DNA of 64,000 nucleotides from Micromonospora echinospora (lineage in GTDB: Bacteria > Actinomycetota > Actinomycetes > Mycobacteriales > Micromonosporaceae). How positions within the stretch are numbered: position 1 is the first letter of the stretch; every line of letters starts with the position of its first letter. The notes beneath the pieces are model-generated. The model worked only from the letters and a program-made list of their open reading frames with translations. It was not told the DNA's origin and made no database searches. Of this stretch, positions 1-64,000 are shown one piece after another. Location of the stretch: positions 4,180,001-4,244,000 of the forward strand of contig NZ_JACHJC010000001.1 of the NCBI RefSeq assembly GCF_014203425.1. Reading direction: 5' to 3'. The position numbers and the translations under genes were made by a program.

Positions 1-2
1 CG

Positions 3-590
3 GTGGTCGACACGACCAATGTGGCGGCACGCGAGCGTTCCGAGACGGTGGCGTATCTCGGTGCCCTCACGCGCAACCTGCTGGCGGCCGAACAACGCGC
101 CGGCGTACGGCACCACGTGCTGCTGTCGATCGTCGGCATCCACCGGGTCGACGACAACGCCCACTACGCGGGCAAGCGGGAGCAGGAGCGACTGGTGGCA
201 GGCGGGCCGGTGCCGTGGACGATAGTCCCGGCCACCCAGTTCCACGACTTCGCCGCGATGGTCACCGGCTGGACCGAGCGCGACGGCGCCGCCACTGTCG
301 CGCCGCTGCTGGTGCAACCGATCGCACCCCGGGACGTCGCCGACATCCTCGCCGAGGTCGCGGTCGGTGAACCGCAGGGACGCCACGTCGACATCGCCGG
401 ACCCGCGACGGAGGATCTCGTCGACATGGCTCGGCGTACCCATGAGGCGCGGGGTCGCCGGGTCCGGCTTGTCCCGACGTGGTCGGGCGTGTTCGGCACG
501 TCGATGGCAGGCAACGTGCTGCTGCCCGGCGACGACGCGCGTATCGCGCCGACCAGCTTCGACGACTGGCTAGCGGCCGGTGCCCGCTGA
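3..590 (+). CDS. NAD(P)-binding SDR/NmrA-like protein, 5' partial
   Basis: The frame is open to the left edge, so the N-terminus with the Rossmann glycine motif lies outside the window. The visible 195 residues resemble the C-terminal two thirds of atypical short-chain dehydrogenases of the NmrA/NAD(P)H-binding type: HHVLLSIVGIHR (catalytic-strand region), then YxxxK-like YAGKREQER, then the WTIVPATQFHDF segment typical of this family. They usually act as NAD(P)-dependent reductases or redox sensors in the cytoplasm. The substrate is not predictable. The stop overlaps the 3' end of the convergent tetR-type gene by 21 bp. The GTG at position 3 is only the first in-frame start inside the window and is probably internal. 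Confidence 0.75.
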   Translation: MVDTTNVAARERSETVAYLGALTRNLLAAEQRAGVRHHVLLSIVGIHRVDDNAHYAGKREQERLVAGGPVPWTIVPATQFHDFAAMVTGWTERDGAATVAPLLVQPIAPRDVADILAEVAVGEPQGRHVDIAGPATEDLVDMARRTHEARGRRVRLVPTWSGVFGTSMAGNVLLPGDDARIAPTSFDDWLAAGAR

Positions 591-1163
591 CGGGGTGACC
601 GCGGCGACGACCAGGTCGACGATGCCGCCGGCGTAGTCGTCGGTCAGCGGGCCGTTGCGCAGCAGCCAGCGGTGGTAGAGCGGGCCGAACAGCAGCTCCA
701 CCACCAGGTCCAGGGAAGCGTCGGGGCGTACCTGGCCGGCCTCGCGGGCGGCCTCCAGGCGGGCGCGGACCGCGTTCAACTGGGGGCGGAGCAGCCGGTC
801 GCGCGCCTGACCGGCCAGGTCCTCGTCGGCGAGTGTCTCGATGGTGATGGCACGGGTGGTGGCGGACAGCCGTGGATCGGCGAACTCGGCGACTGTGGCC
901 CGGAGAACCTCACGCAGATCAGCCCGCAGGTCACCGGTGTCGGGCAGGGCGATGACCTCCGGCATGTCGTCGGCGAGCGCGTCCAGGATGACCGCGCCCT
1001 TGCCACGCCACCAGCGGTAGATGGTCTGCTTGCCGACCCCGGCACGGGCGGCGATCGCCTCGACGGTCAGGGCCTGGTATCCGGTCTCGGTCAGCAGCTC
1101 CAGCGCGGCGGCGAGGATCGCGCGGCGGGACTGCTCGTTGCGGCGGGTGGGCTGTGGGGTCAC
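570..1163 (-). CDS. TetR/AcrR family transcriptional regulator
   Basis: This 197-residue protein has a classic TetR N-terminal helix-turn-helix at about residues 12-60 (AILAAALELL, then VEAIAARAGVGKQTIYRWWRGKGAVI), followed by a C-terminal ligand/dimer domain of the TetR_C_11-like type. The start is GTG at 1163. It is divergent from the glycosyltransferase gene at 1275. Two inverted repeats of the same 7-3-7 form lie in the shared 111-bp promoter region, so autoregulation and control of the glycosyltransferase are a reasonable inference. The ligand is unknown; a macrolide-like antibiotic would fit the neighbour. Confidence 0.88.
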   Translation of the reverse strand: MTPQPTRRNEQSRRAILAAALELLTETGYQALTVEAIAARAGVGKQTIYRWWRGKGAVILDALADDMPEVIALPDTGDLRADLREVLRATVAEFADPRLSATTRAITIETLADEDLAGQARDRLLRPQLNAVRARLEAAREAGQVRPDASLDLVVELLFGPLYHRWLLRNGPLTDDYAGGIVDLVVAAVTPSAGTGR

Positions 1164-1183
1164 AGCGGCAGCCTACAGCGAGA

Positions 1184-1250
1184 CGAGACGTATCGTCTTG
1201 ACGGCGCGGTCGCGCCGTGCTCTGCTGGGCAAGCGAGACGGCACGTCTCG
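1184..1250. promoter_or_regulatory. Two TetR-type operators between divergent genes
   Basis: Site 1 (1184-1200) is CGAGACG-TAT-CGTCTTG, with one mismatch between the arms. Site 2 (1234-1250) is CGAGACG-GCA-CGTCTCG, a perfect 7-3-7 inverted repeat. Site 2 is nested inside a further perfect inverted repeat, TCTGCTG at 1221-1227 and CAGCAGA at 1254-1260. Two copies of the same half-site between a tetR gene and its divergent partner point to binding by that regulator. Confidence 0.7.
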
Positions 1251-1274
1251 TCTCAGCAGAGATCGGGAGATCAC

Positions 1275-2477
1275 TTGCCGCACATCGCCATGGTCAGCAT
1301 TCCGTTCCACGGCCACGTCAACCCGAGCCTGGACATCATTCGTACCCTCGTGCGGCGCGGCCACCGGGTCACCTACGCCAATGACCCCGCCTTCGCCGAG
1401 GTCATCCGGTCCACCGGCGCGGAGCTGAAGCCGTACGCCTCGACGCTGCCCGCCGACGGCGGCGCCGGAACCGACGACCCGATCGCGCAGCTCACGCTCT
1501 TCCTCGACGACGCAGTCGCCATGCTGCCGCAGCTACGGGCCGCCTACGCCGACGACCGGCCGGACCTGTTCCTCTACGACATCGCCGGCGCGCCGGCCCG
1601 GCTGCTCGGCGAGCAGTGGGGGATCCCGGCCGTCCAGCTCTCCTCGACGTTCGTCGCCTGGGACGGCTACGAGCAGGAGATGGCGCCCGTCGTGGAGGCG
1701 ATGCGGGCCGATCCCCGTGGCGCCGAGTACTACCAGCGGTTCACGGCATGGCTGACGGCGGAGGGTTCGTCGGTCACCGACAGCATGGCGTTCCAGGGCC
1801 GGCCGCCCCGCAGCCTCGTCCTGCCGCCGGAGGCGCTCCAGCCGAACGCCGACCGGGTGGACCGGTCGGTCTACAGCTTTGTCGGCCCGGTCCTGGGCGA
1901 CCGCGCCGACCAGGGTTCCTGGGTACGACCGAAGCACGCCGGGAAGGTGCTGCTCGTCTCGCTCGGCTCCGCCTTCACCCAGCGGCCCGAGTTCTACCGC
2001 CGCTGCGTCGCCGCGTTCGGCGACCTGCCCGGCTGGCACACCGTTCTCCAGATCGGCAAGTACGTCGACCCGGCCGAACTCGGTCCCGTCCCGGACAGCG
2101 TCGAGGTCCACCGGTGGGTGCCGCAGCTGGCCGTACTGGAGCAGGCGGATGCCTTCGTCACCCACGCCGGCATGGGCGGCAGCAGCGAAGGTCTCTACTG
2201 CGGGACGCCGATGATCGCCGTACCGCAGGCGGCCGACCAGTTCGCCAACGCCGAGCAACTGGCCGCCCTCGGCGTCGCCCGGGTCGTCGACTCGGCCGGC
2301 GTCACCGCCGCGGAGCTGCGTGCGGCGCTGCTGGCCCTCACGTCGGACCCCGCAGTGGTGGCCCGCAGCGCCGAGCTGCAGCGGCAGGCGCGCGCCGCCG
2401 GGGGCGCGGACCGGGCCGCCGATCTGATCGAGGCCGAACTCGCCGTCGCGCTCGGCGGTGCCGGGCCTCGATCGTGA
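1275..2477 (+). CDS. Macrolide-type (MGT family) glycosyltransferase
   Basis: This 400-residue GT1-fold enzyme opens with HIAMVSIPFHGHVNP, the hallmark N-terminus of the MGT/OleD/UGT group (catalytic His in the FHGHVNP loop). It ends with the nucleotide-sugar binding segment VHRWVPQLAVLEQADAFVTHAGMGG followed by GTPMIAVPQAADQFANA. Such enzymes transfer a sugar from UDP- or dTDP-sugar to a small lipophilic acceptor; OleD and Mgt inactivate macrolides. TTG at 1275 is chosen because GGGAGA lies 6 nt upstream; ATG at 1290 would remove only five residues. Control by the divergent TetR is likely. Whether it serves self-resistance, detoxification or a biosynthetic step is open; no polyketide genes are in the window. 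Confidence 0.88.
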   Translation: MPHIAMVSIPFHGHVNPSLDIIRTLVRRGHRVTYANDPAFAEVIRSTGAELKPYASTLPADGGAGTDDPIAQLTLFLDDAVAMLPQLRAAYADDRPDLFLYDIAGAPARLLGEQWGIPAVQLSSTFVAWDGYEQEMAPVVEAMRADPRGAEYYQRFTAWLTAEGSSVTDSMAFQGRPPRSLVLPPEALQPNADRVDRSVYSFVGPVLGDRADQGSWVRPKHAGKVLLVSLGSAFTQRPEFYRRCVAAFGDLPGWHTVLQIGKYVDPAELGPVPDSVEVHRWVPQLAVLEQADAFVTHAGMGGSSEGLYCGTPMIAVPQAADQFANAEQLAALGVARVVDSAGVTAAELRAALLALTSDPAVVARSAELQRQARAAGGADRAADLIEAELAVALGGAGPRS

Positions 2478-2546
2478 GTCGTACGGGGCAGCCCCGCTGT
2501 CACGCGGGCGTGGTCGCGGCGGGATGCCGCCGCGACCACGCCCCGG

Positions 2547-3104
2547 TCAGTCCTCCGCCAGCACGGTGAAGGTGAATGCGGTGCTCGTCGGACGGTTCAG
2601 CGGGATGTCGCACTTGACCCGGCGCAGCACCTCGGACCGGGTGAGGCCGAACCGGTGGGCGATGAGCCGGTCCGGGCGTACCGGCGCCGGGTCGTCGAAC
2701 GTGACGTTGACCTGCACCGGCCACCCGTCGAGCGGCACGACCGGCGCGTCCAGGCGCCACGCGCCGGTCCAGTCGAGGGTGAAGCGGCAGCGCCGGGCGA
2801 ACGCCGGGTCCAGCAGGGTGGCCGCCACCAGGTCTGGGTCGTTGAGTTGGTGGCCGTGCAGATCGTTGGGATCGAACGAGCTGACAGTCGCCCGCTCGCG
2901 GACGGTGAGCTTGCTGGTCCGGCCGCAGGACACGCAGTGCACCAGCAGCCAGACGTCCAGCAGCTTGCCGTTGGCGTTGACCCGGAACCGGCCCCGGGCG
3001 GCGGTGGCCGACTCCGCCCGGCAGGTGACGCAGCGCAGCGACAGCAGCGGAAGGCGGGTCCGGCGGACGACCCAGGGCAGCACGATATGAGGTTGGGATG
3101 ACAT
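2547..3104 (-). CDS. DUF1062 domain protein
   Basis: A 185-residue protein with the DUF1062 pattern: two CxxC pairs (LRCVTCRAE at about residues 24-30 and VHCVSCGRTSKLTVRER at about 56-72), which look like a zinc ribbon, then the conserved SSFDPNDLHGHQLNDP segment and a C-terminal small domain (RFGLTRSEVLRRVK). The function of the family is unknown. It is convergent with the glycosyltransferase and divergent from the TetR gene at 3417. Its 5' leader region contains two strong hairpins, which is unusual for a gene start. Confidence 0.8.
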   Translation of the reverse strand: MSSQPHIVLPWVVRRTRLPLLSLRCVTCRAESATAARGRFRVNANGKLLDVWLLVHCVSCGRTSKLTVRERATVSSFDPNDLHGHQLNDPDLVAATLLDPAFARRCRFTLDWTGAWRLDAPVVPLDGWPVQVNVTFDDPAPVRPDRLIAHRFGLTRSEVLRRVKCDIPLNRPTSTAFTFTVLAED

Positions 3105-3416
3105 GGAGACCTGATCTCTGAAGACCTGACGCGAGGCCGATTACGCGCGGCCTCGGACGCTGTGGCCGGGCGCGCGAGGGCAGCCCGGGGAGCCGGCGCG
3201 CAGGCGCCGGCTACAGGCGTGGGGAACGTGTCAGGTTCTAGAGAGCAGGAGGGGTCACGCGGGATCGTCCTTCTTCGCTGCGACAGAGGTGCGAGGAACG
3301 TACGGGACGGCGGAAACCGCGCTCAACCCGTTTTCCGGCGCCGCCGCGGTGCGTCGCGGGTCACTTCACTCACTAAAAGTTTGCACTCTCTGCAAGATTG
3401 CTCGTAAGGTCGTGGC
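3105..3416. other. 312-bp divergent intergenic region with hairpins
   Basis: This gap separates the divergent DUF1062 and TetR genes. It holds a perfect 9-bp hairpin (AGCCGGCGC at 3191-3199 with GCGCCGGCT at 3204-3212), a second stem (CGAGGCC 3132-3138 with GGCCTCG 3149-3155) and a repeated GACCTGA just upstream of the DUF1062 start. A TetR-type operator lies at 3381-3395. No convincing coding frame or known RNA family was seen; a structured leader of the DUF1062 mRNA is possible. Confidence 0.4.
3381..3395. promoter_or_regulatory. TetR-type operator upstream of tetR-MFS pair
   Basis: TTGCA-CTCTC-TGCAA is a perfect 5-5-5 inverted repeat ending 21 nt before the GTG start of the TetR gene at 3417, in a local AT-rich patch suited to a promoter. 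Autorepression of the tetR-MFS operon is inferred. Confidence 0.6.
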
Positions 3417-4034
3417 GTGACCACGGATCAGAGCCGCCCCGGCCTGCGTGACCGCAAGAAGCGGCAGACCCGCGCCGCCCTCAGCGCGGCCGCGCTGCGC
3501 CTGGTCGCCGAGCGGGGCCTGGACCAGGTGACGGTGGAGGAGATCAGCGAGGCCGCCGACGTGTCGGCCCGCACCTTCTTCAACTACTTCCCCAGCAAGG
3601 ACGAGGCGCTGCTCGGCGACCAGCCGACCGACCGCGAGGTGCTGGCCGCCCGCATCGTCGCCGCGCCGCCGGAGGTGTCCGCGTTCGACGCGCTGCGGCT
3701 GGCCTTCGACGACGTCGTCGAGGCCATCGAAGCCGATCGGGACGTGTGGCTGCTGCGCCTGCGGGTGATCGCGGCGAACCCGTCGCTGCTTCCGCGGCTG
3801 ATCAGCGGCAACGCCGAAACGGAACAGGTGATCGTCGCGGCGGTGGCCGCCCGGCTGGGGCTCGACCCGTGCCACGGGCACCCGACGCTCGTCACCACTG
3901 TCGCCGGCGCGGTCTTCCGCACCGCCCTGATGCAGTGGGTCGAGCAACCCGACACGACGACACTGCGCGAGCTGACCGCCCAGGCGTTCGCCGCCGTCGC
4001 CGCCGGCCTGCCCGATCCGCACGCCTCGACCTGA
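3417..4034 (+). CDS. TetR family regulator of the adjacent MFS pump
   Basis: This 205-residue protein has a TetR DNA-binding domain at about residues 10-60 (RDRKKRQTRAALSAAALRLV, then VEEISEAADVSARTFFNYFPSKDEAL). The C-terminal half resembles TetR_C_17-type domains that usually sit beside drug exporters. GTG at 3417 is the likely start, 21 nt after a perfect palindromic operator. The MFS gene begins 63 bp downstream on the same strand, so the two are probably one operon whose pump is induced when the regulator binds its substrate. The inducer cannot be read from sequence. Confidence 0.88.
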   Translation: MTTDQSRPGLRDRKKRQTRAALSAAALRLVAERGLDQVTVEEISEAADVSARTFFNYFPSKDEALLGDQPTDREVLAARIVAAPPEVSAFDALRLAFDDVVEAIEADRDVWLLRLRVIAANPSLLPRLISGNAETEQVIVAAVAARLGLDPCHGHPTLVTTVAGAVFRTALMQWVEQPDTTTLRELTAQAFAAVAAGLPDPHAST

Positions 4035-4097
4035 GCCGTTTCGTACCGGCCGCCGCCGTCGCGCGGCCGCTCGCCCGTGCACACGACAAGGAGTTCG

Positions 4098-5666
4098 ATG
4101 ACCACCGCCACTGTTCCGCCCGCCGAGACGGGTACGCGGATGTCACGCCGGGAGGTGCTCCAGGCGCTGTCCGGCCTGATGGTCGGCATGTTCGTGGCGA
4201 TCCTCGCCTCGACGGTGGTGGCGAACGCGCTGCCGCGGATCATCGCCGACCTCAACGGCAGCCAGACCGTCTACACGTGGATCGTCACCAGCGAACTGCT
4301 GGCGATGACCGCGACGGTCCCGCTGTGGGGCAAGATGGCCGACCTCTACAGCAAGAAGCTGCTGATCCAGTTGTCCCTCGGCCTGTTCGTGGTCGGCTCG
4401 CTCGTCGCCGGCTTCACCCCGAACGTCGAGGTGCTGCTGCTCAGCCGGGTCATCCAGGGCATCGGCGCGGGCGGCATGACCGCGCTCGCCACGATCGTCA
4501 TGGCGGCGATGATCCCGCCGCGTGAGCTGGGCCGGTACGCCGGCATCTTCGGCGCAGTCTTCGGTGTCGGCACCATCGCCGGCCCGCTGATCGGCGGCGT
4601 CCTGGTCGACACGTCCTGGCTGGGCTGGCGCTGGTGCTTCCTGATCGGCGTGCCGTTCAGCCTGCTGTCCATCACGCTGCTGCAGAAGACGCTGCACCTG
4701 CCGGTGGTCCGCCGCAAGGTCCGCATCGACTGGCTCGGCGCCCTGCTGATCACCTCGGGCGTGTCCACGCTGCTGATCTGGTCGTCGCTGGCCGGGAACA
4801 AGTTCGACTGGGCGTCCGGGTGGACCGCGCTGCTGGTCGGTGGCGGACTGGCGCTGCTCGCGCTGGCCGTGTTCGTCGAGGCCCGGACCGAGGAGCCGAT
4901 CATCCCGCTGGGCATCTTCCGCAACCGCACGGTCAGTCTCACCACTGTGGCCAGCGTCCTCGTGGGCGTGGCGATGTTCGGTGGCACCGTGTTCCTGTCG
5001 CAGTACTTCCAGACCTCGCTCGGCAAGTCGCCGACAGCGGCCGGCCTGATGAGCCTGCCGATGGTCCTCGGCCTGCTGGTCTCCTCGACAGTGGCGGGCC
5101 AACTGATCACCAAGTACGGCCGGTGGAAGATGTTCCTGGTCGCCGGCGCCGCGGTGATGACCGTCGGCATGCTGCTGCTGAGCACCATCGACGCGAACAC
5201 GAGCGTGCCGGTGCTGTCGGTGCACATGGCGGTGCTGGGTGTCGGCGTCGGCATGCTGCTGCAGAACCTGGTGCTGGCCGCGCAGAACGACGTGCCGGCC
5301 GCCGAGCTGGGCGCGGCGACGTCGGTGCTGACGTTCTTCCGCAGCATGGGCGGCGCGGTCGGGGTCAGCGCGCTCGGCGCGGTCCTGGCGAACCGGGTGA
5401 CGTCGCTGACCACCGAGAAGCTCGGCCCGCTGGCCGGCGGCGGTTCGGCCGAGGTGCCGGACCTGTCGGCCCTGCCGGAGCCGGTGTTGCGGATCGTGCA
5501 GGAGGTCTACGGCACCGCCACGTCGGAGATGTTCCTCATCGGCGCGCCGTTCGCGCTGCTCGCCCTGATCGTCGTGCTGTTCATCAAGGAGAAGCCGCTG
5601 AACACGCTCAGCGGTGACGAGCGCCGGGCCCGTGAGGAGGCGGAGGCCGCCGCCGGGACGCACTGA
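4098..5666 (+). CDS. MFS multidrug exporter, DHA2 (14-TM) family
   Basis: A 522-residue polytopic membrane protein of the EmrB/QacA class. Visible signatures are motif A in the first cytoplasmic loop (GKMADLYSKKLLI), motif C in TM5 (FGVGTIAGPLIGGVLVD) and a length and hydrophobic pattern that fit 14 helices. It should export hydrophobic drugs by proton antiport. ATG at 4098 is preferred because AAGGAG sits 6-10 nt upstream; a GTG at 4077 is also in frame. It follows the TetR gene and ends at a strong rho-independent-like hairpin (5679-5714). Confidence 0.9.
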   Translation: MTTATVPPAETGTRMSRREVLQALSGLMVGMFVAILASTVVANALPRIIADLNGSQTVYTWIVTSELLAMTATVPLWGKMADLYSKKLLIQLSLGLFVVGSLVAGFTPNVEVLLLSRVIQGIGAGGMTALATIVMAAMIPPRELGRYAGIFGAVFGVGTIAGPLIGGVLVDTSWLGWRWCFLIGVPFSLLSITLLQKTLHLPVVRRKVRIDWLGALLITSGVSTLLIWSSLAGNKFDWASGWTALLVGGGLALLALAVFVEARTEEPIIPLGIFRNRTVSLTTVASVLVGVAMFGGTVFLSQYFQTSLGKSPTAAGLMSLPMVLGLLVSSTVAGQLITKYGRWKMFLVAGAAVMTVGMLLLSTIDANTSVPVLSVHMAVLGVGVGMLLQNLVLAAQNDVPAAELGAATSVLTFFRSMGGAVGVSALGAVLANRVTSLTTEKLGPLAGGGSAEVPDLSALPEPVLRIVQEVYGTATSEMFLIGAPFALLALIVVLFIKEKPLNTLSGDERRAREEAEAAAGTH

Positions 5667-5678
5667 CCCCGCCCGATC

Positions 5679-5714
5679 GAGGGACGCCCCCGGGATTCGC
5701 CGGGGGCGGCCCTC
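5679..5714. terminator. Hairpin terminator between convergent genes
   Basis: Stem CGCCCCCG (5685-5692) pairs with CGGGGGCG (5701-5708), extended by GAGGG (5679-5683) with CCCTC (5710-5714). It lies between the MFS stop and the convergent gene ending at 5725, so it can serve both strands. There is no T-tract, which is common in high-GC actinobacteria. Confidence 0.7.
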
Positions 5715-5724
5715 GTGCGTACGG

Positions 5725-6033
5725 TCAGCGTTCCGTGCGGTCGTTGATCTCGGTTTCGGACTCGCCCGGCATGGCGCCGATCGACTCCTCGGCGGCCCGG
5801 CCGCCGGTGCTCTCGTCGCCCTGCGTCAGCGAGCTGCGGGGCAGCCCGGCCAGGTGTGCCGGGTCCTCGATGGGCTGGGGTGGCCACTGGTCCTGCGTAC
5901 CGTCGGTCACCCCGGCGCGGCGCAGCGCCTCGACCAGTTGGTCCGGCGACAGGCGGTCGACCTCCTGTATCCCGGCCCCGCGCGCAATCGCCTGCAGTGT
6001 CTTCAGGTCTTCGCTCACGAATGTCTCGGCCAT
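5725..6033 (-). CDS. Small SAP-like hypothetical protein
   Basis: A 102-residue protein not assigned to a named family. The N-terminal part (DLKTLQAIARGAGI, then LSPDQLVEALRRAGV) has the two-helix spacing of SAP or Rho-N-like nucleic-acid binding motifs. The rest is acidic, proline-containing and probably disordered. The start is placed at ATG 6033 because GGGAAGG precedes it; the upstream in-frame codons have poor coding character. It sits alone between a terminator and an inverted-repeat element. Confidence 0.6.
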   Translation of the reverse strand: MAETFVSEDLKTLQAIARGAGIQEVDRLSPDQLVEALRRAGVTDGTQDQWPPQPIEDPAHLAGLPRSSLTQGDESTGGRAAEESIGAMPGESETEINDRTER

Positions 6034-6104
6034 GCCCGAGCCTTCCCGGCGCCCAAGACAAGGAAACCCGTCCCGCGCTCCGGCCTGTCCGCCCATCCTT
6101 CGCC

Positions 6105-6159
6105 GATCATGAAGTTGTACCGGGCAAACCGGACACCGAGCGCCGTCAACTTCATGATC
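6105..6159. repeat. GATCATGAAGTTG inverted-repeat element, copy 1
   Basis: GATCATGAAGTTG (6105-6117) and CAACTTCATGATC (6147-6159) are perfect 13-bp inverted arms around a 29-nt loop, in the gap between two minus-strand genes. A second element at 42525-42579 has near-identical arms and the same 29-nt loop length. A related third element is at 18833-18899. This looks like a REP-like dispersed family. Confidence 0.75.
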
Positions 6160-6180
6160 GACGCGAAATGGGAGGTCTGG

Positions 6181-6999
6181 TCAGCGGCGGGCGGGTTTGC
6201 GGTCGGGGCGCGGGCGGTCCCGTTCCGGGTCTACGCCCACCTGGACGGCGAAGGCCGGGTCCACGGCGAGCAGCGGCCGGGGGCCGAACAGCGCCATCGC
6301 CGTCAGCAGCGTGTCGGTGTCCCGGCCCTGCCAGGTGGGACGGCGTTCCGGGTCGAGTTCGGCGTGCTCGCGGCGCAGCCGCCGCAGCAGTCGGCGGGCG
6401 GCGGACCCGGTCTCCGGCACCTCGGTCAGCCACCAGCCACCGAGCGCGGTGGCCAGGCAGCACAGCAGCAGCCCTGCGACCGAGGCGGGACCACCGGCGG
6501 AGCGCCCTTCGACGGCGCTGTCCACGAGCCGGGTCAGCCCGACCGCGGCGACCGCGAACAACGGCACCGTGCCCAGCGCGATCCGCCGCCGCTGCGCGCG
6601 GGTGAGCAGCCAGCCGTCGCGGACCAGCCGCCCGACCGTACGACGCAGCGCCCGGCCCACGTCCGGGTCGGCGAGCACCGCGGCCCAGGTCTGCGGGCGG
6701 CGCAGCGCGCTGTGCAGGGCGCGCACCAGCGCGGGCGAGCCGGCCGGGGGCGGCCCCTGCGCGTGCAGGGTGGCGAGCTCACCGATCTCGACCCCACCGG
6801 CGCGGCGCAGCGCGGCCACCCCGACCTGGCAGGCCAGCAGCGCCCGGTCGGTCAGGTACGCCAGCTCGACCCGGTCGGGCGTCGCGCCTTGGGCACGGCG
6901 GCCGGTCAGTTCCCGTGCTGCGACCGCGATCACGACGGCCACGGCGACCGCGCCGAGGTAGTCGAGGAGGAAGATCGGCCCGCTGACTCCCCAGAGCAT
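6181..6999 (-). CDS. TIGR04222 domain membrane protein
   Basis: A 272-residue protein matching the actinobacterial TIGR04222 pattern: a short outside segment and one TM helix at the N-terminus (GPIFLLDYLGAVAVAVVIAV), then VELAYLTDRALLACQVGVAALRRAGGVEIGE, then helix pairs around residues 150-200 (VPLFAVAAVGLTRLV, and LLLCCLATALGGWWLTEVPE). The family is often fused to a Gly/Cys-rich tail, but here the C-terminus is arginine-rich. The function is unknown. It lies 12 bp downstream of the GT39-like gene on the same strand, so the two may be co-transcribed. Confidence 0.75.
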   Translation of the reverse strand: MLWGVSGPIFLLDYLGAVAVAVVIAVAARELTGRRAQGATPDRVELAYLTDRALLACQVGVAALRRAGGVEIGELATLHAQGPPPAGSPALVRALHSALRRPQTWAAVLADPDVGRALRRTVGRLVRDGWLLTRAQRRRIALGTVPLFAVAAVGLTRLVDSAVEGRSAGGPASVAGLLLCCLATALGGWWLTEVPETGSAARRLLRRLRREHAELDPERRPTWQGRDTDTLLTAMALFGPRPLLAVDPAFAVQVGVDPERDRPRPDRKPARR

Positions 7000-7011
7000 G
7001 ACGACAAGTAT

Positions 7012-8553
7012 TCAGGAGCCGTGGCGTACCTCGGTGTCCCAGATCTGCGACCACGGACGGCGCAGTCCTCGGGCGACGAAGATCGGCTCGCCGTTCTCGT
7101 CGTTGTCGACGTCGACCCGCTGGTCGACCCGGCCCGCCTCGGTGACCTCGGTGAACCAGGCACGCAACCGGTCCGGGCGGGACCAGCCGACGACGATCAC
7201 CACGTCCGCGCCGTCGGGCGGCCGGCCGAACGTGGCCATGCTGTTGTGCCCGGAGTACGCGCGCGGCAGTCCCCGTCGCGGCCCGTACCGGGCCAGCGCG
7301 CCGGCCTCGCCGTAGTTGCCGGTCAGCACCACCGCCCGGTCGCGCTCGGCCGCGGGCAGGGCGCGGTGCACGGCGGCCACCGAGTCGGCGAACTCCGGCC
7401 AGCCGATGGTCTCGCCCGCGTCGTAGTTGGCCGCCACCACGAACCCGGGCAGCCGGTCGGCGGGCAGCGTGGGCAGCAGCAGCACCGCGCTGCTCGCGGC
7501 CATCAGCACGGCGGCGGTGACCAGCAGCGCCTGCCGGACCCGGGGCGCGCCCCGCCGCGCCCACGCTACGGTCGGCACCACCCCGGCGGCGGTGAGCACC
7601 AGCAGCAGCGGCGCGTCGTAGTAGCCCTTGCCGCCGGCCACCAGCACGATCGCGACCACCACCAGCCAGGCCCAGGCCAGCGACCGGTACGCCGCCCAGG
7701 ACGGGCGGCGCAGCAGCGCGACCAGCCCGGCGACCCACACCGGGACCGCGAACGGGCTGATGATCAGGAACTGGAGCACCACCGCGTCGATCCGGCCGCT
7801 GTAGGAGCTGTCGCCGTCGGCGATCGACGCGGCGACGTCGAGCTGCGGGAAGCCGTGCGCGGCCTGCCACGCGGCGTACGGCACGGCGAGCAGCACGGCG
7901 ACGCCCGCGCCCGCGAGCACCCACCTGTCGCGCAGCAGCCGGCGCGGACCGGCGATCAGCACCCCGGCGACCAGCCCCACGCCGAGCAGGGCGGGCAGCG
8001 GCTTGTTGAGCAGGCCGACGCCGAGCGCCAGCCCGGCGCCGAGCGCCCACCGGGTGTCGCCGGTGCGCAGCATCCGCACCACGCACAGCGCCGCGGCCAG
8101 CCACACCAGCAGGTCGACGCTCGTGGTGCTGAGCAGGTGGCCACCGGCCAGCACGATGCCCGAGGCGGCGGCGAGCACCGCCGCGGCCGTCTGGGTGACA
8201 CGGTCGGCGCCGAACTGCCGGGCGATCGCGGCGACCAGCATCACCGCCGCGCCGCCGATGAACGCCGACGGGGTACGTAGCACCACCAGGTTGCCCGGCG
8301 CGATCGTGTCGGCCAGCCGCGCCAGCGCCGGCACGAGGGGTCCCTGGTCGACGTAGCCCCAGTCGAGGTGCCGGCCGCACAGCAGGAAGTACAGCTCGTC
8401 GCGGTGGTAGCCGTAGCGGCCGGCGAGCGACAGCAGCACAACGGTCAGGACCGCGCCCACCACCAGGGGCGCGCGGGTACGCGGACCGGCGGGCGGCGGG
8501 CCACCGGGCGCGGCGGCCTGGCTCCGATCGAGGTCGGCGACTGATTCGGCCAC
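7012..8553 (-). CDS. Membrane glycosyltransferase, ArnT/PMT (GT39-like) family
   Basis: A 513-residue protein with a cytoplasmic N-terminus of about 28 residues, about ten TM helices and a periplasm-facing C-terminal domain. The first external loop carries GYHRDELYFLLCGRHLDWGYVDQGPLVP, the acidic motif by which ArnT/PMT-type GT-C enzymes bind polyprenyl-phosphate sugars. These enzymes move a sugar from a lipid carrier to an envelope acceptor. The acceptor is unknown. It is the first gene of a probable two-gene unit with the TIGR04222 protein. Confidence 0.82.
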   Translation of the reverse strand: MAESVADLDRSQAAAPGGPPPAGPRTRAPLVVGAVLTVVLLSLAGRYGYHRDELYFLLCGRHLDWGYVDQGPLVPALARLADTIAPGNLVVLRTPSAFIGGAAVMLVAAIARQFGADRVTQTAAAVLAAASGIVLAGGHLLSTTSVDLLVWLAAALCVVRMLRTGDTRWALGAGLALGVGLLNKPLPALLGVGLVAGVLIAGPRRLLRDRWVLAGAGVAVLLAVPYAAWQAAHGFPQLDVAASIADGDSSYSGRIDAVVLQFLIISPFAVPVWVAGLVALLRRPSWAAYRSLAWAWLVVVAIVLVAGGKGYYDAPLLLVLTAAGVVPTVAWARRGAPRVRQALLVTAAVLMAASSAVLLLPTLPADRLPGFVVAANYDAGETIGWPEFADSVAAVHRALPAAERDRAVVLTGNYGEAGALARYGPRRGLPRAYSGHNSMATFGRPPDGADVVIVVGWSRPDRLRAWFTEVTEAGRVDQRVDVDNDENGEPIFVARGLRRPWSQIWDTEVRHGS

Positions 8554-8660
8554 CTGCCCATGATGGACCGGACCGGCGGGCCGCCGATGCCCCGCGACCC
8601 TCGGCCGGGTGGACGGAAACCGGTGGCCGGACGGCCGGGCGGCGGCTAGCGTGCCCGGCG

Positions 8661-9149
8661 ATGAGGATCCGTGACTGCACCGACGCCGACTGGGACCAGG
8701 TCTGGCCGATCTTCGCCGGCGTCGTCACCGCCGCGGACACGTTCGCGTACGACCCCGCGTGGCCGCCGGACGTGGCACGCGAGGTGTGGGTGGAGCGCCC
8801 GCCGGGGCGTACCTCGGTCGCGGTGGACCACGACGGCACGGTGCGCGGCACCGCGAAGATGGGCCCGAACCGGCCCGGGCCGGGCTCGCACGTGGCGACC
8901 GCGAGCTTCATGGTGGCGGCGGACGCGCGCGGCCGGGGCGTGGGCCGTGCGCTGTGCGAGGAGGCGCTGGACTGGGCCCGGCGACAGGGCTTCGCCGCGA
9001 TGCAGTTCAACGCCGTGGTGGAGACCAACACGGCGGCGGTGGAGCTGTACCGGCGGCTGGGTTTCACGGTGATCGGCACGGTGCCGGAGTCGTTCGCCCA
9101 CCCGACGCTGGGGCTGGTGGGGCTGCACGTCATGCACCGTCGGCTGTGA
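8661..9149 (+). CDS. GNAT family N-acetyltransferase
   Basis: A 162-residue acetyltransferase with the GNAT fold: MRIRDCTDADWDQVWPIF start, acetyl-CoA loop ADARGRGVGRALCEEAL at about residue 95 (R/QxxGxG/A motif) and the C-terminal NTAAVELYRRLGFTVIGTVPE. The pattern is closest to PhnO/phosphinothricin-type amine acetyltransferases (L-amino acid N-acyltransferase MnaT-like). The acceptor is not predictable. Immediately after its stop the same frame continues for 50 codons with coding-like composition (9150-9302). Confidence 0.87.
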   Translation: MRIRDCTDADWDQVWPIFAGVVTAADTFAYDPAWPPDVAREVWVERPPGRTSVAVDHDGTVRGTAKMGPNRPGPGSHVATASFMVAADARGRGVGRALCEEALDWARRQGFAAMQFNAVVETNTAAVELYRRLGFTVIGTVPESFAHPTLGLVGLHVMHRRL

Positions 9150-9302
9150 GACGGCAGCGCCTTCCTGTCGGGGGTCGAGGCGCTGGTGCACAAGGCGTAC
9201 GGCGACTCGTTCGAGGGCACCAACCTGTACTGGAGTTTTCAGACCGCGCCGGGGCGCACGGCCGGCACCGCCGAGGCCGCCGAGGTCGACTTCGCGGCCT
9301 GA
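9150..9302 (+). pseudogene. Unidentified coding remnant after GNAT stop
   Basis: After the GNAT stop the reading frame continues for 50 sense codons to a TGA at 9300-9302, encoding residues such as SAFLSGVEALVHKAYGDSF and TNLYWSFQT. Codons are almost all G/C-ending and it reads like genuine protein, yet it has no start codon with a ribosome site. It may be the C-terminal remnant of a lost gene, or a read-through extension. The family was not recognised. Confidence 0.3.
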
Positions 9303-9438
9303 CCCGCGGCGTGTGCCGGTCGCGTCGGTCGGGTGTCGCCAACCGCCGGGCCACCGCCGCCCGTCGCGGCGGCCCGGGGCAGCGGCGGGCCGGAAAACGC
9401 CTCGCCGGATCCGGCGGATTGCTGACAGGCTGCCCGCC

Positions 9439-9966
9439 ATGACCGCTCATGCCCTCGCCGGGGCGCTCGCCGACGAGCGTCGCCGGACCGTGTTCGCCGC
9501 GATCGTGCTCGGCGCCCGGGACGTGCCGACCGTGGTGGCCCGTACCGGGCTGCCGGCCCGCGACGCCGCCGTGGCCGTACGCCGCCTCACCGACGCCGGT
9601 TTGCTGGCCGACGACGGGGATGGGTTGCGGGTCGACGCCGAGCGGCTGCGCGAGTTCGCCCGGGCCGGGGCGGCCTCCCCGGCGGCCCCGGCGGCGAATC
9701 CGCGCGAGACGATCCTGCGCACGTTCCTGCGTGACGGCGCGCTGACCCGGCTGCCCGCGCAGCGCGGACGCCGCCGCGTGCTGCTGGAGCACATCACCGA
9801 GCGCACGTTCGAACCCGGGCGGCGCTACCCGGAACGGGAGGTGGACGACGCGCTGCGCCGGTGGTGCGAGGGCGGCGAGGCCGACCACGTGACGCTGCGC
9901 CGCTACCTGATCGACGACATGCTGCTGACCCGCGAGCACGGCGTCTACTGGCGGACGGGCCCGTGA
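9439..9966 (+). CDS. Winged-helix DUF2087 regulator-like protein
   Basis: A 175-residue protein with an N-terminal ArsR-like winged helix (ALADERRRTVFAAIVLG, then VARTGLPARDAAVAVRRLTDAGLL) and a C-terminal DUF2087 domain from about residue 95 (RTFLRDGALTRLPAQRGRRR, FEPGRRYPEREVDDALR, LRRYLIDDMLLTREHGVYWR). DUF2087 is an RNA-polymerase/nucleic-acid-associated domain of uncertain role, often coupled with an HTH. The start is ATG 9439. Its stop overlaps the GTG of the next GNAT gene by 4 bp, indicating translational coupling. Confidence 0.82.
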   Translation: MTAHALAGALADERRRTVFAAIVLGARDVPTVVARTGLPARDAAVAVRRLTDAGLLADDGDGLRVDAERLREFARAGAASPAAPAANPRETILRTFLRDGALTRLPAQRGRRRVLLEHITERTFEPGRRYPEREVDDALRRWCEGGEADHVTLRRYLIDDMLLTREHGVYWRTGP

Positions 9967-10472
9967 CCGGCTGGAGCACGGGCGTGGCCCGGCCGGACGA
10001 TCCCGACGCGGTGCTGCTGCTGCGCGAGTACATGGCGGAGATGGTGCGCCGCTGGTACGGCCGCCCGGAGCGGCCCGGTGAGGTGGACGCCGCGCTGGCC
10101 GAGGACCTGAGCGACGACCTGGCCCCGCCGGCCGGGCTGCTGGTGCTGGCCCGCCGCGACGGCCGGCTCGCCGGGTGCGCCGGGCTGAGGTGGCAACCGG
10201 GCTGGGCCGAGCTGACGCGGGTGTACGTGCGCCCGGAGCACCGGGGCGCCGGGGGCGGGGCGGCGCTCATAACGGCGATCGAGGCGTACGCGGCCGAGGG
10301 CGGGGCGCGGCGGATCCGGCTGGACACCCGTTCCGACCTGGTGGAGGCGCGTGCCCTGTACGCCCGGCACGGCTACCGGGAAATCCCCGCGTTCAACAGC
10401 GGCCCGTACGCGCAGCACTGGTTCGAGAAGTCACTGCCGGCCCGAGTTGACGACGCGGCGGCGACGCGTTAA
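9963..10472 (+). CDS. GNAT family N-acetyltransferase
   Basis: A 169-residue GNAT with the CoA-binding signature VYVRPEHRGAGGGAALITAIEAYA at about residues 88-111 and the C-terminal LDTRSDLVEARALYARHGYREIPAFN motif. The starting GTG at 9963 overlaps the preceding DUF2087 stop as GTGA, so the two are almost certainly one operon. This pairing of DUF2087 and a GNAT suggests the regulator-like protein and the acetyltransferase share a pathway, but the acceptor is unknown. Confidence 0.86.
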   Translation: MTGWSTGVARPDDPDAVLLLREYMAEMVRRWYGRPERPGEVDAALAEDLSDDLAPPAGLLVLARRDGRLAGCAGLRWQPGWAELTRVYVRPEHRGAGGGAALITAIEAYAAEGGARRIRLDTRSDLVEARALYARHGYREIPAFNSGPYAQHWFEKSLPARVDDAAATR

Positions 10473-10485
10473 AACAGAATCAGAA

Positions 10486-10506
10486 GTTGAGTCACCCGGG
10501 CTCAAC
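10486..10506. promoter_or_regulatory. HAIR-like operator upstream of hsp20
   Basis: GTTGAGT-N7-GCTCAAC (10486-10492 and 10500-10506) has the exact 7-7-7 geometry of the HspR-associated inverted repeat (CTTGAGT-N7-ACTCAAG) with two changed bases per arm, compensated so that the arms still pair. An extra TTGAG follows at 10507. It lies 40 nt before the hsp20 start. Confidence 0.65.
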
Positions 10507-10545
10507 TTGAGACCTTGGGCCAGGAGAACCGAGGAGGCAAGAGCC

Positions 10546-10980
10546 ATGTTGATGCGTACCGACCCGTTCCGCGAGATCGACCGGATCGCCGAGCAGTTCT
10601 TCGGCACCGCAGCCCGGCCCGCCGTGATGCACCTGGACGCCTACCGCGACGGCGACTACTTCTACGCCGCGTTCGACCTGCCCGGCGTCGACCCGGACAG
10701 CATCGACTGCACCGTCGAGCGCAACGTGCTGACCGTCCGCGCCGAGCGCCGCCGCCCCACCGGCGAGAACATCGAACTTGTCGCCGCCGAGCGGCCGATG
10801 GGCACGTTCACCCGGCAGCTCTTCCTGGGCGACACGCTCGACACCGACCGGCTGGAGGCCGGCTACGACAACGGCGTGCTGACGCTGCGCATCCCGGTCG
10901 CCGAGCGCGCCAAGCCGCGCCGGATCACCGTGGCCACGCCCGCCGAGGGCAACGGCCACCGCCAGCTCACCACCGCCTGA
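10546..10980 (+). CDS. Hsp20/alpha-crystallin small heat-shock protein
   Basis: A 144-residue chaperone with a short N-terminal arm (MLMRTDPFREIDRIAEQFFG), an alpha-crystallin domain at about residues 28-125 (AFDLPGVDPDSIDCTVERNVLTV, and YDNGVLTLRIPV as the beta8/9 GVL motif) and a C-terminal tail. It holds unfolding proteins during heat or envelope stress. GAGGAGG lies just upstream of ATG 10546. The HAIR-like palindrome upstream suggests repression by HspR (as for acr2 in mycobacteria), whereas Streptomyces hsp18 uses RheA; no hspR or rheA is in the window. Confidence 0.92.
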   Translation: MLMRTDPFREIDRIAEQFFGTAARPAVMHLDAYRDGDYFYAAFDLPGVDPDSIDCTVERNVLTVRAERRRPTGENIELVAAERPMGTFTRQLFLGDTLDTDRLEAGYDNGVLTLRIPVAERAKPRRITVATPAEGNGHRQLTTA

Positions 10981-10984
10981 CCGG

Positions 10985-11998
10985 TCACGCCGACGCGGGG
11001 GAGGCCGGAGCGCCGGCCGACCCCGCGTCGCCGTAGAGCCGGGTCAGGGCGTGCGCGGTGGCGGTGAACCGGTCTCGCAGCTCCGCCGGGGCGAGCACCT
11101 CCACCTCGGCGCCGAGCTTCAGCAGCTCCGCGTGGGCGTGCCGGACCGACTCGATCGGCACCGTGGTCTCCAGCCACCCGTCCGGGCCGGGCTCACCGGC
11201 CGCGGCCCGGGCGGCCCGGCTCATCTCCGGCGGGAAGACGTACGGCATGAACTCCAGCGCGGCCACGGTGAGCCGGATGCGCGCCTGGTCGCGGTAGACG
11301 TCGCGCTCGTACCGGGCGGTCCACTCCCGCCAGTAGGCGGCCAGGTCGAACCCGTCGTCCCGCTCGTACCGCTCGCCGGTGACCTCCGCGTCGAGCACCG
11401 CGCCGACCCGGAAGGTGCGCACCTGCTCCCCGCACCGGCCCACGAGATACCAGCGGCCCGCCTTGAGCACCACGCCCAGCGGCTCGACCAGCCGGGTCAC
11501 CTCGCGCGGCGCGCGCCAGCGCCGGTACCGCAGCCGCACCAGCCGGTCCTCCCACACCGCGCCGGCCAGCGTGGCCAGGTGCGGGGTGGCTTCGGGGTGC
11601 CGGAACCAGCCGGGCGCGTCCAGGTGGAACCGCTGCCGGATCCGGCCGCTGCGGTCGGCCAACTCGTCGGGCAGCGCGGCGCGCACCTTCAGCTCGGCGG
11701 CGGCCACCACCGACGCCAGCCCCAGCTCGGCGGCGGGTCCGGGCAGGCCGGCGAGGAACAGCGCCTCGGCTTCCGGGCCGGTCATCCCGGTCAGCCGCGT
11801 CCGGTAGCCCTCCAGCAGCCGGTAGCCGCCGGCCGGCCCCCGGTCGGCGTACACCGGGACACCCGCGGCGCCGAGCGACTCGACGTCGCGGTAGACGGTC
11901 CGCACCGACACCTCCAGGGCGTCGGCGAGCTCGTGGGCGGTCATCCGCCCCCGGGTCTGCAGGAGCAACAGCAGGGAGACCAGCCGGCTGGCACGCAC
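10985..11998 (-). CDS. YafY/WYL-domain transcriptional regulator
   Basis: A 337-residue regulator: N-terminal HTH_11 winged helix (SRLVSLLLLLQTRGRMTAHELADALEVSVRTVYRDVESL), a middle WYL domain at about residues 145-225 (LVRLRYRRWRAPREVTRLVEPLGVVLKAGRWYLVGR) and a C-terminal WCX-like domain ending before residue 335. WYL proteins sense nucleic acid or small ligands and often regulate DNA-damage or defence genes, but free-standing YafY-type members such as this are common and mostly uncharacterised. It converges on hsp20 with a 4-bp gap and diverges from the recombinase at 12081. Confidence 0.88.
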   Translation of the reverse strand: MRASRLVSLLLLLQTRGRMTAHELADALEVSVRTVYRDVESLGAAGVPVYADRGPAGGYRLLEGYRTRLTGMTGPEAEALFLAGLPGPAAELGLASVVAAAELKVRAALPDELADRSGRIRQRFHLDAPGWFRHPEATPHLATLAGAVWEDRLVRLRYRRWRAPREVTRLVEPLGVVLKAGRWYLVGRCGEQVRTFRVGAVLDAEVTGERYERDDGFDLAAYWREWTARYERDVYRDQARIRLTVAALEFMPYVFPPEMSRAARAAAGEPGPDGWLETTVPIESVRHAHAELLKLGAEVEVLAPAELRDRFTATAHALTRLYGDAGSAGAPASPASA

Positions 11999-12080
11999 CC
12001 GGTGACGGTAACCCGCTGCGGAAAATCGGGCCGGGCGCGCCTCGTCGCCAAACCCCCCGCCTACTGAGAGCCTTTCTCAC

Positions 12081-13070
12081 ATGCTTCGCCCCGAGGTGCT
12101 GCCCCGCGCCCGTACCGCCGCCCTGCCCGCCGGCCCGACCGACGTCACCGAGGCGTGGCTGCGCAACCGGCGCCTGTCCGAGCACACCCGTGACGCGTAC
12201 CGGCGGGACGTCACCGGCTGGCTGAGCTGGTGCGCCGAGCGTGGGCTGGACCCGCTGCGGGCCACCTTCCTCGACGTCAACGCCTACGGCCGGGAGCTGG
12301 AGTCCACGCCGCGCGGCCGCGACGGCCGCCCGCTCACCCCGGCCACCGTGGCGCGACGGCTGTCCGCGCTGTCGAGCTGGTACGACTTCCTGGCCAAGCT
12401 GGGCGCGGTGACCGCCAACCCGGTGTCGGCGGCCGACCGGCCCCGCGTCGACCGGGACCACTCCGCCACCGTCGGCCTCACGCCGGAGGAGGTCGACGCG
12501 CTGATCGCCGCCGCCGAGGCCGACACCGGCCCGACCGCCGCCCGCAACCGGGCCGCCGTCGCGCTCCTGGCCGACCTGGGGTTGCGGGTCGGGGAACTGG
12601 TCTCGCTGGACCTGTCCGACCTGGGCACGGAACGCGGTCACCGCAGCGTCCGTTTCGTCGGCAAGGGCGGCAAGGTACGCCGGCGTGCGCTCACCCCGGG
12701 CACCGCGTACGCCCTCGACGCCTACCTGGCGGTCCGGGCCGAGGCGCAGGGCGTGACGGTGCCGGAGCTGACCGGGCCGCTGCTCGTCACCGCGACCGGT
12801 GGCCGGATGGACCGGCACGCCGTGTTCCGCCTGGTGCGCCGCCTCGCGCAGCGCGCCGGGATCGCCGCCTGGGCGAAGCTGTCGCCGCACTCGCTGCGGC
12901 ACGCGTTCGCCACCACGGCCCGCTCGGAGGGGGTGCCGCTGGAGGACGTGCAGGACGCGATGGGGCACGCCGATCCGCGTACCACCCGCCGCTACGACAG
13001 GGACCGGCACAACCTGGACCGCGATCCGGCGTACGCGATCTGGGCGGCGCGGGCCCGCCGCCGCGGGTAA
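12081..13070 (+). CDS. Tyrosine recombinase (Xer/integrase-like), orphan
   Basis: A 329-residue protein with an N-terminal SAM-like core-binding domain (about residues 17-100) and a catalytic domain carrying the complete tyrosine recombinase set: R in ADLGLRVGELVSL, K in GKGGKVRRRAL, HxxR in SPHSLRHAFATTARSEG, H in MGHADPRTTRRYDRDR with the nucleophile Y. It resembles XerC/D-type enzymes more than phage integrases. No excisionase, att repeat or mobile cargo adjoins it, so a chromosomal or domesticated role is possible. It diverges from the WYL gene, 82 bp apart. Confidence 0.88.
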   Translation: MLRPEVLPRARTAALPAGPTDVTEAWLRNRRLSEHTRDAYRRDVTGWLSWCAERGLDPLRATFLDVNAYGRELESTPRGRDGRPLTPATVARRLSALSSWYDFLAKLGAVTANPVSAADRPRVDRDHSATVGLTPEEVDALIAAAEADTGPTAARNRAAVALLADLGLRVGELVSLDLSDLGTERGHRSVRFVGKGGKVRRRALTPGTAYALDAYLAVRAEAQGVTVPELTGPLLVTATGGRMDRHAVFRLVRRLAQRAGIAAWAKLSPHSLRHAFATTARSEGVPLEDVQDAMGHADPRTTRRYDRDRHNLDRDPAYAIWAARARRRG

Positions 13071-13100
13071 CCGGTCGTACCCGTGTCTTAGGGTGCCCGC

Positions 13101-13946
13101 GTGCGACACGGACTGGAGATCGCCTGCGGTGGCGGCACGCTGACGGTGGCCGAGCTCGTGGCGCTCGGTGAGCTGGCGGAGCGGTCCGGCTGGGACGGGG
13201 TGTTCCTGGAGGACTACCTCGTCCATCACGCCGGGGACGAGCCGCACACCTGGGATCCGTGGCTGGTGCTGGCGGCGGTGGCCGGGCGCACCGAGCGGGT
13301 GCGGCTGGGCACCACCGTGACCGCGCTGCCCCGGCGTCGCCCGGCCAAACTGGCGCGAGAGGTGCTCACCCTCGACCACCTCTCGCAGGGCCGTGCCCGG
13401 GTCGCGGTCGGGGTCGGCGATCCCGCCGACCGGGGCCTTGCCGCGTTCGGCGAGCCGACCGACCTCAAGACCCGCGCCGCGATGCTCGACGAGGGCCTCG
13501 ACCTGTTGGTCGGGTTGCTCGGCGGCGAACCGGTAACGCATCACGGCGTCCACTACCGGGCCGAGGGCGTGGCGCTGCGGCCCGCGCCGGTGCAGTCGCC
13601 CCGGGTGCCGGTCTGGGTGGGTGGCAGCACCCAGGCGAAGGCGGTGCTGCGGCGCGCCGCCCGGGCGGACGGGATCGTGCCCTACAAGCTGACCGACACC
13701 GACGGCTGGTCGGACTTCACGCCCGACGAGGTGGCCGACCTGGTCGCCGCGTTGCCGGACCGCCGTGCGGACGGGCAGCCGTTCGACGTCGCCGTCGGCG
13801 GGCGGCGCAGGCGTCCCGACGAGCGTGTCGAGCGGACCTACCTGACGCAGTTGGCGGCGGCGGGCGCCACCTGGTGGCTGGAGTACGTTCCGGCCGGTGA
13901 TCCGGCCGCGATGCGGGCCGCGGTGGCCCGCGGCCCGCTGCGCTGA
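13101..13946 (+). CDS. LLM-class flavin-dependent oxidoreductase
   Basis: A 281-residue luciferase-like monooxygenase with a TIM-barrel pattern: WDGVFLEDYLVHH, the loop RVRLGTTVTALPRRRPAKLAREVLTLDHLSQGRARVAVGVG, and VPVWVGGSTQAKAVLRRAARADGIVP. Actinobacterial homologues commonly bind coenzyme F420 and some FMN; which cofactor is used cannot be settled here. The substrate is unknown. GTG 13101 is the first good start, 30 bp after the recombinase stop. It converges on the VOC gene with 7 bp between stops. Confidence 0.85.
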   Translation: MRHGLEIACGGGTLTVAELVALGELAERSGWDGVFLEDYLVHHAGDEPHTWDPWLVLAAVAGRTERVRLGTTVTALPRRRPAKLAREVLTLDHLSQGRARVAVGVGDPADRGLAAFGEPTDLKTRAAMLDEGLDLLVGLLGGEPVTHHGVHYRAEGVALRPAPVQSPRVPVWVGGSTQAKAVLRRAARADGIVPYKLTDTDGWSDFTPDEVADLVAALPDRRADGQPFDVAVGGRRRRPDERVERTYLTQLAAAGATWWLEYVPAGDPAAMRAAVARGPLR

Positions 13947-13953
13947 CAGCCGG

Positions 13954-14325
13954 TCAGCCCTGAGGGCGGGGGCAGAGGCAGAACGGCTGCCCGACCGGGT
14001 CCAGGAGCACGGTCCACCGCTCGCCGCCGGGCTGGAACTCCGGCCGGGTCGCCCCGGCCGCCAGCAGGTCCTTCTCGGCGGCGGCCACGTCGTCGACGAC
14101 GAGGTCGAGGTGGTAGCGCTTGGCGCCGGACTCGTCCGGCCAGGCCGGCGGCGCGTAGCCGGGCACCAGGCCGAAGCCGATCGACGTGCCGTCGGCGACG
14201 ATCATGGCGTACTCGGCCTCGCTGTGGGTGGTCTCCCATCCGAGCGCGTGGGCGTAGAAGGCGGCGTGCGTGGCCGGGTCGGAGCTGTCGAGGTTGACCA
14301 TGGCGAGGTCGGCGTGGGTTGTCAT
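13954..14325 (-). CDS. VOC (glyoxalase-fold) family protein
   Basis: A 123-residue two-module VOC protein: HADLAMVNLDSSDPATHAAFYAHALGWE at the N-terminus and GAKRYHLDLVVDDVAAAEKDLLAAGAT, then WTVLLDPVGQPFCLCPRPQG at the C-terminus. These are the standard beta-alpha-beta-beta-beta repeats that bind a metal or ligand. Possible roles are antibiotic sequestration or small-molecule dioxygenase/isomerase activity; nothing nearby decides this. Confidence 0.82.
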   Translation of the reverse strand: MTTHADLAMVNLDSSDPATHAAFYAHALGWETTHSEAEYAMIVADGTSIGFGLVPGYAPPAWPDESGAKRYHLDLVVDDVAAAEKDLLAAGATRPEFQPGGERWTVLLDPVGQPFCLCPRPQG

Positions 14326-14447
14326 GCCCGCAGTCTGCCGCCGGTAGCTGCCACCTCCTGTCAGGTACGCGCGGCCACCTCAGACGACGGGCGACAGGCG
14401 GCGCAACCGGCTGCGGCCCGACCGCCGGTTGCCTACCGTCGGGGGTG

Positions 14448-14906
14448 ATGGGCAGGCAGCGGGAGTGGCAGCACGCGACTCGGCGGCGCCGGCCGCTGCG
14501 CGCCGGTGTGCTGATCGCCGGGCTCGGCGTGGGCACCTGCCTGATCGGGGTGGCAGGTCTGGCGGCGTGGAACGCCCAGGTGGTGCTCCAGGCGGACGGG
14601 CCCGTGCGGGAGACGGCCGACGGTTTCTTCCGCGACGTCGCGGCCGGTGACACCGACGCGGCGTACGAGCGGCTGTGCGCCGAGGCGCGCGGCCGGTGGA
14701 GTCAGACCGGGTTCGGTAGCTGGGTGCGCACGCCGCCGCAGGTCAGCGGCTACGAGATCGTCGACGTGTCGGTGGCGACCCGGTCCGGCCGGCCGCGCGG
14801 CACGGTGGTGGTACGGATCAACCGAGACGGTGGCGGCAGCGAGGAGCGTGAGCTGCCGGTGGTACCGGAGGACGGCGGCTGGCGGGTCTGCGGGGATCCG
14901 TTCTGA
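14448..14906 (+). CDS. Membrane-anchored secreted hypothetical protein
   Basis: A 152-residue protein with an arginine-rich cytoplasmic start (RRRRPLR), one TM/signal-anchor helix at about residues 20-42 (AGVLIAGLGVGTCLIGVAGLAAW) and an external domain of the DUF4878/lumazine-binding-like (NTF2) type: VRETADGFFRDVAAGDTDAAYERLC, then FGSWV and a final WRVCGDPF. Two cysteines (in YERLCAEA and RVCGDPF) could pair. ATG 14448 is used; no strong ribosome site distinguishes it from a GTG alternative. The function is unknown. Confidence 0.65.
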   Translation: MGRQREWQHATRRRRPLRAGVLIAGLGVGTCLIGVAGLAAWNAQVVLQADGPVRETADGFFRDVAAGDTDAAYERLCAEARGRWSQTGFGSWVRTPPQVSGYEIVDVSVATRSGRPRGTVVVRINRDGGGSEERELPVVPEDGGWRVCGDPF

Positions 14907-14966
14907 CCGTCGGGGTCACCACAGGAGGGGTCACGCCGACGCCCTGGGGGGTCAGGCGCGTGCCCG

Positions 14967-15680
14967 TCAGGCACGCGGGCCGAGGTCCCCGGAGCGGTAG
15001 TGCCGCCGGCACAGCACCTGGTAGCGCACGTCGGCGCTGTCCACGGTGTCGCCGATGACGACCTGCGCGCCCTCGCGGACCACCGCGCCCTGCACGACCC
15101 GGGCGTTGAGCAGCCCTTCCCGGCCGCACCAGCACAGCACCTCGACCTGGATGCGGGCCACCTCGTCGGCCAGTTCGAACAGCCGCTGCGCGGCCGGGAA
15201 CAGGCAGGAGCGGAAGTCGGTGGCCAGTCCGAAGGCGTAGACGTCGACGTCGAACCGGTCGACCAGCTCGGCCATCTGCTCGACGTGTTCGAGGTTGTAG
15301 AACGACGCCTCGTCGCAGATCAGGTAGTCCACCCGTACCCCTTCGGCCCAGGCGTCGCGGACCAGGTCGCGCAGGTCCAGGTCGTCGGTGACCTCGACGG
15401 CCTCGTGGGCCAGGCCGATGCGGGTGGTGACCTGCGGGCCGAGCGAGCGGTCGATGCGGGTGGTGACCAGGCCGCGGCGGCCCTGGCGGGCGTGGTTGTG
15501 GTTCATCTGCAACGCCATGGTGGACTTGCCGCAGTCCATCGGCCCCCAGAAGAACTTCAGCGCGGCGGCGTGCAGCGGCCGGCCGTCGACGCCGCGGGCG
15601 GCGGCGCAGCCGGCGGCTCGGTCGTCGCCGGGCCCCGGCAGGGGACGGGCCAGGCAGGTCAGGGCGGCGTCGTCGGTCAC
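14967..15680 (-). CDS. tdk: Thymidine kinase (type II)
   Basis: A 237-residue kinase with the P-loop GPMDCGKST at about residues 46-54, the Walker-B-like VDYLICDEASFYN, the lasso-domain FGLATDF motif and zinc ligands in EVLCWCG and YQVLCRRHY. It phosphorylates thymidine to dTMP in the salvage pathway. Compared with typical type II enzymes it has about 40 extra N-terminal residues if translated from GTG 15680; a later start is possible. A small hairpin (14958-14976) overlaps its stop codon and may terminate transcription. The MFS gene at 15737 lies upstream on the same strand, with a 56-bp gap. Confidence 0.88.
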   Translation of the reverse strand: MTDDAALTCLARPLPGPGDDRAAGCAAARGVDGRPLHAAALKFFWGPMDCGKSTMALQMNHNHARQGRRGLVTTRIDRSLGPQVTTRIGLAHEAVEVTDDLDLRDLVRDAWAEGVRVDYLICDEASFYNLEHVEQMAELVDRFDVDVYAFGLATDFRSCLFPAAQRLFELADEVARIQVEVLCWCGREGLLNARVVQGAVVREGAQVVIGDTVDSADVRYQVLCRRHYRSGDLGPRA

Positions 15681-15736
15681 GTCGGGGCAGCCTAGTCCAT
15701 CGACACCACTGGATCAGGTCCGCGATGATCCACCCG

Positions 15737-17128
15737 TCAGAGCACCCGGGGCGGGGTGTTGCCGGCGGCGATGATGGCCCGGCGCATCGGCACGGCGGCC
15801 AGCAGCGCAAAGCCGACCACGAAGAAGATCAACAGCGACACCAGGCCCACCCGGTACGACGAGGTCAGCTGGAACACCAGGCCGAACGCCAGCGGGCCGA
15901 GCCAGCTGGTGCCCTTGTCGCTGATCTCGTAGAAGCCGTAGTACTCGCCTTCCTTGCCGGCCGGGATGAGCTGGCTGAACAGGGAGCGGCTCAGCGCCTG
16001 GCTGCCGCCGAGCACCAGGCCGATGCAGCCGCCGAGGATCATGAACGGCACGGGCGCCTCGGCGGGCAGCCGGAACGCGGCGATGATCACGCCGGTCCAG
16101 AGCACCAGTGACAGCAGCACGGTCTTCCAGGCGCCGATGCGCTTGGCGAGCGCGCCGAGGGCGAGCGCGCCGCCGAAGGCGAGGAACTGCACCAGCAGGA
16201 TGGTCACGATCAGGGTGCTCTGCTCCAGCCGCAGCTCCTCGGTGCCGTACTGGCTGGCGAGGGTGATGACGGTCTGGATGCCGTCGTTGAAGACCAGGAA
16301 GGCGAGCAGGAAGTAGAGCGTCAGCGGGTACGCCTTGATTTCGCGCAGGGTGCGCCCGAGCTGCCGGAATCCGTCGGTGAGCACGTTGCCGCCCGCCTGC
16401 AGGGCGGCGGCGGTGGGGCGTTCGCGCAGCCAGCGCAGCGGGACCAGGGTGAACGCCGCCCACCACACGCCGGCCGACACGATCGACCAGCGGGCCAGGT
16501 CCAGCGTGCGCTGGGCGTTGCCCTCCTCGCTGAGCATGGTGACCGCGACCAGGTTCAGCGCGAGCAGCAGACCGCCGCCGAGGTAGCCGATGGCCCAGCC
16601 GCGGCTGGAGATGCCGTCGCGGTCGTCCGGGCCGCCGAGTTGCGGCAGGAACGAGTTGTAGACGACCACGGCGGCGCCGAAGGAGATGTTCGCGATCAGG
16701 AACAGCGCGCCGCCGAGCAGGTAGCGCTCGCCGGTGACGAACGCGAACGCGATGGTCGCGCCGGCGCCGGTGAAGGCCGCCGCGGCGAGCAGCCGCTTCT
16801 TGTGCGCCGACCGGTCGGCGATCGCGCCGATCACCGGCAGCACGAACACGGTGAGGAAGACCGACAGCGAGATCAGGTACGGGTAGAACGAGCCGGCGGC
16901 GATCTTGATGCCCAGCGGGTACACGGCGCCGTCGCAGCTGTCCGCGCCCAGTTCGCAGCCGGCGGCCAGCTCGGTGACTGTGGTCAGGAACGGCCCGAGG
17001 AAGACCGTGATGACTGTGGTCTGGAACGCGGAGTTCGCCCAGTCGTAGAAGTACCAGCCGGTGCGCTCGCGGCGGGTGCTGCCCGGTCCGGCGGGGTCGG
17101 CGACGGCGGGGGTGACCGTATCGGCCAT
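15737..17128 (-). CDS. MFS transporter, UMF1/Atg22-like family
   Basis: A 463-residue permease with 12 predicted TM helices. The N-terminus RERTGWYFYDWANSAFQTTVITVFLGPF is diagnostic of the Atg22/UMF1 MFS branch, as is the long loop after the first helix (ELAAGCELGADSCDG). Atg22 exports amino acids from the yeast vacuole; bacterial substrates are unknown. It lies between thymidine kinase and a glycerophosphodiester phosphodiesterase, both on the same strand. Export or uptake of small nitrogenous metabolites is inference only. Confidence 0.86.
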   Translation of the reverse strand: MADTVTPAVADPAGPGSTRRERTGWYFYDWANSAFQTTVITVFLGPFLTTVTELAAGCELGADSCDGAVYPLGIKIAAGSFYPYLISLSVFLTVFVLPVIGAIADRSAHKKRLLAAAAFTGAGATIAFAFVTGERYLLGGALFLIANISFGAAVVVYNSFLPQLGGPDDRDGISSRGWAIGYLGGGLLLALNLVAVTMLSEEGNAQRTLDLARWSIVSAGVWWAAFTLVPLRWLRERPTAAALQAGGNVLTDGFRQLGRTLREIKAYPLTLYFLLAFLVFNDGIQTVITLASQYGTEELRLEQSTLIVTILLVQFLAFGGALALGALAKRIGAWKTVLLSLVLWTGVIIAAFRLPAEAPVPFMILGGCIGLVLGGSQALSRSLFSQLIPAGKEGEYYGFYEISDKGTSWLGPLAFGLVFQLTSSYRVGLVSLLIFFVVGFALLAAVPMRRAIIAAGNTPPRVL

Positions 17129-17148
17129 CGGGGGTCGTCCTCGGGGGG

Positions 17149-17916
17149 TCAGGCGGCCCAGTGGCCGCGGCTGCGGTAGACGTCGCGGAGCACGCTGACG
17201 TGATCGGTCATGATGCCATCCACACCAAGATCAAGTAAGTGGTGCATCTGGGCAGGTTCGTCGATCGTCCAGACGTGCACGTGCAACCCGATCCGGTGGC
17301 AGTACGCGAGGAAGCGCCGGTCCACCACCGGCACCCGGCCGTAGGTGGCCGGCACCTGGGCGGCGACCACGGAGGGGGGCAGCCGCACCGGCCGTCCGTG
17401 CAGTGACGCCAGCCGCAGCCGGGCCACGCCGCGCATGCCGAGGCTGGTGGCGACCTTCGGCCCGGCCAGCGCCCGCAGCCGGGTCAGCCGGGCGTCGCTG
17501 AACGAGGCGAGCAGCACCCGGTCGCCCGCGCCGGCCCGGGTGACGGCGGCGACTGTGGGCGCCACGCCGCCGTCGGCCTTGACGTCGATGTTGAACCGCA
17601 CCTGCGGCCAGGCGCCGAGGACGTCGTCGAGCCGGGGCACCAGGGCGGCTCCGCCGACGCGCACCGAGGCCAGGTCGGCCCAGCGCAGGTCGGCGATGCG
17701 GCCGGGTTCGCCGGTGACCCGGCGCAGCGTCGGGTCGTGGAAAACCACTGGTACGCCGTCGGCGGTGGCGTGCACGTCGGTCTCCACGTACCGGTAGCCC
17801 AGCGCGACGGCACGGGCGAACGCGGCGGCGGTGTTCTCGTCGCCGTCGGCCGCGCCACCGCGATGGGCGAACGCCAGCGGCGCGGGCGCGTCGAGGTAGC
17901 CGTGACGGGGCTGCAC
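17149..17916 (-). CDS. Glycerophosphodiester phosphodiesterase family protein
   Basis: A 255-residue GDPD-fold hydrolase with the family motifs: APLAFAHRGGAADGDENTAAAFARAVALGYRYVETDVHATADGVPVVFHD (HRG, EN, E-x-D, H-D catalytic and metal residues), FNIDVKAD in the middle, and the C-terminal HVWTIDEPAQMHHLLDLGVDGIMTD. It hydrolyses glycerophosphodiesters to glycerol-3-phosphate and an alcohol. No signal peptide is visible, so it should be cytoplasmic. It lies 20 bp upstream of the UMF1 transporter on the same strand, a plausible operon. Confidence 0.9.
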   Translation of the reverse strand: MQPRHGYLDAPAPLAFAHRGGAADGDENTAAAFARAVALGYRYVETDVHATADGVPVVFHDPTLRRVTGEPGRIADLRWADLASVRVGGAALVPRLDDVLGAWPQVRFNIDVKADGGVAPTVAAVTRAGAGDRVLLASFSDARLTRLRALAGPKVATSLGMRGVARLRLASLHGRPVRLPPSVVAAQVPATYGRVPVVDRRFLAYCHRIGLHVHVWTIDEPAQMHHLLDLGVDGIMTDHVSVLRDVYRSRGHWAA

Positions 17917-17966
17917 GCGGGCAGTATGCCCGGCCTAGGTGGCGCACACATGGCCGGCCGGTGACA

Positions 17967-18004
17967 TTACCTATCGCTCCCTATCATCGCTAAGATAGGG
18001 TGCG
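17967..18004 (+). promoter_or_regulatory. Leaderless promoter overlapped by CCCTATC palindrome
   Basis: TTACCT (17967-17972) and TAAGAT (17991-17996), 18 nt apart, make a reasonable -35/-10 pair whose start site would fall on or next to ATG 18005, predicting a leaderless mRNA. CCCTATC (17979-17985) and GATAGGG (17994-18000) form a perfect inverted repeat overlapping the -10 box, a likely operator for autoregulation by the HTH protein it precedes. Confidence 0.6.
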
Positions 18005-18448
18005 ATGAGTAATGACATGTACTCGGTGGAGCAGGTCGCCGACCTGCTCGGGCTGCACGTACGCACCGTGCGCGGCTACATCCGCTCCGGTCGGCTGCGG
18101 GCCACCCGGATCGGCAAGCAGTACCGGATCGCGCGTGCGGACCTGGACGCGCTGACCGGCCGGCCGTCCGTCGCGGCGACGGGACCGGCGGCGGAGGTGT
18201 CGAGCGTCCTGCGGCTCGACGGCGTCGACCGGGCCGCCGCTGACCGGCTCGGCACGCTGGTGCTGGCCGGCGTGAACACCCACCACGACCCGGACCGTCC
18301 GCTGCGGGTGCAGACGGTCCACGACGAGGAGCGGCAGCGCATGACCATCATGATCCTGGGTGACCTCACCGCCACCGCCGACCTGCTGCGCCTGGTCGAC
18401 GCTGTGCTGGGCGGCGGCAACGACCTGCTCGGCGGCGGCCGTGGCTGA
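18005..18448 (+). CDS. Excisionase/MerR-like HTH protein with C-terminal sensor-like domain
   Basis: A 147-residue protein whose first 55 residues form an excisionase-family winged helix (YSVEQVADLLGLHVRTVRGYIRSGRLRATRIGKQYRI). The remaining 85 residues (SVLRLDGVDRAAADRLGTLVLAG, HDEERQRMTIMILGDLTATADLLRLVDAVL) form an alpha/beta domain not identified. ATG 18005 coincides with a predicted leaderless start. The gene overlaps the DUF4180 gene by 8 bp, so they are translated together. HTH plus DUF4180 pairs recur in actinobacteria and Firmicutes, which suggests a small regulator/effector unit. Confidence 0.78.
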   Translation: MSNDMYSVEQVADLLGLHVRTVRGYIRSGRLRATRIGKQYRIARADLDALTGRPSVAATGPAAEVSSVLRLDGVDRAAADRLGTLVLAGVNTHHDPDRPLRVQTVHDEERQRMTIMILGDLTATADLLRLVDAVLGGGNDLLGGGRG

Positions 18449-18809
18449 CCAGATGCAGGACCGCGCCGGCGTGGCGGTGCTGGTCTGCGACCCGGACGGC
18501 CCGCCGATCGCGACCGAACGCGACGCGCTGGACCTGGTCGGCGCGGCGTTCCTCGGCGCGACAGTGGTGGCGGTGCCGGCTACCCGGCTCGACCCCAGCT
18601 TCTTCACGCTCGGCACCCGCTTCGCCGGCGAGGTGATGCAGAAGTTCGTCAACTACCGGCTGCGCCTGGCGATCGTCGGCGACATCTCCACTTACCTGGA
18701 GCGCAGTGGCGCCCTGCGCGCGCTGGTCGCCGAGTCCAACCGGCACGACCAGGTGTGGTTCGTCCCGGACCTGGCCGCGCTCGACGACCGGCTGCGCGCC
18801 ACCACCTGA
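18441..18809 (+). CDS. DUF4180 domain protein
   Basis: A 122-residue protein matching DUF4180: DALDLVGAAFLGATVVAVPATRLDPSFFTLGTRFAGEVMQKFVNYRLRLAIVGDIS, then SGALRALVAESNRHDQVWFV. The fold resembles STAS/roadblock-like alpha/beta proteins and the function is unknown. GTG 18441 lies inside the last codons of the HTH gene, giving tight coupling. It probably acts with the HTH partner. It ends just before an inverted-repeat element. Confidence 0.78.
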   Translation: MADQMQDRAGVAVLVCDPDGPPIATERDALDLVGAAFLGATVVAVPATRLDPSFFTLGTRFAGEVMQKFVNYRLRLAIVGDISTYLERSGALRALVAESNRHDQVWFVPDLAALDDRLRATT

Positions 18810-18832
18810 CCCCGCCCCGGCCTCGCCCCGCC

Positions 18833-18899
18833 GATCTTGCGCTTGCGGCCCTCGTGCGAGGTGTTTTGCCGGGTTTGCCCGGGCACCAACTGCAAGATC
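18833..18899. repeat. GATCTTGC-type inverted-repeat element
   Basis: GATCTTGCGCTTG (18833-18845) pairs imperfectly (two mismatches) with CAACTGCAAGATC (18887-18899) around a 41-nt loop, in the gap between convergent genes. It resembles the GATCATGAAGTTG elements at 6105 and 42525 in size, GATC ends and TTG/CAA inner ends, but has different arms. It may also work as a bidirectional terminator. Confidence 0.6.
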
Positions 18900-18944
18900 A
18901 GCGGCGGAGCGCGGCCGGCGCGGTGAGGGCGGGGTGGCGCCGGG

Positions 18945-19595
18945 TCAGGCCGACTGGTCGCTCGGTCCGGCGCCCGCGTCACGGGTTCCGGGCGGTGGGT
19001 AGGGCCGTTCCGCGAGCAGCCGGGCCAGGTGGGCACTGTTGAGCGCCAGCGCGGCCGTGGTGCGGCCGGTCGTGTCGGGTTTGGGGCGGGCGTCGACGTA
19101 GTCGGTCTTGTGCAGCGCCTCCCCGACCCAGTAGGTGGCCCCGGCGGCCGGGCAGGTGAACCCCACCTCGTTGAGGGCCTGCTGCACCTCGGCGATGGTG
19201 TGGTGCGCGCCGTCCTCGTTGCCGACCACGGCCACCCCGCCGACTTTGCCGTAGGTGCGCAGGCGGCCCTGGTCGTCGGTCTCGGACAGCTCGGCGTCCA
19301 ACCGTTCGAGGACCATCTTGGTCACCGCCGAGGGCTGACCGAGCCAGATCGGCGTGGCGATGATCAGGATCTGGGCGGCGAGCAGTTTGGCGCGGATGGC
19401 GGGCCAGCCGTCGCCGTCGCCCTCGTCGACGGAGACCCCGAAGCGCACGTCGTGGTCGACAACCCGGACGATCTCGCCGTTGACGCCCTGATCGGCCAGC
19501 GCGTCGAGCACCTCCTGACCGAGCACCTGCGAACTGGACGTCGCCGGTGAGCGCTTCAGGGTGCAGTTGAGCACGAGTGCTCGGACAGCGGTCAT
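18945..19595 (-). CDS. NAD(P)H-dependent FMN oxidoreductase / flavodoxin-like
   Basis: A 216-residue flavodoxin-fold protein: VRALVLNCTLKRSPATSSSQVL at the N-terminus (phosphate-binding turn), AQILIIATPIWLGQPSAVTKMVLERLDA in the middle (FMN-binding PIW motif) and VGGVAVVGNEDGAHHTIAEVQQALNEVGF. It belongs to the NADPH-dependent FMN reductase/NAD(P)H oxidoreductase group. ATG 19595 follows GAGAGGA. It lies 62 bp downstream of plsC on the same strand. The physiological acceptor (quinone, nitro compound or iron) is unknown. Confidence 0.86.
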   Translation of the reverse strand: MTAVRALVLNCTLKRSPATSSSQVLGQEVLDALADQGVNGEIVRVVDHDVRFGVSVDEGDGDGWPAIRAKLLAAQILIIATPIWLGQPSAVTKMVLERLDAELSETDDQGRLRTYGKVGGVAVVGNEDGAHHTIAEVQQALNEVGFTCPAAGATYWVGEALHKTDYVDARPKPDTTGRTTAALALNSAHLARLLAERPYPPPGTRDAGAGPSDQSA

Positions 19596-19657
19596 GACCA
19601 GGTCCTCTCCGCCTCGGGAGTGCGGGACTTGATACCCGCGACCGGGGCCGGGATGCG

Positions 19658-20428
19658 TCAGCCGGCGCGGTGGCGGCGGTGCGCGCGGGCGGTGTCGACC
19701 GGCCGCCCGGGGTCGACGTGGCGCGGCAGGTCCGGCTCGTCGGGGCGCAGCGGGACCAGGCCCTCGGTGATCGCGTCGATGATCCGGTCGGTGGCCTGCC
19801 GGGCCGAGCCGGGGGAGCCCGAGCGCAGGTCGTCGATCGCCACCGGGGCGCCGAAGTGCACCCGGATGACGGGCCGGCGCACGAGCGCCCGGGCAACGCC
19901 GCGCAGCATCCCCTTGGGCGCGTGGTACGGCAGCACCTCGTGCGAGCCCCACTGGGCCACCGGGACGACGGCGGCGCCGCTGGCGAAGGCGAGCCGGGCC
20001 GTGCCGGTCTTGCCCCGCTCGGGCCACATGCCGGGGTCGAGTCCGATGCGTCCCTCCGGGTAGACGAGCACCACCGAGCCGCCGGCCACGGCCTGGGCGG
20101 CGACCTCCAGCGAGCGGTGCACGGCGGCGGTGCCGCGGTCGACGCGGATGTGCCCGGCGTGGCGCATCAGCGCCCCGATCACGGGAGTGCGGAACAGGCC
20201 GCCGGTGGCCATGATCCGGGGCGCGACGTCGCGGACCCGGCACGCGGCGGCGAGCACGACCGGGTCGAACGGGCTGATGTGGTTGGCCGCCAGGATCAGC
20301 GGGCCGCGGCGCAGCGCGTCGGGCACGTCGCCGGTGACCTCCAGCCGGCCGACCAGCCCGACGGCGACGCGGGCGAGCGTCTGCGCGCCCCGCCAGAACA
20401 GCGGCGCGCGCCAGAGGGTGCTGTTCAT
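19658..20428 (-). CDS. Lysophospholipid acyltransferase, PlsC family
   Basis: A 256-residue 1-acylglycerol-3-phosphate acyltransferase-like enzyme. Motif I is NHISPFD (HX4D) at about residue 50, motif III is YPEGRIG at about 124, and there is a hydrophobic N-terminal membrane contact. It would acylate lysophosphatidic acid or a related glycerolipid at the inner membrane face. The C-terminal 40 residues are arginine-rich and poorly conserved. It diverges from cydAB across a 195-bp gap that contains a palindromic operator close to the cyd side. Confidence 0.87.
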   Translation of the reverse strand: MNSTLWRAPLFWRGAQTLARVAVGLVGRLEVTGDVPDALRRGPLILAANHISPFDPVVLAAACRVRDVAPRIMATGGLFRTPVIGALMRHAGHIRVDRGTAAVHRSLEVAAQAVAGGSVVLVYPEGRIGLDPGMWPERGKTGTARLAFASGAAVVPVAQWGSHEVLPYHAPKGMLRGVARALVRRPVIRVHFGAPVAIDDLRSGSPGSARQATDRIIDAITEGLVPLRPDEPDLPRHVDPGRPVDTARAHRRHRAG

Positions 20429-20577
20429 CAGTGCTGGATGGTCGCACGAGCCGGGGCGACCCCGGCACCCGGCACGGTGATCCCGGGACCGGCAGGTCCT
20501 CCGGCAAGGGTGATCAGGGTCATTGGTCCCGGGTCGGGTGAGGCCCTGCGGCCCTGCTGCCGCGCCTACGACGACGA

Positions 20578-20602
20578 GTAGTATCTACTACGTCTCGTAG
20601 TA
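20578..20602. promoter_or_regulatory. BlaI/CopY-like palindromic operator before cydAB
   Basis: TACTAC-GTCTC-GTAGTA (20586-20602) is a perfect 6-5-6 inverted repeat. It overlaps a second one, GTAGT-ATCT-ACTAC (20578-20591). The TACTAC...GTAGTA pattern resembles sites of BlaI/CopY-family repressors rather than a Rex box. It ends 21 nt before the cydA start. Confidence 0.6.
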
Positions 20603-20623
20603 TGCGCAGCTGGGGGTTTACTG

Positions 20624-22036
20624 GTGGACGCGTTGGACGTCGCCCGCTGGCAGTTCGGTGTCACCACCGTCTACCACTTCTTGTTCGTGCCGTTGACCAT
20701 CGGCCTGTCCGTGCTGGTGGCGATCCTCCAGACCATGTGGCACCGCACCGGCAACGAGCGGTACCTCAAACTCACCAAGTTCTACGGCAAGCTGTTCCTG
20801 ATCAACTTCGCGATGGGTGTGGTCACCGGCATCGTGCAGGAGTTCCAGTTCGGCATGAACTGGAGCGACTACTCCCGCTTCGTCGGCGACATCTTCGGCG
20901 CGCCACTGGCCATCGAGGCCCTTGTCGCGTTCTTCCTGGAGTCCACGTTCATCGGCCTGTGGATCTTCGGCTGGGACCGGCTGCCCAAGCGCCTGCACCT
21001 CGCCTCGATCTGGGCCGCCGCGATCGGCACCAACCTGTCGGCGTACTTCATCCTCGCCGCGAACTCGTTCATGCAGAACCCGGTCGGCTTCCGGATCAAC
21101 CCGGAGAGCGGCCGTGCCGAGCTGACCGACTTCGTCGCCGTGCTCACCAACAAGGTCGCCCTGATCACCTTCCCGCACACCCTGGCCGGCGCGTTCCTGG
21201 TCGCCGGGTCGCTGATGGTCACCGTCGGCCTGTGGCACGTGATGCGCAACCGCGACAGCGCCGACACCGGCGCGTACCGCTTCGCCACCAAGCTCGGCTC
21301 CTGGGTCGTACTGGTCTCCTCGGCGCTGGTCCTCCTCACCGGCGACATCCAGGGCAAGATCATGACCGACGTGCAGCCGATGAAGATGGCCGCCGCCGAG
21401 GGCCTCTACACCACCGAGAGCCCCGCCTCGTTCTCCGTGCTCACCGTCGGCAGCCTCGACGGCAGCCGCGAGCTGTTCGCCATCAAGATCCCGTACCTGC
21501 TGTCGTTCCTCGGCACCGGCGACCCCAACGGCACCGTGCAGGGCATCAACGACCTGCAGGCCCAGTACGCCAGCCAGTACGGCCCCGGCAACTACGCCCC
21601 GATCATCCCGGTCACCTACTGGAGCTTCCGCTTCATGATCGGCTTCGGGCTGGCGGCCGCCGCGATCGCGCTGCTGGTGCTCTGGAGCCAGCGCAAGGGC
21701 CGCACCCCCACCAGCAAGTGGCTGCTGCGCGCCGGCCTGGTCATGCCCGTGCTGCCGCTGCTGGCCAACTCCTTCGGCTGGATCTTCACCGAGATGGGCC
21801 GCCAGCCCTGGATCGTCTTCGGCGAGATGCTCACCCGCGACGGCGTGTCCCGCAGCGTCTCCCTGACCGAGGTCCTCACCTCCTTCACCGCGTTCACACT
21901 CATCTACGCCGTCCTCGCGGTGGTCGAGTTCAAGCTGCTGGTCCGCTACGCCCGCGCCGGCGTCCCGGACGTCACCCCGCAGACCGACGACGACGACACC
22001 GACGACGCCGAGCGCCCGCTGGCGTTCGCCTACTGA
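20624..22036 (+). CDS. cydA: Cytochrome bd oxidase subunit I
   Basis: A 470-residue integral membrane subunit carrying hemes b558, b595 and d. Visible landmarks are the heme-ligand region DVARWQFGVTTVYHFLFVPLTIG, the Q-loop segment that follows TFPHTLAGAF (heme ligand His), the quinol-oxidation Q-loop and the signature GRQPWIVFGEMLTR. It is the short-Q-loop type by length. It oxidises quinol and reduces oxygen to water with high affinity. GTG 20624 follows a G-rich ribosome site. cydB starts 18 bp downstream. The upstream palindrome suggests a dedicated repressor. Confidence 0.95.
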   Translation: MDALDVARWQFGVTTVYHFLFVPLTIGLSVLVAILQTMWHRTGNERYLKLTKFYGKLFLINFAMGVVTGIVQEFQFGMNWSDYSRFVGDIFGAPLAIEALVAFFLESTFIGLWIFGWDRLPKRLHLASIWAAAIGTNLSAYFILAANSFMQNPVGFRINPESGRAELTDFVAVLTNKVALITFPHTLAGAFLVAGSLMVTVGLWHVMRNRDSADTGAYRFATKLGSWVVLVSSALVLLTGDIQGKIMTDVQPMKMAAAEGLYTTESPASFSVLTVGSLDGSRELFAIKIPYLLSFLGTGDPNGTVQGINDLQAQYASQYGPGNYAPIIPVTYWSFRFMIGFGLAAAAIALLVLWSQRKGRTPTSKWLLRAGLVMPVLPLLANSFGWIFTEMGRQPWIVFGEMLTRDGVSRSVSLTEVLTSFTAFTLIYAVLAVVEFKLLVRYARAGVPDVTPQTDDDDTDDAERPLAFAY

Positions 22037-22053
22037 CACCCCGGAGCCCAACC

Positions 22054-23052
22054 GTGGAACTGACGACCGTCTGGTTTCTCCTCGTGGCCGTGCTCTTCAC
22101 CGGCTACTTCATCCTCGAAGGCTTCGACTTCGGCGTCGGGATGCTGCTGCCGGTGCTCGGCCGCGACGACCGGCAGCGCCGTGTCATGATCAACACCATC
22201 GGCCCGGTCTGGGACGGCAACGAGGTGTGGCTGATCACCGCCGGCGGCGCCATGTTCGCCGCCTTCCCCGAGTGGTACGCCACCCTGTTCTCCGGCTTCT
22301 ACCTGCCGCTGCTGCTCATCCTGCTGGCCCTGATCGCCCGCGGCGTCGCCTTCGAGTACCGCCACAAGCGGCCCGAGGCGTCCTGGAAGCGCCGCTGGGA
22401 CCAGGCCATCTTCTGGGGCTCGGCGATCCCGGCCGTGCTGTGGGGCGTGGCGTTCGCCAACATCTTCCGCGGCGTGCCGCTGGACGCCGACCACGAGTAC
22501 GTCGGCGGGCTGTTCGACCTGCTCAACCCGTACGCGCTGCTCGGCGGCCTGACCACGCTGGGGCTGTTCCTCACCCACGGCGCGGTGTTCCTGGCGCTCA
22601 AGACCACCGGCGACATCCGGGAGCGCGCCGGCGCCCTCGCGGTGAAGCTCGGCGTCGGCACCGCGGTGGCCGCCGTGGCGTTCCTGAGCTGGACGCTGAC
22701 CATCCGCTCCAGCGCCGCCGCCGTCGTGCTCGCCGTCGGCGCCGCCCTCGCGCTGCTCGGCGGTCTGGCCGCGGCCAAGGTACGCCGGGAGGGCTGGGCG
22801 TTCACCGGCACCGCCGTGGCCATCGCCCTGGCCGTGGCGACCCTGTTCGCGGCGCTGTTCCCGAACGTGATGCCGTCCACCCTCGACGCGGCCGGCACGC
22901 TGACCGCCACCAACGCCGCGTCCACCCCGTACACCCTGAAGATCATGACCTGGGTGGCCGTGGTGTTCACCCCGATCGTGCTGGCCTACCAGGGTTGGAC
23001 GTACTGGGTGTTCCGCCGCCGGATCGGGGTACAGAACATTCCGCAACACTGA
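22054..23052 (+). CDS. cydB: Cytochrome bd oxidase subunit II
   Basis: A 332-residue membrane subunit, with family signatures TGYFILEGFDFGVGMLLPVLGRDDRQRRVMINTIGPVWDGNEVWLI at the N-terminus and a C-terminal YTLKIMTWVAVVFTPIVLAYQGWTYWVFRRR. It pairs with CydA in the quinol oxidase. GTG 22054 is preceded by CCGGAG. Downstream there is a perfect 14-bp-stem terminator rather than the ABC genes cydDC, which often complete the operon and are needed for assembly; they must be elsewhere in the genome. Confidence 0.95.
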   Translation: MELTTVWFLLVAVLFTGYFILEGFDFGVGMLLPVLGRDDRQRRVMINTIGPVWDGNEVWLITAGGAMFAAFPEWYATLFSGFYLPLLLILLALIARGVAFEYRHKRPEASWKRRWDQAIFWGSAIPAVLWGVAFANIFRGVPLDADHEYVGGLFDLLNPYALLGGLTTLGLFLTHGAVFLALKTTGDIRERAGALAVKLGVGTAVAAVAFLSWTLTIRSSAAAVVLAVGAALALLGGLAAAKVRREGWAFTGTAVAIALAVATLFAALFPNVMPSTLDAAGTLTATNAASTPYTLKIMTWVAVVFTPIVLAYQGWTYWVFRRRIGVQNIPQH

Positions 23053-23074
23053 TCGACCTGTGGGCGCAGGGGCG

Positions 23075-23107
23075 CGGGGCCGGTGCGAGGGGGTCGCACC
23101 GGCCCCG
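23075..23107. terminator. Terminator between cydB and convergent gene
   Basis: A perfect 14-bp inverted repeat (23075-23088 and 23094-23107; CGGGGCCGGTGCGA arm) with a 5-nt GGGGG loop, placed between convergent stops at 23052 and 23123, so it can act in both directions. Confidence 0.75.
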
Positions 23108-23122
23108 CGGGGCGTTCCGGGG

Positions 23123-23809
23123 TCAGCGCGCCTCGCGCAGCTCCGCCAGCCGCGCCTCGATCTCGGCCAGCTCCGCGCGCAGCTTCTCCGCCTGCTGCTC
23201 CGCCTCGGCCCGCTCGGCGGCCAGGATCTGCTCCACCGCCTCCTGCACCCCCGGCACGTCCACCAGCGCCACCATCCGCAACGCCTCGGCCGGCTTCACC
23301 ACGTACGGCCGGGCCAGCGCCTTCGTGCCCTGCTGCGCGGCGACCGTCCACTCGCCCTCGGCGTACGCGAGCGTCACCGTCAGCCCCGGCGGGGTCTTCG
23401 GCTTCGCCGCCTTCGCCGCCCGCTTGGCCGGCTTCGGTTCCGCCGCCGGCTGTTCCACCTTCGGCTCCTCCCGCCGTGGCGCCGGCACCCGCGGCGTGTC
23501 CAGCACGAACTCCGGCTCCGGTGGCGCCGGCGGCTGCTCCGGTTCCGGCTTCGGCTCGGCGGCCGGCCGCCGCCCGGCACCCTTCGGTGCGATCGCCACG
23601 TCGGCGGGGGAGAACGGCAGCTCGTCGCGGCCGAAGCGGACCACCACGAACTCCTCCGACGCCTCCGGGTCGGTCAGCTCCACCACCTGCCCGATCTGCC
23701 CGGCGATCTGCCCGGCCGTATCGGTGAACACCACCCGGGGCTTGCGGCCAGCCGCCAGCGCCTCCCGGATCCCCTGAACCTCGTCAGTGGACAAACCCTG
23801 ACCCGCCAT
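23123..23809 (-). CDS. Alanine/proline-rich coiled-coil hypothetical protein
   Basis: A 228-residue protein. The N-terminal 75 residues form a compact domain (TDEVQGIREALAAGRKPRVVFTD, GQVVELTDPEASEEFVVVRFGRDELPFSPADVAIA), possibly the DUF6319 family, though this assignment is from memory. Residues 80-140 are a low-complexity P/E/K/A linker and the C-terminus (about 190-228) is a charged coiled coil rich in E, A and L. A role in DNA or ribosome association would fit the basic linker but is unproven. The start is ATG 23809 with GAAGAGGG upstream. Confidence 0.65.
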   Translation of the reverse strand: MAGQGLSTDEVQGIREALAAGRKPRVVFTDTAGQIAGQIGQVVELTDPEASEEFVVVRFGRDELPFSPADVAIAPKGAGRRPAAEPKPEPEQPPAPPEPEFVLDTPRVPAPRREEPKVEQPAAEPKPAKRAAKAAKPKTPPGLTVTLAYAEGEWTVAAQQGTKALARPYVVKPAEALRMVALVDVPGVQEAVEQILAAERAEAEQQAEKLRAELAEIEARLAELREAR

Positions 23810-23874
23810 CACGCCCTCTTCCGTACACCTGTTTGACGCAGCCTTGATACCAGCCGGCTGCGACACCTCGACGA

Positions 23875-24339
23875 TCAGCCCCCGAGGGCCCGCAACGCCG
23901 CGTCGGCGTGCTCGTTCATGCTCAGCTCACTGCGCACCACCGCGAGCACCCGCCGGTCCGTGCCGATCACGAACGTCATCCGCCGCGTGCTCAGCGGCCC
24001 CAGCGGCAGCCGCCGCCGCACCCCGAACGCGTCCGCCACCGCGCCGTCGACGTCGGAGAGCAGCGGATAGTCGAACCCGTGCAGGCGGGAGAACTCGGCC
24101 TGCCGCTCCACCGGATCGCGGCTGATCCCCACCCGAGACGCGCCCACCGCCGCGAACTCCGCCGCCAGGTCCCGGAAGTGGCAGCTCTCCGCGGTGCAGC
24201 CCCGCGTCATCGCCGCCGGGTAGAAGAACAGCACCACCGGCCCGGCGGCCAGGAACTCCGACAGGCGCCGCGGCGTTCCCGTCTCGTCCGGCAGCGTGAA
24301 ATCCTCGACCAGGTCACCGACACCCATCGCGTTACTCAT
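23875..24339 (-). CDS. Peroxiredoxin, BCP/PrxQ type
   Basis: A 154-residue thiol peroxidase. The peroxidatic cysteine lies in FYPAAMTRGCTAESCHFRD (T-x-x-C motif), with the resolving cysteine five residues later as in E. coli BCP. The N-terminus GDLVEDFTLPDETGTPRRLSEF is typical. It reduces hydrogen and organic peroxides using thioredoxin. Three starts are possible (24360, 24339, 24327); 24339 is chosen as a compromise because none has a convincing ribosome site. It is downstream of, and divergent from, the DGPF gene. Confidence 0.88.
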   Translation of the reverse strand: MSNAMGVGDLVEDFTLPDETGTPRRLSEFLAAGPVVLFFYPAAMTRGCTAESCHFRDLAAEFAAVGASRVGISRDPVERQAEFSRLHGFDYPLLSDVDGAVADAFGVRRRLPLGPLSTRRMTFVIGTDRRVLAVVRSELSMNEHADAALRALGG

Positions 24340-24429
24340 GACGCGAGGATATGTAGACATCGGCGATCCGGCTCCGTCGTACCCGGCGAGCGGCGGAGAG
24401 GCACCGCCGCACGACGCGAAGGACCAACA

Positions 24430-24822
24430 GTGAAGTACGTAATCATGATCCACTCCAACCCGGAGCCGTGGGGTCACCCCACCTCCGAGTATCTGGCCTC
24501 CTACCAGGAGCTGCCCGCCGAGGTACGGGACCGGCTCAACGCCGACTTCGAGCAGGTGCTGACCGAGCTGCACGCCAACGGCGAGCTGGTCGTCGGTGAG
24601 GCGCTCGCCGACCCCGGCACCGCACGGCTGTACCGATGGAGCGACGGCGCGCCGCTGGTGACCGACGGCCCGTACTCCGAGGCCAAGGAACACCTCGCCG
24701 GTTTCTTCCTGATCGACGTGGAGGACCAGGCCCGCGCCGAGGCCGTCGCCGCGAAGTTCGCCGGCCCGGGGGAGACCGTCGAGCTGCGGCCCCTGATGTG
24801 GCCGGGCGGCTCCGATCAGTAA
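24430..24822 (+). CDS. YCII-related DGPF domain protein
   Basis: A 130-residue ferredoxin-like-fold protein of the YCII/DGPF family: VKYVIMIHSNPEPWG at the N-terminus and the eponymous TDGPYSEAKEHLAGFFLIDVE. The family has no settled function. It sits 20 bp upstream of an ECF42-type sigma gene, a pairing that is conserved in actinobacteria. The GTG start at 24430 follows GAAGGACC. Confidence 0.88.
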   Translation: MKYVIMIHSNPEPWGHPTSEYLASYQELPAEVRDRLNADFEQVLTELHANGELVVGEALADPGTARLYRWSDGAPLVTDGPYSEAKEHLAGFFLIDVEDQARAEAVAAKFAGPGETVELRPLMWPGGSDQ

Positions 24823-24841
24823 CGCCACGGCACTGGCGGAC

Positions 24842-26062
24842 GTGTGGCGCCGGGAGGCACCGCACGTCCGCGCCGCGCTGCTGCGCCGCTACGGGCACCC
24901 CGACACCTGCGAGGACGCCCTGCAGGACGCGGCGGAGGCGGCCGCCGCCCACTGGCCGCGCACCGGCGTCCCCGACGACCCCCGCGCCTGGCTCATCCGG
25001 GTCGCCGCCCGACGGCTGATCGACCGGATCCGCGCCGACGCGGCCCGTACCCGCCGCGAGCGGCTCGACGCGGCCCGGCAACCCGACGCCGGCGTCGTAC
25101 CGCCCGTCGACGACACGCCCGTGACCGGCGCCGACGACACGTTGCGGCTGCTGTTCCTGTGCTGCCACCCGGCGCTGAGCCGCCCCTCCCAGGTCGCGCT
25201 GACCCTGCGCGCGGTGGCCGGCCTGCGCGTGGAGCAGATCGCCGCCGCCTACCTGGTCCCGGCCCGGACCATGACCCAGCGGCTGAGCCGGGCCCGCGCG
25301 ACGCTGCGCGAGGCGGGCGCCCGGTTCACCATGCCGCCGCCGCACGCGCTGCCCGGCCGGGTGGCCGCCGTGCTCGACGTGTGCCACCTGGTGTTCAGCG
25401 AGGGCTACACCCGCACCTCCGGCGACCAGCTCCTGGACGTCGAACTCGCCGAGGAGGCGATCCGGCTCACCCGCCAGGTCCACGCCGCGCTGCCCGAGCA
25501 CCACGAGGTGACCGGCGCGCTGGCGCTGATGCTGCTCACCCACGCCCGGTCGCCCGCCCGCACCGACGCCGCCGGTGACCTCGTGCCGCTCGCCGAGCAG
25601 GACCGCTCCCGCTGGCGCGCCGACCTCGTCGACGAGGGCGTCACGCTGCTCGGCCAGGCCCTGCCCCGGGGCCCGGTGGGCCGCTACCAGCTCCAGGCGG
25701 CCATCGCCGCCGTCCACGCCGAGGCGCCGACCTTCGACGACACCGACTGGCTGCAGATCAGCGTCCTCTACGACATGCTGGGCCGGGTCGCCCCCAGCCC
25801 GTTCGTCACGCTCAACCAGGCCGTCGCCGTGGCCATGGCGCACGGCCCCGACGTCGGGCTGGCGCTGCTCGGCCCGCTGCACGCCGACCCGGCCATGCGC
25901 GGCCACCACCGGCTGCACGCCGTCCGCGCCCACCTGCTGGAGCTGCACGGCGACCCGCAGGCCGCCGCCGAGCACTACCGGCTGGCCGCCCGGCTCACCG
26001 GCAGCCTGCCCGAACAGCGCTACCTCAACCGGCGCCTGAGCCGCCTGACCAGCGCCTCCTGA
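24842..26062 (+). CDS. ECF42-type RNA polymerase sigma factor with C-terminal extension
   Basis: A 406-residue protein. The N-terminal part has sigma2 (RRYGHPDTCEDALQDAAEAAAAHWPRTGVPDDPRAWLIRVAARRLIDRIR) and sigma4 (LTLRAVAGLRVEQIAAAYLVPARTMTQRLSRARATLREAG). The last 200 residues form the TPR-like/DUF6596 extension with the CCHPALS and LLTHARSPAR segments seen in ECF42. In this group the extension, not an anti-sigma factor, controls activity. GTG 24842 is the first usual start, but homologues suggest that about ten residues are missing and translation may begin slightly upstream, over the DGPF stop. It forms an operon with the DGPF gene. Confidence 0.9.
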   Translation: MWRREAPHVRAALLRRYGHPDTCEDALQDAAEAAAAHWPRTGVPDDPRAWLIRVAARRLIDRIRADAARTRRERLDAARQPDAGVVPPVDDTPVTGADDTLRLLFLCCHPALSRPSQVALTLRAVAGLRVEQIAAAYLVPARTMTQRLSRARATLREAGARFTMPPPHALPGRVAAVLDVCHLVFSEGYTRTSGDQLLDVELAEEAIRLTRQVHAALPEHHEVTGALALMLLTHARSPARTDAAGDLVPLAEQDRSRWRADLVDEGVTLLGQALPRGPVGRYQLQAAIAAVHAEAPTFDDTDWLQISVLYDMLGRVAPSPFVTLNQAVAVAMAHGPDVGLALLGPLHADPAMRGHHRLHAVRAHLLELHGDPQAAAEHYRLAARLTGSLPEQRYLNRRLSRLTSAS

Positions 26063-26080
26063 TCGGTCAGACGGCTGCGG

Positions 26081-26914
26081 TCACCGCCACACCCCGGCCA
26101 CCTCGCCGGCCACCGCGTCGGCCTGGGCGAACCCGGCCCGCGCCGACGCCGCCCGCCGCGCCGGATCCAGCACGTTGCGGCCGATCGCCGTCCGCGCCGC
26201 CCGGTCCGGCGACACCACGGCCACCCGCGCGCCCGCCGCCCGCAGCGCCGCCACCTGCGCCGACAGCCGCGGCATCGGTCCCACCGCCGCGCGGGTCGGC
26301 GCCAGCACCACCACCCGCTCGCACCCGGCTGCCAGATCCGCGTTCACCGGGGAGCGGACGCCGCCGTCGACGAACCGCCGGTCACCGATCGTCACCGGCG
26401 GCCAGACCCCCGGCACCGCGCAACTGGCCCCCACCGCGTCCACCAGCGACGCCCCGCTGTCGGCGTCGAACACCACGAACTCGCCGGAGGCCGCGTCCAC
26501 GGCGGTCACCAGCAGCCGCGCCGCCGGCCACTGCGGCGACGGCAGCCGCGCCGCGATCACCGCCCGCCGTGACTGCTCCGACGGGGTACGCGCCGACAAC
26601 GCCAGCGCGCCGATACGTGCCCGGGCCCGCGCCGCGTCCCGGCCCCGCCCACCGGCCCACGCCCAGCGCAACAGCACCGCCGTCCCGAGCCGCGCCGACG
26701 CCTCCTCGCGTGGCGGCCGCAGCTGCGCCTCGTACAACTGCGTCAGCGGCGTGCCCGAGCGCACCTGCGCGCCGACCACCGACCCGGCGGAGGTGCCCAC
26801 CACCAGCTCCGCCTCGTCCAACCGCAGGCCGTGCCCGGCCAGCCCGGCCAGCAGACCCAGCTCCCAGGCCACTCCGGTGACACCGCCGCCACCCAGCACC
26901 AACGCGCGCCCCAT
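26081..26914 (-). CDS. Patatin-like phospholipase family protein
   Basis: A 277-residue patatin-fold hydrolase: oxyanion loop GRALVLGGGGVTGVAWELGLL, nucleophile elbow VVGTSAGSVVGAQ (GxSxG, Ser about residue 43) and catalytic Asp in FVDGGVRSPVNADLA (DGG). It would hydrolyse phospholipids or other acyl esters by a Ser-Asp dyad. No signal peptide is seen. ATG 26914 has GGAGAGGA upstream. It diverges from the SDR gene and converges on the sigma factor. Confidence 0.88.
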   Translation of the reverse strand: MGRALVLGGGGVTGVAWELGLLAGLAGHGLRLDEAELVVGTSAGSVVGAQVRSGTPLTQLYEAQLRPPREEASARLGTAVLLRWAWAGGRGRDAARARARIGALALSARTPSEQSRRAVIAARLPSPQWPAARLLVTAVDAASGEFVVFDADSGASLVDAVGASCAVPGVWPPVTIGDRRFVDGGVRSPVNADLAAGCERVVVLAPTRAAVGPMPRLSAQVAALRAAGARVAVVSPDRAARTAIGRNVLDPARRAASARAGFAQADAVAGEVAGVWR

Positions 26915-26989
26915 GTGACAGTCCTCTCCACCCCGGATGGTCCCGCCCACGGTAACGTCGCCCCCACCACGAGGCAGGGGAGAAGGGCA

Positions 26990-27718
26990 TTGACCTCCGT
27001 CACCATCGTCACCGGGGGAGGGCGGGGCATCGGCGCGGCCACCGCCCGCCGGCTCGCCGCCGAGGGCCACGACCTGGTGATCGGCTACCGCGCCGACCAC
27101 GCCGCCGCCGAGGCGGTGGCCGCCGACGTTCGCGCGGCCGGCCACCGGGCCGTCACCGTCGCCGCCGACACCACCGACCCCGACCAGGTACGCCGGATCT
27201 TCGACGCCGCCGACCGGCTCGGCCCGCTCACCGGCCTGGTCAACAACGCCGGCGTCACCAGCCCGATCGGCCCGTTCACCGACCTGCGCGTCGACGACCT
27301 GCGCGAGGTCGTCGACGTCAACCTCATCGGGTACGTGCTCTGCGCCCAGCAGGCGGCCCGCCGGCTCACCCACGGCGGCGCCATCGTGAACGTCTCCTCC
27401 GTGGCAGCCACGCTCGGCTCACCCGGCGAGTACGTCCACTACGCCGCCGTCAAGGCCGCCACCGACACCCTCACCGTCGGGCTGGCGAAGGAACTCGCGC
27501 CGCGCGGCATCCGGGTCAACGCTGTCGCTCCGGGCATCATCCGCACCACCATCCACGCCCGCTCCGGCGCGCCCGACCGGCCCGACACCGCCGCCGGACG
27601 GATCCCGCTGGGCCGCGCCGGGGAACCCGAGGAGGTCGCCGGCGCGATCGCCCACCTGCTCGGCCCGGACGCCTCGTACACCACGGGCGCGGTTCTGCGC
27701 GTCGGCGGCGGGCTCTGA
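26990..27718 (+). CDS. Short-chain dehydrogenase/reductase, FabG-like
   Basis: A 242-residue classical SDR: cofactor motif TGGGRGIGAATARRLA, NNAGV at about 79, catalytic Ser in NVSSVAATLGS, YVHYAAVKAATDTL (YxxxK) and the C-terminal APRGIRVNAVAPGIIRT with GAVLRVGGGL. It most resembles 3-oxoacyl-ACP reductase-type or glucose-dehydrogenase-type SDRs and uses NAD(P)H. The specific substrate is unknown. TTG at 26990 is used, following GGGGAGAAGGG. A strong terminator follows the stop. Confidence 0.87.
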   Translation: MTSVTIVTGGGRGIGAATARRLAAEGHDLVIGYRADHAAAEAVAADVRAAGHRAVTVAADTTDPDQVRRIFDAADRLGPLTGLVNNAGVTSPIGPFTDLRVDDLREVVDVNLIGYVLCAQQAARRLTHGGAIVNVSSVAATLGSPGEYVHYAAVKAATDTLTVGLAKELAPRGIRVNAVAPGIIRTTIHARSGAPDRPDTAAGRIPLGRAGEPEEVAGAIAHLLGPDASYTTGAVLRVGGGL

Positions 27719-27723
27719 CACGA

Positions 27724-27756
27724 CGGCGGCCCGGGGTGTACCGCCCCGGGCCGCCG
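27724..27756. terminator. Bidirectional hairpin terminator
   Basis: CGGCGGCCCGGGG (27724-27736) pairs perfectly with CCCCGGGCCGCCG (27744-27756) across a 7-nt loop. It sits between the convergent SDR and MFS-partner genes. Confidence 0.75.
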
Positions 27757-27767
27757 CGTCGCGTCTC

Positions 27768-27893
27768 CTACTGGGTGAACAGCTTCGCCGCCGTGATCAC
27801 CGTCTGCACCACGCCGTAGCCCAGCAGCGCCGACACCACCAGCCACGACAACACCAGGCGAACCAGCTGCCCGCCACCGCTGTGCTCGTTCAC
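27768..27893 (-). CDS. MFS transporter small subunit (41 aa)
   Basis: A 41-residue single-TM peptide (LVLSWLVVSALLGYGVVQTVITAA, flanked by a short polar N-terminus and KLFTQ). It matches the small proteins annotated as MFS transporter small subunits that accompany OFA-family carriers. Its GTG at 27893 overlaps the MFS stop as GTGA, so translation is coupled and a physical complex is likely. It is short enough to be skipped by many gene finders. Confidence 0.8.
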   Translation of the reverse strand: MNEHSGGGQLVRLVLSWLVVSALLGYGVVQTVITAAKLFTQ

Positions 27894-29308
27894 GATCCGC
27901 TCCTCTCCGTCGACCCCGGCTGTCCCTGCCCCGTCTCGCCCCGCCCGGACGCGGGCTCGTGGTAACGCTCCGGCACCGGCCGCACCAGCAGGTTCGCCAC
28001 CAGCCCCACCGCCAGCACGCCGACCATCGTGAACAGCGCCGGCCGGTACGCCGCCGCGGTCAACGTGCCCGGCTCGCCCTGCGCGTCGAGGAACCCGTTG
28101 ACGATCAGCGGCCCGGCCACGCCCGCCGCCGACCACGCGGTCAGCAGCCGGCCGTGGATCGCGCCCACCTCGAACGTGCCGAACAGGTCCCGCAGGTACG
28201 CCGGAATGGTCGCGAACCCGCCGCCGTAGAACGACAGGATCACGGACGCCAGCAGCACGAACAACGCCGTCGAGGTCTGCCCCACCAGCGCCAGCACCAG
28301 GTACAGCACCATGCCCACACCCAGGTACACCACGTAGATCGGCTTACGGCCGATCACGTCCGACGTGGACGACCACACGAACCGGCCCGCCATGTTGAAC
28401 AGCGACAGCAGTCCCACGAACCCGCCGGCCGCCGCCACCGACACCGCCGAGGTCCCGTTGTCGCGGAAGAAGTCCTGGATCATCGGACTGGCCTGCTCCA
28501 GGATGCCGATACCCGCCGTCACGTTGCAGAACAGCACCACCCACAGCAGCCAGAACGACCGCGTCCTGACCGCGTTGGCCGCCGACACGTTGGCGGTGGT
28601 CACCAGCGGCTTCTCCGCCACCTTCGACGGGTCGAACCCGGCCGGGCGCCAGTCCGGCGCGGGCACCCGCACGTTGAACACCCCGAACATCATGATCACG
28701 AAGTAGCCGATGCCGAGCGTCACGAACAGCCACACCAGCGCCGACCCGGACGCCGTGGAACCGCTGTCCGACGGGTCGTAACCCGCGTCGTAGAACGACA
28801 ACAGCTGCCGGGACAGGGGAGAGGCCACCATCGCCCCACCACCGAACCCCATGATCGCCAGCCCGGTCGCCAGACCCGGCCGATCCGGAAACCACTTGAT
28901 CAACGTGGAGACGGGGGAGATGTAGCCGATACCCAGACCGATGCCGCCCAGCACGCCGTACCCCAGATACAGCAGCCACAGCTGCCCGGTCGCGATGCCC
29001 AGCGCACCGACCAGGAACCCCGCCGCCCAGAAACACGCCGAGACGAACATCGCCTTACGCGGCCCGTTCGCCTCCACCCACGTACCGGCCACCGCGGCCG
29101 ACAGCCCCAGCATCACGATCGCGATGCTGAAGATCACTCCGATCGCCGTCTGCCCCGTGTCGAAATGCGCGATGAGCGAGTTCTTGTACACGCTCGTCGC
29201 GTACACCTGTCCGATGCACAGATGGATCGCCAGCGCCGCCGGAGGGATCAGCCAGCGGCTGTACCCCGGCGGCGCGACGGTGTGCCGACGATCGAGTGCG
29301 GAAAGCAT
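27890..29308 (-). CDS. OFA family MFS transporter (oxalate/formate antiporter-like)
   Basis: A 472-residue 12-TM carrier. The N-terminus RWLIPPAALAIHLCIGQVYATSVYKNSL is the OFA signature, followed by a motif-A-like region between TM2 and TM3 and a central loop of about 30 residues (FNVRVPAPDWRPAGFDPSK). Characterised members swap oxalate for formate, but actinobacterial relatives are usually of unknown monocarboxylate specificity. There is no oxalyl-CoA gene nearby. It is coupled to the 41-residue partner by a 4-bp overlap. Confidence 0.87.
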   Translation of the reverse strand: MLSALDRRHTVAPPGYSRWLIPPAALAIHLCIGQVYATSVYKNSLIAHFDTGQTAIGVIFSIAIVMLGLSAAVAGTWVEANGPRKAMFVSACFWAAGFLVGALGIATGQLWLLYLGYGVLGGIGLGIGYISPVSTLIKWFPDRPGLATGLAIMGFGGGAMVASPLSRQLLSFYDAGYDPSDSGSTASGSALVWLFVTLGIGYFVIMMFGVFNVRVPAPDWRPAGFDPSKVAEKPLVTTANVSAANAVRTRSFWLLWVVLFCNVTAGIGILEQASPMIQDFFRDNGTSAVSVAAAGGFVGLLSLFNMAGRFVWSSTSDVIGRKPIYVVYLGVGMVLYLVLALVGQTSTALFVLLASVILSFYGGGFATIPAYLRDLFGTFEVGAIHGRLLTAWSAAGVAGPLIVNGFLDAQGEPGTLTAAAYRPALFTMVGVLAVGLVANLLVRPVPERYHEPASGRGETGQGQPGSTERSGS

Positions 29309-29488
29309 CGTTGCTTCCTCCGTCCAGATGGCGAGAACACAGGCGGTTCATGCCCCCACCGCACGCTGCGCCCAAACCCGCTCCGCGCCGGGCGGTCGAA
29401 ACGCTGAGCCGAACGGTCACCGCCGCAGCCACACGTCATCACGCCACCACCGCCCGTCACCCCCGACCCGGGATGCGACCATGGCCAG

Positions 29489-30340
29489 GTGAAGATCCTG
29501 TCCATCCAGTCGTCGGTCGCCTACGGTCACGTCGGCAACTCCGCCGCCGTGTTCCCATTGCAACGCCTCCGACACGAGGTCTGGCCGGTTTTGACCGTGC
29601 ACTTCTCCAACCACACCGGCTACGGCGCCTGGCGCGGCCCGCTGCTCGCCCCCACCGACGTCGCCGACGTCATCGCCGGGATCGAGGACCGCGGCGTGCT
29701 CGGCACCGCCGACGCCGTCCTCTCCGGCTACCAGGGCGACCCCGCCGTCGGCGCGGTCATCCTCGACGCGGTCGCCCGGGTCAAGGCCGCCAACCCGGCC
29801 GCGCTCTACTGCTGCGACCCGGTCATGGGCGACGTCGGCCGCGGCATGTTCGTCCGCCCCGGCATCCCTGAATACCTGCGTGACACGGTCGTGCCCTGCG
29901 CCGACATCGTCACCCCCAACCAGTTCGAGCTGGAGTTCCTCGCCGGCCGCACCACCGACACCCTCGACGACCTGCTCGCCGCCGTCGACACCGTCCGCGC
30001 CGCCGGCCCACGGCACGTCCTGGTCACCAGCGTCCTGCACGGTGACCTGCCCGCCGGGCACCTGGAAGTCGTCGCCGTCTCCGACGAGGGCGCCTGGGCC
30101 GTCACCACCCCGCTGCTGCCGATCGCCCCCAACGGCGGCGGCGACGTCACCGCCGCCCTGTACCTGGCGCACCTCGTCACCACCGGCTCACCGCAGACCG
30201 CGCTGGAACACACCACCAACTCGATCTACGCGGTACTCGAGGCGACCCTCGAAGCCGGCACCCGGGAGCTGCAACTCGTCGCCGCCCAGGACGCCATCGC
30301 GCAGCCGCCGACCCGGTTCACCGCCCGCCGGCTGCGCTGA
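29489..30340 (+). CDS. pdxY: Pyridoxal kinase PdxY
   Basis: A 283-residue ribokinase-superfamily enzyme: KILSIQSSVAYGHVGNSAAVFPLQRLRHEVWPVLTVHFSNHTGYG (substrate loop with SSVAYGHVGN), CDPVMGDVGRGMFV in the middle and the anion-hole/catalytic Asp in APNGGGDVTAALYLAHL. It phosphorylates pyridoxal, pyridoxine or pyridoxamine to feed PLP. The start is GTG 29489. It stands alone, divergent from the OFA transporter gene across 180 bp. Confidence 0.92.
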   Translation: MKILSIQSSVAYGHVGNSAAVFPLQRLRHEVWPVLTVHFSNHTGYGAWRGPLLAPTDVADVIAGIEDRGVLGTADAVLSGYQGDPAVGAVILDAVARVKAANPAALYCCDPVMGDVGRGMFVRPGIPEYLRDTVVPCADIVTPNQFELEFLAGRTTDTLDDLLAAVDTVRAAGPRHVLVTSVLHGDLPAGHLEVVAVSDEGAWAVTTPLLPIAPNGGGDVTAALYLAHLVTTGSPQTALEHTTNSIYAVLEATLEAGTRELQLVAAQDAIAQPPTRFTARRLR

Positions 30341-30437
30341 CCGCCGCCCGGGTGCACCTGCCGCGCGGGTGCACCCGGCGACGACTCGCCGCCTGAACTG
30401 GTGGACGACACCACCGCCCAGCAGGCAGGATGCGGAC

Positions 30438-30902
<465 letters not shown>

Positions 30903-30907
30903 CCACC

Positions 30908-31318
30908 ATGACGATCACCATCCACTACACGTTCCTGCCGCACACCGACGCCGACGCCGCCCTCGCCTTCTACCGCGACACCCTCGGCTTCGAACTGCGC
31001 AACGACGTCGGCTACCAGGACATGCGCTGGCTCACCGTCGGCCCACCGAACCAGCCCGAGACCGGCATCGTCCTGCACCCGCCGGCCGCCGACCCCGGCA
31101 TCACCGACGACGAACGCCGCACCATCCTCGAACTCATCGCCAAGGGCAGCTACGGCGCGCTCACCCTCGCCACCGACGACCTCGACGGCCTGTTCGACCG
31201 CCTCCAGGCCAGCGGCGCCGACGTCGTCCAGGAACCCACCGAACAGCCCTACGGCGTACGCGACTGCGCCTTCCGCGACCCCACCGGCAACCTCATCCGC
31301 ATCAACGAGCGGCGCTGA
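30908..31318 (+). CDS. VOC family protein
   Basis: A 136-residue glyoxalase/bleomycin-resistance fold protein: IHYTFLPHTDADAALAFYRDTLGFELRNDVGYQDMRWLTVGPP at the N-terminus, a central LHPPAADPGITDDER and the C-terminal GVRDCAFRDPTGNLIRINE. It is probably co-transcribed with the AraC regulator and the PPOX-like gene that starts 9 bp later. The ligand or substrate is unknown. Confidence 0.87.
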   Translation: MTITIHYTFLPHTDADAALAFYRDTLGFELRNDVGYQDMRWLTVGPPNQPETGIVLHPPAADPGITDDERRTILELIAKGSYGALTLATDDLDGLFDRLQASGADVVQEPTEQPYGVRDCAFRDPTGNLIRINERR

Positions 31319-31326
31319 CCCCGCCC

Positions 31327-31776
31327 ATGGCCGACGCGCCCCGCACCCGCGCCCAGCGCCGCCACGACACCACCCACCGCCTCGACCACGACGTCGACTG
31401 CTGGGTCGCCACCGCCGACCCCGACGGCACCCCGTACCTCGTGCCGCTGTCCTTCGACTGGGACGGCCACACGGTGCTCGTCGCCACCCCGGCCGACAGC
31501 CCCACCGGCCGCAACCTCGCCGGCGGCCGCGCCCGAATCGGCCTCGGCCCCACCCGCGACGTCACCATGATCGACGGAGACGTGGAAAGCCTCGCCATCG
31601 ACGCCCTGCCCACCGCCCGAGGGGACCGCTTCGCCACCCGCACCGGCTTCGACCCCCGTACGCTGACCACTTCCTACCGCTGGTACCGCCTCACACCACG
31701 CCGCGTCCAGGCCTGGCGGGAGGCCGACGAGCTGCCCGGCCGCACGCTGATGCGCGACGGACGCTGGCTCGACTAG
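31327..31776 (+). CDS. PPOX/F420-binding split-barrel protein
   Basis: A 149-residue member of the pyridoxamine-5'-phosphate-oxidase-like split barrel: LDHDVDCWVATADPDGTPYLVPLSFDWDGHTVLVATPADSPTGRNL, then GPTRDVTMIDGDVESL and YRWYRLTPRRVQAWREADEL. Actinobacterial relatives often bind F420, FMN or heme. The cofactor is not decided by sequence alone. It is the third gene of an AraC-VOC-PPOX run. Confidence 0.8.
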   Translation: MADAPRTRAQRRHDTTHRLDHDVDCWVATADPDGTPYLVPLSFDWDGHTVLVATPADSPTGRNLAGGRARIGLGPTRDVTMIDGDVESLAIDALPTARGDRFATRTGFDPRTLTTSYRWYRLTPRRVQAWREADELPGRTLMRDGRWLD

Positions 31777-31804
31777 AGCATCACCCGACCCGGACGGAGA
31801 GACC

Positions 31805-34180
<2,376 letters not shown>

Positions 34181-34195
34181 GCGCCACACCGGACC

Positions 34196-34903
34196 TCAGC
34201 GGGACAGGCCGGCCATCCGGGCCGGCGGCGCCGTACCGGGCTCCACCAGGCCGCACTGGTACGCGGCCACCACCGCGTGCGTCCGGTCCCGCATCCCCAG
34301 CTTCGTCAGGACCCGGCTGACGTGGGTCTTGACCGTCGCGTCGCCGAGCACGAGATGCTCGGCGATCTCCCGGTTCGACATCCCGTACGCCATCAGCACC
34401 AGCACCTCCCGTTCCCGCGGCGTGAGCCCGCGCATCTGCACCGGGGTGGGCAGCCCCGGGTCGGGCCGGGCGGCGAGGTCGTCGAGCAGCCGCCGGGCCA
34501 CCGCCGGATCCAGCCACGCCTCCCCGGCGGCCACCGCCCGGATCGCCGACACCAGCTCGGCGGGCGCGGCGTCCTTGAGCACGAAGCCGGAAGCGCCCGC
34601 CCGCAACGCGGCGTGCACCGCCTCGTCCACGTGGTACGTGGTCAGCATGATGATCCGTACCGGCCGCTCCGGGTCGTCGATGAGCTGCTCGTCGGCCATC
34701 AGCTTCGTCGCGGCGAGTCCGTCGGTGCCGGGCATCCGCACGTCCATCAGCACCACGTCCGGGCGCAGCCGGCGACTGATCTCGACGGCCTGCGCCCCGT
34801 CGTCGGCCTCGGCGACGACCTCGATGTCAGGCTCGTTGGTGAGCAGCATCGCGAGTCCCGCCCGTACGAGCGGCTGGTCGTCGGCGAGCAGCACCCGGAT
34901 CAT
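34196..34903 (-). CDS. NarL/FixJ family response regulator
   Basis: A 235-residue regulator: receiver domain (about residues 1-125; IRVLLADDQPLVRAGL, phosphoacceptor Asp in DVVLMDVRMPGTDG) and a C-terminal LuxR HTH (LTPREREVLVLMAYGMSNREIAEHLVLGDATVKTHVSRVLTKLGMRDR). The start at ATG 34903 gives the standard receiver N-terminus. The partner kinase lies just upstream on the same strand. RamR, the activator of the SapB lanthipeptide genes, is of the same class, so control of the neighbouring lanthipeptide locus is a testable inference. Confidence 0.93.
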   Translation of the reverse strand: MIRVLLADDQPLVRAGLAMLLTNEPDIEVVAEADDGAQAVEISRRLRPDVVLMDVRMPGTDGLAATKLMADEQLIDDPERPVRIIMLTTYHVDEAVHAALRAGASGFVLKDAAPAELVSAIRAVAAGEAWLDPAVARRLLDDLAARPDPGLPTPVQMRGLTPREREVLVLMAYGMSNREIAEHLVLGDATVKTHVSRVLTKLGMRDRTHAVVAAYQCGLVEPGTAPPARMAGLSR

Positions 34904-35001
34904 GAAGGCTCCCGTCGTCGGCGGCCGTGACAGTGGCCCCACCACATGATCATCGACGTCGACGCCGTCGGCCAGCCCGATGTCGCACAGCGGACACGCG
35001 T

Positions 35002-36264
35002 TCACCCGACAGCCGGCGCCCCGCCGTCACCGGAGGCCGCCACGAGGTCGCCGCGCTGCGCGACCGGCAGCGTCGCGCTCACCCGGAACCCGCCCTCGGG
35101 ACGCGGCCCGGCGACCAGGCGACCGCCGACGCGCTCCAGCCGTTCGGCGAGGCTGGCCAGCCCGTTGCCGGTGGACAGTCCCGCCGCCGACGCGCCCGGG
35201 TCGCGGTCCGTGCCGTCGTCGTCGACGCGCAGCAACAGCACCCGCTCCTGCCAGCCGAAATGAACAGTCGCGCAGGCCCGCCGGCCGACGTGCTTGAGCG
35301 TGTTCGTCAGGCTCTCCTGCACCGTCCGGTACGCCGCCAGCTCGATACTCGGATCCAGCGGCCGGGCACTGCCGGACACCGACATCGTCACGGTGAGCCC
35401 CGCGCACCGCATCGACGTCAGCAGCACCTCGATGTCGTCCAGCCGCGGCTGCGGGCCAGGCTCACCGTCGGCCGCCGGGCCCGACTCGGCGCGCATCACC
35501 GCCAGCAGCCGGCGCAACTCCGCCATCGCCTGCTGCCCGGCCTGCTGGATGTGCAGCAGCGCCTCCCGGGTCCGCTCCGGATCGGACGCGCTGATCCGCG
35601 CCGCCCCGGCGGCCTGCAGCACCATCACGGTCACCGAGTGGGACACCACGTCGTGCAACTCCGCGGCGATGCGGCGACGCTCCAACGCGACCGCCTCCGC
35701 CCGGGCCACACGCCGCTCCCGTTCCAGCTGGGCCACCCGCCGCCGGTGCCGCCGCACCACCGACCCGGCGGTCCACGCGGCCGCGTAGATGAGCGCGAAC
35801 ATCAGCGCGGTGACCACGAACTCCCCGGCCCGCGCGCCCGGGTTCGGCTCCACCCGGAACGAGTCGAACGCGCTGAGCAGGCTCCGCGCGCACGCCGCCG
35901 CGTACGCCGCCGCCGACACCACCAGCGGCCGCAACGCCGCCACCGTGTACAGGGCCACGATCAGGCCCACCCACGGCCGGTAGTCGTGCACCAGGAACCA
36001 CATCGCCACGCCGTGCACGCACTCGAAGGCGAACACCGTGACCGGCGCCCGGGCCCGCCACCACAGGGCGCCGACCGACAGCACCGCGGCGAGCACCTGC
36101 AGCCACTGCCGGGCCGGGCCGACCGGCTCGCTCTGGATCACCACGGACGACGCCGTGAACAGGTCGAGCAGGCCCAGCACCGGCAGCAGCAGAAGATCGT
36201 GACGCCACCAACTCGCCGCCCGCGCCGGGGCAGACGGCGCCACCGCACCGGTCACCGAGGTCAT
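35002..36264 (-). CDS. NarL-type sensor histidine kinase
   Basis: A 420-residue membrane kinase with four to five N-terminal TM helices (about residues 20-165), a HisKA_3 dimerisation box (ERRRIAAELHDVVSHSVTVMVLQAAGA, phospho-His in ELHD) and a C-terminal HATPase with VQESLTNTLKHV and the G-box GLASLAERLERVGGRLVAGP. It is the cognate partner of the response regulator that starts 98 bp downstream. There is no periplasmic sensor domain, so the stimulus is probably sensed in the membrane. The start is ATG 36264. Confidence 0.9.
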   Translation of the reverse strand: MTSVTGAVAPSAPARAASWWRHDLLLLPVLGLLDLFTASSVVIQSEPVGPARQWLQVLAAVLSVGALWWRARAPVTVFAFECVHGVAMWFLVHDYRPWVGLIVALYTVAALRPLVVSAAAYAAACARSLLSAFDSFRVEPNPGARAGEFVVTALMFALIYAAAWTAGSVVRRHRRRVAQLERERRVARAEAVALERRRIAAELHDVVSHSVTVMVLQAAGAARISASDPERTREALLHIQQAGQQAMAELRRLLAVMRAESGPAADGEPGPQPRLDDIEVLLTSMRCAGLTVTMSVSGSARPLDPSIELAAYRTVQESLTNTLKHVGRRACATVHFGWQERVLLLRVDDDGTDRDPGASAAGLSTGNGLASLAERLERVGGRLVAGPRPEGGFRVSATLPVAQRGDLVAASGDGGAPAVG

Positions 36265-36271
36265 CGGCGGG

Positions 36272-36841
36272 CTAGGAGTTTTCGGCGGGGCAGCCGATCC
36301 CGAACAACCGGCACGTCCAGGACAGCGGAGAACCGTCGTCGTCACCGCCGCCGTCACCGTCGGGCGGCGGCGTGGCCGCGCTCACCCGGTGCGTGGTCAC
36401 CGGCACCGCCGGCCGCCCCGGCTCACCCGCGCGGCCCGCCCCGGCCAGCACCACCGTCGCCACGACGTCGGCCGCGGCGTCCGCGGCCACCCGCCACCGC
36501 CCGTCCGCGTCGTCGGCGAGCATCGCCAGCACCCGCCGCACCGCCGAGGCGTCCGTGCCGTAGCCACCCGGAACCGTCGCGCCGGCGAGGGAAACCATCA
36601 GCAGGTCCGCCTCGTCACGGTGCAGCACCGACACCTCCGCGACAGTGAGTGACCGCGCATCCCCGCCGGCCACACCCACCAGGCGCACCGCGTCACCGGA
36701 CCGGGCCCGGCCCGCACCGACTGTCCTCAGCAGACAACGCCGACCGTCCAGCGGCACCCCACGCGCGACTGTCACCCACCCGGCCGGCCGCTCCGCCTGC
36801 AGGAACACCACCACCGGCGGCGACTGGACCTCGGTTCTCAT
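36272..36841 (-). CDS. Unknown protein with two-cysteine C-terminal tail
   Basis: A 189-residue protein not recognised as any family. Residues 1-130 form an alpha/beta-like domain (VVVFLQAERPAGWVTVARGV, VLHRDEADLLMVSLAGATVPGGYGTD). Residues 150-170 are a Gly/Asp linker and the last 16 residues are SWTCRLFGIGCPAENS. A Ser/Thr-plus-two-Cys tail directly divergent from a lanthipeptide synthetase is suggestive, but it could equally be a disulfide tail. GGAGG lies 7 nt before ATG 36841. The gene ends 7 bp upstream of the kinase start, so it probably heads the kinase/regulator operon. Confidence 0.7.
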   Translation of the reverse strand: MRTEVQSPPVVVFLQAERPAGWVTVARGVPLDGRRCLLRTVGAGRARSGDAVRLVGVAGGDARSLTVAEVSVLHRDEADLLMVSLAGATVPGGYGTDASAVRRVLAMLADDADGRWRVAADAAADVVATVVLAGAGRAGEPGRPAVPVTTHRVSAATPPPDGDGGGDDDGSPLSWTCRLFGIGCPAENS

Positions 36842-36864
36842 CACGGACCTCCACAGAAGGAATT

Positions 36865-36881
36865 GCGGGCGAACAGCCCGC
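36865..36881. promoter_or_regulatory. GCGGGC hairpin in divergent promoter of lan locus
   Basis: GCGGGC-GAACA-GCCCGC is a perfect 6-5-6 inverted repeat 24 nt upstream of the minus-strand start at 36841, in the 285-bp gap shared with the LanKC gene. It may be an operator or part of a leader. The rest of the gap shows no other clear signal or small precursor gene. Confidence 0.35.
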
Positions 36882-37126
36882 GTACGCGAGAAATTCTGGC
36901 CCACACCGGCCCGCCGGACGTCCCCGTACCGGGTGACATCCGGTGTCCACTTCCAGACGGACCCCCGGCGCCCGGCACCGAGCCGGGACGGACCCCGAAC
37001 CTCGCCCCACGGCCGGACGCCAGGACCAGCCGGTGACCACCACGATGGAACCAGTCCGGACGACGGCGGCAACACACCGAACGCCCCGGACACCCTTCCC
37101 AACCCGTCACGGCCACGAGGTTTGCC

Positions 37127-39736
37127 ATGCCCACGCCCGGTGCGTTCCTGATCGCCGACCCGGTCCACGTCGACTCACCGGCGCACGTCGCCGACACGGC
37201 GAGCCGGTTCCCGCTGGCCGACCAGACCCCGCCCGACGGCTGGCGCGTCGCCGAACACGGCGGCTGGATCATGTGGCACCCGCCGCAGGCACAGCTGCCC
37301 CAGCAGGGCTGGAAGGTGCACGTCTCGGTGAACCTCGACGACGCCGCCGACGCCCTCGACCTGGTACGCGAGCACTGCGTCCGCCACCGGGTCGCCTTCA
37401 AGTTCCAGCGCAGCCGCCGCCTCGCCCTGGTCAACAACGAGAAGTACGCCCACCGCGCCGGCAGCGGCAAACTCGCCGCCCTCTACCCGGCCGACGACAC
37501 CGCCCTGCGCCGCATCCTCGACGACCTCGGCGCCCAACTCGCTGGCTACCGCGGCCCGTACGTCCTCAGTGACCTGCGCTGGCACGACGGCCCCCTCTAC
37601 CTGCGCTACGGCGGATTCGCCGAACTCTGGTGCGTCGACGGCGACCAGCCCGTCCCCGCCGTCACACGCCCCGACGGAACCCTCGTCCCCGACCGCCGCG
37701 AACCCGTCTTCACAGTGCCCGACTGGGCACCCGTACCCGACTTCGTCGCCGAACACATCGCCGCCGTCGACGCGCAGACCGACGACGAACCGCCCTACCG
37801 CATCGAGGAAGCCCTGCACCACTCCAACGCCGGCGGCGTCTACCGCGCCACCGACCTGCGCGACGGCCGCACCGTCGTCCTGCGCGAAGCCCGCCCGCAC
37901 GCCGGCCTCGACGGCGCCGGCACCGACGCGCTCACCCGCCTACGCCGCGAGGAGACCATGCTGCGTCGGCTCGCCGGCCTCGACTGCGTCCCACAACTGC
38001 TCGACCGCCTCACCTGGTGGGAACACCAGTTCCTGGTCGAGGAGCACATCGAGGGCGACACCCTCCAGCACCACCTCGCCATGCGGCACCCGCTGATCCA
38101 CCCCGACCCCACCCACCAGGACCTGACCGACTACACCACCTGGGCACTCGACGTCATCGACCAGGTCGAAGCCGCCCTTGCCCAGGTACACGCCAGGGGA
38201 GTGGTCTTCGGCGACCTGCACACCGCCAACGTCATGATCCGCCCCGACGGCCGCGTCGTGCTCGTCGACTTCGAACAGGCGTACCTGACCGACGAGGACT
38301 TCACCCCGTCACTGGGCGACCCCGGCTTCGCCACACCCCGGATCCGCCGCGGCCCCGCCGTCGACACCTACGCGCTCGCCTGCCTACGCCTCGCCGTCTT
38401 CGTACCGCTGACACCACTCGCCGCGCTGTGCGACGAAAAGTTCGACGACCTCCTCACAGTCGCCCGACGCTTCCCACTACCGCCCGGCTACCTCGACCGC
38501 ATCCGCGACGACCTGCACACCGCACTGAACCCGCCCACGTCCGCACCCGACCGCCGCCGCGTCACCCGCTACCCCTGGCCCGCCGACCAACGCCGCCTGA
38601 TCGAATCACTGGCCGCCGGCATCCGCGCCACCGCCACACCACACCGCACCGACCGGCTCTTCCCCGGCGACCCCGGCCAGTTCCCGCACGGCGGCGCCAC
38701 CCTCGCGCACGGCGCCGCCGGCGTCATCTGGGCACTCGTCAACACCGGCGTCGACTACCCCGAACGCGACGAACACCTCGACTGGCTCACCCGCGCCGCC
38801 CGCCGCCTGCCCACCGCCCACCTCGGCCTCTACGACGGCCTGGCCGGCATCGCCGCGCTCCTGGACCGCACGGGACGCCACGACGACGCCGGTGAACTGC
38901 TCGACCGATGTCGCACCGGCCTCCACCACCGCTACGGCCCCGGCCTGCACAGCGGCCTCGCCGGCATCGGACTCGCCCTGCTCCGCCCCGGCAGACCCGC
39001 CCCCGACGACGCCCTGCACATCGGTGACCGACTCGCCCGCACCCTCACCGGCGACACGAAGCAACCCGTGCCCGAACCCGCACGCCCCGGCCTGCTCCAC
39101 GGCTGGTCCGGCCCCGCGATCTTCCTCACCCGCCTCCACGAAGCCACCGGCGACCCCGCCTGGCTACGGGCCGCCCGCACCGCCCTGCGCCGCGACCTGC
39201 AGCACACCGTCCGCGACGACAACGGCAACCTCCACGTACGCGACGGCGCACGACGGCTGTTCTACCTCGACGAAGGCAGCGCCGGCATCGCCGTCGCCGC
39301 CCACACACTGCTCCGCCACGGCGAACGCCAGTGGCTTCGCGACGTCGTCACCACCGTCCGCCGCACCATCGACGTCGAGTTCGTCCTGCTGCCCGGTCTC
39401 TTCCATGGCCGCGCCGGACTGCTCGCCACCACCGCCCTGCTCACCGACGGCCCGCCGCGCACCACCCCGCACGGTCCCGTCGGACTCGTCCGCGACGACG
39501 CGCCCCACCACACCCCGGCCCACCTGGCCCGGCTCGCCTGGCACGCCTACGCCCTCGACGGCCGGCTCGCGTTCCCCGGCGACACCCTGCTGCGCATCTC
39601 CACCGACCTCGCCGCCGGCGGCGCCGGAATCCTGTCCGCGATACACGCCGCGCTGCACCACACCGCAGTGACGCTGCCCTTCCTCGACGCCCCCACCCAC
39701 GTCGCGCCCACCGGCCACCTCCTCGCCGCGAGCTGA
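37127..39736 (+). CDS. lanKC: Class III lanthipeptide synthetase (LanKC)
   Basis: An 869-residue three-domain enzyme. Residues 1-215 match the N-terminal (lyase-region) part of RamC/LanKC (GPYVLSDLRWHDGPLYLRYGGFAELW). Residues 223-510 are a Ser/Thr-kinase-like domain (GDLHTANVM at about 362, DFEQAY at about 380). Residues 520-869 are LanC-like repeats (GLYDGLAG 566, GLHSGLAG 605, GLLHGWSG 654, LDEGSAG 714, GLFHGRAG 757) without the Cys-Cys-His zinc ligands, as expected for class III. It phosphorylates Ser/Thr of the precursor, eliminates phosphate and cyclises to (methyl)lanthionine or labionin. The precursor gene lies 78 bp downstream. Confidence 0.93.
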   Translation: MPTPGAFLIADPVHVDSPAHVADTASRFPLADQTPPDGWRVAEHGGWIMWHPPQAQLPQQGWKVHVSVNLDDAADALDLVREHCVRHRVAFKFQRSRRLALVNNEKYAHRAGSGKLAALYPADDTALRRILDDLGAQLAGYRGPYVLSDLRWHDGPLYLRYGGFAELWCVDGDQPVPAVTRPDGTLVPDRREPVFTVPDWAPVPDFVAEHIAAVDAQTDDEPPYRIEEALHHSNAGGVYRATDLRDGRTVVLREARPHAGLDGAGTDALTRLRREETMLRRLAGLDCVPQLLDRLTWWEHQFLVEEHIEGDTLQHHLAMRHPLIHPDPTHQDLTDYTTWALDVIDQVEAALAQVHARGVVFGDLHTANVMIRPDGRVVLVDFEQAYLTDEDFTPSLGDPGFATPRIRRGPAVDTYALACLRLAVFVPLTPLAALCDEKFDDLLTVARRFPLPPGYLDRIRDDLHTALNPPTSAPDRRRVTRYPWPADQRRLIESLAAGIRATATPHRTDRLFPGDPGQFPHGGATLAHGAAGVIWALVNTGVDYPERDEHLDWLTRAARRLPTAHLGLYDGLAGIAALLDRTGRHDDAGELLDRCRTGLHHRYGPGLHSGLAGIGLALLRPGRPAPDDALHIGDRLARTLTGDTKQPVPEPARPGLLHGWSGPAIFLTRLHEATGDPAWLRAARTALRRDLQHTVRDDNGNLHVRDGARRLFYLDEGSAGIAVAAHTLLRHGERQWLRDVVTTVRRTIDVEFVLLPGLFHGRAGLLATTALLTDGPPRTTPHGPVGLVRDDAPHHTPAHLARLAWHAYALDGRLAFPGDTLLRISTDLAAGGAGILSAIHAALHHTAVTLPFLDAPTHVAPTGHLLAAS

Positions 39737-39759
39737 GACCCGGCCGGCGCCCACAGACC

Positions 39760-39778
39760 CCGTCGGAACCACCGACGG
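39760..39778 (+). promoter_or_regulatory. Hairpin between lanKC and precursor gene
   Basis: CCGTCGG-N5-CCGACGG forms a perfect 7-bp stem 36 nt before the precursor start. It may act as a partial terminator or stabilise a processed 5' end of the precursor mRNA, allowing more precursor than synthetase. Confidence 0.4.
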
Positions 39779-39814
39779 CCAACCCCACCACACCCGAGAA
39801 GGAGGTGAACCCCC

Positions 39815-39919
39815 ATGACGAAGCTCCTCAACCTGCAGGCCATGGCCACGCAGAACGGCACCCGCCACGCGGTCCCGCCGCAGTCCAGCAGCATCAGCAT
39901 CGCCTGCTGCAACGGCTGA
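39815..39919 (+). CDS. lanA: Class III lanthipeptide precursor (SapB/AmfS-like)
   Basis: A 34-residue peptide. The leader starts MTKLLNLQAM, with the LxLQ motif that class III synthetases bind (compare LFDLQ in RamS). The core region ends SSSISIACCNG, giving a Ser-x-Ser-x-x-x-Cys arrangement like the SSLSITTCN end of RamS, with two adjacent cysteines. A near-perfect ribosome site (AAGGAGGTGA) lies 6-7 nt upstream and a 15-bp-stem terminator follows. Only one clear Ser-to-Cys ring cluster is present, so the product may carry one ring where SapB has two. The gene is too short for routine ORF calling. Confidence 0.9.
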   Translation: MTKLLNLQAMATQNGTRHAVPPQSSSISIACCNG

Positions 39920-39971
39920 GACGGCAGTGGCGAACGGGCCACCGGCCCCGGCCACACCTGATCCGCCTGGC

Positions 39972-40004
39972 GACCCGGGCGGGCGGCCACCGCCCGCCCG
40001 GGTC
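39972..40004 (+). terminator. Strong terminator after the precursor gene
   Basis: A perfect 15-bp stem (39972-39986 with 39990-40004; arm GACCCGGGCGGGCGG) and a 3-nt loop, 52 nt after the lanA stop. It separates the synthetase/precursor unit from the MFS gene at 40072. Confidence 0.75.
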
Positions 40005-40071
40005 CGTCGTCAACCCGCCCCACAGCCGGTGGAGCCGACCTCCCGCCCGCCACCACGCCCACGGAGCCCTC

Positions 40072-41337
40072 ATGCCGCCCACCGGCCTGCGACACAACCG
40101 CGACTTCCTCCTCATCACCGTCGCCCGCACCGCGTCGAAACTCGGCACCCAGGTCACCGCCGTCGCCACGCCGCTCCTCGTGCTGCTGACCACCGGCTCC
40201 GCCACCGACGCCGGCCTCGTCGCCTTCGCCGAAGGAATCGCCCTGGTCCTCGTACTCCTGCCCGCCGGCCTGCTCGCCGACCGCCGCGACCGGCGCATCC
40301 TCATGCTCTGCTGCGACGGCGGCGCGCTGCTCGCCGTCGCCGGCGTCACAGTGCTCGCCCTCGTCGGACACGCGCCAGTCCTGCTGATCGCCGTCCTCGC
40401 CGCCGCCACCGCCGGTCTCGGCGCCGCCCTGCAACCCGCCGCCGCGGCGGCCACCCGCGCCGTCGTCCCGGCACGGGACCTGCGTACGGCCACCGTGTTC
40501 AACGAAACCCGCAACGGCGTCGTACACCTGGCCGGCCCGCCGCTCGGCGGCTTCCTGTTCGGCCTCGCCCCGGCGCTGCCGTTCCTCGTCGACGCGATCT
40601 CGTACGCCGTCTCCCTGGTCGCTGTGGCCCTGCTACGCGGCCCGCTCGGCCGGTCCCTGACCACGCCGGGGGAGTCCCTGCCCCAGCAGGCCGTCGCCGG
40701 GGTCCGGTTCCTGTGGCGACAACCGTCGCTACGGTTCACGCTGCTCTGCGGCGCCGTCCTGAACTTCGCGTTCGCAGGCGTCCTGCTGGCGATCATCGTC
40801 GTGCCCGTCCGCAACGGCGCCTCCGGACTGTCCGCCGGTACCGTCATGGCATGCGTCGGGCTCGGCGCCGTCGCCGGATCACTCGTCGCGTCCTGGCTGA
40901 CCGCCCGGGTACCCACCCGCTGGCTGATCCTCGCTGTCGTCTGGGCCTGCGCTGTGCTGACCGCCGCGATGGCCACCACCGACAACGGACTGATCCTGGG
41001 CGCGCTGGCCGGCGCCTCCGTCCTGGTCGTACCCGCCGCGAACATCAGCATGCTGACTCTCCAGACCCTGCTGACCCCCGGCGACCTGCAGGGGAGAGCG
41101 AACGCCGCGACCAGCTTCATCGCGCTGATCGTGGCGCCGTTCGGCCCGGCGCTGTCCGGCCTGCTGATCGACCGCGTACCGGCGCCGATGGTGTTCGGCA
41201 GCTTCGCGGCCGTCATGCTGACGCTCGCCCTGGGCGCGGCCGTCGCACCCGCCGTGCGCGCAATGCCCGACCTGCGCGCCGTCGAGGACGTCCCGGAGCC
41301 CGGCGAGGCCGAGCGCCGCGACCCGCAGCCGGTCTGA
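40072..41337 (+). CDS. MFS exporter of the lanthipeptide locus
   Basis: A 421-residue 12-TM carrier of the MFS_3/EntS-like drug-efflux type: FLLITVARTASKLGTQVTAVATPLLVL at TM1, motif A AGLLADRRDRRILML between TM2 and TM3, and FNETRNGVVHLAGPPLGGFLFG at TM5. ATG 40072 has ACGGAG upstream. Its position right after the precursor suggests peptide or lantibiotic export; SapB-type clusters normally use an ABC pair, so this is a non-standard arrangement and the role is inferred from context only. Confidence 0.88.
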   Translation: MPPTGLRHNRDFLLITVARTASKLGTQVTAVATPLLVLLTTGSATDAGLVAFAEGIALVLVLLPAGLLADRRDRRILMLCCDGGALLAVAGVTVLALVGHAPVLLIAVLAAATAGLGAALQPAAAAATRAVVPARDLRTATVFNETRNGVVHLAGPPLGGFLFGLAPALPFLVDAISYAVSLVAVALLRGPLGRSLTTPGESLPQQAVAGVRFLWRQPSLRFTLLCGAVLNFAFAGVLLAIIVVPVRNGASGLSAGTVMACVGLGAVAGSLVASWLTARVPTRWLILAVVWACAVLTAAMATTDNGLILGALAGASVLVVPAANISMLTLQTLLTPGDLQGRANAATSFIALIVAPFGPALSGLLIDRVPAPMVFGSFAAVMLTLALGAAVAPAVRAMPDLRAVEDVPEPGEAERRDPQPV

Positions 41338-41471
41338 GTCGATCTCCGTACCGGCAGGCAGGGGAGAGGCGCCGGTCTTTCCTGGGACGTTCGGATGATC
41401 ACGACAGCGCACCGCCCGTGCCACCATGTAGGGCCCCTCCCGGAACAGGCCACAAGGGACGAGGTGCCGGC

Positions 41472-42212
41472 ATGGAGCTGAACAGGAGCCGACAGACGCT
41501 GTGGAAGGGCCTCACGGTCTTCGGAGTCGGCGTGCTTCCGCTGCTGTACCTCACATCCGCGTCGACCGTACGATGGATCGCTCTCGGCCTGTGGCTGGTG
41601 TCGGCCGGGGTGTTCGTCGCCTACCAGCTCAGGCCGTTCCGGTTCCGCATCGCAGCCGACGGACTTGACCTGCGGATCGCCGGGCTCAACCGGCTGGTGG
41701 CGTGGGCCGAGATCGAGGCCGTCGTCCTGCACCAGCCGCTACCGTCCGGTGGCCGGAAGCAGAGAGCCGCGTCGGTGCTGCTGGTGCCGGCCACCGCCTC
41801 GACCATCGATCGTCGGCTCACCGGCCGCAGCCCCGTCGACGGCCGGGCGGCCCTGGTGCTGCTCGACCTCGATCAGGTACAGCAGCCGCCGGGAGAGGTG
41901 GCAGCCGCCCTGGCCCACTTCGGAGGAAGCCGCTTCGCGGACGTCCGGCAGCGAGCCCCGGAACGGTCCGACGCCCCGGGCGCGCCGGACATGGAGGCCC
42001 TGAGCTTGTTGTCCAGCCTGACACCGCGAGTCCAGAAGGCGATCGACTCGGGCGACGCGTCGCAGCGGCAGGCGCTCAAGGCAGAGGTGGACGCGGCACT
42101 CGCCAAGCTGTCCGAGGCGTCGGCCGGTCGTGACCAGCCACGGCTGGACGGCGTTCTGAAAGCGATGTCGGACGCCCTCGCTACGGAGGACGAAGACACG
42201 AAGCCCTCCTGA
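41472..42212 (+). CDS. Membrane protein with PH-like cytoplasmic domain
   Basis: A 246-residue protein with two N-terminal TM helices (about residues 12-52; GLTVFGVGVLPLLYLTSAS, IALGLWLVSAGVFVAYQL), then a segment FRIAADGLDLRIAGLNRLVAWAEIEAVVL like bacterial PH (bPH) domains, and an acidic helical C-terminus (residues 175-246). The function is unknown. It is the last gene before the dif-like site and the change in strand composition. A separate promoter is likely because 134 bp separate it from the MFS gene. Confidence 0.7.
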   Translation: MELNRSRQTLWKGLTVFGVGVLPLLYLTSASTVRWIALGLWLVSAGVFVAYQLRPFRFRIAADGLDLRIAGLNRLVAWAEIEAVVLHQPLPSGGRKQRAASVLLVPATASTIDRRLTGRSPVDGRAALVLLDLDQVQQPPGEVAAALAHFGGSRFADVRQRAPERSDAPGAPDMEALSLLSSLTPRVQKAIDSGDASQRQALKAEVDAALAKLSEASAGRDQPRLDGVLKAMSDALATEDEDTKPS

Positions 42213-42236
42213 GCGCTCCCCACCGTGCTCGGTTAT

Positions 42237-42264
42237 ACATTCGATAATGTACATTATGTCAAGT
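42237..42264 (+). other. dif: dif-like chromosome dimer resolution site
   Basis: The 28-bp stretch ends with CGATAAT-GT-ACATTATGTCAAGT, an exact match to the right 22 positions of the actinobacterial dif consensus as I recall it; the first six bases match at one position. Its centre, 42244-42257, is a perfect 14-bp palindrome (ATAATGTACATTAT), conspicuously AT-rich for this genome. A Xer-like recombinase gene starts 529 bp downstream. Confidence 0.72.
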
Positions 42265-42774
42265 CACACTCAGGCGGGGCCTCCCCGGGCATCCACGCGA
42301 GGCGACTGACCGACCTTCCGGGGCCTGGAGGTCCAATCGGTCACCCCGTCGCACCGCCGAGCGCGGCATCAAGCTCGTCATCCACCGCGCGGTCCGGCTG
42401 GTTCGGACGCACCCAGGCCGCGATGCCGCTGGCGCTTGACCGCGAGCACCGATCGCCCGGGCACCCCCGACCACTAATCCCCGCCGACACCGACCTCCGC
42501 GCCGCCCGGATCCCACCATCCGGCGATCATGAGGTTGGCGGGGACAACTTGGGCAGCATTCGCGCTCAACCTCATGATCACCGGAGCAGCGAGGGTGCCA
42601 GCCCTTTCGCCTGCCCTCCTGGTATCGACCGAGTGCCGACGGGTGTGACTACCGCCAGTTCGCCGATGTGGCCGCATCGGAGCGCCCGGGATGCCGCCAC
42701 CCCGGCGAAGTGGAGTTGATCATCGCTTGATCGACTGCACCCCCTGGACTGACCTCCTGGCGGGAACGCGAGAA
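42265..42774. other. Intergenic region between dif-like site and recombinase
   Basis: The gap from 42213 to 42792 carries no convincing gene. It contains the dif-like site, the inverted repeat at 42525-42579 and the palindromic promoter at 42775-42800. The remainder has no coding composition and no recognised RNA. Confidence 0.5.
42525..42579. repeat. GATCATGAGGTTG inverted-repeat element, copy 2
   Basis: GATCATGAGGTTG (42525-42537) pairs perfectly with CAACCTCATGATC (42567-42579) across a 29-nt loop, exactly the loop length of copy 1 at 6105. The arms differ by one compensated base pair (A/T to G/C), which indicates selection for the hairpin. Confidence 0.75.
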
Positions 42775-42800
42775 TCATGCATAATATCCCTTATGCATGA
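42775..42800 (+). promoter_or_regulatory. Palindromic leaderless promoter of the recombinase
   Basis: TCATGCATAA (42775-42784), six bases, then TTATGCATGA (42791-42800) form a perfect 10-bp inverted repeat. CATAAT (42780-42785) is a good -10 box, placing the start site on or next to ATG 42793, so the operator covers -10 box and start codon. Autoregulation by the recombinase or an unknown repressor is plausible. Confidence 0.6.
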
Positions 42801-43791
42801 CAAACCGGACGAAACGGTAGCGACTCTGATCGAGGAGTTCCTTACTGCCCGGGCCACCCGTAAGCCCTCCCCCCACACCCTGGCCGCCTACCGGCGGGAC
42901 CTGACCACAGTGGCCGAACTGGTCGCCGCCGACGGTGACACCACTCCCCTCCCCCTGGACCGGCTGGCGATCGGCACCCTCTCCCCCAGGGTGATGCGCG
43001 CGGCGTTCGCGCGGTTCGCCGCTCCCCGCGCCGCCGCGTCGGTCCATCGTGCCTGGTCGACGTGGAACAGCTTCTTCACTTTCCTGGTGGCGGAGGGCGT
43101 CGTACCGGGCAATCCGATGCCGGCGGTGGGGCGACCGCGTACGCCGCTCCCCCGGCCCAAGCCGCTCCGGGGAGAGGACACCCCGGAGGAGCTGCTGGCG
43201 GCGGTGGCGCGCGCGGAGGGCCGGCAGCGTGATCCGTGGCCGGAGCGGGACCTGGCGGTGCTGGCGCTGGCGTTGTGCGCGGGGTTGCGGCTGTCGGAGC
43301 TGCTGGCGCTGCGGGTGTCGTCGGTGACGGGGCGCGACGGCGAGCGGCGGGTGGACGTGGCGGGCAAGGGCGGGCGGCCGCGTACGGTCCCGATCGAGGA
43401 CGCCGTGGACCGGGTGCTGACGGGCTATCTGGACAGCCGGCGGTACCGGTTCGGGTCGCGCAATGTGCGCCCGGACTCGCCGTTTCTGGTGGACCGTCAG
43501 GGTGAGGCGTTGCGGCGGGGCGGCCTCCAGTACCTCGTGGAGTCGTGTTACCGGCGTGCGGGCATCGGTGACCGGGTGCCGCGGGGCGCGCGGTTGCACG
43601 CGTTGCGGCACACGTTCGCGACGCGGTTGGCGGAGGACGGGGCGAGCGCGGCGGAGATCATGCGGTTGCTGGGGCATGCGTCGTTGGCGTCGTCGCAGAC
43701 GTACATCGAGGTGACGGCGGGTCAGCAGCGGGCGGCGGTGGCGGCGAACCGCACCAACCGGGCGTTGTCGGGGTTGACGCCGCCGCGGTGA
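42793..43791 (+). CDS. Xer-like tyrosine recombinase beside dif-like site
   Basis: A 332-residue enzyme: N-terminal core-binding domain (about residues 8-110; TLIEEFLTARATRKPSPHTLAAYRRDL) and a catalytic domain with R in LCAGLRLSELLAL, K in VAGKGGRPRTVP, HxxR in RLHALRHTFATRLAED, H in LLGHASLASSQTYIEVT and the nucleophilic Tyr. All six catalytic positions are present. It resembles XerC/XerD and integrases equally. ATG 42793 sits in the palindromic promoter. Adjacency to a dif-like site recalls single-recombinase XerS and XerH systems. It is not flanked by obvious attachment duplications. Confidence 0.88.
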   Translation: MHDKPDETVATLIEEFLTARATRKPSPHTLAAYRRDLTTVAELVAADGDTTPLPLDRLAIGTLSPRVMRAAFARFAAPRAAASVHRAWSTWNSFFTFLVAEGVVPGNPMPAVGRPRTPLPRPKPLRGEDTPEELLAAVARAEGRQRDPWPERDLAVLALALCAGLRLSELLALRVSSVTGRDGERRVDVAGKGGRPRTVPIEDAVDRVLTGYLDSRRYRFGSRNVRPDSPFLVDRQGEALRRGGLQYLVESCYRRAGIGDRVPRGARLHALRHTFATRLAEDGASAAEIMRLLGHASLASSQTYIEVTAGQQRAAVAANRTNRALSGLTPPR

Positions 43792-43831
43792 GGGCCGTGC
43801 GGCGGTCTGCCGTGCTGGCAGGATCGGGCGG

Positions 43832-44857
43832 ATGCGGGTGGGTGCGGCGCGGGCGGTGGCGGTCGGGTGGGTGCGGGAGCGGATGCGCGTCGATCCGTCG
43901 ATCGAGGGGGCGTTCTTCAGCGGGTCGACTGTGGGGTTGCCGGACGACGCGGTGCTGCCGGCGTGGTCGGACGTGGACGTGTTACTGGTGCGCTGGAACC
44001 CCGGCGTAAAGGTGGGCAAGTTCGTGCACCGGGGGGTGCTGCTGGAGGTCAGCACTGTCACCTGGGAGGAGTTGGGTGGCCCGGAGGACGTGCTGGGGTC
44101 GTGGGTGTTCGCGCCGATGTTCCGTACCGATGGGGTGATCGCGGATCCGTCGGGCCGGCTGGCCGCGGTGCGGGAGCGGGTGGCGGCGGGGTTCGCGGAT
44201 CCGGTGTGGGTGCGGGCGCGGTGCGCGGGCGTGCGGCGGCGGATCGAGGCCGGGTTGCGGGCGGTGGCGGTCGGCGGTTCGGCGCCGGTGGCGGAGCAGG
44301 TGCTGGCGTGGGTGTTTCCGACGTCGTTGCTGGCGGTGTGGCCGGCGGTGGCGGGGTTGGCGGATCCGACGGTGCGGCGGCGGTACGTGCGGGCGGAGCG
44401 GGTGTTGTCGCGGTTCGGGTTGGCCGATCGGTATCCGGAGTTGCTGGACACGTTCGACGGCGGTGGGGTGGGCGTGGACGCGGCGCGGGTGCGGGAGCAT
44501 CTGGCCGGGTTGGCGGTGGTGTTCGACGAGGTGGCGCGGTTGCCGCGGGAGGGGTTCGCGTTCGGGGCGGATCTGGGCGCGGCGGGTCGGCCGGTGGTGT
44601 TCGACGGTGCGGCTGAGCTGATTGCGGCGGGCCGGCATCGGGAGGCGATGTTCTGGGTGCTGGTGACGTACGCGCGGTGTCATGTGGTGTCGGGCGCGGT
44701 GGCGCCGGAGCGGGAGCGGGCGTTCGGGGCGGTGCTGGCGGATCTGGGGGTGGCGTCGGCGGCGGATCGGCGGCGGCGGGCGGACGCGTTGCTGGCGGCG
44801 TTGCCGGGGTGGCAGGCGGTGGTGGATGCGGTGGCGGCGGAGGCTGTGGCAGGCTGA
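43832..44857 (+). CDS. Nucleotidyltransferase-fold protein
   Basis: A 341-residue protein whose N-terminus has the pol-beta NTase signature GAFFSGSTVGLPDDAVLPAWSDVDVLL (GS...DxD), followed by a long helical region (AEQVLAWVFPTSLLAVWPAVAGLADPTVRRRYVRAERVL) similar to aminoglycoside- or kanamycin-type NTases. The third acidic residue was not located. Catalytic activity is uncertain and the substrate unknown. The gene is strongly G-rich on the top strand, unlike genes left of 43.2 kb. It is followed at once by the ZTP riboswitch. Confidence 0.75.
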   Translation: MRVGAARAVAVGWVRERMRVDPSIEGAFFSGSTVGLPDDAVLPAWSDVDVLLVRWNPGVKVGKFVHRGVLLEVSTVTWEELGGPEDVLGSWVFAPMFRTDGVIADPSGRLAAVRERVAAGFADPVWVRARCAGVRRRIEAGLRAVAVGGSAPVAEQVLAWVFPTSLLAVWPAVAGLADPTVRRRYVRAERVLSRFGLADRYPELLDTFDGGGVGVDAARVREHLAGLAVVFDEVARLPREGFAFGADLGAAGRPVVFDGAAELIAAGRHREAMFWVLVTYARCHVVSGAVAPERERAFGAVLADLGVASAADRRRRADALLAALPGWQAVVDAVAAEAVAG

Positions 44858-44861
44858 GGGG

Positions 44862-44932
44862 GAACGCGACTGGCGGCACGGGGATGGGTGAACCATCGGG
44901 GAGCTCGTCGTGGGGGTCGACCGCCTGGGCCT
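44862..44932 (+). ncRNA. ZTP (pfl) riboswitch upstream of folD
   Basis: The sequence contains the conserved blocks of the ZTP/ZMP aptamer in order: CGACTGGCG (44867-44875), GGGTGAACCATCGGGGAGC (44886-44904), a variable hairpin, and CCGCCTGGGC (44921-44930). The aptamer ends 20 nt before the folD start. ZTP riboswitches sense the alarmone ZTP/ZMP that builds up when 10-formyl-THF is short and switch on folate one-carbon genes, so an ON switch for folD is expected. No clear intrinsic terminator is visible, so control may be translational. Confidence 0.88.
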
Positions 44933-44950
44933 CTGCGGGCGAGGTGTCGT

Positions 44951-45817
44951 ATGTCTTCTGCGCGGTTGTTGCCGGGTGGCCCGGTGGCGGAGCGGGTGTT
45001 GTCGGAGGTCGCCGCGTCGGTGGTGGAGCTGCGCGCGGCGGGGGTGACGCCGGCGCTGGCGACGGTGCTGGTGGGTGACGACGACGCGAGCGCGGGCTAT
45101 ATCCGGATCAAGCAACGGCAGGCGGCGGAGCTGGGTTTCGTGTCGCCGCACGTGCATCTGCCGGCGTCGGCGTCGCAGGCGGATCTGCACGCGGTGCTGG
45201 CGGATTTCAACGCGGACAAGACGGTGCACGGGGTGCTGGTGCAGTACCCGATCCCGGGGCATCTGGACTACGACCGGGCGTTGGCGGAGCTGGATCCGGA
45301 CAAGGACGTGGACGGGATGCATCCGGTGAACATGGGCCGGCTGGCGTTGGGGTTGCCGGGTCCGTTGCCGTGTACGCCGGCGGGGATCGAGGCGTTGCTG
45401 GCGTTTCACGGTGTGCCGGTGGCGGGCCGGGAGGTGGTGATCCTGGGCCGGGGTGCGACGTTGGGTCGGCCGTTGGCGATGTTGCTGGCGCAGAAGCGGC
45501 CGACGGCGAACGCGGCGGTGACCGTGGTGCACACGGGGGTGGCGGACTGGCCGCGGTACACGCTGCGGGCGGAGATTTTGGTGGCGGCGGCGGGGGTGCC
45601 GGGGATCGTGCGGCCGGAGCATGTGCGTCCGGGTGCGGTGGTAGTCGGTGGTGGGGTGCGGTACGAGGGGCGGCGGTTGCTGCCGGACGTGGACGAGTCG
45701 TGTGCCGAGGTGGCGGGCGCGATCACGCCGCGTGTGGGCGGGGTGGGTCCGACGACTGTGGCGATGTTGTTCCGTAACGCGGTGGAGGCGGCTCGGCGGC
45801 AGAGCGGTCTGGGTTGA
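44951..45817 (+). CDS. folD: Bifunctional methylene-THF dehydrogenase/cyclohydrolase FolD
   Basis: A 288-residue cytoplasmic enzyme: LVGDDDASAGYIRIKQRQAAELG (YxxxK with catalytic Lys), VQYPIPGHLD in place of the usual QLPLP, PCTPAGIEALL, GRGATLGRPLAMLL (GRSxxVGxP cofactor motif) and PRVGGVGPTTVAMLFRN at the end. It interconverts 5,10-methylene-THF and 10-formyl-THF. The QYPIP and GRGATLGRP changes suggest a divergent paralogue that could supplement a standard FolD elsewhere. It is preceded by a ZTP riboswitch. Confidence 0.92.
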   Translation: MSSARLLPGGPVAERVLSEVAASVVELRAAGVTPALATVLVGDDDASAGYIRIKQRQAAELGFVSPHVHLPASASQADLHAVLADFNADKTVHGVLVQYPIPGHLDYDRALAELDPDKDVDGMHPVNMGRLALGLPGPLPCTPAGIEALLAFHGVPVAGREVVILGRGATLGRPLAMLLAQKRPTANAAVTVVHTGVADWPRYTLRAEILVAAAGVPGIVRPEHVRPGAVVVGGGVRYEGRRLLPDVDESCAEVAGAITPRVGGVGPTTVAMLFRNAVEAARRQSGLG

Positions 45818-45820
45818 GCG

Positions 45821-46600
45821 TCAGCCGAGGTCGACGACGAGGGGCCGGTGGTCGGAGATGGTGGCCAGCGGGGTGTGCACGGCGGTGACGGGTGGGAGCC
45901 GGTCGAGGGCGTGCCGGTCGGCGAGGATGTGGTCGAGTTGGACGCGGGGTTGCCCGGCCGGGTAGGTGGGGCGGCGGGCCAGGGGTCGCCAGCGGGTGAG
46001 CGCGGCGGCGGGTCCGGCGGGCAGGTTGAGGTCGCCGAGCAGGATCCGGGGCGCGGGCAGGGTGCGCAGGGCGCGGACGACGCGGCGTAGCTGCCAGGCG
46101 TTCCAGCCGGGGACGAAGGACAGGTGGGTGGCGGCGACGGTGAGAGGGCCGTGGGGGGTGTCGAGGACGGCGGCGAGCACGACGCGGGGTTCGTCGCGGA
46201 GCAGGATGAGGCCGCCGCCGGGGCCGGGCGCGTAGATGGGTGAGCGGACGGGGGCGGCGCGTAGCCGGGTGACCTGCCAGGAGCGGACGGGGTGGCGGCT
46301 GATCAGGCCGATGCCGTAGAGGGGTTCGCCGTGGCCGTCGTCGTCGTGGGTGAGGGGGCGGAACTGTTCGCCGGGGGTGCCGACGACGGCGGCGGCGAAG
46401 CGGTGGTGGTCGGCGTGCAGGGCGCGGGCGGCCAGGGCGGTGAGGTCGAGTTTGCCGCTGCGGCTCTGGTCGCGGTCGACTTCCTGGAGGGCGAGGACGT
46501 CGGCGTCGAGGGCGGTGACGGCGGCGGTGAGCCGGTCGGGGTCGACGAGTCCGTCGGTGAGTGATCGGCCGTGCAGCAGGTTGAAGGTGGCCAGGCGCAC
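45821..46600 (-). CDS. Endonuclease/exonuclease/phosphatase (EEP) family hydrolase
   Basis: A 259-residue EEP-fold protein: RLATFNLLHG at the N-terminus, DVLALQEVDRDQSRSG (metal-binding Glu), a central AATHLSFVPGWNAWQLRRV, GDLNLP and the C-terminal ISDHRPLVVDL (catalytic SDH). No signal peptide. Members cleave phosphodiesters in DNA, RNA, lipids or small molecules; the substrate is not predictable. It converges on folD with only 3 bp between stops, so no room exists for a terminator. Confidence 0.87.
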   Translation of the reverse strand: MRLATFNLLHGRSLTDGLVDPDRLTAAVTALDADVLALQEVDRDQSRSGKLDLTALAARALHADHHRFAAAVVGTPGEQFRPLTHDDDGHGEPLYGIGLISRHPVRSWQVTRLRAAPVRSPIYAPGPGGGLILLRDEPRVVLAAVLDTPHGPLTVAATHLSFVPGWNAWQLRRVVRALRTLPAPRILLGDLNLPAGPAAALTRWRPLARRPTYPAGQPRVQLDHILADRHALDRLPPVTAVHTPLATISDHRPLVVDLG

Positions 46601-46635
46601 CTGGACACCCTACGTCGTCGTGGCAGTCTTGCCGG

Positions 46636-46722
46636 GTGCTGAGACTGTTGTGCTGTTCGATGCTGGTGTTCGTGGCGGTGGCTTCGGTGGGTGTGTGGTT
46701 GCGGCGTCGCCGGGGCCGGTGA
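46636..46722 (+). CDS. Possible 28-aa single-TM peptide
   Basis: A GTG-started frame encodes a leucine/valine-rich helix (LLCCSMLVFVAVASVGVWL) ending RRRRGR, a positive-inside tail that would suit a membrane micropeptide. There is no convincing ribosome site, and the G-rich background makes short hydrophobic frames common here. It is offered with low confidence; the rest of the 46601-46774 gap shows nothing else. Confidence 0.25.
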   Translation: MLRLLCCSMLVFVAVASVGVWLRRRRGR

Positions 46723-46774
46723 GGCTGGCCACAGGTGGCCTTGTCGCTGGTGGCGGGGTGGGCAGAATGCGGCG

Positions 46775-47545
46775 GTGGATGCCCTGTCGTTGACGACGTT
46801 GCTGACCGCTGCCCTTGTCGCCGGGTGGGTGGACGCGGTGGTGGGTGGCGGTGGCCTGTTGTTGTTGCCGGCGTTGCTGGTGGCGGCGCCGGGTGTGCCG
46901 GTGGCGACGGCGTTGGGCACGAACAAGCTGGCGGCGATCTTCGGTACGTCGACGGCGGCGGTGACGTATGCGCGGCGGACGAAGCTGGACTGGGCGGTGG
47001 CGGGTCCGGCGGCGGGGTTGGCGGTGGTGACGGCGGGGTTGGGTGCGGCGTTGGCGGGTGCGGTGCCGGGCAGCGCGTACCGGCCGGTGGTGCTTGTGGT
47101 GCTGGTGGCGGTGGCGGTGTTCGTGCTGGCGCGGCCGTCGCTGGGTGTGGTGTCGTCGCCGCGGCGGACGCCGAGGCGGGTGGTGGTGGCGGTGGCGGTG
47201 GCCGGGTTGGGCATCGCTCTGTACGACGGGTTGATCGGGCCGGGTACGGGGACGTTCCTGGTGTTGGCGTTCACGGCGATTCTGGGTTCGGATTTCGTGC
47301 ACGCGTCGGCGATGGCGAAGGTGGTCAACGCGGGGACGAATCTGGGTGCGCTTGTGGTGTTCGGGTTGACCGGGCACGTGTGGTGGGCGCTGGGTGCGGC
47401 GATGGCGGTGTGCAACGTGGTGGGGGCGGCGGTGGGCGCGCGGATGGCGTTGCGGCGGGGTGCCGGGTTCGTGCGGGTGGTGCTGCTGGTGGTGGTGCTG
47501 GCGTTGGTGGTCCGGTTGGGTTACGACCAGTGGGTGGCGGGCTGA
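46775..47545 (+). CDS. TSUP family permease (TauE/SafE-like)
   Basis: A 256-residue permease with about eight TM helices: two-repeat architecture beginning TTLLTAALVAGWVDAVVGGGGLLLLPALL, then GTNKLAAIFGTSTAAVTYAR, and the second repeat GLIGPGTGTFLVLAFTAILGSDFVHASAMAKVVNAGTNLGAL. TSUP members export sulfite, sulfoacetate or related sulfonates or take up sulfur compounds. GTG 46775 is the best start. The GNAT gene starts just beyond its stop, so they may share a transcript. Confidence 0.88.
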   Translation: MDALSLTTLLTAALVAGWVDAVVGGGGLLLLPALLVAAPGVPVATALGTNKLAAIFGTSTAAVTYARRTKLDWAVAGPAAGLAVVTAGLGAALAGAVPGSAYRPVVLVVLVAVAVFVLARPSLGVVSSPRRTPRRVVVAVAVAGLGIALYDGLIGPGTGTFLVLAFTAILGSDFVHASAMAKVVNAGTNLGALVVFGLTGHVWWALGAAMAVCNVVGAAVGARMALRRGAGFVRVVLLVVVLALVVRLGYDQWVAG

Positions 47546-47550
47546 TCGCG

Positions 47551-48333
47551 GTGGCGGTGCGGGCGGAGCACGATCGGGCGGTTCTGGCGGGTCTGCTGGG
47601 CCGGGATCCGGTGTTGCACGCGTACCAGTTGGGTGATCTGGACGATTTCTTCTGGCCGTACACGTCGTGGTTCCGGCGTGGCGACCAGGTGGTGTTGCTG
47701 TATCACGGGGTGGAGTTGCCGACGTTGCTGGCGTTCGCGGCGCCGGATCGGGTGGCGGGGCTGGCTGGGTTGCTGGCGGAGGCGGCGCCGGTGTTGCCGG
47801 CGCGGATGTGGGCGCACCTGTCCCCCGGTCTGGAGGCGACGCTGGGCCGCTGGTTCGTGGTGTCGGAGGCGGCGGCGCATCACCGGATGGCGTTGACCGA
47901 TCCGGGCCGGTTGGCGGCGGTGCCGGCGGTGGGTGAGCCGTTGGGGCCGGCGGACGCGGCGGAGCTGGCCGGGTTGTACGCGGTGGCGTATCCGGGGAAC
48001 TGGTTCGACGCGCGGATGCTGGAGACGGGCCAGTACGTGGGGGTGCGCGAGCGTGGCCGGCTGGTGGCGGTGGCGGGGGTGCACGTGTTCTCGCCGCGGT
48101 GGCGGGTGGCGGCGCTGGGGAACGTGACGACGCATCCGGACGTGCGGGGTCGTGGTCTGGGCGCGGGGGTGGTGGCTGCGTTGTGTGCCCGGCTGCGCGC
48201 GTCGGTGGATCATGTGACGTTGAACGTGCGGGCGGACAACGCGGCGGCGGTGCGCCTGTACGAGCGGTTGGGGTTTTCCCGGGTGGCCGGGTTCACCGAG
48301 TGCGCGTTGACGTCAGCGGCCGCGGCTGGGTGA
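47551..48333 (+). CDS. GNAT family acetyltransferase (two-domain)
   Basis: A 260-residue protein. The N-terminal 140 residues are a DUF4081-like/atypical GNAT domain (GLLGRDPVLHAYQLGDLDDFFWPYTSWF). The C-terminal GNAT has VTTHPDVRGRGLGAGVVAALCARL (CoA loop) and LNVRADNAAAVRLYERLGFSRVAGFTE. It is similar in size to the protein and small-molecule N-acetyltransferases common in actinobacteria. GTG 47551 is taken as the start; GTG 47530 would overlap the permease gene. It overlaps the 3' end of the convergent deformylase gene by 21 bp. Confidence 0.83.
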   Translation: MAVRAEHDRAVLAGLLGRDPVLHAYQLGDLDDFFWPYTSWFRRGDQVVLLYHGVELPTLLAFAAPDRVAGLAGLLAEAAPVLPARMWAHLSPGLEATLGRWFVVSEAAAHHRMALTDPGRLAAVPAVGEPLGPADAAELAGLYAVAYPGNWFDARMLETGQYVGVRERGRLVAVAGVHVFSPRWRVAALGNVTTHPDVRGRGLGAGVVAALCARLRASVDHVTLNVRADNAAAVRLYERLGFSRVAGFTECALTSAAAAG

Positions 48334-48822
48334 GTCGAACCGGCCGGCGCGGATCTCGCGCAGGGCCCGTCGGCGGGTGTCGCCGCGCAGGGTGTCGACG
48401 TAGAGGCGGCCGCGCAGGTGGTCGGTCTCGTGTTGCAGGGCACGGGCGAGGAAGCCGCTGCCGGTGATGGTGAGCGGCTCGCCGTGCTGGTCGTAGCCGT
48501 GGGCGGTGGCGTGCAGCGCGCGGGGGGTCGGGAAGTACAGGCCGGGGATGGACAGGCAGCCCTCGTCGTCGTCCTGGAGTTCGTCGGACACCTCCAGGGT
48601 TGGGTTGATCATGTGACCGCGGTGGCCGTCGGCGTCGTAGACGAACACCTGGGCGTTGACGCCGATCTGGGGTGCGGCGACGCCGGCGCGGCCGGGCGCG
48701 CCGAGCAGCGTGTCCATCAGGTCTTCGACGAGGGCGCGTAGTTCGGCGTCGAAGCTGGTGACGGGTTCGCTGGGGGTGCGCAGGACGGGGTCGCCGATGA
48801 TCCGGATCGGGCGCATAGTCAT
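48313..48822 (-). CDS. def: Peptide deformylase
   Basis: A 169-residue Fe2+/Zn2+ hydrolase with all three motifs: GVAAPQIG (residues 47-54), EGCLS (87-91, metal Cys89) and QHETDH (130-135, metal His131 and His135, catalytic Glu132). It removes the formyl group from nascent N-termini. The HETDH variant with Thr in place of the usual E-x-D-H position is the short Gram-negative-like form seen in actinobacteria. It may be one of several paralogues, as actinomycetes often carry two or more. The MarR gene lies just upstream on the same strand. Confidence 0.93.
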   Translation of the reverse strand: MTMRPIRIIGDPVLRTPSEPVTSFDAELRALVEDLMDTLLGAPGRAGVAAPQIGVNAQVFVYDADGHRGHMINPTLEVSDELQDDDEGCLSIPGLYFPTPRALHATAHGYDQHGEPLTITGSGFLARALQHETDHLRGRLYVDTLRGDTRRRALREIRAGRFDSPSRGR

Positions 48823-48843
48823 GTCCGGAAGGCTATCCGTTGC

Positions 48844-49347
48844 TTACCGGTTTCCGGTGTCCGGTGGGGTGTCGAGCAGGCCGGTGTCGGCGATGCGGTC
48901 GCGCAGGGGGCGGCGGCGTAGCGCGTCGAGGACGGCGTACAGCTCGTCGGCGAGTGGCACCGGTAGTTCGGTGTCGAGGTGGCGCATGGCGGCGGTGGTG
49001 GCGGCCCATTCGGCTTCGACGGCGGGCAGCAGGGCGCGGGCGCGGTCGGTGAGGGTGACGATGCGGTGGCGGGCGTCGGCGCCGGGACTGAGGTCGACGA
49101 GGCCGGCGCGGCGCATCTGGGCGACGGTCTGGCTGGCGGCGGAGTGGGTGACGCCGACGCGGGTGGCGAGGTCGCGGATGGGCAGCGGCCCGTCGGCGAC
49201 GAGCGCGCGCACGACTGGTGAGTAGCGGGGCCGGTAGTCGGTGAGGCCGAGCCGGTGGTGGACGGCGGCGACGTCGCCGTCGAGGACGTCCAGGACGTGG
49301 CGCAGCAGGGTGCCGAGGGCGTCGCGGTCGGGGGCGGTCACGTCCAC
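48844..49347 (-). CDS. MarR family transcriptional regulator
   Basis: A 167-residue MarR protein with a winged helix at about residues 45-110: VRALVADGPLPIRDLATRVGVTHSAASQTVAQMRRAGLVDLSPGADARHRIVTLTDRARALLPAVEAEW. GTG 49347 is the start. It diverges from the prolyl iminopeptidase gene, and a near-perfect palindrome lies between them immediately upstream of both, which is the usual arrangement for a MarR repressor and its target. The ligand is unknown. Confidence 0.87.
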   Translation of the reverse strand: MDVTAPDRDALGTLLRHVLDVLDGDVAAVHHRLGLTDYRPRYSPVVRALVADGPLPIRDLATRVGVTHSAASQTVAQMRRAGLVDLSPGADARHRIVTLTDRARALLPAVEAEWAATTAAMRHLDTELPVPLADELYAVLDALRRRPLRDRIADTGLLDTPPDTGNR

Positions 49348-49350
49348 TAA

Positions 49351-49368
49351 TATAACAGCGCTGTTGTA
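49351..49368. promoter_or_regulatory. MarR-type operator
   Basis: TATAACAGCGCTGTTGTA (49351-49368) contains the perfect 12-bp palindrome AACAGCGCTGTT and is bordered by TA-rich steps suited to a -10 region. It lies 4 nt from the MarR start and about 20 nt from the iminopeptidase start, fitting joint repression. Confidence 0.65.
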
Positions 49369-49388
49369 TCTGTCTGGGGAGGCCGCTG

Positions 49389-50351
49389 ATGTATCCGCCG
49401 ATCGAACCGTACGCGCAGGGCATGCTGGAAGCCGGCGACGGGCAGCACGTGTACTGGGAGACGTGCGGCAATCCGGACGGCCGTCCGGCGCTGGTGGTGC
49501 ACGGCGGCCCCGGCTCCGGGGCGGGCGCGTCGTGGCGGCGGCTTTTCGACCCGGCCGCCTACCGGATCGTGCTGTTCGACCAGCGCGGCTGCGGGCGCAG
49601 CACTCCCCCGGCGTCGGACCCGGCCACCGACCTGTCGGTGAACACCACTGCTCATCTACTGGCCGACATGGAGCTGCTGCGCGTACACCTGGGGATCGAC
49701 AGGTGGCTGCTGTGCGGCGCGTCGTGGGGGTCGTCGCTGGCGCTGGCGTACGCGCAGCACCACCCGGGTCGGGTGAGCGCGCTGGTGCTGTTCAGCGTGG
49801 TCGCCAACACCAGCCGGGAGATCGAGTGGGTGACCCGGGACATCGGGCGGGTGTTCCCGCAGGAGTGGGCGCGCTTCCGCGACGGCGTGCCCGAGGCCGA
49901 CCGCGACGGTGACCTGTCCGCCGCGTACGCCCGGCTGGTCGACGACCCGGACCCGGCGGTGCGGGAGCGGGCCGCGCGCGACTGGTGCGACTGGGAGGAC
50001 GTGCACGTGTCCCTGGCCGGCGGGTACGCGCCGGCTCCCCGGTTCGCCGACCCGGTGTTCCGGTACGGGTTCACCCGGCTGGTGACCCACTACTTCGCCA
50101 ACCGGGGTTTCCTGCCCGACGGGCAACTGCTGCGCGACGCCGGCCGGCTCGCCGGCATCCCCGGGGTGCTGGTGCAGGGGCGGCTGGACGTCAGCGGCCC
50201 GCCGGACATCGCGTGGCTGCTGACCCGGGACTGGCCGGACGCGCGGCTGGAGATCGTGGAGTCCGGCGGTCACGGCGGCGGACACGGCATCAGCGAGCGG
50301 GTGGTGGCGGCCTTGGACGCGTTCGCCGCCACGCCCGGCCCCGCCGCCTGA
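49389..50351 (+). CDS. pip: Prolyl iminopeptidase
   Basis: A 320-residue alpha/beta hydrolase of peptidase family S33: HGGPGSGAG oxyanion-hole motif, FDQRGCGRSTPP, nucleophile in GASWGSSLALAYAQHHP, acid in VQGRLDVSGPP and catalytic His in VESGGHGGG. It removes N-terminal proline from peptides in the cytoplasm. The diagnostic MYPPIEPYAQGML start supports ATG 49389. It is probably controlled by the divergent MarR protein. Confidence 0.92.
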   Translation: MYPPIEPYAQGMLEAGDGQHVYWETCGNPDGRPALVVHGGPGSGAGASWRRLFDPAAYRIVLFDQRGCGRSTPPASDPATDLSVNTTAHLLADMELLRVHLGIDRWLLCGASWGSSLALAYAQHHPGRVSALVLFSVVANTSREIEWVTRDIGRVFPQEWARFRDGVPEADRDGDLSAAYARLVDDPDPAVRERAARDWCDWEDVHVSLAGGYAPAPRFADPVFRYGFTRLVTHYFANRGFLPDGQLLRDAGRLAGIPGVLVQGRLDVSGPPDIAWLLTRDWPDARLEIVESGGHGGGHGISERVVAALDAFAATPGPAA

Positions 50352-50377
50352 GCCGCCATGGGCGGCCGGGCCGACGG

Positions 50378-51571
50378 TCAGGCGGCGAGCAGGGCGCGGA
50401 TCGGGGCGGCCTTGGCGGCGGCCTCGGCGACCTCGGCGGCCGGGTCGCTGTCCCAGGTGATGCCGCCGCCGGCCCACAGGTGCAGCCGTCGCCCGTCCGC
50501 GGCGGCGGTGCGGATGGTCAGGCCCAGGTCGAGCCGGTCCGGCCCGACCCAGCCGAGCGCGCCCATGCCCGCGCCGCGTCCGACCGGCTCCAGCGCGGCG
50601 ATGCGCGCCAGCGCGGCGCGTTTCGGGGCGCCGGTGACCGAGCCGCCGGGGCACAGCGCGCGCAGCAGGTCGGCCAGGCCGAGGCCGTCGGCGGGCGCCG
50701 CGGACACCGTGGACTCCGCCTGCCACAGGTCACACCAGCGGCGTACGGCGAACAGCTCGTCGACGCGCACCGAGCCGGTACGGGCCACCTGGGCGAGGTC
50801 GTTGCGTTCCAGGTCGACGATCATGACGTGTTCGGCGCGTTCCTTGGCCGAGGCGAGCAGGTCGCGGCGCCCGGCGGGGGTGGCCGGGCGGGTGCCCTTG
50901 ATCGGGCGGGTGACCAGCCGGCCGCGCTCGACCGCGACGAGGGTCTCCGGGGAGGCGCAGCCGAGCGCCCAGCCGGGGCCGTGCAGGGTGCCGCCGTAGC
51001 GGGCGCCGGGCAGCGCGGCGAGGCGGGCCAGCGTCGGCAGCGGGTCGCCGGTGTACGCGGCGGCGGCGTGCCCGACGAGGTTGGTCTGGTAGACGTCGCC
51101 GCGGGCGATGGCGGCGCGGACCGCGTCGACGGCGGCGGCGTGCGCGGCCGGGGTCCAGCTGTCCCGCCACGGCCCGAGCCGCCATCGCGCGAGGGCCGGG
51201 CGCAAGGGCGGCGCGGGCCGGTCGGTGTGGTGGTAGACGACCACGACCAGGTCGGGCAGCGTCGGCGCGGGGCTCGGCGCGCCGGGCGACACGCCGAGCG
51301 CGTACGCGCCGGCGGCGGCGGACAGGTACAGCGCCGCGCCGCACACCGCGGCATCCGGGTCGTGGCGGCCGGGGCGGGACAGGTCGTCACGGGTGATGCC
51401 GTGCGCGGCGAGGAAGCGTTGTGCCAGGTCGGCGGGGTCGCCGCCGTCGCCGATCGACCAGTGCAGGCGGGCTGTCTCGATCAGCCGGCGGCGGCATCCG
51501 GGCGGCGCGCCGGGAACATCGACCTCCACCTGTGGGAGCGCTTCCACGACGTCCGGGCCCTTACGGGTCAT
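50378..51571 (-). CDS. pabB: Aminodeoxychorismate synthase component I (PabB-like)
   Basis: A 397-residue chorismate-utilising enzyme. It carries ARGDVYQTNLVGHA, the PIKGTRP motif with catalytic Lys, MIVDLERNDLAQVARTGSVRV, and C-terminal PGGSVTGAPKRAALARI with LDLGLTIRTAAADGRRLHLWAGGGITWDSDPAAE. The PIKGTR form fits PabB, which makes 4-amino-4-deoxychorismate for folate or for aromatic antibiotics. The start is uncertain (51571 or 51604); the shorter is used. No glutamine amidotransferase (PabA) or lyase adjoins it. It converges on pip. Confidence 0.88.
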   Translation of the reverse strand: MTRKGPDVVEALPQVEVDVPGAPPGCRRRLIETARLHWSIGDGGDPADLAQRFLAAHGITRDDLSRPGRHDPDAAVCGAALYLSAAAGAYALGVSPGAPSPAPTLPDLVVVVYHHTDRPAPPLRPALARWRLGPWRDSWTPAAHAAAVDAVRAAIARGDVYQTNLVGHAAAAYTGDPLPTLARLAALPGARYGGTLHGPGWALGCASPETLVAVERGRLVTRPIKGTRPATPAGRRDLLASAKERAEHVMIVDLERNDLAQVARTGSVRVDELFAVRRWCDLWQAESTVSAAPADGLGLADLLRALCPGGSVTGAPKRAALARIAALEPVGRGAGMGALGWVGPDRLDLGLTIRTAAADGRRLHLWAGGGITWDSDPAAEVAEAAAKAAPIRALLAA

Positions 51572-51694
51572 CCGTTCAGCCCATTCTGGGTGAACAAGAC
51601 ACATCCTTGCTCGTTGCCGCTCAGTTTTCCTTGGTACTGTGCGTCACTGGTCATGTGAACCATGACACAGTGCCCCCACAGTCCGGAGAACCCG

Positions 51695-51895
51695 ATGTGT
51701 CAGCACCAGCCCACCTGCCCCTCCGCCGACGCGACCGACCGTGAGGCCGCCCGCGTCCTTGCCTGCTTCCCTGAGCAGGGCTGGAGCCTGCTCTGCAACG
51801 GCGTCATCGTCTTCGAGGACACCGGTGAGCTGCTCCCCGACGGGCGCACCATCGCCCCGCACCGGGGTCCGGCCCGCCACGCCCTCGTCGCCTGA
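51695..51895 (+). CDS. DUF5999 small protein
   Basis: A 66-residue actinobacterial protein whose start MCQHQPTCPSADATDREAA and body HPEQGWSLLCNG-like segment (here PEQGWSLLCNGVIVFEDTGELLPDGR) match DUF5999. The cysteines of the N-terminal CxxxxxC and LLCNG may bind metal. The function is unknown. ATG 51695 is preferred over an in-frame ATG 33 bp upstream because GGAGA lies 6 nt before it. It stands alone between pabB and gcvP and points toward gcvP. Confidence 0.85.
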   Translation: MCQHQPTCPSADATDREAARVLACFPEQGWSLLCNGVIVFEDTGELLPDGRTIAPHRGPARHALVA

Positions 51896-51922
51896 GCGAT
51901 CACGCAGCGTCAGTGAGCGTAC

Positions 51923-51959
51923 GCGCCGGCCCTGACCGGCCGGCGCCCCGGCCGGGGCG
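51923..51959. terminator. Hairpins between DUF5999 gene and gcvP
   Basis: GCGCCGG (51923-51929) pairs with CCGGCGC (51940-51946), followed by the palindrome CGCCCCGGCCGGGGCG (51944-51959). It lies between convergent stops and can act in both directions; T-tracts are absent. Confidence 0.5.
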
Positions 51960-51989
51960 GCGACAGTCCACCGCCCCGGCGTCAGCCGC

Positions 51990-54812
<2,823 letters not shown>

Positions 54813-54888
54813 GCGCTGCGCTCCTTGTGGGGCGAGGTCGACGGATCGGCCTCCCCCTGAGTCGCGCTGACGCGCTCCACAGCGCCTG

Positions 54889-54974
54889 CCCACGTGGTCC
54901 TTTTGCCTGAGAGGTTCCGGGGAGAATCTGCCCCTTCGGCGCCGTCGGGTCGACGGTCTCTCCCACGTGGGTGG
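54889..54974 (-). ncRNA. Glycine riboswitch upstream of gcvP
   Basis: Reading the minus strand, the aptamer shows the conserved blocks: CCCACGTGGGAGAGACC start, GGCGCCGAAGGGGCAGA in the middle, and CCTCTCAGGCAAAAGGACC end, closed by a CCACGTGG stem on both sides. Only one aptamer is visible; a second full aptamer was not found between it and the gcvP start. Glycine binding should switch expression of gcvP on. It ends about 77 nt before the start codon. Confidence 0.88.
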
Positions 54975-55034
54975 TACCGGCACCCCCAACGCTACCAGCG
55001 GCCGCGTTTCCGGCTCATGTCCCAGGGTTGTTGA

Positions 55035-55877
55035 TCACACCGGCGCCGGGGCCGCCGCGCACCGGTCGGCCAGCGCGCTCAGGGTGGCGCCCAGCGGCGC
55101 GTCCAGGCGCAGCGTCGCGTACCCGTCGCCGCGGGTGACGCCCTGGTTGACGATCGCCACCGGGATGCCGTGACGGGCCGCGCGCAGCACGAACCGCCGC
55201 CCCGACATCACCGTCAACGACGAGCCGAGCACCAGCAACGCCCGGGCCCGCTCCACGAGCGCGAAACAGTCCGCGACCCGCGGCGCGGGCACCGTCTCGC
55301 CGAAGAACACCACATCCGGTTTCAGCATGCCGGTGCCGCAGAGGCCGCAGTCGACGATGCGGAACCCGGTCACCGCCTCGTCGGGCAGGTCCACGTCGCC
55401 GTCGGGGTTGACGTGCGCCACCTGAGCGTCGAAGCCCGGATTCGCCTCGGACAGGCGCCGGTGCAGCTCCTCGCGGCCGGTGGCGTTGCCGCAGTCCAGG
55501 CACGTCACCTCGTCGAGACGCCCGTGCAACTCGATCACCCCGGTCGCGCCGGCCGCGGTGTGCAGCCCGTCGACGTTCTGGGTGATGATCCCGCCGAGCA
55601 GTCCGGCGTCCTGCAACCGGGCCACCGCCCGGTGCCCGTCGTTCGGCGCCGCCCGCGCGATCGTCTGCCAGCCCAGATGGCTGCGAGCCCAGTACCGCCG
55701 CCGCGCCAACGGATCCCGGGTGAACACCTGGTACGTCATCGGGGTGTGCCGGCGCGCCGCGCCGCTGGGCCCCCGGTAGTCCGGGATGCCCGACTCGGTG
55801 GACAGGCCCGCGCCGCTGAGCACCACCACGTCCCCGGCGGCCACCAGCCGCGTCAACGCCTCGAACGCCTCACTCAC
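55035..55877 (-). CDS. NAD-dependent protein deacylase, Sir2 family
   Basis: A 280-residue sirtuin: GAGLSTESGIPDYRGPSGAARRHTPM (GAGxSxxSGIPDFR motif, here DYRG), TQNVDGLHTAAG with the catalytic His in IELHG, zinc cysteines in CLDCGN and CGLCGTG, and the NAD site GSSLTVMSGRRF. It deacylates lysines using NAD. GTG 55877 is preferred; a longer frame starts at 55922. It is the gene next upstream of the riboswitch and gcvP, both on the same strand, but separated by a leader. Confidence 0.92.
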   Translation of the reverse strand: MSEAFEALTRLVAAGDVVVLSGAGLSTESGIPDYRGPSGAARRHTPMTYQVFTRDPLARRRYWARSHLGWQTIARAAPNDGHRAVARLQDAGLLGGIITQNVDGLHTAAGATGVIELHGRLDEVTCLDCGNATGREELHRRLSEANPGFDAQVAHVNPDGDVDLPDEAVTGFRIVDCGLCGTGMLKPDVVFFGETVPAPRVADCFALVERARALLVLGSSLTVMSGRRFVLRAARHGIPVAIVNQGVTRGDGYATLRLDAPLGATLSALADRCAAAPAPV

Positions 55878-55966
55878 CCGTCCATGGTCCCTCGCCGACC
55901 CCCGTACCTCCCACCCGCTCACCCGGTCGCCCGGCGGGGCGCGCCGGACCGGGCTACGTTGATCGC

Positions 55967-56623
55967 ATGCGCGTCGTCATCGCCGGAGGACACGGAAAGA
56001 TCGCCAAACTGCTGGAGCGGGAACTGGCCGGACGCGGCGACACCGCGCTCGGACTCATCCGCAACCCCGACCACGCCGCCGCGCTGCGCGCCGCCGGCGC
56101 CGAACCGGTCGTCTGCGACCTGGAACACACAGACGTCGACACCCTCGCCGCGCACCTGGCCGGCGCCGACGCCGTCGTGTTCGCCGCCGGCGCCGGACCG
56201 GGCAGCGGCGCCGCCCGCAAGGACACCGTCGACCGCGGCGCCGCGGTGCTGCTCGCCGACGCCGCCGTACGCGCCGGAGTCCGCCGCTACCTGCTGGTCT
56301 CCTCCATGGGCGTGGACGACGCGCCAACCGAAGGCACCGACGAGGTGTGGGCGGCGTACCTGCGGGCCAAGAAAGCCGCCGAGGACGACGTCACCGGCCG
56401 GGACCTCGACGTGACGGTCCTGCGGCCCGGCCGGCTCACCGACGACGAACCCGAAGGCCGCATCACGCTGGCCCGGCACGCCGGCGGCGGCGCGATCAGC
56501 CGCGCCGACGTGGCCCGCGTGCTGCTGGCCCTGCTCTACGCCCCCGGCACCGCCGGGCACACCCTCGAACTCGTCGGCGGCGACACCCCCATCGCCGACG
56601 CGATCAAAGCCGTCACCGACTGA
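55967..56623 (+). CDS. NAD(P)-binding SDR_a5-like oxidoreductase
   Basis: A 218-residue Rossmann protein: RVVIAGGHGKIAKLLEREL (GxxGxxx), DAVVFAAGAGPGSGAARKDTVDRGAA, YLLVSSMGVDD and DVTVLRPGRLTDDEPEGRI. This is the atypical SDR_a5/NAD(P)H-binding group often near stress genes. The substrate is unknown. ATG 55967 begins the motif cleanly. Confidence 0.88.
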   Translation: MRVVIAGGHGKIAKLLERELAGRGDTALGLIRNPDHAAALRAAGAEPVVCDLEHTDVDTLAAHLAGADAVVFAAGAGPGSGAARKDTVDRGAAVLLADAAVRAGVRRYLLVSSMGVDDAPTEGTDEVWAAYLRAKKAAEDDVTGRDLDVTVLRPGRLTDDEPEGRITLARHAGGGAISRADVARVLLALLYAPGTAGHTLELVGGDTPIADAIKAVTD

Positions 56624-56676
56624 CCCACCGGACCCGCACCGCCCGGCCCGCCCGCGCGGCAGGCCGGGCGGTACGG

Positions 56677-57357
56677 TCACCGCTGGTGGCGAGGCAACGC
56701 CGGCTGCGGCGCGCCGCCACCAGCCGGCGGCAGCTCCCGGGAGATCCGCTCCATCGTGCGCGCCAACTGCTCACTGCCGTCGTCGAGATGCCGGGCCGCC
56801 GCCTGCATGTGGGAGATCATCATCTCGCCGAAGATCCGCAGCGCCTCCCGCGTCGCCACCGAGTCGTCGAAGCTGCCACCGGCGGCGCTGCGGTACTCCG
56901 CCACCGCCCGCTCGGCCTCCTGCTTCGCCTCCTCCGCCGCCGCCCGCATGTAGCTCTCGTACTGCGTACGGGCGTACTCGGCCACCCGGCGCGCGTAGTC
57001 GTGCGCCTGCGCGATGATCTGCTCGGCCTCCCGCTGCGCCGCCGACAGCAGGTTGACCTCCTTCGCCGCCGGCGCCGCCACCTTCTCCGCGCTCGGGATC
57101 ACCCCGTGCCGGTGCAGCTCCAAATGGTCGTTGAGCCGCTCGTTCTCCGCCCGCAGGTCCCCCGCCTGCGCCGCCAGCAGATCCAGCTCGTCGGCCACCT
57201 GCAACCGGAACCGGTCCACGTCGGCCGGGTCGTACCCGCGCCGGGTGAACGCCGCCGACCCGAACTCCCACCGGCGCACCCGGTCCGCGGTCAGCCGCAC
57301 CTGCACCGGACCCGACACGTGCTGCGCGTCATAGCTGCTGATCGGGCTCGCGCTCAC
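56677..57357 (-). CDS. DivIVA-domain coiled-coil protein
   Basis: A 226-residue protein: a short N-terminus, then the DivIVA-like membrane-binding segment WEFGSAAFTRRGYDPADVDRFRLQVADELDLL, then a long coiled coil (about residues 65-190, AGDLRAENERLNDHL, REAEQIIAQAHDYARRVAEYARTQYESY). DivIVA/Wag31-type proteins sit at poles and septa and recruit cell-wall machinery; shorter actinobacterial paralogues have assorted roles. GTG 57357 is the start; the 22 bases around it duplicate the end of the flavohemoglobin gene. Confidence 0.8.
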   Translation of the reverse strand: MSASPISSYDAQHVSGPVQVRLTADRVRRWEFGSAAFTRRGYDPADVDRFRLQVADELDLLAAQAGDLRAENERLNDHLELHRHGVIPSAEKVAAPAAKEVNLLSAAQREAEQIIAQAHDYARRVAEYARTQYESYMRAAAEEAKQEAERAVAEYRSAAGGSFDDSVATREALRIFGEMMISHMQAAARHLDDGSEQLARTMERISRELPPAGGGAPQPALPRHQR

Positions 57358-57427
57358 CGGATCACCTCTGTTCGCGACTGCGGGGCTCGCAACACCGGCT
57401 CACTCCTCGCGCTCACCGGATCACCTC
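57347..57427. repeat. 22-bp direct repeat, 59-bp period
   Basis: The same 22 bases (CTCGCGCTCACCGGATCACC plus TC) occur at 57347-57368 and 57406-57427, so the start is shifted by 59 bp. The first copy contains the DivIVA-like GTG start, the second the stop codon of the flavohemoglobin gene. A tandem duplication of this junction is the simplest explanation. Confidence 0.85.
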
Positions 57428-58576
57428 AGTTCCCTCGGAACCGGCCGTCCGCCAGGACGGGCCGTACCAGTGCTTGCCGAAACCCTCGTGGTGCACCTGG
57501 CCCGGCTGGTAACCGGCCGCGACCAGCGCCGCCACCGAGTCACCGACCATCTCGTCGGACCCGCACACGTACACGTGCCTCGACCGCCAGTCCCCGTCGG
57601 CCAGCACCCGGTCGGCCAGCCGCACCATCTCCCCCGGCCGCTGCGGATCCGTTCCGGCCACGTACGACACCCGCAGCCACGGATGCGTCGCCGCCAACTT
57701 GTCGATCGCCTCGCTGTCGTAGAACTCCGTCCGCGACCGGGCCCCCACATACAGATCGACCCGCCGGCCCGAACCCTCCGCCGCGACCTGCTCCACCAGC
57801 GCCTTCACCGGCGCCCAGCCGGTGCCCGCGGCCAACAGCAGCAGATCCGACGACCCCGCCTGCCACAGCGTCAACCGGTCACCCACCGGCGACGCCAGAT
57901 GGATCCGGTCACCGGCCGCGCACCCGTACACCAGACGCGAGGACACCACACCACCCGGCGCGGCCCGCACATGCAGCTCCACCGTGCCGTCCGGACGCGG
58001 CGCGTTCGCCGGCGAGTAGTACCGCCACGACCGCACCGCCGGATGCGACACCCCGATCGACTGCCCCGGCGCGAACGGCAGCAGATACTGCGGGCGGACC
58101 GTCAGCACCGCCACGTCGAACGTGCGCTGCTCATGCGACAGCACCTCAGCCACCCACCACGGCGGCGAATGCGACTCTGCCGCCTGCGCGCCGTCGGTCA
58201 TCACCTGGGCCACCAGGCCGTACGCCGCGGTCCAGTCGGCGGCCAGCTCCTCGGTCCACGCCTCGCCGCAGAAATGCCGCAACGTCGCCAGCAGCGCCTC
58301 GCCCACCGCCGGATAGTGCTCGGCGCGCACCGCGAACTTCCGGTGATCCGCGCCCAGGTCCCGCAGGAACCCGACCAGCCGGTCCACCTGGTCCACGTGG
58401 GACACCACGTGCCCCAGCGCCGCCACCAGACGATCCCGCTGCCCGGCCATGTTCGTCGGGAACATCTGCCGGGTCTCCGGATGCGCCAGGAACAGCGTCG
58501 AATAGAAGTAGAGCGGCACCTGGTCGCCGTGCGCGGCGACCAGGGACCAACTCTGCTTCAGCCGTGCCGCGTCCAC
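57413..58576 (-). CDS. Flavohemoglobin-like globin-reductase fusion
   Basis: A 387-residue protein. Residues 1-130 are a globin (LYFYSTLFLAHPETRQMFPTNMAGQRDRLVAAL; proximal His in AEHYPAVGEALLATLRHF). Residues 140-240 bind FAD (RSWRYYSPANAPRPDG, GGVVSSRLV) and 245-387 bind NADH (LLLAAGTGWAPVKALVEQ, YVCGSDEMV). It would detoxify NO with NADH. The RYYSPANAP form differs from Hmp's RQYSLT. GTG/ATG at 58576 lies two nucleotides after the truncated-globin stop, so the two are one operon. Confidence 0.9.
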   Translation of the reverse strand: MDAARLKQSWSLVAAHGDQVPLYFYSTLFLAHPETRQMFPTNMAGQRDRLVAALGHVVSHVDQVDRLVGFLRDLGADHRKFAVRAEHYPAVGEALLATLRHFCGEAWTEELAADWTAAYGLVAQVMTDGAQAAESHSPPWWVAEVLSHEQRTFDVAVLTVRPQYLLPFAPGQSIGVSHPAVRSWRYYSPANAPRPDGTVELHVRAAPGGVVSSRLVYGCAAGDRIHLASPVGDRLTLWQAGSSDLLLLAAGTGWAPVKALVEQVAAEGSGRRVDLYVGARSRTEFYDSEAIDKLAATHPWLRVSYVAGTDPQRPGEMVRLADRVLADGDWRSRHVYVCGSDEMVGDSVAALVAAGYQPGQVHHEGFGKHWYGPSWRTAGSEGTEVIR

Positions 58577-58578
58577 GC

Positions 58579-58968
58579 TCAGGCATCCCCCGCCGACACG
58601 ACCTGATCGCGCACCTGACCCAGCACGACCTGCACGTCGGAGATCACGTCGGCCGGCACGCCCAGCTCCACGAGCGTCGCCGTCAAGTGCTCACCGACCT
58701 TCGCGTAGTGCTCACCCGGAATGTTCAGCGGCTGGTGCGCCTCGGCCAGCCCACGGCCGGCGTACTCGTTCGGCCCACCCAGCACCACCGTCAGCATCAA
58801 CGCCAGGTGCCGCCGCTGCTCCACCATGTCCACCTCGGTGAAGTAGCCCGCGAGATCCGGATCGGCCAGCACCTTGTCGTAGAACAACTCCACAGCGGCC
58901 TTCACCGCCGCCGCGCCGCCGATGCGCTCGTAGTGGGAGATCGGGGTGGTCTCGCTCGTCACCGTCAT
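58579..58968 (-). CDS. Truncated hemoglobin (group I, TrHbN-like)
   Basis: A 129-residue 2-on-2 globin: SHYERIGGAAAVKAAVELFYDKVLADPDLAGYF (Tyr B10 in FYDKV), VEQRRHLALMLTVVLGGPNEYAGRGLAEAHQPLNI, proximal His in GEHYAKVGEHL. TrHbN of mycobacteria oxidises NO to nitrate and this protein should do the same. ATG 58968 is taken; an upstream in-frame start adds five residues. It leads a two-globin operon with the flavohemoglobin. Confidence 0.9.
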   Translation of the reverse strand: MTVTSETTPISHYERIGGAAAVKAAVELFYDKVLADPDLAGYFTEVDMVEQRRHLALMLTVVLGGPNEYAGRGLAEAHQPLNIPGEHYAKVGEHLTATLVELGVPADVISDVQVVLGQVRDQVVSAGDA

Positions 58969-59403
58969 GCTCGGTCCTTCCACCAGGGGTCCGCGGGCAG
59001 CGCCGCGTCAGGGGCTTGCCGTCCGGCGCGGCGTCACGCAGCGTTCCACCGTGACGCCGACACGCCGACGACCGGAACGGACGATAGCGCGCCCGCCACC
59101 AGGCTTGACGCCGCCCCTGTCTTAATCCCGAGAACCGTCAACTACGGACAGTCAACAACCGCGGCGAATCCGATGAACACACCGCAGCCAGCTCAACACC
59201 CCTGGTGAACCCGCGACGCGTACGGTCCCTTTCGGACATCGCGCACCGACCCGCCGCGACCTGCGGATACACCGACCGGGCCGCGCCCACCCAGCGGACC
59301 GGACCCGCCCGGCCACCACACAGCACACCCCGTCACCAAAACACGAATCGCGCCGCACCCTTTTCGGGCGCGGCGCGATCTCGTCAACGAGACGCGACGC
59401 AGG
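58969..59403. other. 435-bp intergenic region with hairpin
   Basis: The gap between two minus-strand genes has no coding composition. A palindromic hairpin is present near 59347-59379, described separately. The stretch 59100-59160 is relatively AT-rich and could hold the promoter of the globin operon on the minus strand. No known RNA was recognised. Confidence 0.45.
59347..59379 (-). terminator. Terminator downstream of MerR gene
   Basis: ATCGCGCCGC (59347-59356) pairs with GCGGCGCGAT (59370-59379), with an extra CCC/GGG inside. On the minus strand the stem is followed within a few bases by a TGTTTTGG stretch. It lies just after the stop of the minus-strand MerR gene at 59404. Confidence 0.65.
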
Positions 59404-59991
59404 TCACCCGGCTCGGCGCCGCGCCCGGCGCGCCGCCAGCTCGTCACCCACCGCATCCGACTCCGGCTCCGCTACCGGCGCAACCGGCTCCTGCCCACCC
59501 ACCGGCTCCCCCGGCAGATGCGACAACGAACCCTGGATCTCCTTGAACGCCCCGCCGATCGCGATGCCGAACACGCCCTGGCCGCCCTGCAACAGGTCGA
59601 CGACCTCCTCCGGCGACCGGCACTCGTACACAGTCGTCCCGTCGGAGATCAACGTGATGCCCGCCAGATCATCCACCCCACGCGACCGCAACGCCTCGAT
59701 CGCCTTGCGGATGTTCTGCAACGACACCCCGGCGTCCAACAGCCGCTTCACGACCTTCAACACCACCAGGTCGCGGAACGAGTACAACCTCGACGTCCCC
59801 GAACCCGAAGCGTCCCGCACACTCGGCACCACGAGCGCCGTACGCGCCCAGTAGTCCAACTGCCGGTAACTGATGCCCACCGCCGAACACGCGGTCACAC
59901 CCCGATAGCCGACCTCACCGTCACCGACCGACTCAGGCCCCACACCCGCCTGCTGCTCCGCACCCGGACCAGGATCCCGCGGCTCGTGCAT
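59404..59991 (-). CDS. MerR family regulator (Rv1830-like)
   Basis: A 195-residue MerR-fold protein: VGYRGVTACSAVGISYRQLDYWARTALVVPSVRDASGSGTSRLYSFRDLVVLKVVKRLLDAGVSLQNIRKAIEAL, then an alpha/beta segment (ITLISDGTTVYECRSPEEVVDLL) and a basic tail. It matches the MerR protein that lies two genes from garA and next to the bifunctional nuclease in Mycobacterium (Rv1830). Ligand and targets are unknown. ATG 59991 is the start. A terminator follows. Confidence 0.88.
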   Translation of the reverse strand: MHEPRDPGPGAEQQAGVGPESVGDGEVGYRGVTACSAVGISYRQLDYWARTALVVPSVRDASGSGTSRLYSFRDLVVLKVVKRLLDAGVSLQNIRKAIEALRSRGVDDLAGITLISDGTTVYECRSPEEVVDLLQGGQGVFGIAIGGAFKEIQGSLSHLPGEPVGGQEPVAPVAEPESDAVGDELAARRARRRAG

Positions 59992-60206
59992 CCGGACCAA
60001 CCTCCCCGCGCCCGTGGCGGTGCCGCGCCGACTCCCCGTCACGAGCACCCCTCGACACGGCAACCCTATCGCCGCCGCCCGTCCTTCACCCGCAGGAGAC
60101 ACCGCGACACGCCGCGCGACCGCCCCGCAACACCACACACGGCGGCCAGCCGTCACCCACAGTGACAACCGCCGCCGCCGACCCCGGCCACCCGGCCGGG
60201 AACACC

Positions 60207-60671
60207 TCAACCCGCGAAGTCCTCCGGACGCACCTGGTCCAGGAACTCCCGGAACTTCTCCACCTCGTCCTCCTGCTCGTCCGGGATCACGATCCCCGCC
60301 TCGCCGAGGACCTGTTCCGCACAACGAATCGGAGCGCCGACCCGCAACGCCAACGCGATCGAGTCACTCGGCCGCGCCGACACCCGCACCCCGTCACCCA
60401 GCAGCAGATCCGCGTAGAACACGTTGTCCTTCAACTCGGTGATCTCCACCGCCCGCAACGGCGCCTGCAACGCCGCCAGCACATCCCGCAGAAGATCATG
60501 CGTCAACGGCCGGGCCGGCTTGACCCCCTGCTGCTCGTAAGCGATCGCCGTCGCCTCGACCGCGCCGATCCAGATCGGCAGATAGCGGTCCCCTTCGACC
60601 TCCCGCAGCAGGACGATCGGCTGGTTGCTGGGCAACTCCACCCGAACTCCGACCACGCTCAGCTCGCGCAC
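60207..60671 (-). CDS. Bifunctional nuclease family protein (DUF151, Rv1829-like)
   Basis: A 154-residue protein with the full bifunctional-nuclease pattern: VRVELPSNQPIVLLREVEGDRYLPIWIGAVEATAIAYEQQG, RPLTHDLLRDVLAAL, VFYADLLLGDGVRVSARPSDSIALALRVGAPI. Plant and bacterial relatives show DNase and RNase activity; the actinobacterial role is uncertain. GTG 60671 is chosen over 60701 because GGAGG lies 5 nt upstream and it fits mycobacterial homologues. It lies between two MerR-type genes, as in other actinobacteria. Confidence 0.88.
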   Translation of the reverse strand: MRELSVVGVRVELPSNQPIVLLREVEGDRYLPIWIGAVEATAIAYEQQGVKPARPLTHDLLRDVLAALQAPLRAVEITELKDNVFYADLLLGDGVRVSARPSDSIALALRVGAPIRCAEQVLGEAGIVIPDEQEDEVEKFREFLDQVRPEDFAG

Positions 60672-60839
60672 CGCCGCCTCCGTGTCGTCGTCACCATGCA
60701 CCGCGCCCTTCCCTGCACGGTACACGGACCAGGACACGGGGGTCCCACACGCTACGTGCACCACGCCTCGCCGGAGGGGCTTACCCCGGCAAGCCTACGA
60801 CACGCTCCTCCGGCCAGATCTTTCCGCGCCACCCACGAC

Positions 60840-60872
60840 GAAGGGCCGGGCGTCCACGACACCCGGCCCTTC
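60840..60872 (-). terminator. Terminator after ftsR
   Basis: GAAGGGCCGGG (60840-60850) pairs perfectly with CCCGGCCCTTC (60862-60872), 11-nt loop, just beyond the ftsR stop on the minus strand. It should separate ftsR from the bifunctional nuclease gene. Confidence 0.7.
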
Positions 60873-60882
60873 ACCGACGACC

Positions 60883-61638
60883 TCACCGGCCCAACGTCGA
60901 CCGCAGCCCCACCCGCACCAACGCCGCGTGCAACCGCTGCGACAACGCCACCAGCTCCCGCGCCGTCTCCGCCGCACGAGCCCGCGCCGCCGGATCACTC
61001 TGCCGCGCCAACGGCGCCACCAACTGCGCGAACAGACCGGCCTCACGATCCGCCGCCGACCGGTACGCCCGCAGGTGCCGAGGCTCCAACCCGTACGCCG
61101 CCAGACCCGCCACCGCACTCGCGATGATCAACGCGTCCGCGTCGTACCACCCCGGCGGATCCGACACCAGCACGCCCAGCCGCTCCAACTCCGCAAGCGT
61201 CGACTCGTCCACGCCACTACGAGCGATCAGCCCCGCCCGGTCCAGCCGCACCTCCGACGACTCGACCGAATCCACCGGCTCCCGGCCCGGCACCTCACCA
61301 CCCGGACCCACAGCCACCAGATTCGGCCGCCCCCGCCCCGGCGACGGACCAGACCCGTCCCACTGGGCCAACTGCTCCCGGATCACCCGCAACGGCAGAT
61401 ACTGATCCCGCTGCGCGGTCAACACGAACCGCAGCCGCGCCACATCGTCCCAGCCGTACTTCCGATAACCCGCCGGCGTCCGCTGCGGCTCCACCAGGCC
61501 CTCGGCCTCCAGGAACCGCAACTTCGAGATCGTGACGTCCGGAAACTCCGGCCGCAACTGCGCCAGCACCTCGCCGATACTCATCAGCGCAGGCGCCCGC
61601 CCAGCCCCGGACGGCGTCGAAGCCGCAGGCTCGTTCAC
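60883..61638 (-). CDS. ftsR: MerR-type regulator FtsR
   Basis: A 251-residue MerR protein: MSIGEVLAQLRPEFPDVTISKLRFLEAEGLVEPQRTPAGYRKYGWDDVARLRFVLTAQRDQYLPLRVIREQLAQW, followed by the conserved second region ARSGVDESTLAELERLGVLVSDPPGWYDADALIIASAVAGLAAYGLEPRHLRAYRSAADREAGLF. Homologues just downstream of garA/odhI (FtsR of Corynebacterium, Rv1828) activate ftsZ and cell division. The gene overlaps the FHA gene's stop by 4 bp. A role in ftsZ activation is inferred from synteny. Confidence 0.9.
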   Translation of the reverse strand: MNEPAASTPSGAGRAPALMSIGEVLAQLRPEFPDVTISKLRFLEAEGLVEPQRTPAGYRKYGWDDVARLRFVLTAQRDQYLPLRVIREQLAQWDGSGPSPGRGRPNLVAVGPGGEVPGREPVDSVESSEVRLDRAGLIARSGVDESTLAELERLGVLVSDPPGWYDADALIIASAVAGLAAYGLEPRHLRAYRSAADREAGLFAQLVAPLARQSDPAARARAAETARELVALSQRLHAALVRVGLRSTLGR

Positions 61639-62087
61639 CCCCGGCCGGCCTCACCCTCCGGGCGCGGACCGGCGATGAACACCACCCGGAACTTGCCGAT
61701 CTGCACCTCGTCACCGTTGCTCAACGTCGCCGCCTCGACCCGCTCACGATTCACGTACGTGCCGTTCAGGCTGCCCACATCCCGCACCGTGAAAGTCCCA
61801 CCGTCCCGGTGGAACTCCGCGTGCCGACGCGACACCGTCACGTCGTCGAGGAAGATGTCACTGTCCGGGTGCCGCCCACTCGTCGTCACGTCGTGATCCA
61901 ACAGGAACCGGGCGCCCGCGTTCGGACCCCGGCGAACCACCAGCAACGCCATACCCGGCGGCAAAGAACCGGACATCCGGCTCGGCACCACATCGGTGTC
62001 CGGCCCTTCCAGCACTTCGTCGAGCGAACCGAGATTGAGCGTCGAAGTGACGTCGAGCGGGGGGAACTCGTCGTCTGGGCGCGTCAT
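61635..62087 (-). CDS. garA: FHA-domain metabolic inhibitor (OdhI/GarA homologue)
   Basis: A 150-residue FHA protein. The N-terminal tail (DVTSTLNLGSLDEV) contains Thr residues that would be phosphorylated by PknB/PknG-type kinases, and the FHA core is at about residues 48-140 (LLVVRRGPNAGARFLLDHDVTTSGRHPDSDIFLDDVTVSRRHAEFHRDG, with the GSLNGTYVN loop). Unphosphorylated GarA/OdhI inhibits 2-oxoglutarate dehydrogenase and adjusts glutamate metabolism. The phosphosite tail departs from the ETTS motif of mycobacteria, so the target Thr needs testing. Confidence 0.9.
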   Translation of the reverse strand: MTRPDDEFPPLDVTSTLNLGSLDEVLEGPDTDVVPSRMSGSLPPGMALLVVRRGPNAGARFLLDHDVTTSGRHPDSDIFLDDVTVSRRHAEFHRDGGTFTVRDVGSLNGTYVNRERVEAATLSNGDEVQIGKFRVVFIAGPRPEGEAGRG

Positions 62088-62303
62088 GGGACCACCTCAC
62101 GGATCTGTTCGGTCGGCGTCAGGAAATGGCGGGACTGGCCGCCGGGCAACACCACACCCGGCGGCTGGCTCCCCGTGCCCGGGAAGGCGCATTCCGCAAC
62201 GCTCAAACTATTGGTTCTCGGTCGACTGGGCGAGCCTAGCCAGCGCCGAAATGCAGGGCAACCGGACGCGCGGAACCTCGCCGCCGCCCGGAACAGCACG
62301 AAC

Positions 62304-62687
62304 TCAGCTCTCGGTGAGCTCGCGGTACGCATCAGCGGTCAACAACCCCTCGACCGCCGCCGGATCATCCGGAGTGATCTCCACCAACCACCCCGCACCG
62401 TACGGATCCGTGTTGATCACCTCAGGGGTGTCGGCCAACGCCTCGTTGCGCGCCGCCACCGTGCCGCTCAGCGGCGCGTAGATCTCCGACACACTCTTCG
62501 TCGACTCGATCTCGCCCAGCGACTCGCCCGCCGCCACCACCGAACCGGAGTCCGGCAGCTGCACGAACACGATGTCGCCCAGAGCGTCCTGCGCGAAGTG
62601 CGTGATACCGACGCGGACGACACCACCGTCACCACCGACCACCCACTCGTGCTCGGCGGTGTACCGCAGATCCTCAGGAATCACCAA
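62304..62687 (-). CDS. gcvH: Glycine cleavage system H protein
   Basis: A 127-residue lipoyl carrier: EDLRYTAEHEWVVGGDGGVVRVGITHFAQDALGDIVFVQLPDSG, lipoylated Lys64 in ESTKSVSEIYAP and the C-terminal GWLVEITPDDPAAVEGLLTADAY. It shuttles the aminomethyl group from GcvP (52-54.8 kb). No gcvT was found in the window. It is followed on the minus strand by garA after 216 bp with no clear signal apart from a relatively AT-rich stretch near 62205-62225, which may hold the garA promoter. Confidence 0.95.
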   Translation of the reverse strand: MVIPEDLRYTAEHEWVVGGDGGVVRVGITHFAQDALGDIVFVQLPDSGSVVAAGESLGEIESTKSVSEIYAPLSGTVAARNEALADTPEVINTDPYGAGWLVEITPDDPAAVEGLLTADAYRELTES

Positions 62688-62738
62688 CTGCGTCCTTCGT
62701 CATCGGTGCACCGGAGAAACCGGCGCGGCCGCGACCGG

Positions 62739-63668
62739 TCAGGAAACCGGCCGGGCGTGGTCCAGCTTGATCGGCGCGTGCAGCTGCGAAACCTCCACAA
62801 CCTCACGATCCTCGGAGGTCACGTTACCGCCGCCGTCCCGCACCGATGCGACCACCCCGCCAGGAATGTTCAACGCCGTACGCATCGTCGCCGGATCCCC
62901 GATCACCATGATCGTAAACGGACCCGTCAGCCGCCGCCCGTCCACCACCAGAGCACCGTCGGCACCGTCCACGAAATACGTCGATGCGATGATCCGCGCC
63001 GCCGAACCATCAGCGCCCTGGATCTGCATCGCCTCCGCGCCCGCACCCCGCAGCTCCTGCACCGCGTCCAGGATCCGCGTCGACGACACCGCCTTCGCCG
63101 GCCCCGAGAACCGCACCTCCAGCCCCGGACCCACAGCCGGCAACGTACCCGCCAGGATGCCCAGCTCGTCCGCCCGCCGCGTCGCCTCCTCCAACGCCGC
63201 CTGCCGGCCCTGCTCACCCGAGCGCAACTGCCGCTGGCTCTCCTCCAACGCCTCGATGTCCTGACGCAGCCGCCGCTCCCGCGAATCCAGATCCGACGAG
63301 ATCCGCACCAGGTCCTCCTCCCGCGTCGCCGCGAGCGTCGGATCCGTCGACGTCGTCTTCAACTGCACCACGAGCGTGAAACCCAGCAACGCCAGCAGCA
63401 CCGCGATCATCAGACCCGCCGAGGAGAACCGCCGCGCCCGCGACGGCTGCGCCACCGCACCCGGCTCCGGCTCGGACTCCGGCACCGCCTCCCGCTCCGC
63501 GGGATCCTCGTCCGGCGCCGGCTCCGGCTCCACCGGCGCCAACGGGCTCAACTCATCCGGATCGGGCGCGTCCGGGCGCGGATCCGGCTCACCCGCCGGA
63601 CCCGACGGCCGCTCCGGCTCCACCGGACGCGGCCACCCCGTCCCCGTCTCCCTGTGTTCCTCACTCAT
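62739..63668 (-). CDS. DUF881 family membrane protein
   Basis: A 309-residue protein: an acidic, proline-rich cytoplasmic N-terminus (about residues 1-80), one TM helix (about 84-105, SSAGLMIAVLLALLGFTLVV) and an extracytoplasmic coiled coil plus the DUF881 domain (about 160-300, GILAGTLPAVGPGLEVRFSGPAKAVSSTRILDAVQELRGAGAEAMQIQG). DUF881 proteins flank the sbp gene in many actinobacteria and Firmicutes and are tied to septation or envelope functions, without a defined mechanism. ATG 63668 is 10 nt from the small basic protein stop. Confidence 0.88.
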   Translation of the reverse strand: MSEEHRETGTGWPRPVEPERPSGPAGEPDPRPDAPDPDELSPLAPVEPEPAPDEDPAEREAVPESEPEPGAVAQPSRARRFSSAGLMIAVLLALLGFTLVVQLKTTSTDPTLAATREEDLVRISSDLDSRERRLRQDIEALEESQRQLRSGEQGRQAALEEATRRADELGILAGTLPAVGPGLEVRFSGPAKAVSSTRILDAVQELRGAGAEAMQIQGADGSAARIIASTYFVDGADGALVVDGRRLTGPFTIMVIGDPATMRTALNIPGGVVASVRDGGGNVTSEDREVVEVSQLHAPIKLDHARPVS

Positions 63669-63678
63669 CGCCACAAAC

Positions 63679-64000
63679 CTACGCCCGGAACAGGTGCCGA
63701 CGGATCGCCGCCACATTTCCGAAGATGCGCACCCCGAGCACGACCACCACACCCGTGGACAACTGACCACCCACGCCCAACTGGTCACCCAGGTACACGA
63801 TCAGCCCCGCCACCAGCACGTTCGAGATGAACGACACCACGAACTGCTTGTCGTCGAAGATCCGGTCCAGCTTCGCCCGCACCCCACCGAACACCGCGTC
63901 CAACGCGGCCACCACCGCGATCGGCAGATACGGCTGCAACGCCGCCGGCACCGTGGGGTCCAGATACACCCCGAGCACCACACCGGCGAGCAACGCCAGC
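63679..64000 (-). CDS. sbp: Small basic protein Sbp (DUF1290), 5' partial
   Basis: A 3-TM membrane protein whose N-terminal few residues lie beyond the right edge: LALLAGVVLGVYLDPTVPAALQPYLPIAVVAALDAVFGGVRAKLDRIFDDKQFVVSFISNVLVAGLIVYLGDQLGVG. DUF1290 proteins adjoin DUF881 genes near gcvH/garA in actinobacteria. The TTG at 63993 is inside the first helix and is not taken as the start. Confidence 0.87.
   Translation of the reverse strand, partial: LALLAGVVLGVYLDPTVPAALQPYLPIAVVAALDAVFGGVRAKLDRIFDDKQFVVSFISNVLVAGLIVYLGDQLGVGGQLSTGVVVVLGVRIFGNVAAIRRHLFRA

What the first reader, a model, noticed from the sequence alone, without database searches (positions are those of the whole stretch)
36272..41337. 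Class III lanthipeptide locus with an MFS exporter instead of the ABC pair
Seen: an 869-residue LanKC (kinase-like and LanC-like domains without zinc ligands), a 34-residue precursor with an LLNLQ leader and SSSISIACCNG core, strong ribosome site and terminator, then an MFS carrier. Known: SapB/AmfS clusters pair LanKC with a RamS-like precursor, an ABC transporter and a NarL-type regulator. Inference: this is a divergent SapB-type system in which an MFS protein exports the product. The core has one Ser-x-Ser cluster and two adjacent Cys, unlike the two-ring SapB core, so its product may have a new ring pattern.
Basis: partly seen in the sequence, partly recalled or inferred. Interest (0 to 1): 0.85.

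Follow-up and report, generated by a model that had tools for sequence, protein, structure and literature searches.

The report
Class III lanthipeptide cluster, MFS exporter
A soil bacterium (Micromonospora) carries a small gene cassette that very probably makes a short sulfur-bridged peptide and exports it with a different kind of pump from the usual one; the cassette also holds an uncharacterised protein that, in the genomes searched, was seen only beside such clusters.

Summary
The 869-aa protein is a class III lanthionine synthetase (NF038151, 939 bits, cut-off 575). The 34-aa peptide is a real gene: its 105 nt are identical in genomes of four Micromonospora species while LanKC and MFS differ by 5-9%. 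The MFS gene starts at 40072. Within 160 Micromonospora genomes the precursor, the LanKC subtype and the MFS ortholog occur in the same six; Dactylosporangium has it too. Two Actinoplanes-type loci carry the same P189-HK-RR module and a related LanKC with an ABC pair instead, the best evidence that the MFS protein took over export. It is not a divergent SapB: the precursor fails the SapB/RamS cut-offs, lacks two SxxSx3C motifs, and the LanKC groups with radical-SAM-associated clusters. The core is SS(S/T)xSxxC plus a second Cys one or two residues on, so the ring pattern is open. P189 was seen only at these loci; its model resembles a degenerate trypsin fold (inconclusive) with an invariant two-Cys tail. 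New variant of a known kind; product, export and function are untested.

The parts
37127..39736 (+). LanKC, class III lanthionine synthetase (lyase, kinase and cyclase domains), 869 aa
   Evidence: NF038151 939.1 bits vs cut-off 575; Pfam domains; eight of eight ThurKC lyase residues conserved
39815..39919 (+). Precursor peptide gene, 34 aa (leader with LLNLQ, core SSSISIACCNG)
   Evidence: 105/105 nt identical in 4 genomes
39799..39808 (+). Ribosome binding site AAGGAGGTGA of the precursor
   Evidence: inside the identical block 39798-39933
39972..40004 (+). Perfect 15-bp G+C-rich hairpin between precursor and MFS, no T run; likely attenuator, terminator or RNA stabiliser
   Evidence: fold z -2.71 for 39920-40071; strong hairpins predicted in 7 of 7 MFS cassettes
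40072..41337 (+). MFS transporter, 421 aa, tied to the cassette; proposed exporter
   Evidence: MFS_1 95.7 bits, MFS_3 82.3; orthologs at E<=1e-60 in the six cassette genomes and no other of 160
36272..36841 (-). P189: 189-aa protein of unknown function, C-tail PL(S/T)WxCR..GIGCP
   Evidence: fold
35002..36264 (-). Sensor histidine kinase (HisKA_3, DUF7134 membrane part), 420 aa
34196..35005 (-). NarL/LuxR-type response regulator, 269 aa as called (domain match from about residue 35)

Best explanation
A self-contained class III lanthipeptide cassette. Shown: a class III LanKC, a conserved adjacent precursor, an MFS transporter tied to the cassette, and a divergent operon-like set of P189, histidine kinase and response regulator, recurring as a unit. 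Inferred: LanKC binds the leader helix through the conserved Gln, phosphorylates and eliminates Ser (Thr in some relatives) in SS(S/T)xSxxC, and closes at least one ring on the first Cys (labionin or lanthionine), with the second Cys available for another ring. A protease encoded elsewhere removes the leader. The MFS protein exports the product in place of the ABC pair of related clusters. The kinase and regulator pair controls the cassette, possibly by sensing the product; P189 assists sensing or maturation. The likely role is an extracellular signal or surface peptide rather than a SapB homologue.
For: LanKC equivalog. Lyase residues K63, H65, K92, K106, K115, D149, R160, R191 match ThurKC K65, H67, K94, K108, K117, D152, R163, R191; the leader-Gln contacts Y243, E258, R112 map to Y239, E254, R110, and the Gln is kept in 6 of 6 distinct precursors, at residue 8 in five. 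The precursor co-occurs with the LanKC subtype and the MFS ortholog in the same 6 of 160 genomes, and in G261. Transporter tally over 29 fetched LanKC loci: MFS ortholog 7, RamAB-type ABC pair 16, single ABC 1, none by these queries 5, MFS ortholog with ABC pair 0 (the queries come from the window, L055 and L070, which match themselves). P189-HK-RR occurs with an ABC pair in two loci, L070 and L102. MFS-type LanKCs form one group, 100/100. Candidate leader proteases in this genome: one prolyl oligopeptidase, five M16 and five M1 matches over the cut-off. An MFS exporter is described for another RiPP, bottromycin (PMC7113386, passages).
Against: No product, transcript or transport datum. The transporter's direction and substrate are inferred from linkage; it has sub-cut-off similarity to drug-efflux MFS families and could give immunity instead. 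Four of the seven MFS cassettes are syntenic in close relatives, so they are not independent. The 29 loci were chosen mainly by LanKC score, not at random, and scored by orthology. Of the five 'none' loci, L051 and L071 carry an unrelated MFS_1 protein near by and L007 and L050 DrrA-type ABC genes, so an MFS gene near a LanKC is not by itself rare. The precursor is below the cut-off of every family it matches (best NF038159, 24.0 vs 30). The sensing role rests only on the adjacent kinase.
Confidence: 0.72

Rival explanations
1. The MFS protein is an immunity or resistance pump, or an exporter of something else, and the lanthipeptide leaves by a transporter encoded elsewhere.
For: Its NCBIfam matches are to efflux families (TIGR00900 149 bits, EntS 80, Tap 67, all below cut-off). 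A second transporter elsewhere in the genome was not sought; the other LanKC locus has an ABC-2-type pair.
Against: Related loci with the same regulatory module have an ABC pair and no MFS ortholog; 0 of 29 loci have both.
Confidence: 0.2
2. A true SapB/AmfS-type morphogen that has drifted in sequence.
For: Weak RamS (21.3 bits) and SapB_AmfS (16.9 bits) matches; LanKC plus precursor plus NarL-type regulator.
Against: Below both cut-offs; no double SxxSx3C; LanKC in another group; two other cassette genomes, G064 and G156, carry a separate SapB-like locus as well.
Confidence: 0.08
3. P189 is itself a LanKC substrate: its PL(S/T)WxCR..GIGCP tail is a second, protein-borne core.
For: Tail with two Cys and an invariant Ser/Thr position in the P189 proteins aligned, across Micromonospora, Dactylosporangium and Actinoplanes names.
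Against: No LxLQ motif in the window's P189; the gene lies with the regulators, not with the precursor.
Confidence: 0.05
4. Chance ORF: the 34-aa frame is not a gene and the true precursor lies elsewhere.
For: It is below every curated precursor cut-off it was scored against.
Against: Strong ribosome site, identity at DNA level in four genomes, homologous tandem copies at the same place in G064 and G156 and one copy in G261.
Confidence: 0.01

Closest known systems
SapB / AmfS clusters (RamC-RamS-RamAB-RamR; gene names recalled)
   Same: Class III LanKC next to a short precursor with an LxLQ leader; NarL-type response regulator
   Different: MFS instead of the ABC pair; own histidine kinase and P189; one SxxSx2C plus an extra Cys instead of two SxxSx3C; no acidic residue in this precursor; LanKC in a different group
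Actinoplanes-type LanKC loci L070 (G206) and L102 (G193)
   Same: P189-type protein, HK (56% to ours) and RR (about 71%), related LanKC (46%); L102 leader MAKILNLQAM close to ours MTKLLNLQAM
   Different: ABC pair, radical SAM gene, core beginning with Cys, no SxxSx(2-5)C motif in the L102 precursor
Andalusicin / ThurKC (class III, Bacillus)
   Same: Lyase, leader-binding and metal-independent cyclase residues; spacing from Met to Gln in the leader
   Different: Firmicute precursors with 11 dehydroamino acids and a methyltransferase (PMC10604976, sections 6, 9, 11, 12 read)
Bottromycin (BotT/BtmA)
   Same: An actinobacterial RiPP cluster with an MFS exporter
   Different: Not a lanthipeptide (PMC7113386, passages read)

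Membership tests
Class III lanthipeptide system | LanKC passing the class III equivalog | tested here: met
   939.1 bits against 575; class IV model 348 against 650
Class III lanthipeptide system | Cyclase domain lacking the zinc ligands | tested here: met
   D715, F759, H760 at the ligand positions; both Cys replaced, His kept
Class III lanthipeptide system | Adjacent precursor with LxLQ leader and Ser/Cys core | tested here: met
   below the cut-off of the family models
Class III lanthipeptide system | Thioether-bridged product | not testable with these tools
   needs mass spectrometry
SapB/AmfS family | Precursor over the curated cut-off (NF033212, PF19402) | tested here: not met
   16.9 vs 25 and 21.3 vs 24.3 bits
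SapB/AmfS family | Two tandem SxxSxxxC motifs | tested here: not met
   one SxxSxxC
SapB/AmfS family | ABC transporter pair in the cluster | tested here: not met
   no ABC-pair match in window 26001-52000
Labionin-containing peptides | SxxSx(2-5)C motif | tested here: met
   SSISIAC in ours; 6 of 6 distinct precursors
Labionin-containing peptides | Labionin in the product | not testable with these tools
   needs MS/MS or hydrolysis
Lipolanthine | LanD-type flavoprotein in the cluster (feature recalled) | tested here: not met
   no PF02441 among the 12 window proteins scanned
Trypsin-like fold (P189) | Chymotrypsin-like fold | tested here: inconclusive

The most novel reading that the evidence does not exclude
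P189 is a new, dedicated component of a class III lanthipeptide branch: a degenerate trypsin-like protein, probably cytosolic, whose PL(S/T)WxCR..GIGCP tail is read or modified by the pathway, so that maturation of the peptide is reported to the adjacent histidine kinase, while the MFS pump replaces ABC export for a very short, doubly crosslinked peptide.
Probability: 0.12. Interest if true: 0.8.

Novelty: new variant of a known kind. Interest (0 to 1): 0.5.

Why it matters
Export and control of class III lanthipeptides are little studied. A group in which the exporter changed type while the regulatory module stayed the same makes transporter choice directly testable, and gives a compact three-gene expression target (LanKC, precursor, MFS). 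The SxxSxxC plus second-Cys core is a clear test of how a metal-independent cyclase treats two close cysteines. P189 is a new marker protein for this branch.

Tried and rejected
Rejected: that the MFS gene is a chance neighbour; that the genome's second LanKC locus accounts for the product (lipolanthine-like setting with its own candidate precursor and an ABC-2-type pair); that the UvrA-like ABC ATPase at 31805-34180 is the exporter (NCBIfam UvrA; no match shown near the G064, G156 or G261 cassettes).

Led nowhere: PDB sequence search with the MFS protein, no match. Print: the precursor strings, 0 papers; lanthipeptide + 'MFS transporter' + 'class III', 1 unrelated paper by its listing; at least three of class III lanthi / LanKC / MFS / precursor, 20 papers, in two of which 'MFS' occurs, neither on class III export by title; lanthipeptide + 'major facilitator superfamily', 40 papers, of which I saw the 25 listed and read passages of one. 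The library is open-access only, so absence there is weak. One print trace: a 7,750-base class III region with 'No match found' in M. provocatoris (PMC8146288, passages), a species with a 77% LanKC; that it is this cassette is likely but not shown.

Weak rows dropped: 27 of 354 genomes match P189 at E<=0.01; I count the nine at E<=1.2e-19 and treat the other 18 (3.4e-5 to 0.00974) as chance without following them. In one search, 159 of 160 genomes have some match at E<=10; I count the six at E<=3.5e-17. The first tree had three LanKC rows (L049, L054, L067) translated on the wrong strand; one search replaces it.

Full report
Setting. The window lies in a 7.13-Mb single-contig genome. Its LanKC is 94% identical to one in M. 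chalcea DSM 43026 and 87-88% to those of M. marina and M. tulbaghiae, and 98% to several proteins named M. chalcea, so the genome is a Micromonospora.

The parts. LanKC, 37127-39736, is class III by the NCBI equivalog model. Mapped on ThurKC (PMC10604976, sections 6, 9, 11 and 12 read) by hand through the printed alignment, eight of eight lyase residues are kept, as are the three residues that hold the leader Gln (letters checked). The cyclase has D715, F759 and H760 where NisC has Cys284, Cys330 and His331. The precursor, 39815-39919, begins M-T-K-L-L-N-L-Q; the distance from Met to Gln equals that described for the ThurA1 leader (Met-22 to Gln-15). The MFS gene begins at 40072. On the other strand lie P189 (36272-36841), a histidine kinase (35002-36264) and a NarL/LuxR response regulator (34196-35005).

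The cassette is a unit. In the M. chalcea, M. tulbaghiae and M. marina genomes (L040-L042; L040 is cut by a contig end inside P189) it sits among the same neighbours; in G064, G156 and G261 it appears without the tested neighbours of the window. P189 is present in G156 too, though the first tblastn missed it. G064 and G156 each carry two tandem precursors; G261 has one. Names: the G064 contig length equals that of a contig with an M. nigra LanKC; the G261 P189 is letter for letter the Dactylosporangium aurantiacum protein P0013, and the G206 one the Actinoplanes philippinensis protein P0014; G193 bears the same genus label as G206. Across 160 Micromonospora genomes, LanKC matches at E<=1e-50 occur in 89, but the close subtype (64% or more; next 47-50%) in 6; the precursor (E<=3.5e-17) in the same 6; the MFS ortholog (E<=1e-60) in the same 6. 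In one search (2,634 proteins at E<=1e-100 among 7,990 scored, best 120 listed) identities fall from 65% (full length; one 535-aa fragment at 66%) to at most 51%.

The precursor is under unusual constraint. Its 105 nt are the same in the window, L040, L041 and L042, and a block of 136 nt, 39798-39933, is identical in all four, while LanKC is 90.7-94.6% and MFS 91.6-95.4% identical to the window at DNA level. Of 467 windows of 105 nt, only the two over the precursor show no difference, against L041 as against L042; the means are 9.7 and 10.5 differences. Selection on the RNA or recent exchange could explain this; I could not tell which.

The core. Six distinct precursors share SS(S/T)xSxxC and a second Cys one or two residues on; all six match SxxSx2C; five have no Asp or Glu and the sixth has one. 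Two SapB-like Micromonospora precursors checked have two SxxSx3C motifs and four acidic residues each. The motif SxxSx(2-5)C is described for labionin or lanthionine formation (PMC11251773 and PMC8960859, passages; PMC7268733, passages, gives Sx2Sx3C).

Transporter swap. Among 29 fetched LanKC loci (window included; 17-19 kb stretches, L040 10.9 kb; chosen mainly by LanKC score), the MFS ortholog is found in 7, an ABC pair in 16, a single ABC protein in 1 (L047), neither by these queries in 5 (L007, L050, L051, L053, L071), and both in none (E<=1e-10 and at least half of the query). L051 and L071 have an unrelated MFS_1 protein near by; L007 has a DrrA-like ATPase and ABC-2 permease and L050 a DrrA-like ATPase. 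L070 and L102 have a P189-type protein, HK and RR next to an ABC pair, a radical SAM gene and a LanKC. In the corrected LanKC tree (29 rows) the MFS loci form one group (100/100); with L071 (100/99) and then L047, L067, L070 and L102 they make one side of a 100/98 branch, apart from the SapB-like loci. The root is a midpoint and several branches, L071 and L047 among them, are long. Radical SAM relatives are found in L047, L067, L070, L071 and L102 but in none of the seven MFS loci, so the MFS branch plausibly lost both that gene and the ABC pair; this is inference.

Leader removal. No protease family is among the 12 window proteins scanned. Most characterized class III clusters lack a protease gene (PMC8960859, passages). 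This genome has one prolyl oligopeptidase, five M16 and five M1 matches. A Pro three residues before the first core Ser is invariant in the five precursors of alignment A1, and the G261 precursor has it by eye. Whether it guides cleavage is a guess.

Second LanKC. The genome's other full-length LanKC (C1:4414448, 44%) lies with a flavoprotein, an SfLAP protein, two phosphopantetheine carriers, an ABC-2-type pair and a candidate precursor with a C-terminal Cys 4.7 kb downstream: a lipolanthine-like setting, by recall of that family. I do not think it explains this cassette.

Verdict. A real class III cassette with an MFS exporter by inference, in a branch distinct from SapB: a new variant of a known kind.

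Noticed in passing
G000:C1:4414448-4416985 (L007:9368-11974), L007:4672-6419 and L007:16698-16790: Second LanKC of the same genome, with flavoprotein, SfLAP protein, two acyl-carrier-like proteins, an ABC-2-type pair and a candidate precursor ending in Cys; lipolanthine-like.
   Followed up: partly
L070:1631-11620 and L102:7379-17292: Actinoplanes-type loci: P189-type protein, HK, RR, ABC pair, LanKC and radical SAM gene, precursors whose core starts at Cys; the radical SAM role is open.
   Followed up: partly
window 39798-39933: 136 nt from the ribosome site to 14 nt past the precursor stop are identical in four genomes although LanKC and MFS differ by 5-9%; more constraint than the peptide alone needs.
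   Followed up: partly
L071:3970-10503: Two LanKC genes in tandem with a radical SAM gene and a candidate precursor near their junction; nearest outgroup to the MFS group in the tree.
   Followed up: partly
L053:10097-10609 and L068:6810-7467: LanKC loci with three and four different candidate precursors in tandem.
   Followed up: no
L044:7904-10957: The G156 LanKC frame is 1017 aa, with extra sequence and a repeated tail (VPAGAGERTVSAGAGERT...).
   Followed up: no
window 42691-43791: XerC/D-like tyrosine recombinase downstream of the cassette, kept in the four syntenic genomes but not matched at the other cassettes; no element ends sought.
   Followed up: no
window 31805-34180: 791-aa UvrA-like protein, below the NCBIfam UvrA cut-off (677.5 vs 729.8 bits).
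   Followed up: no
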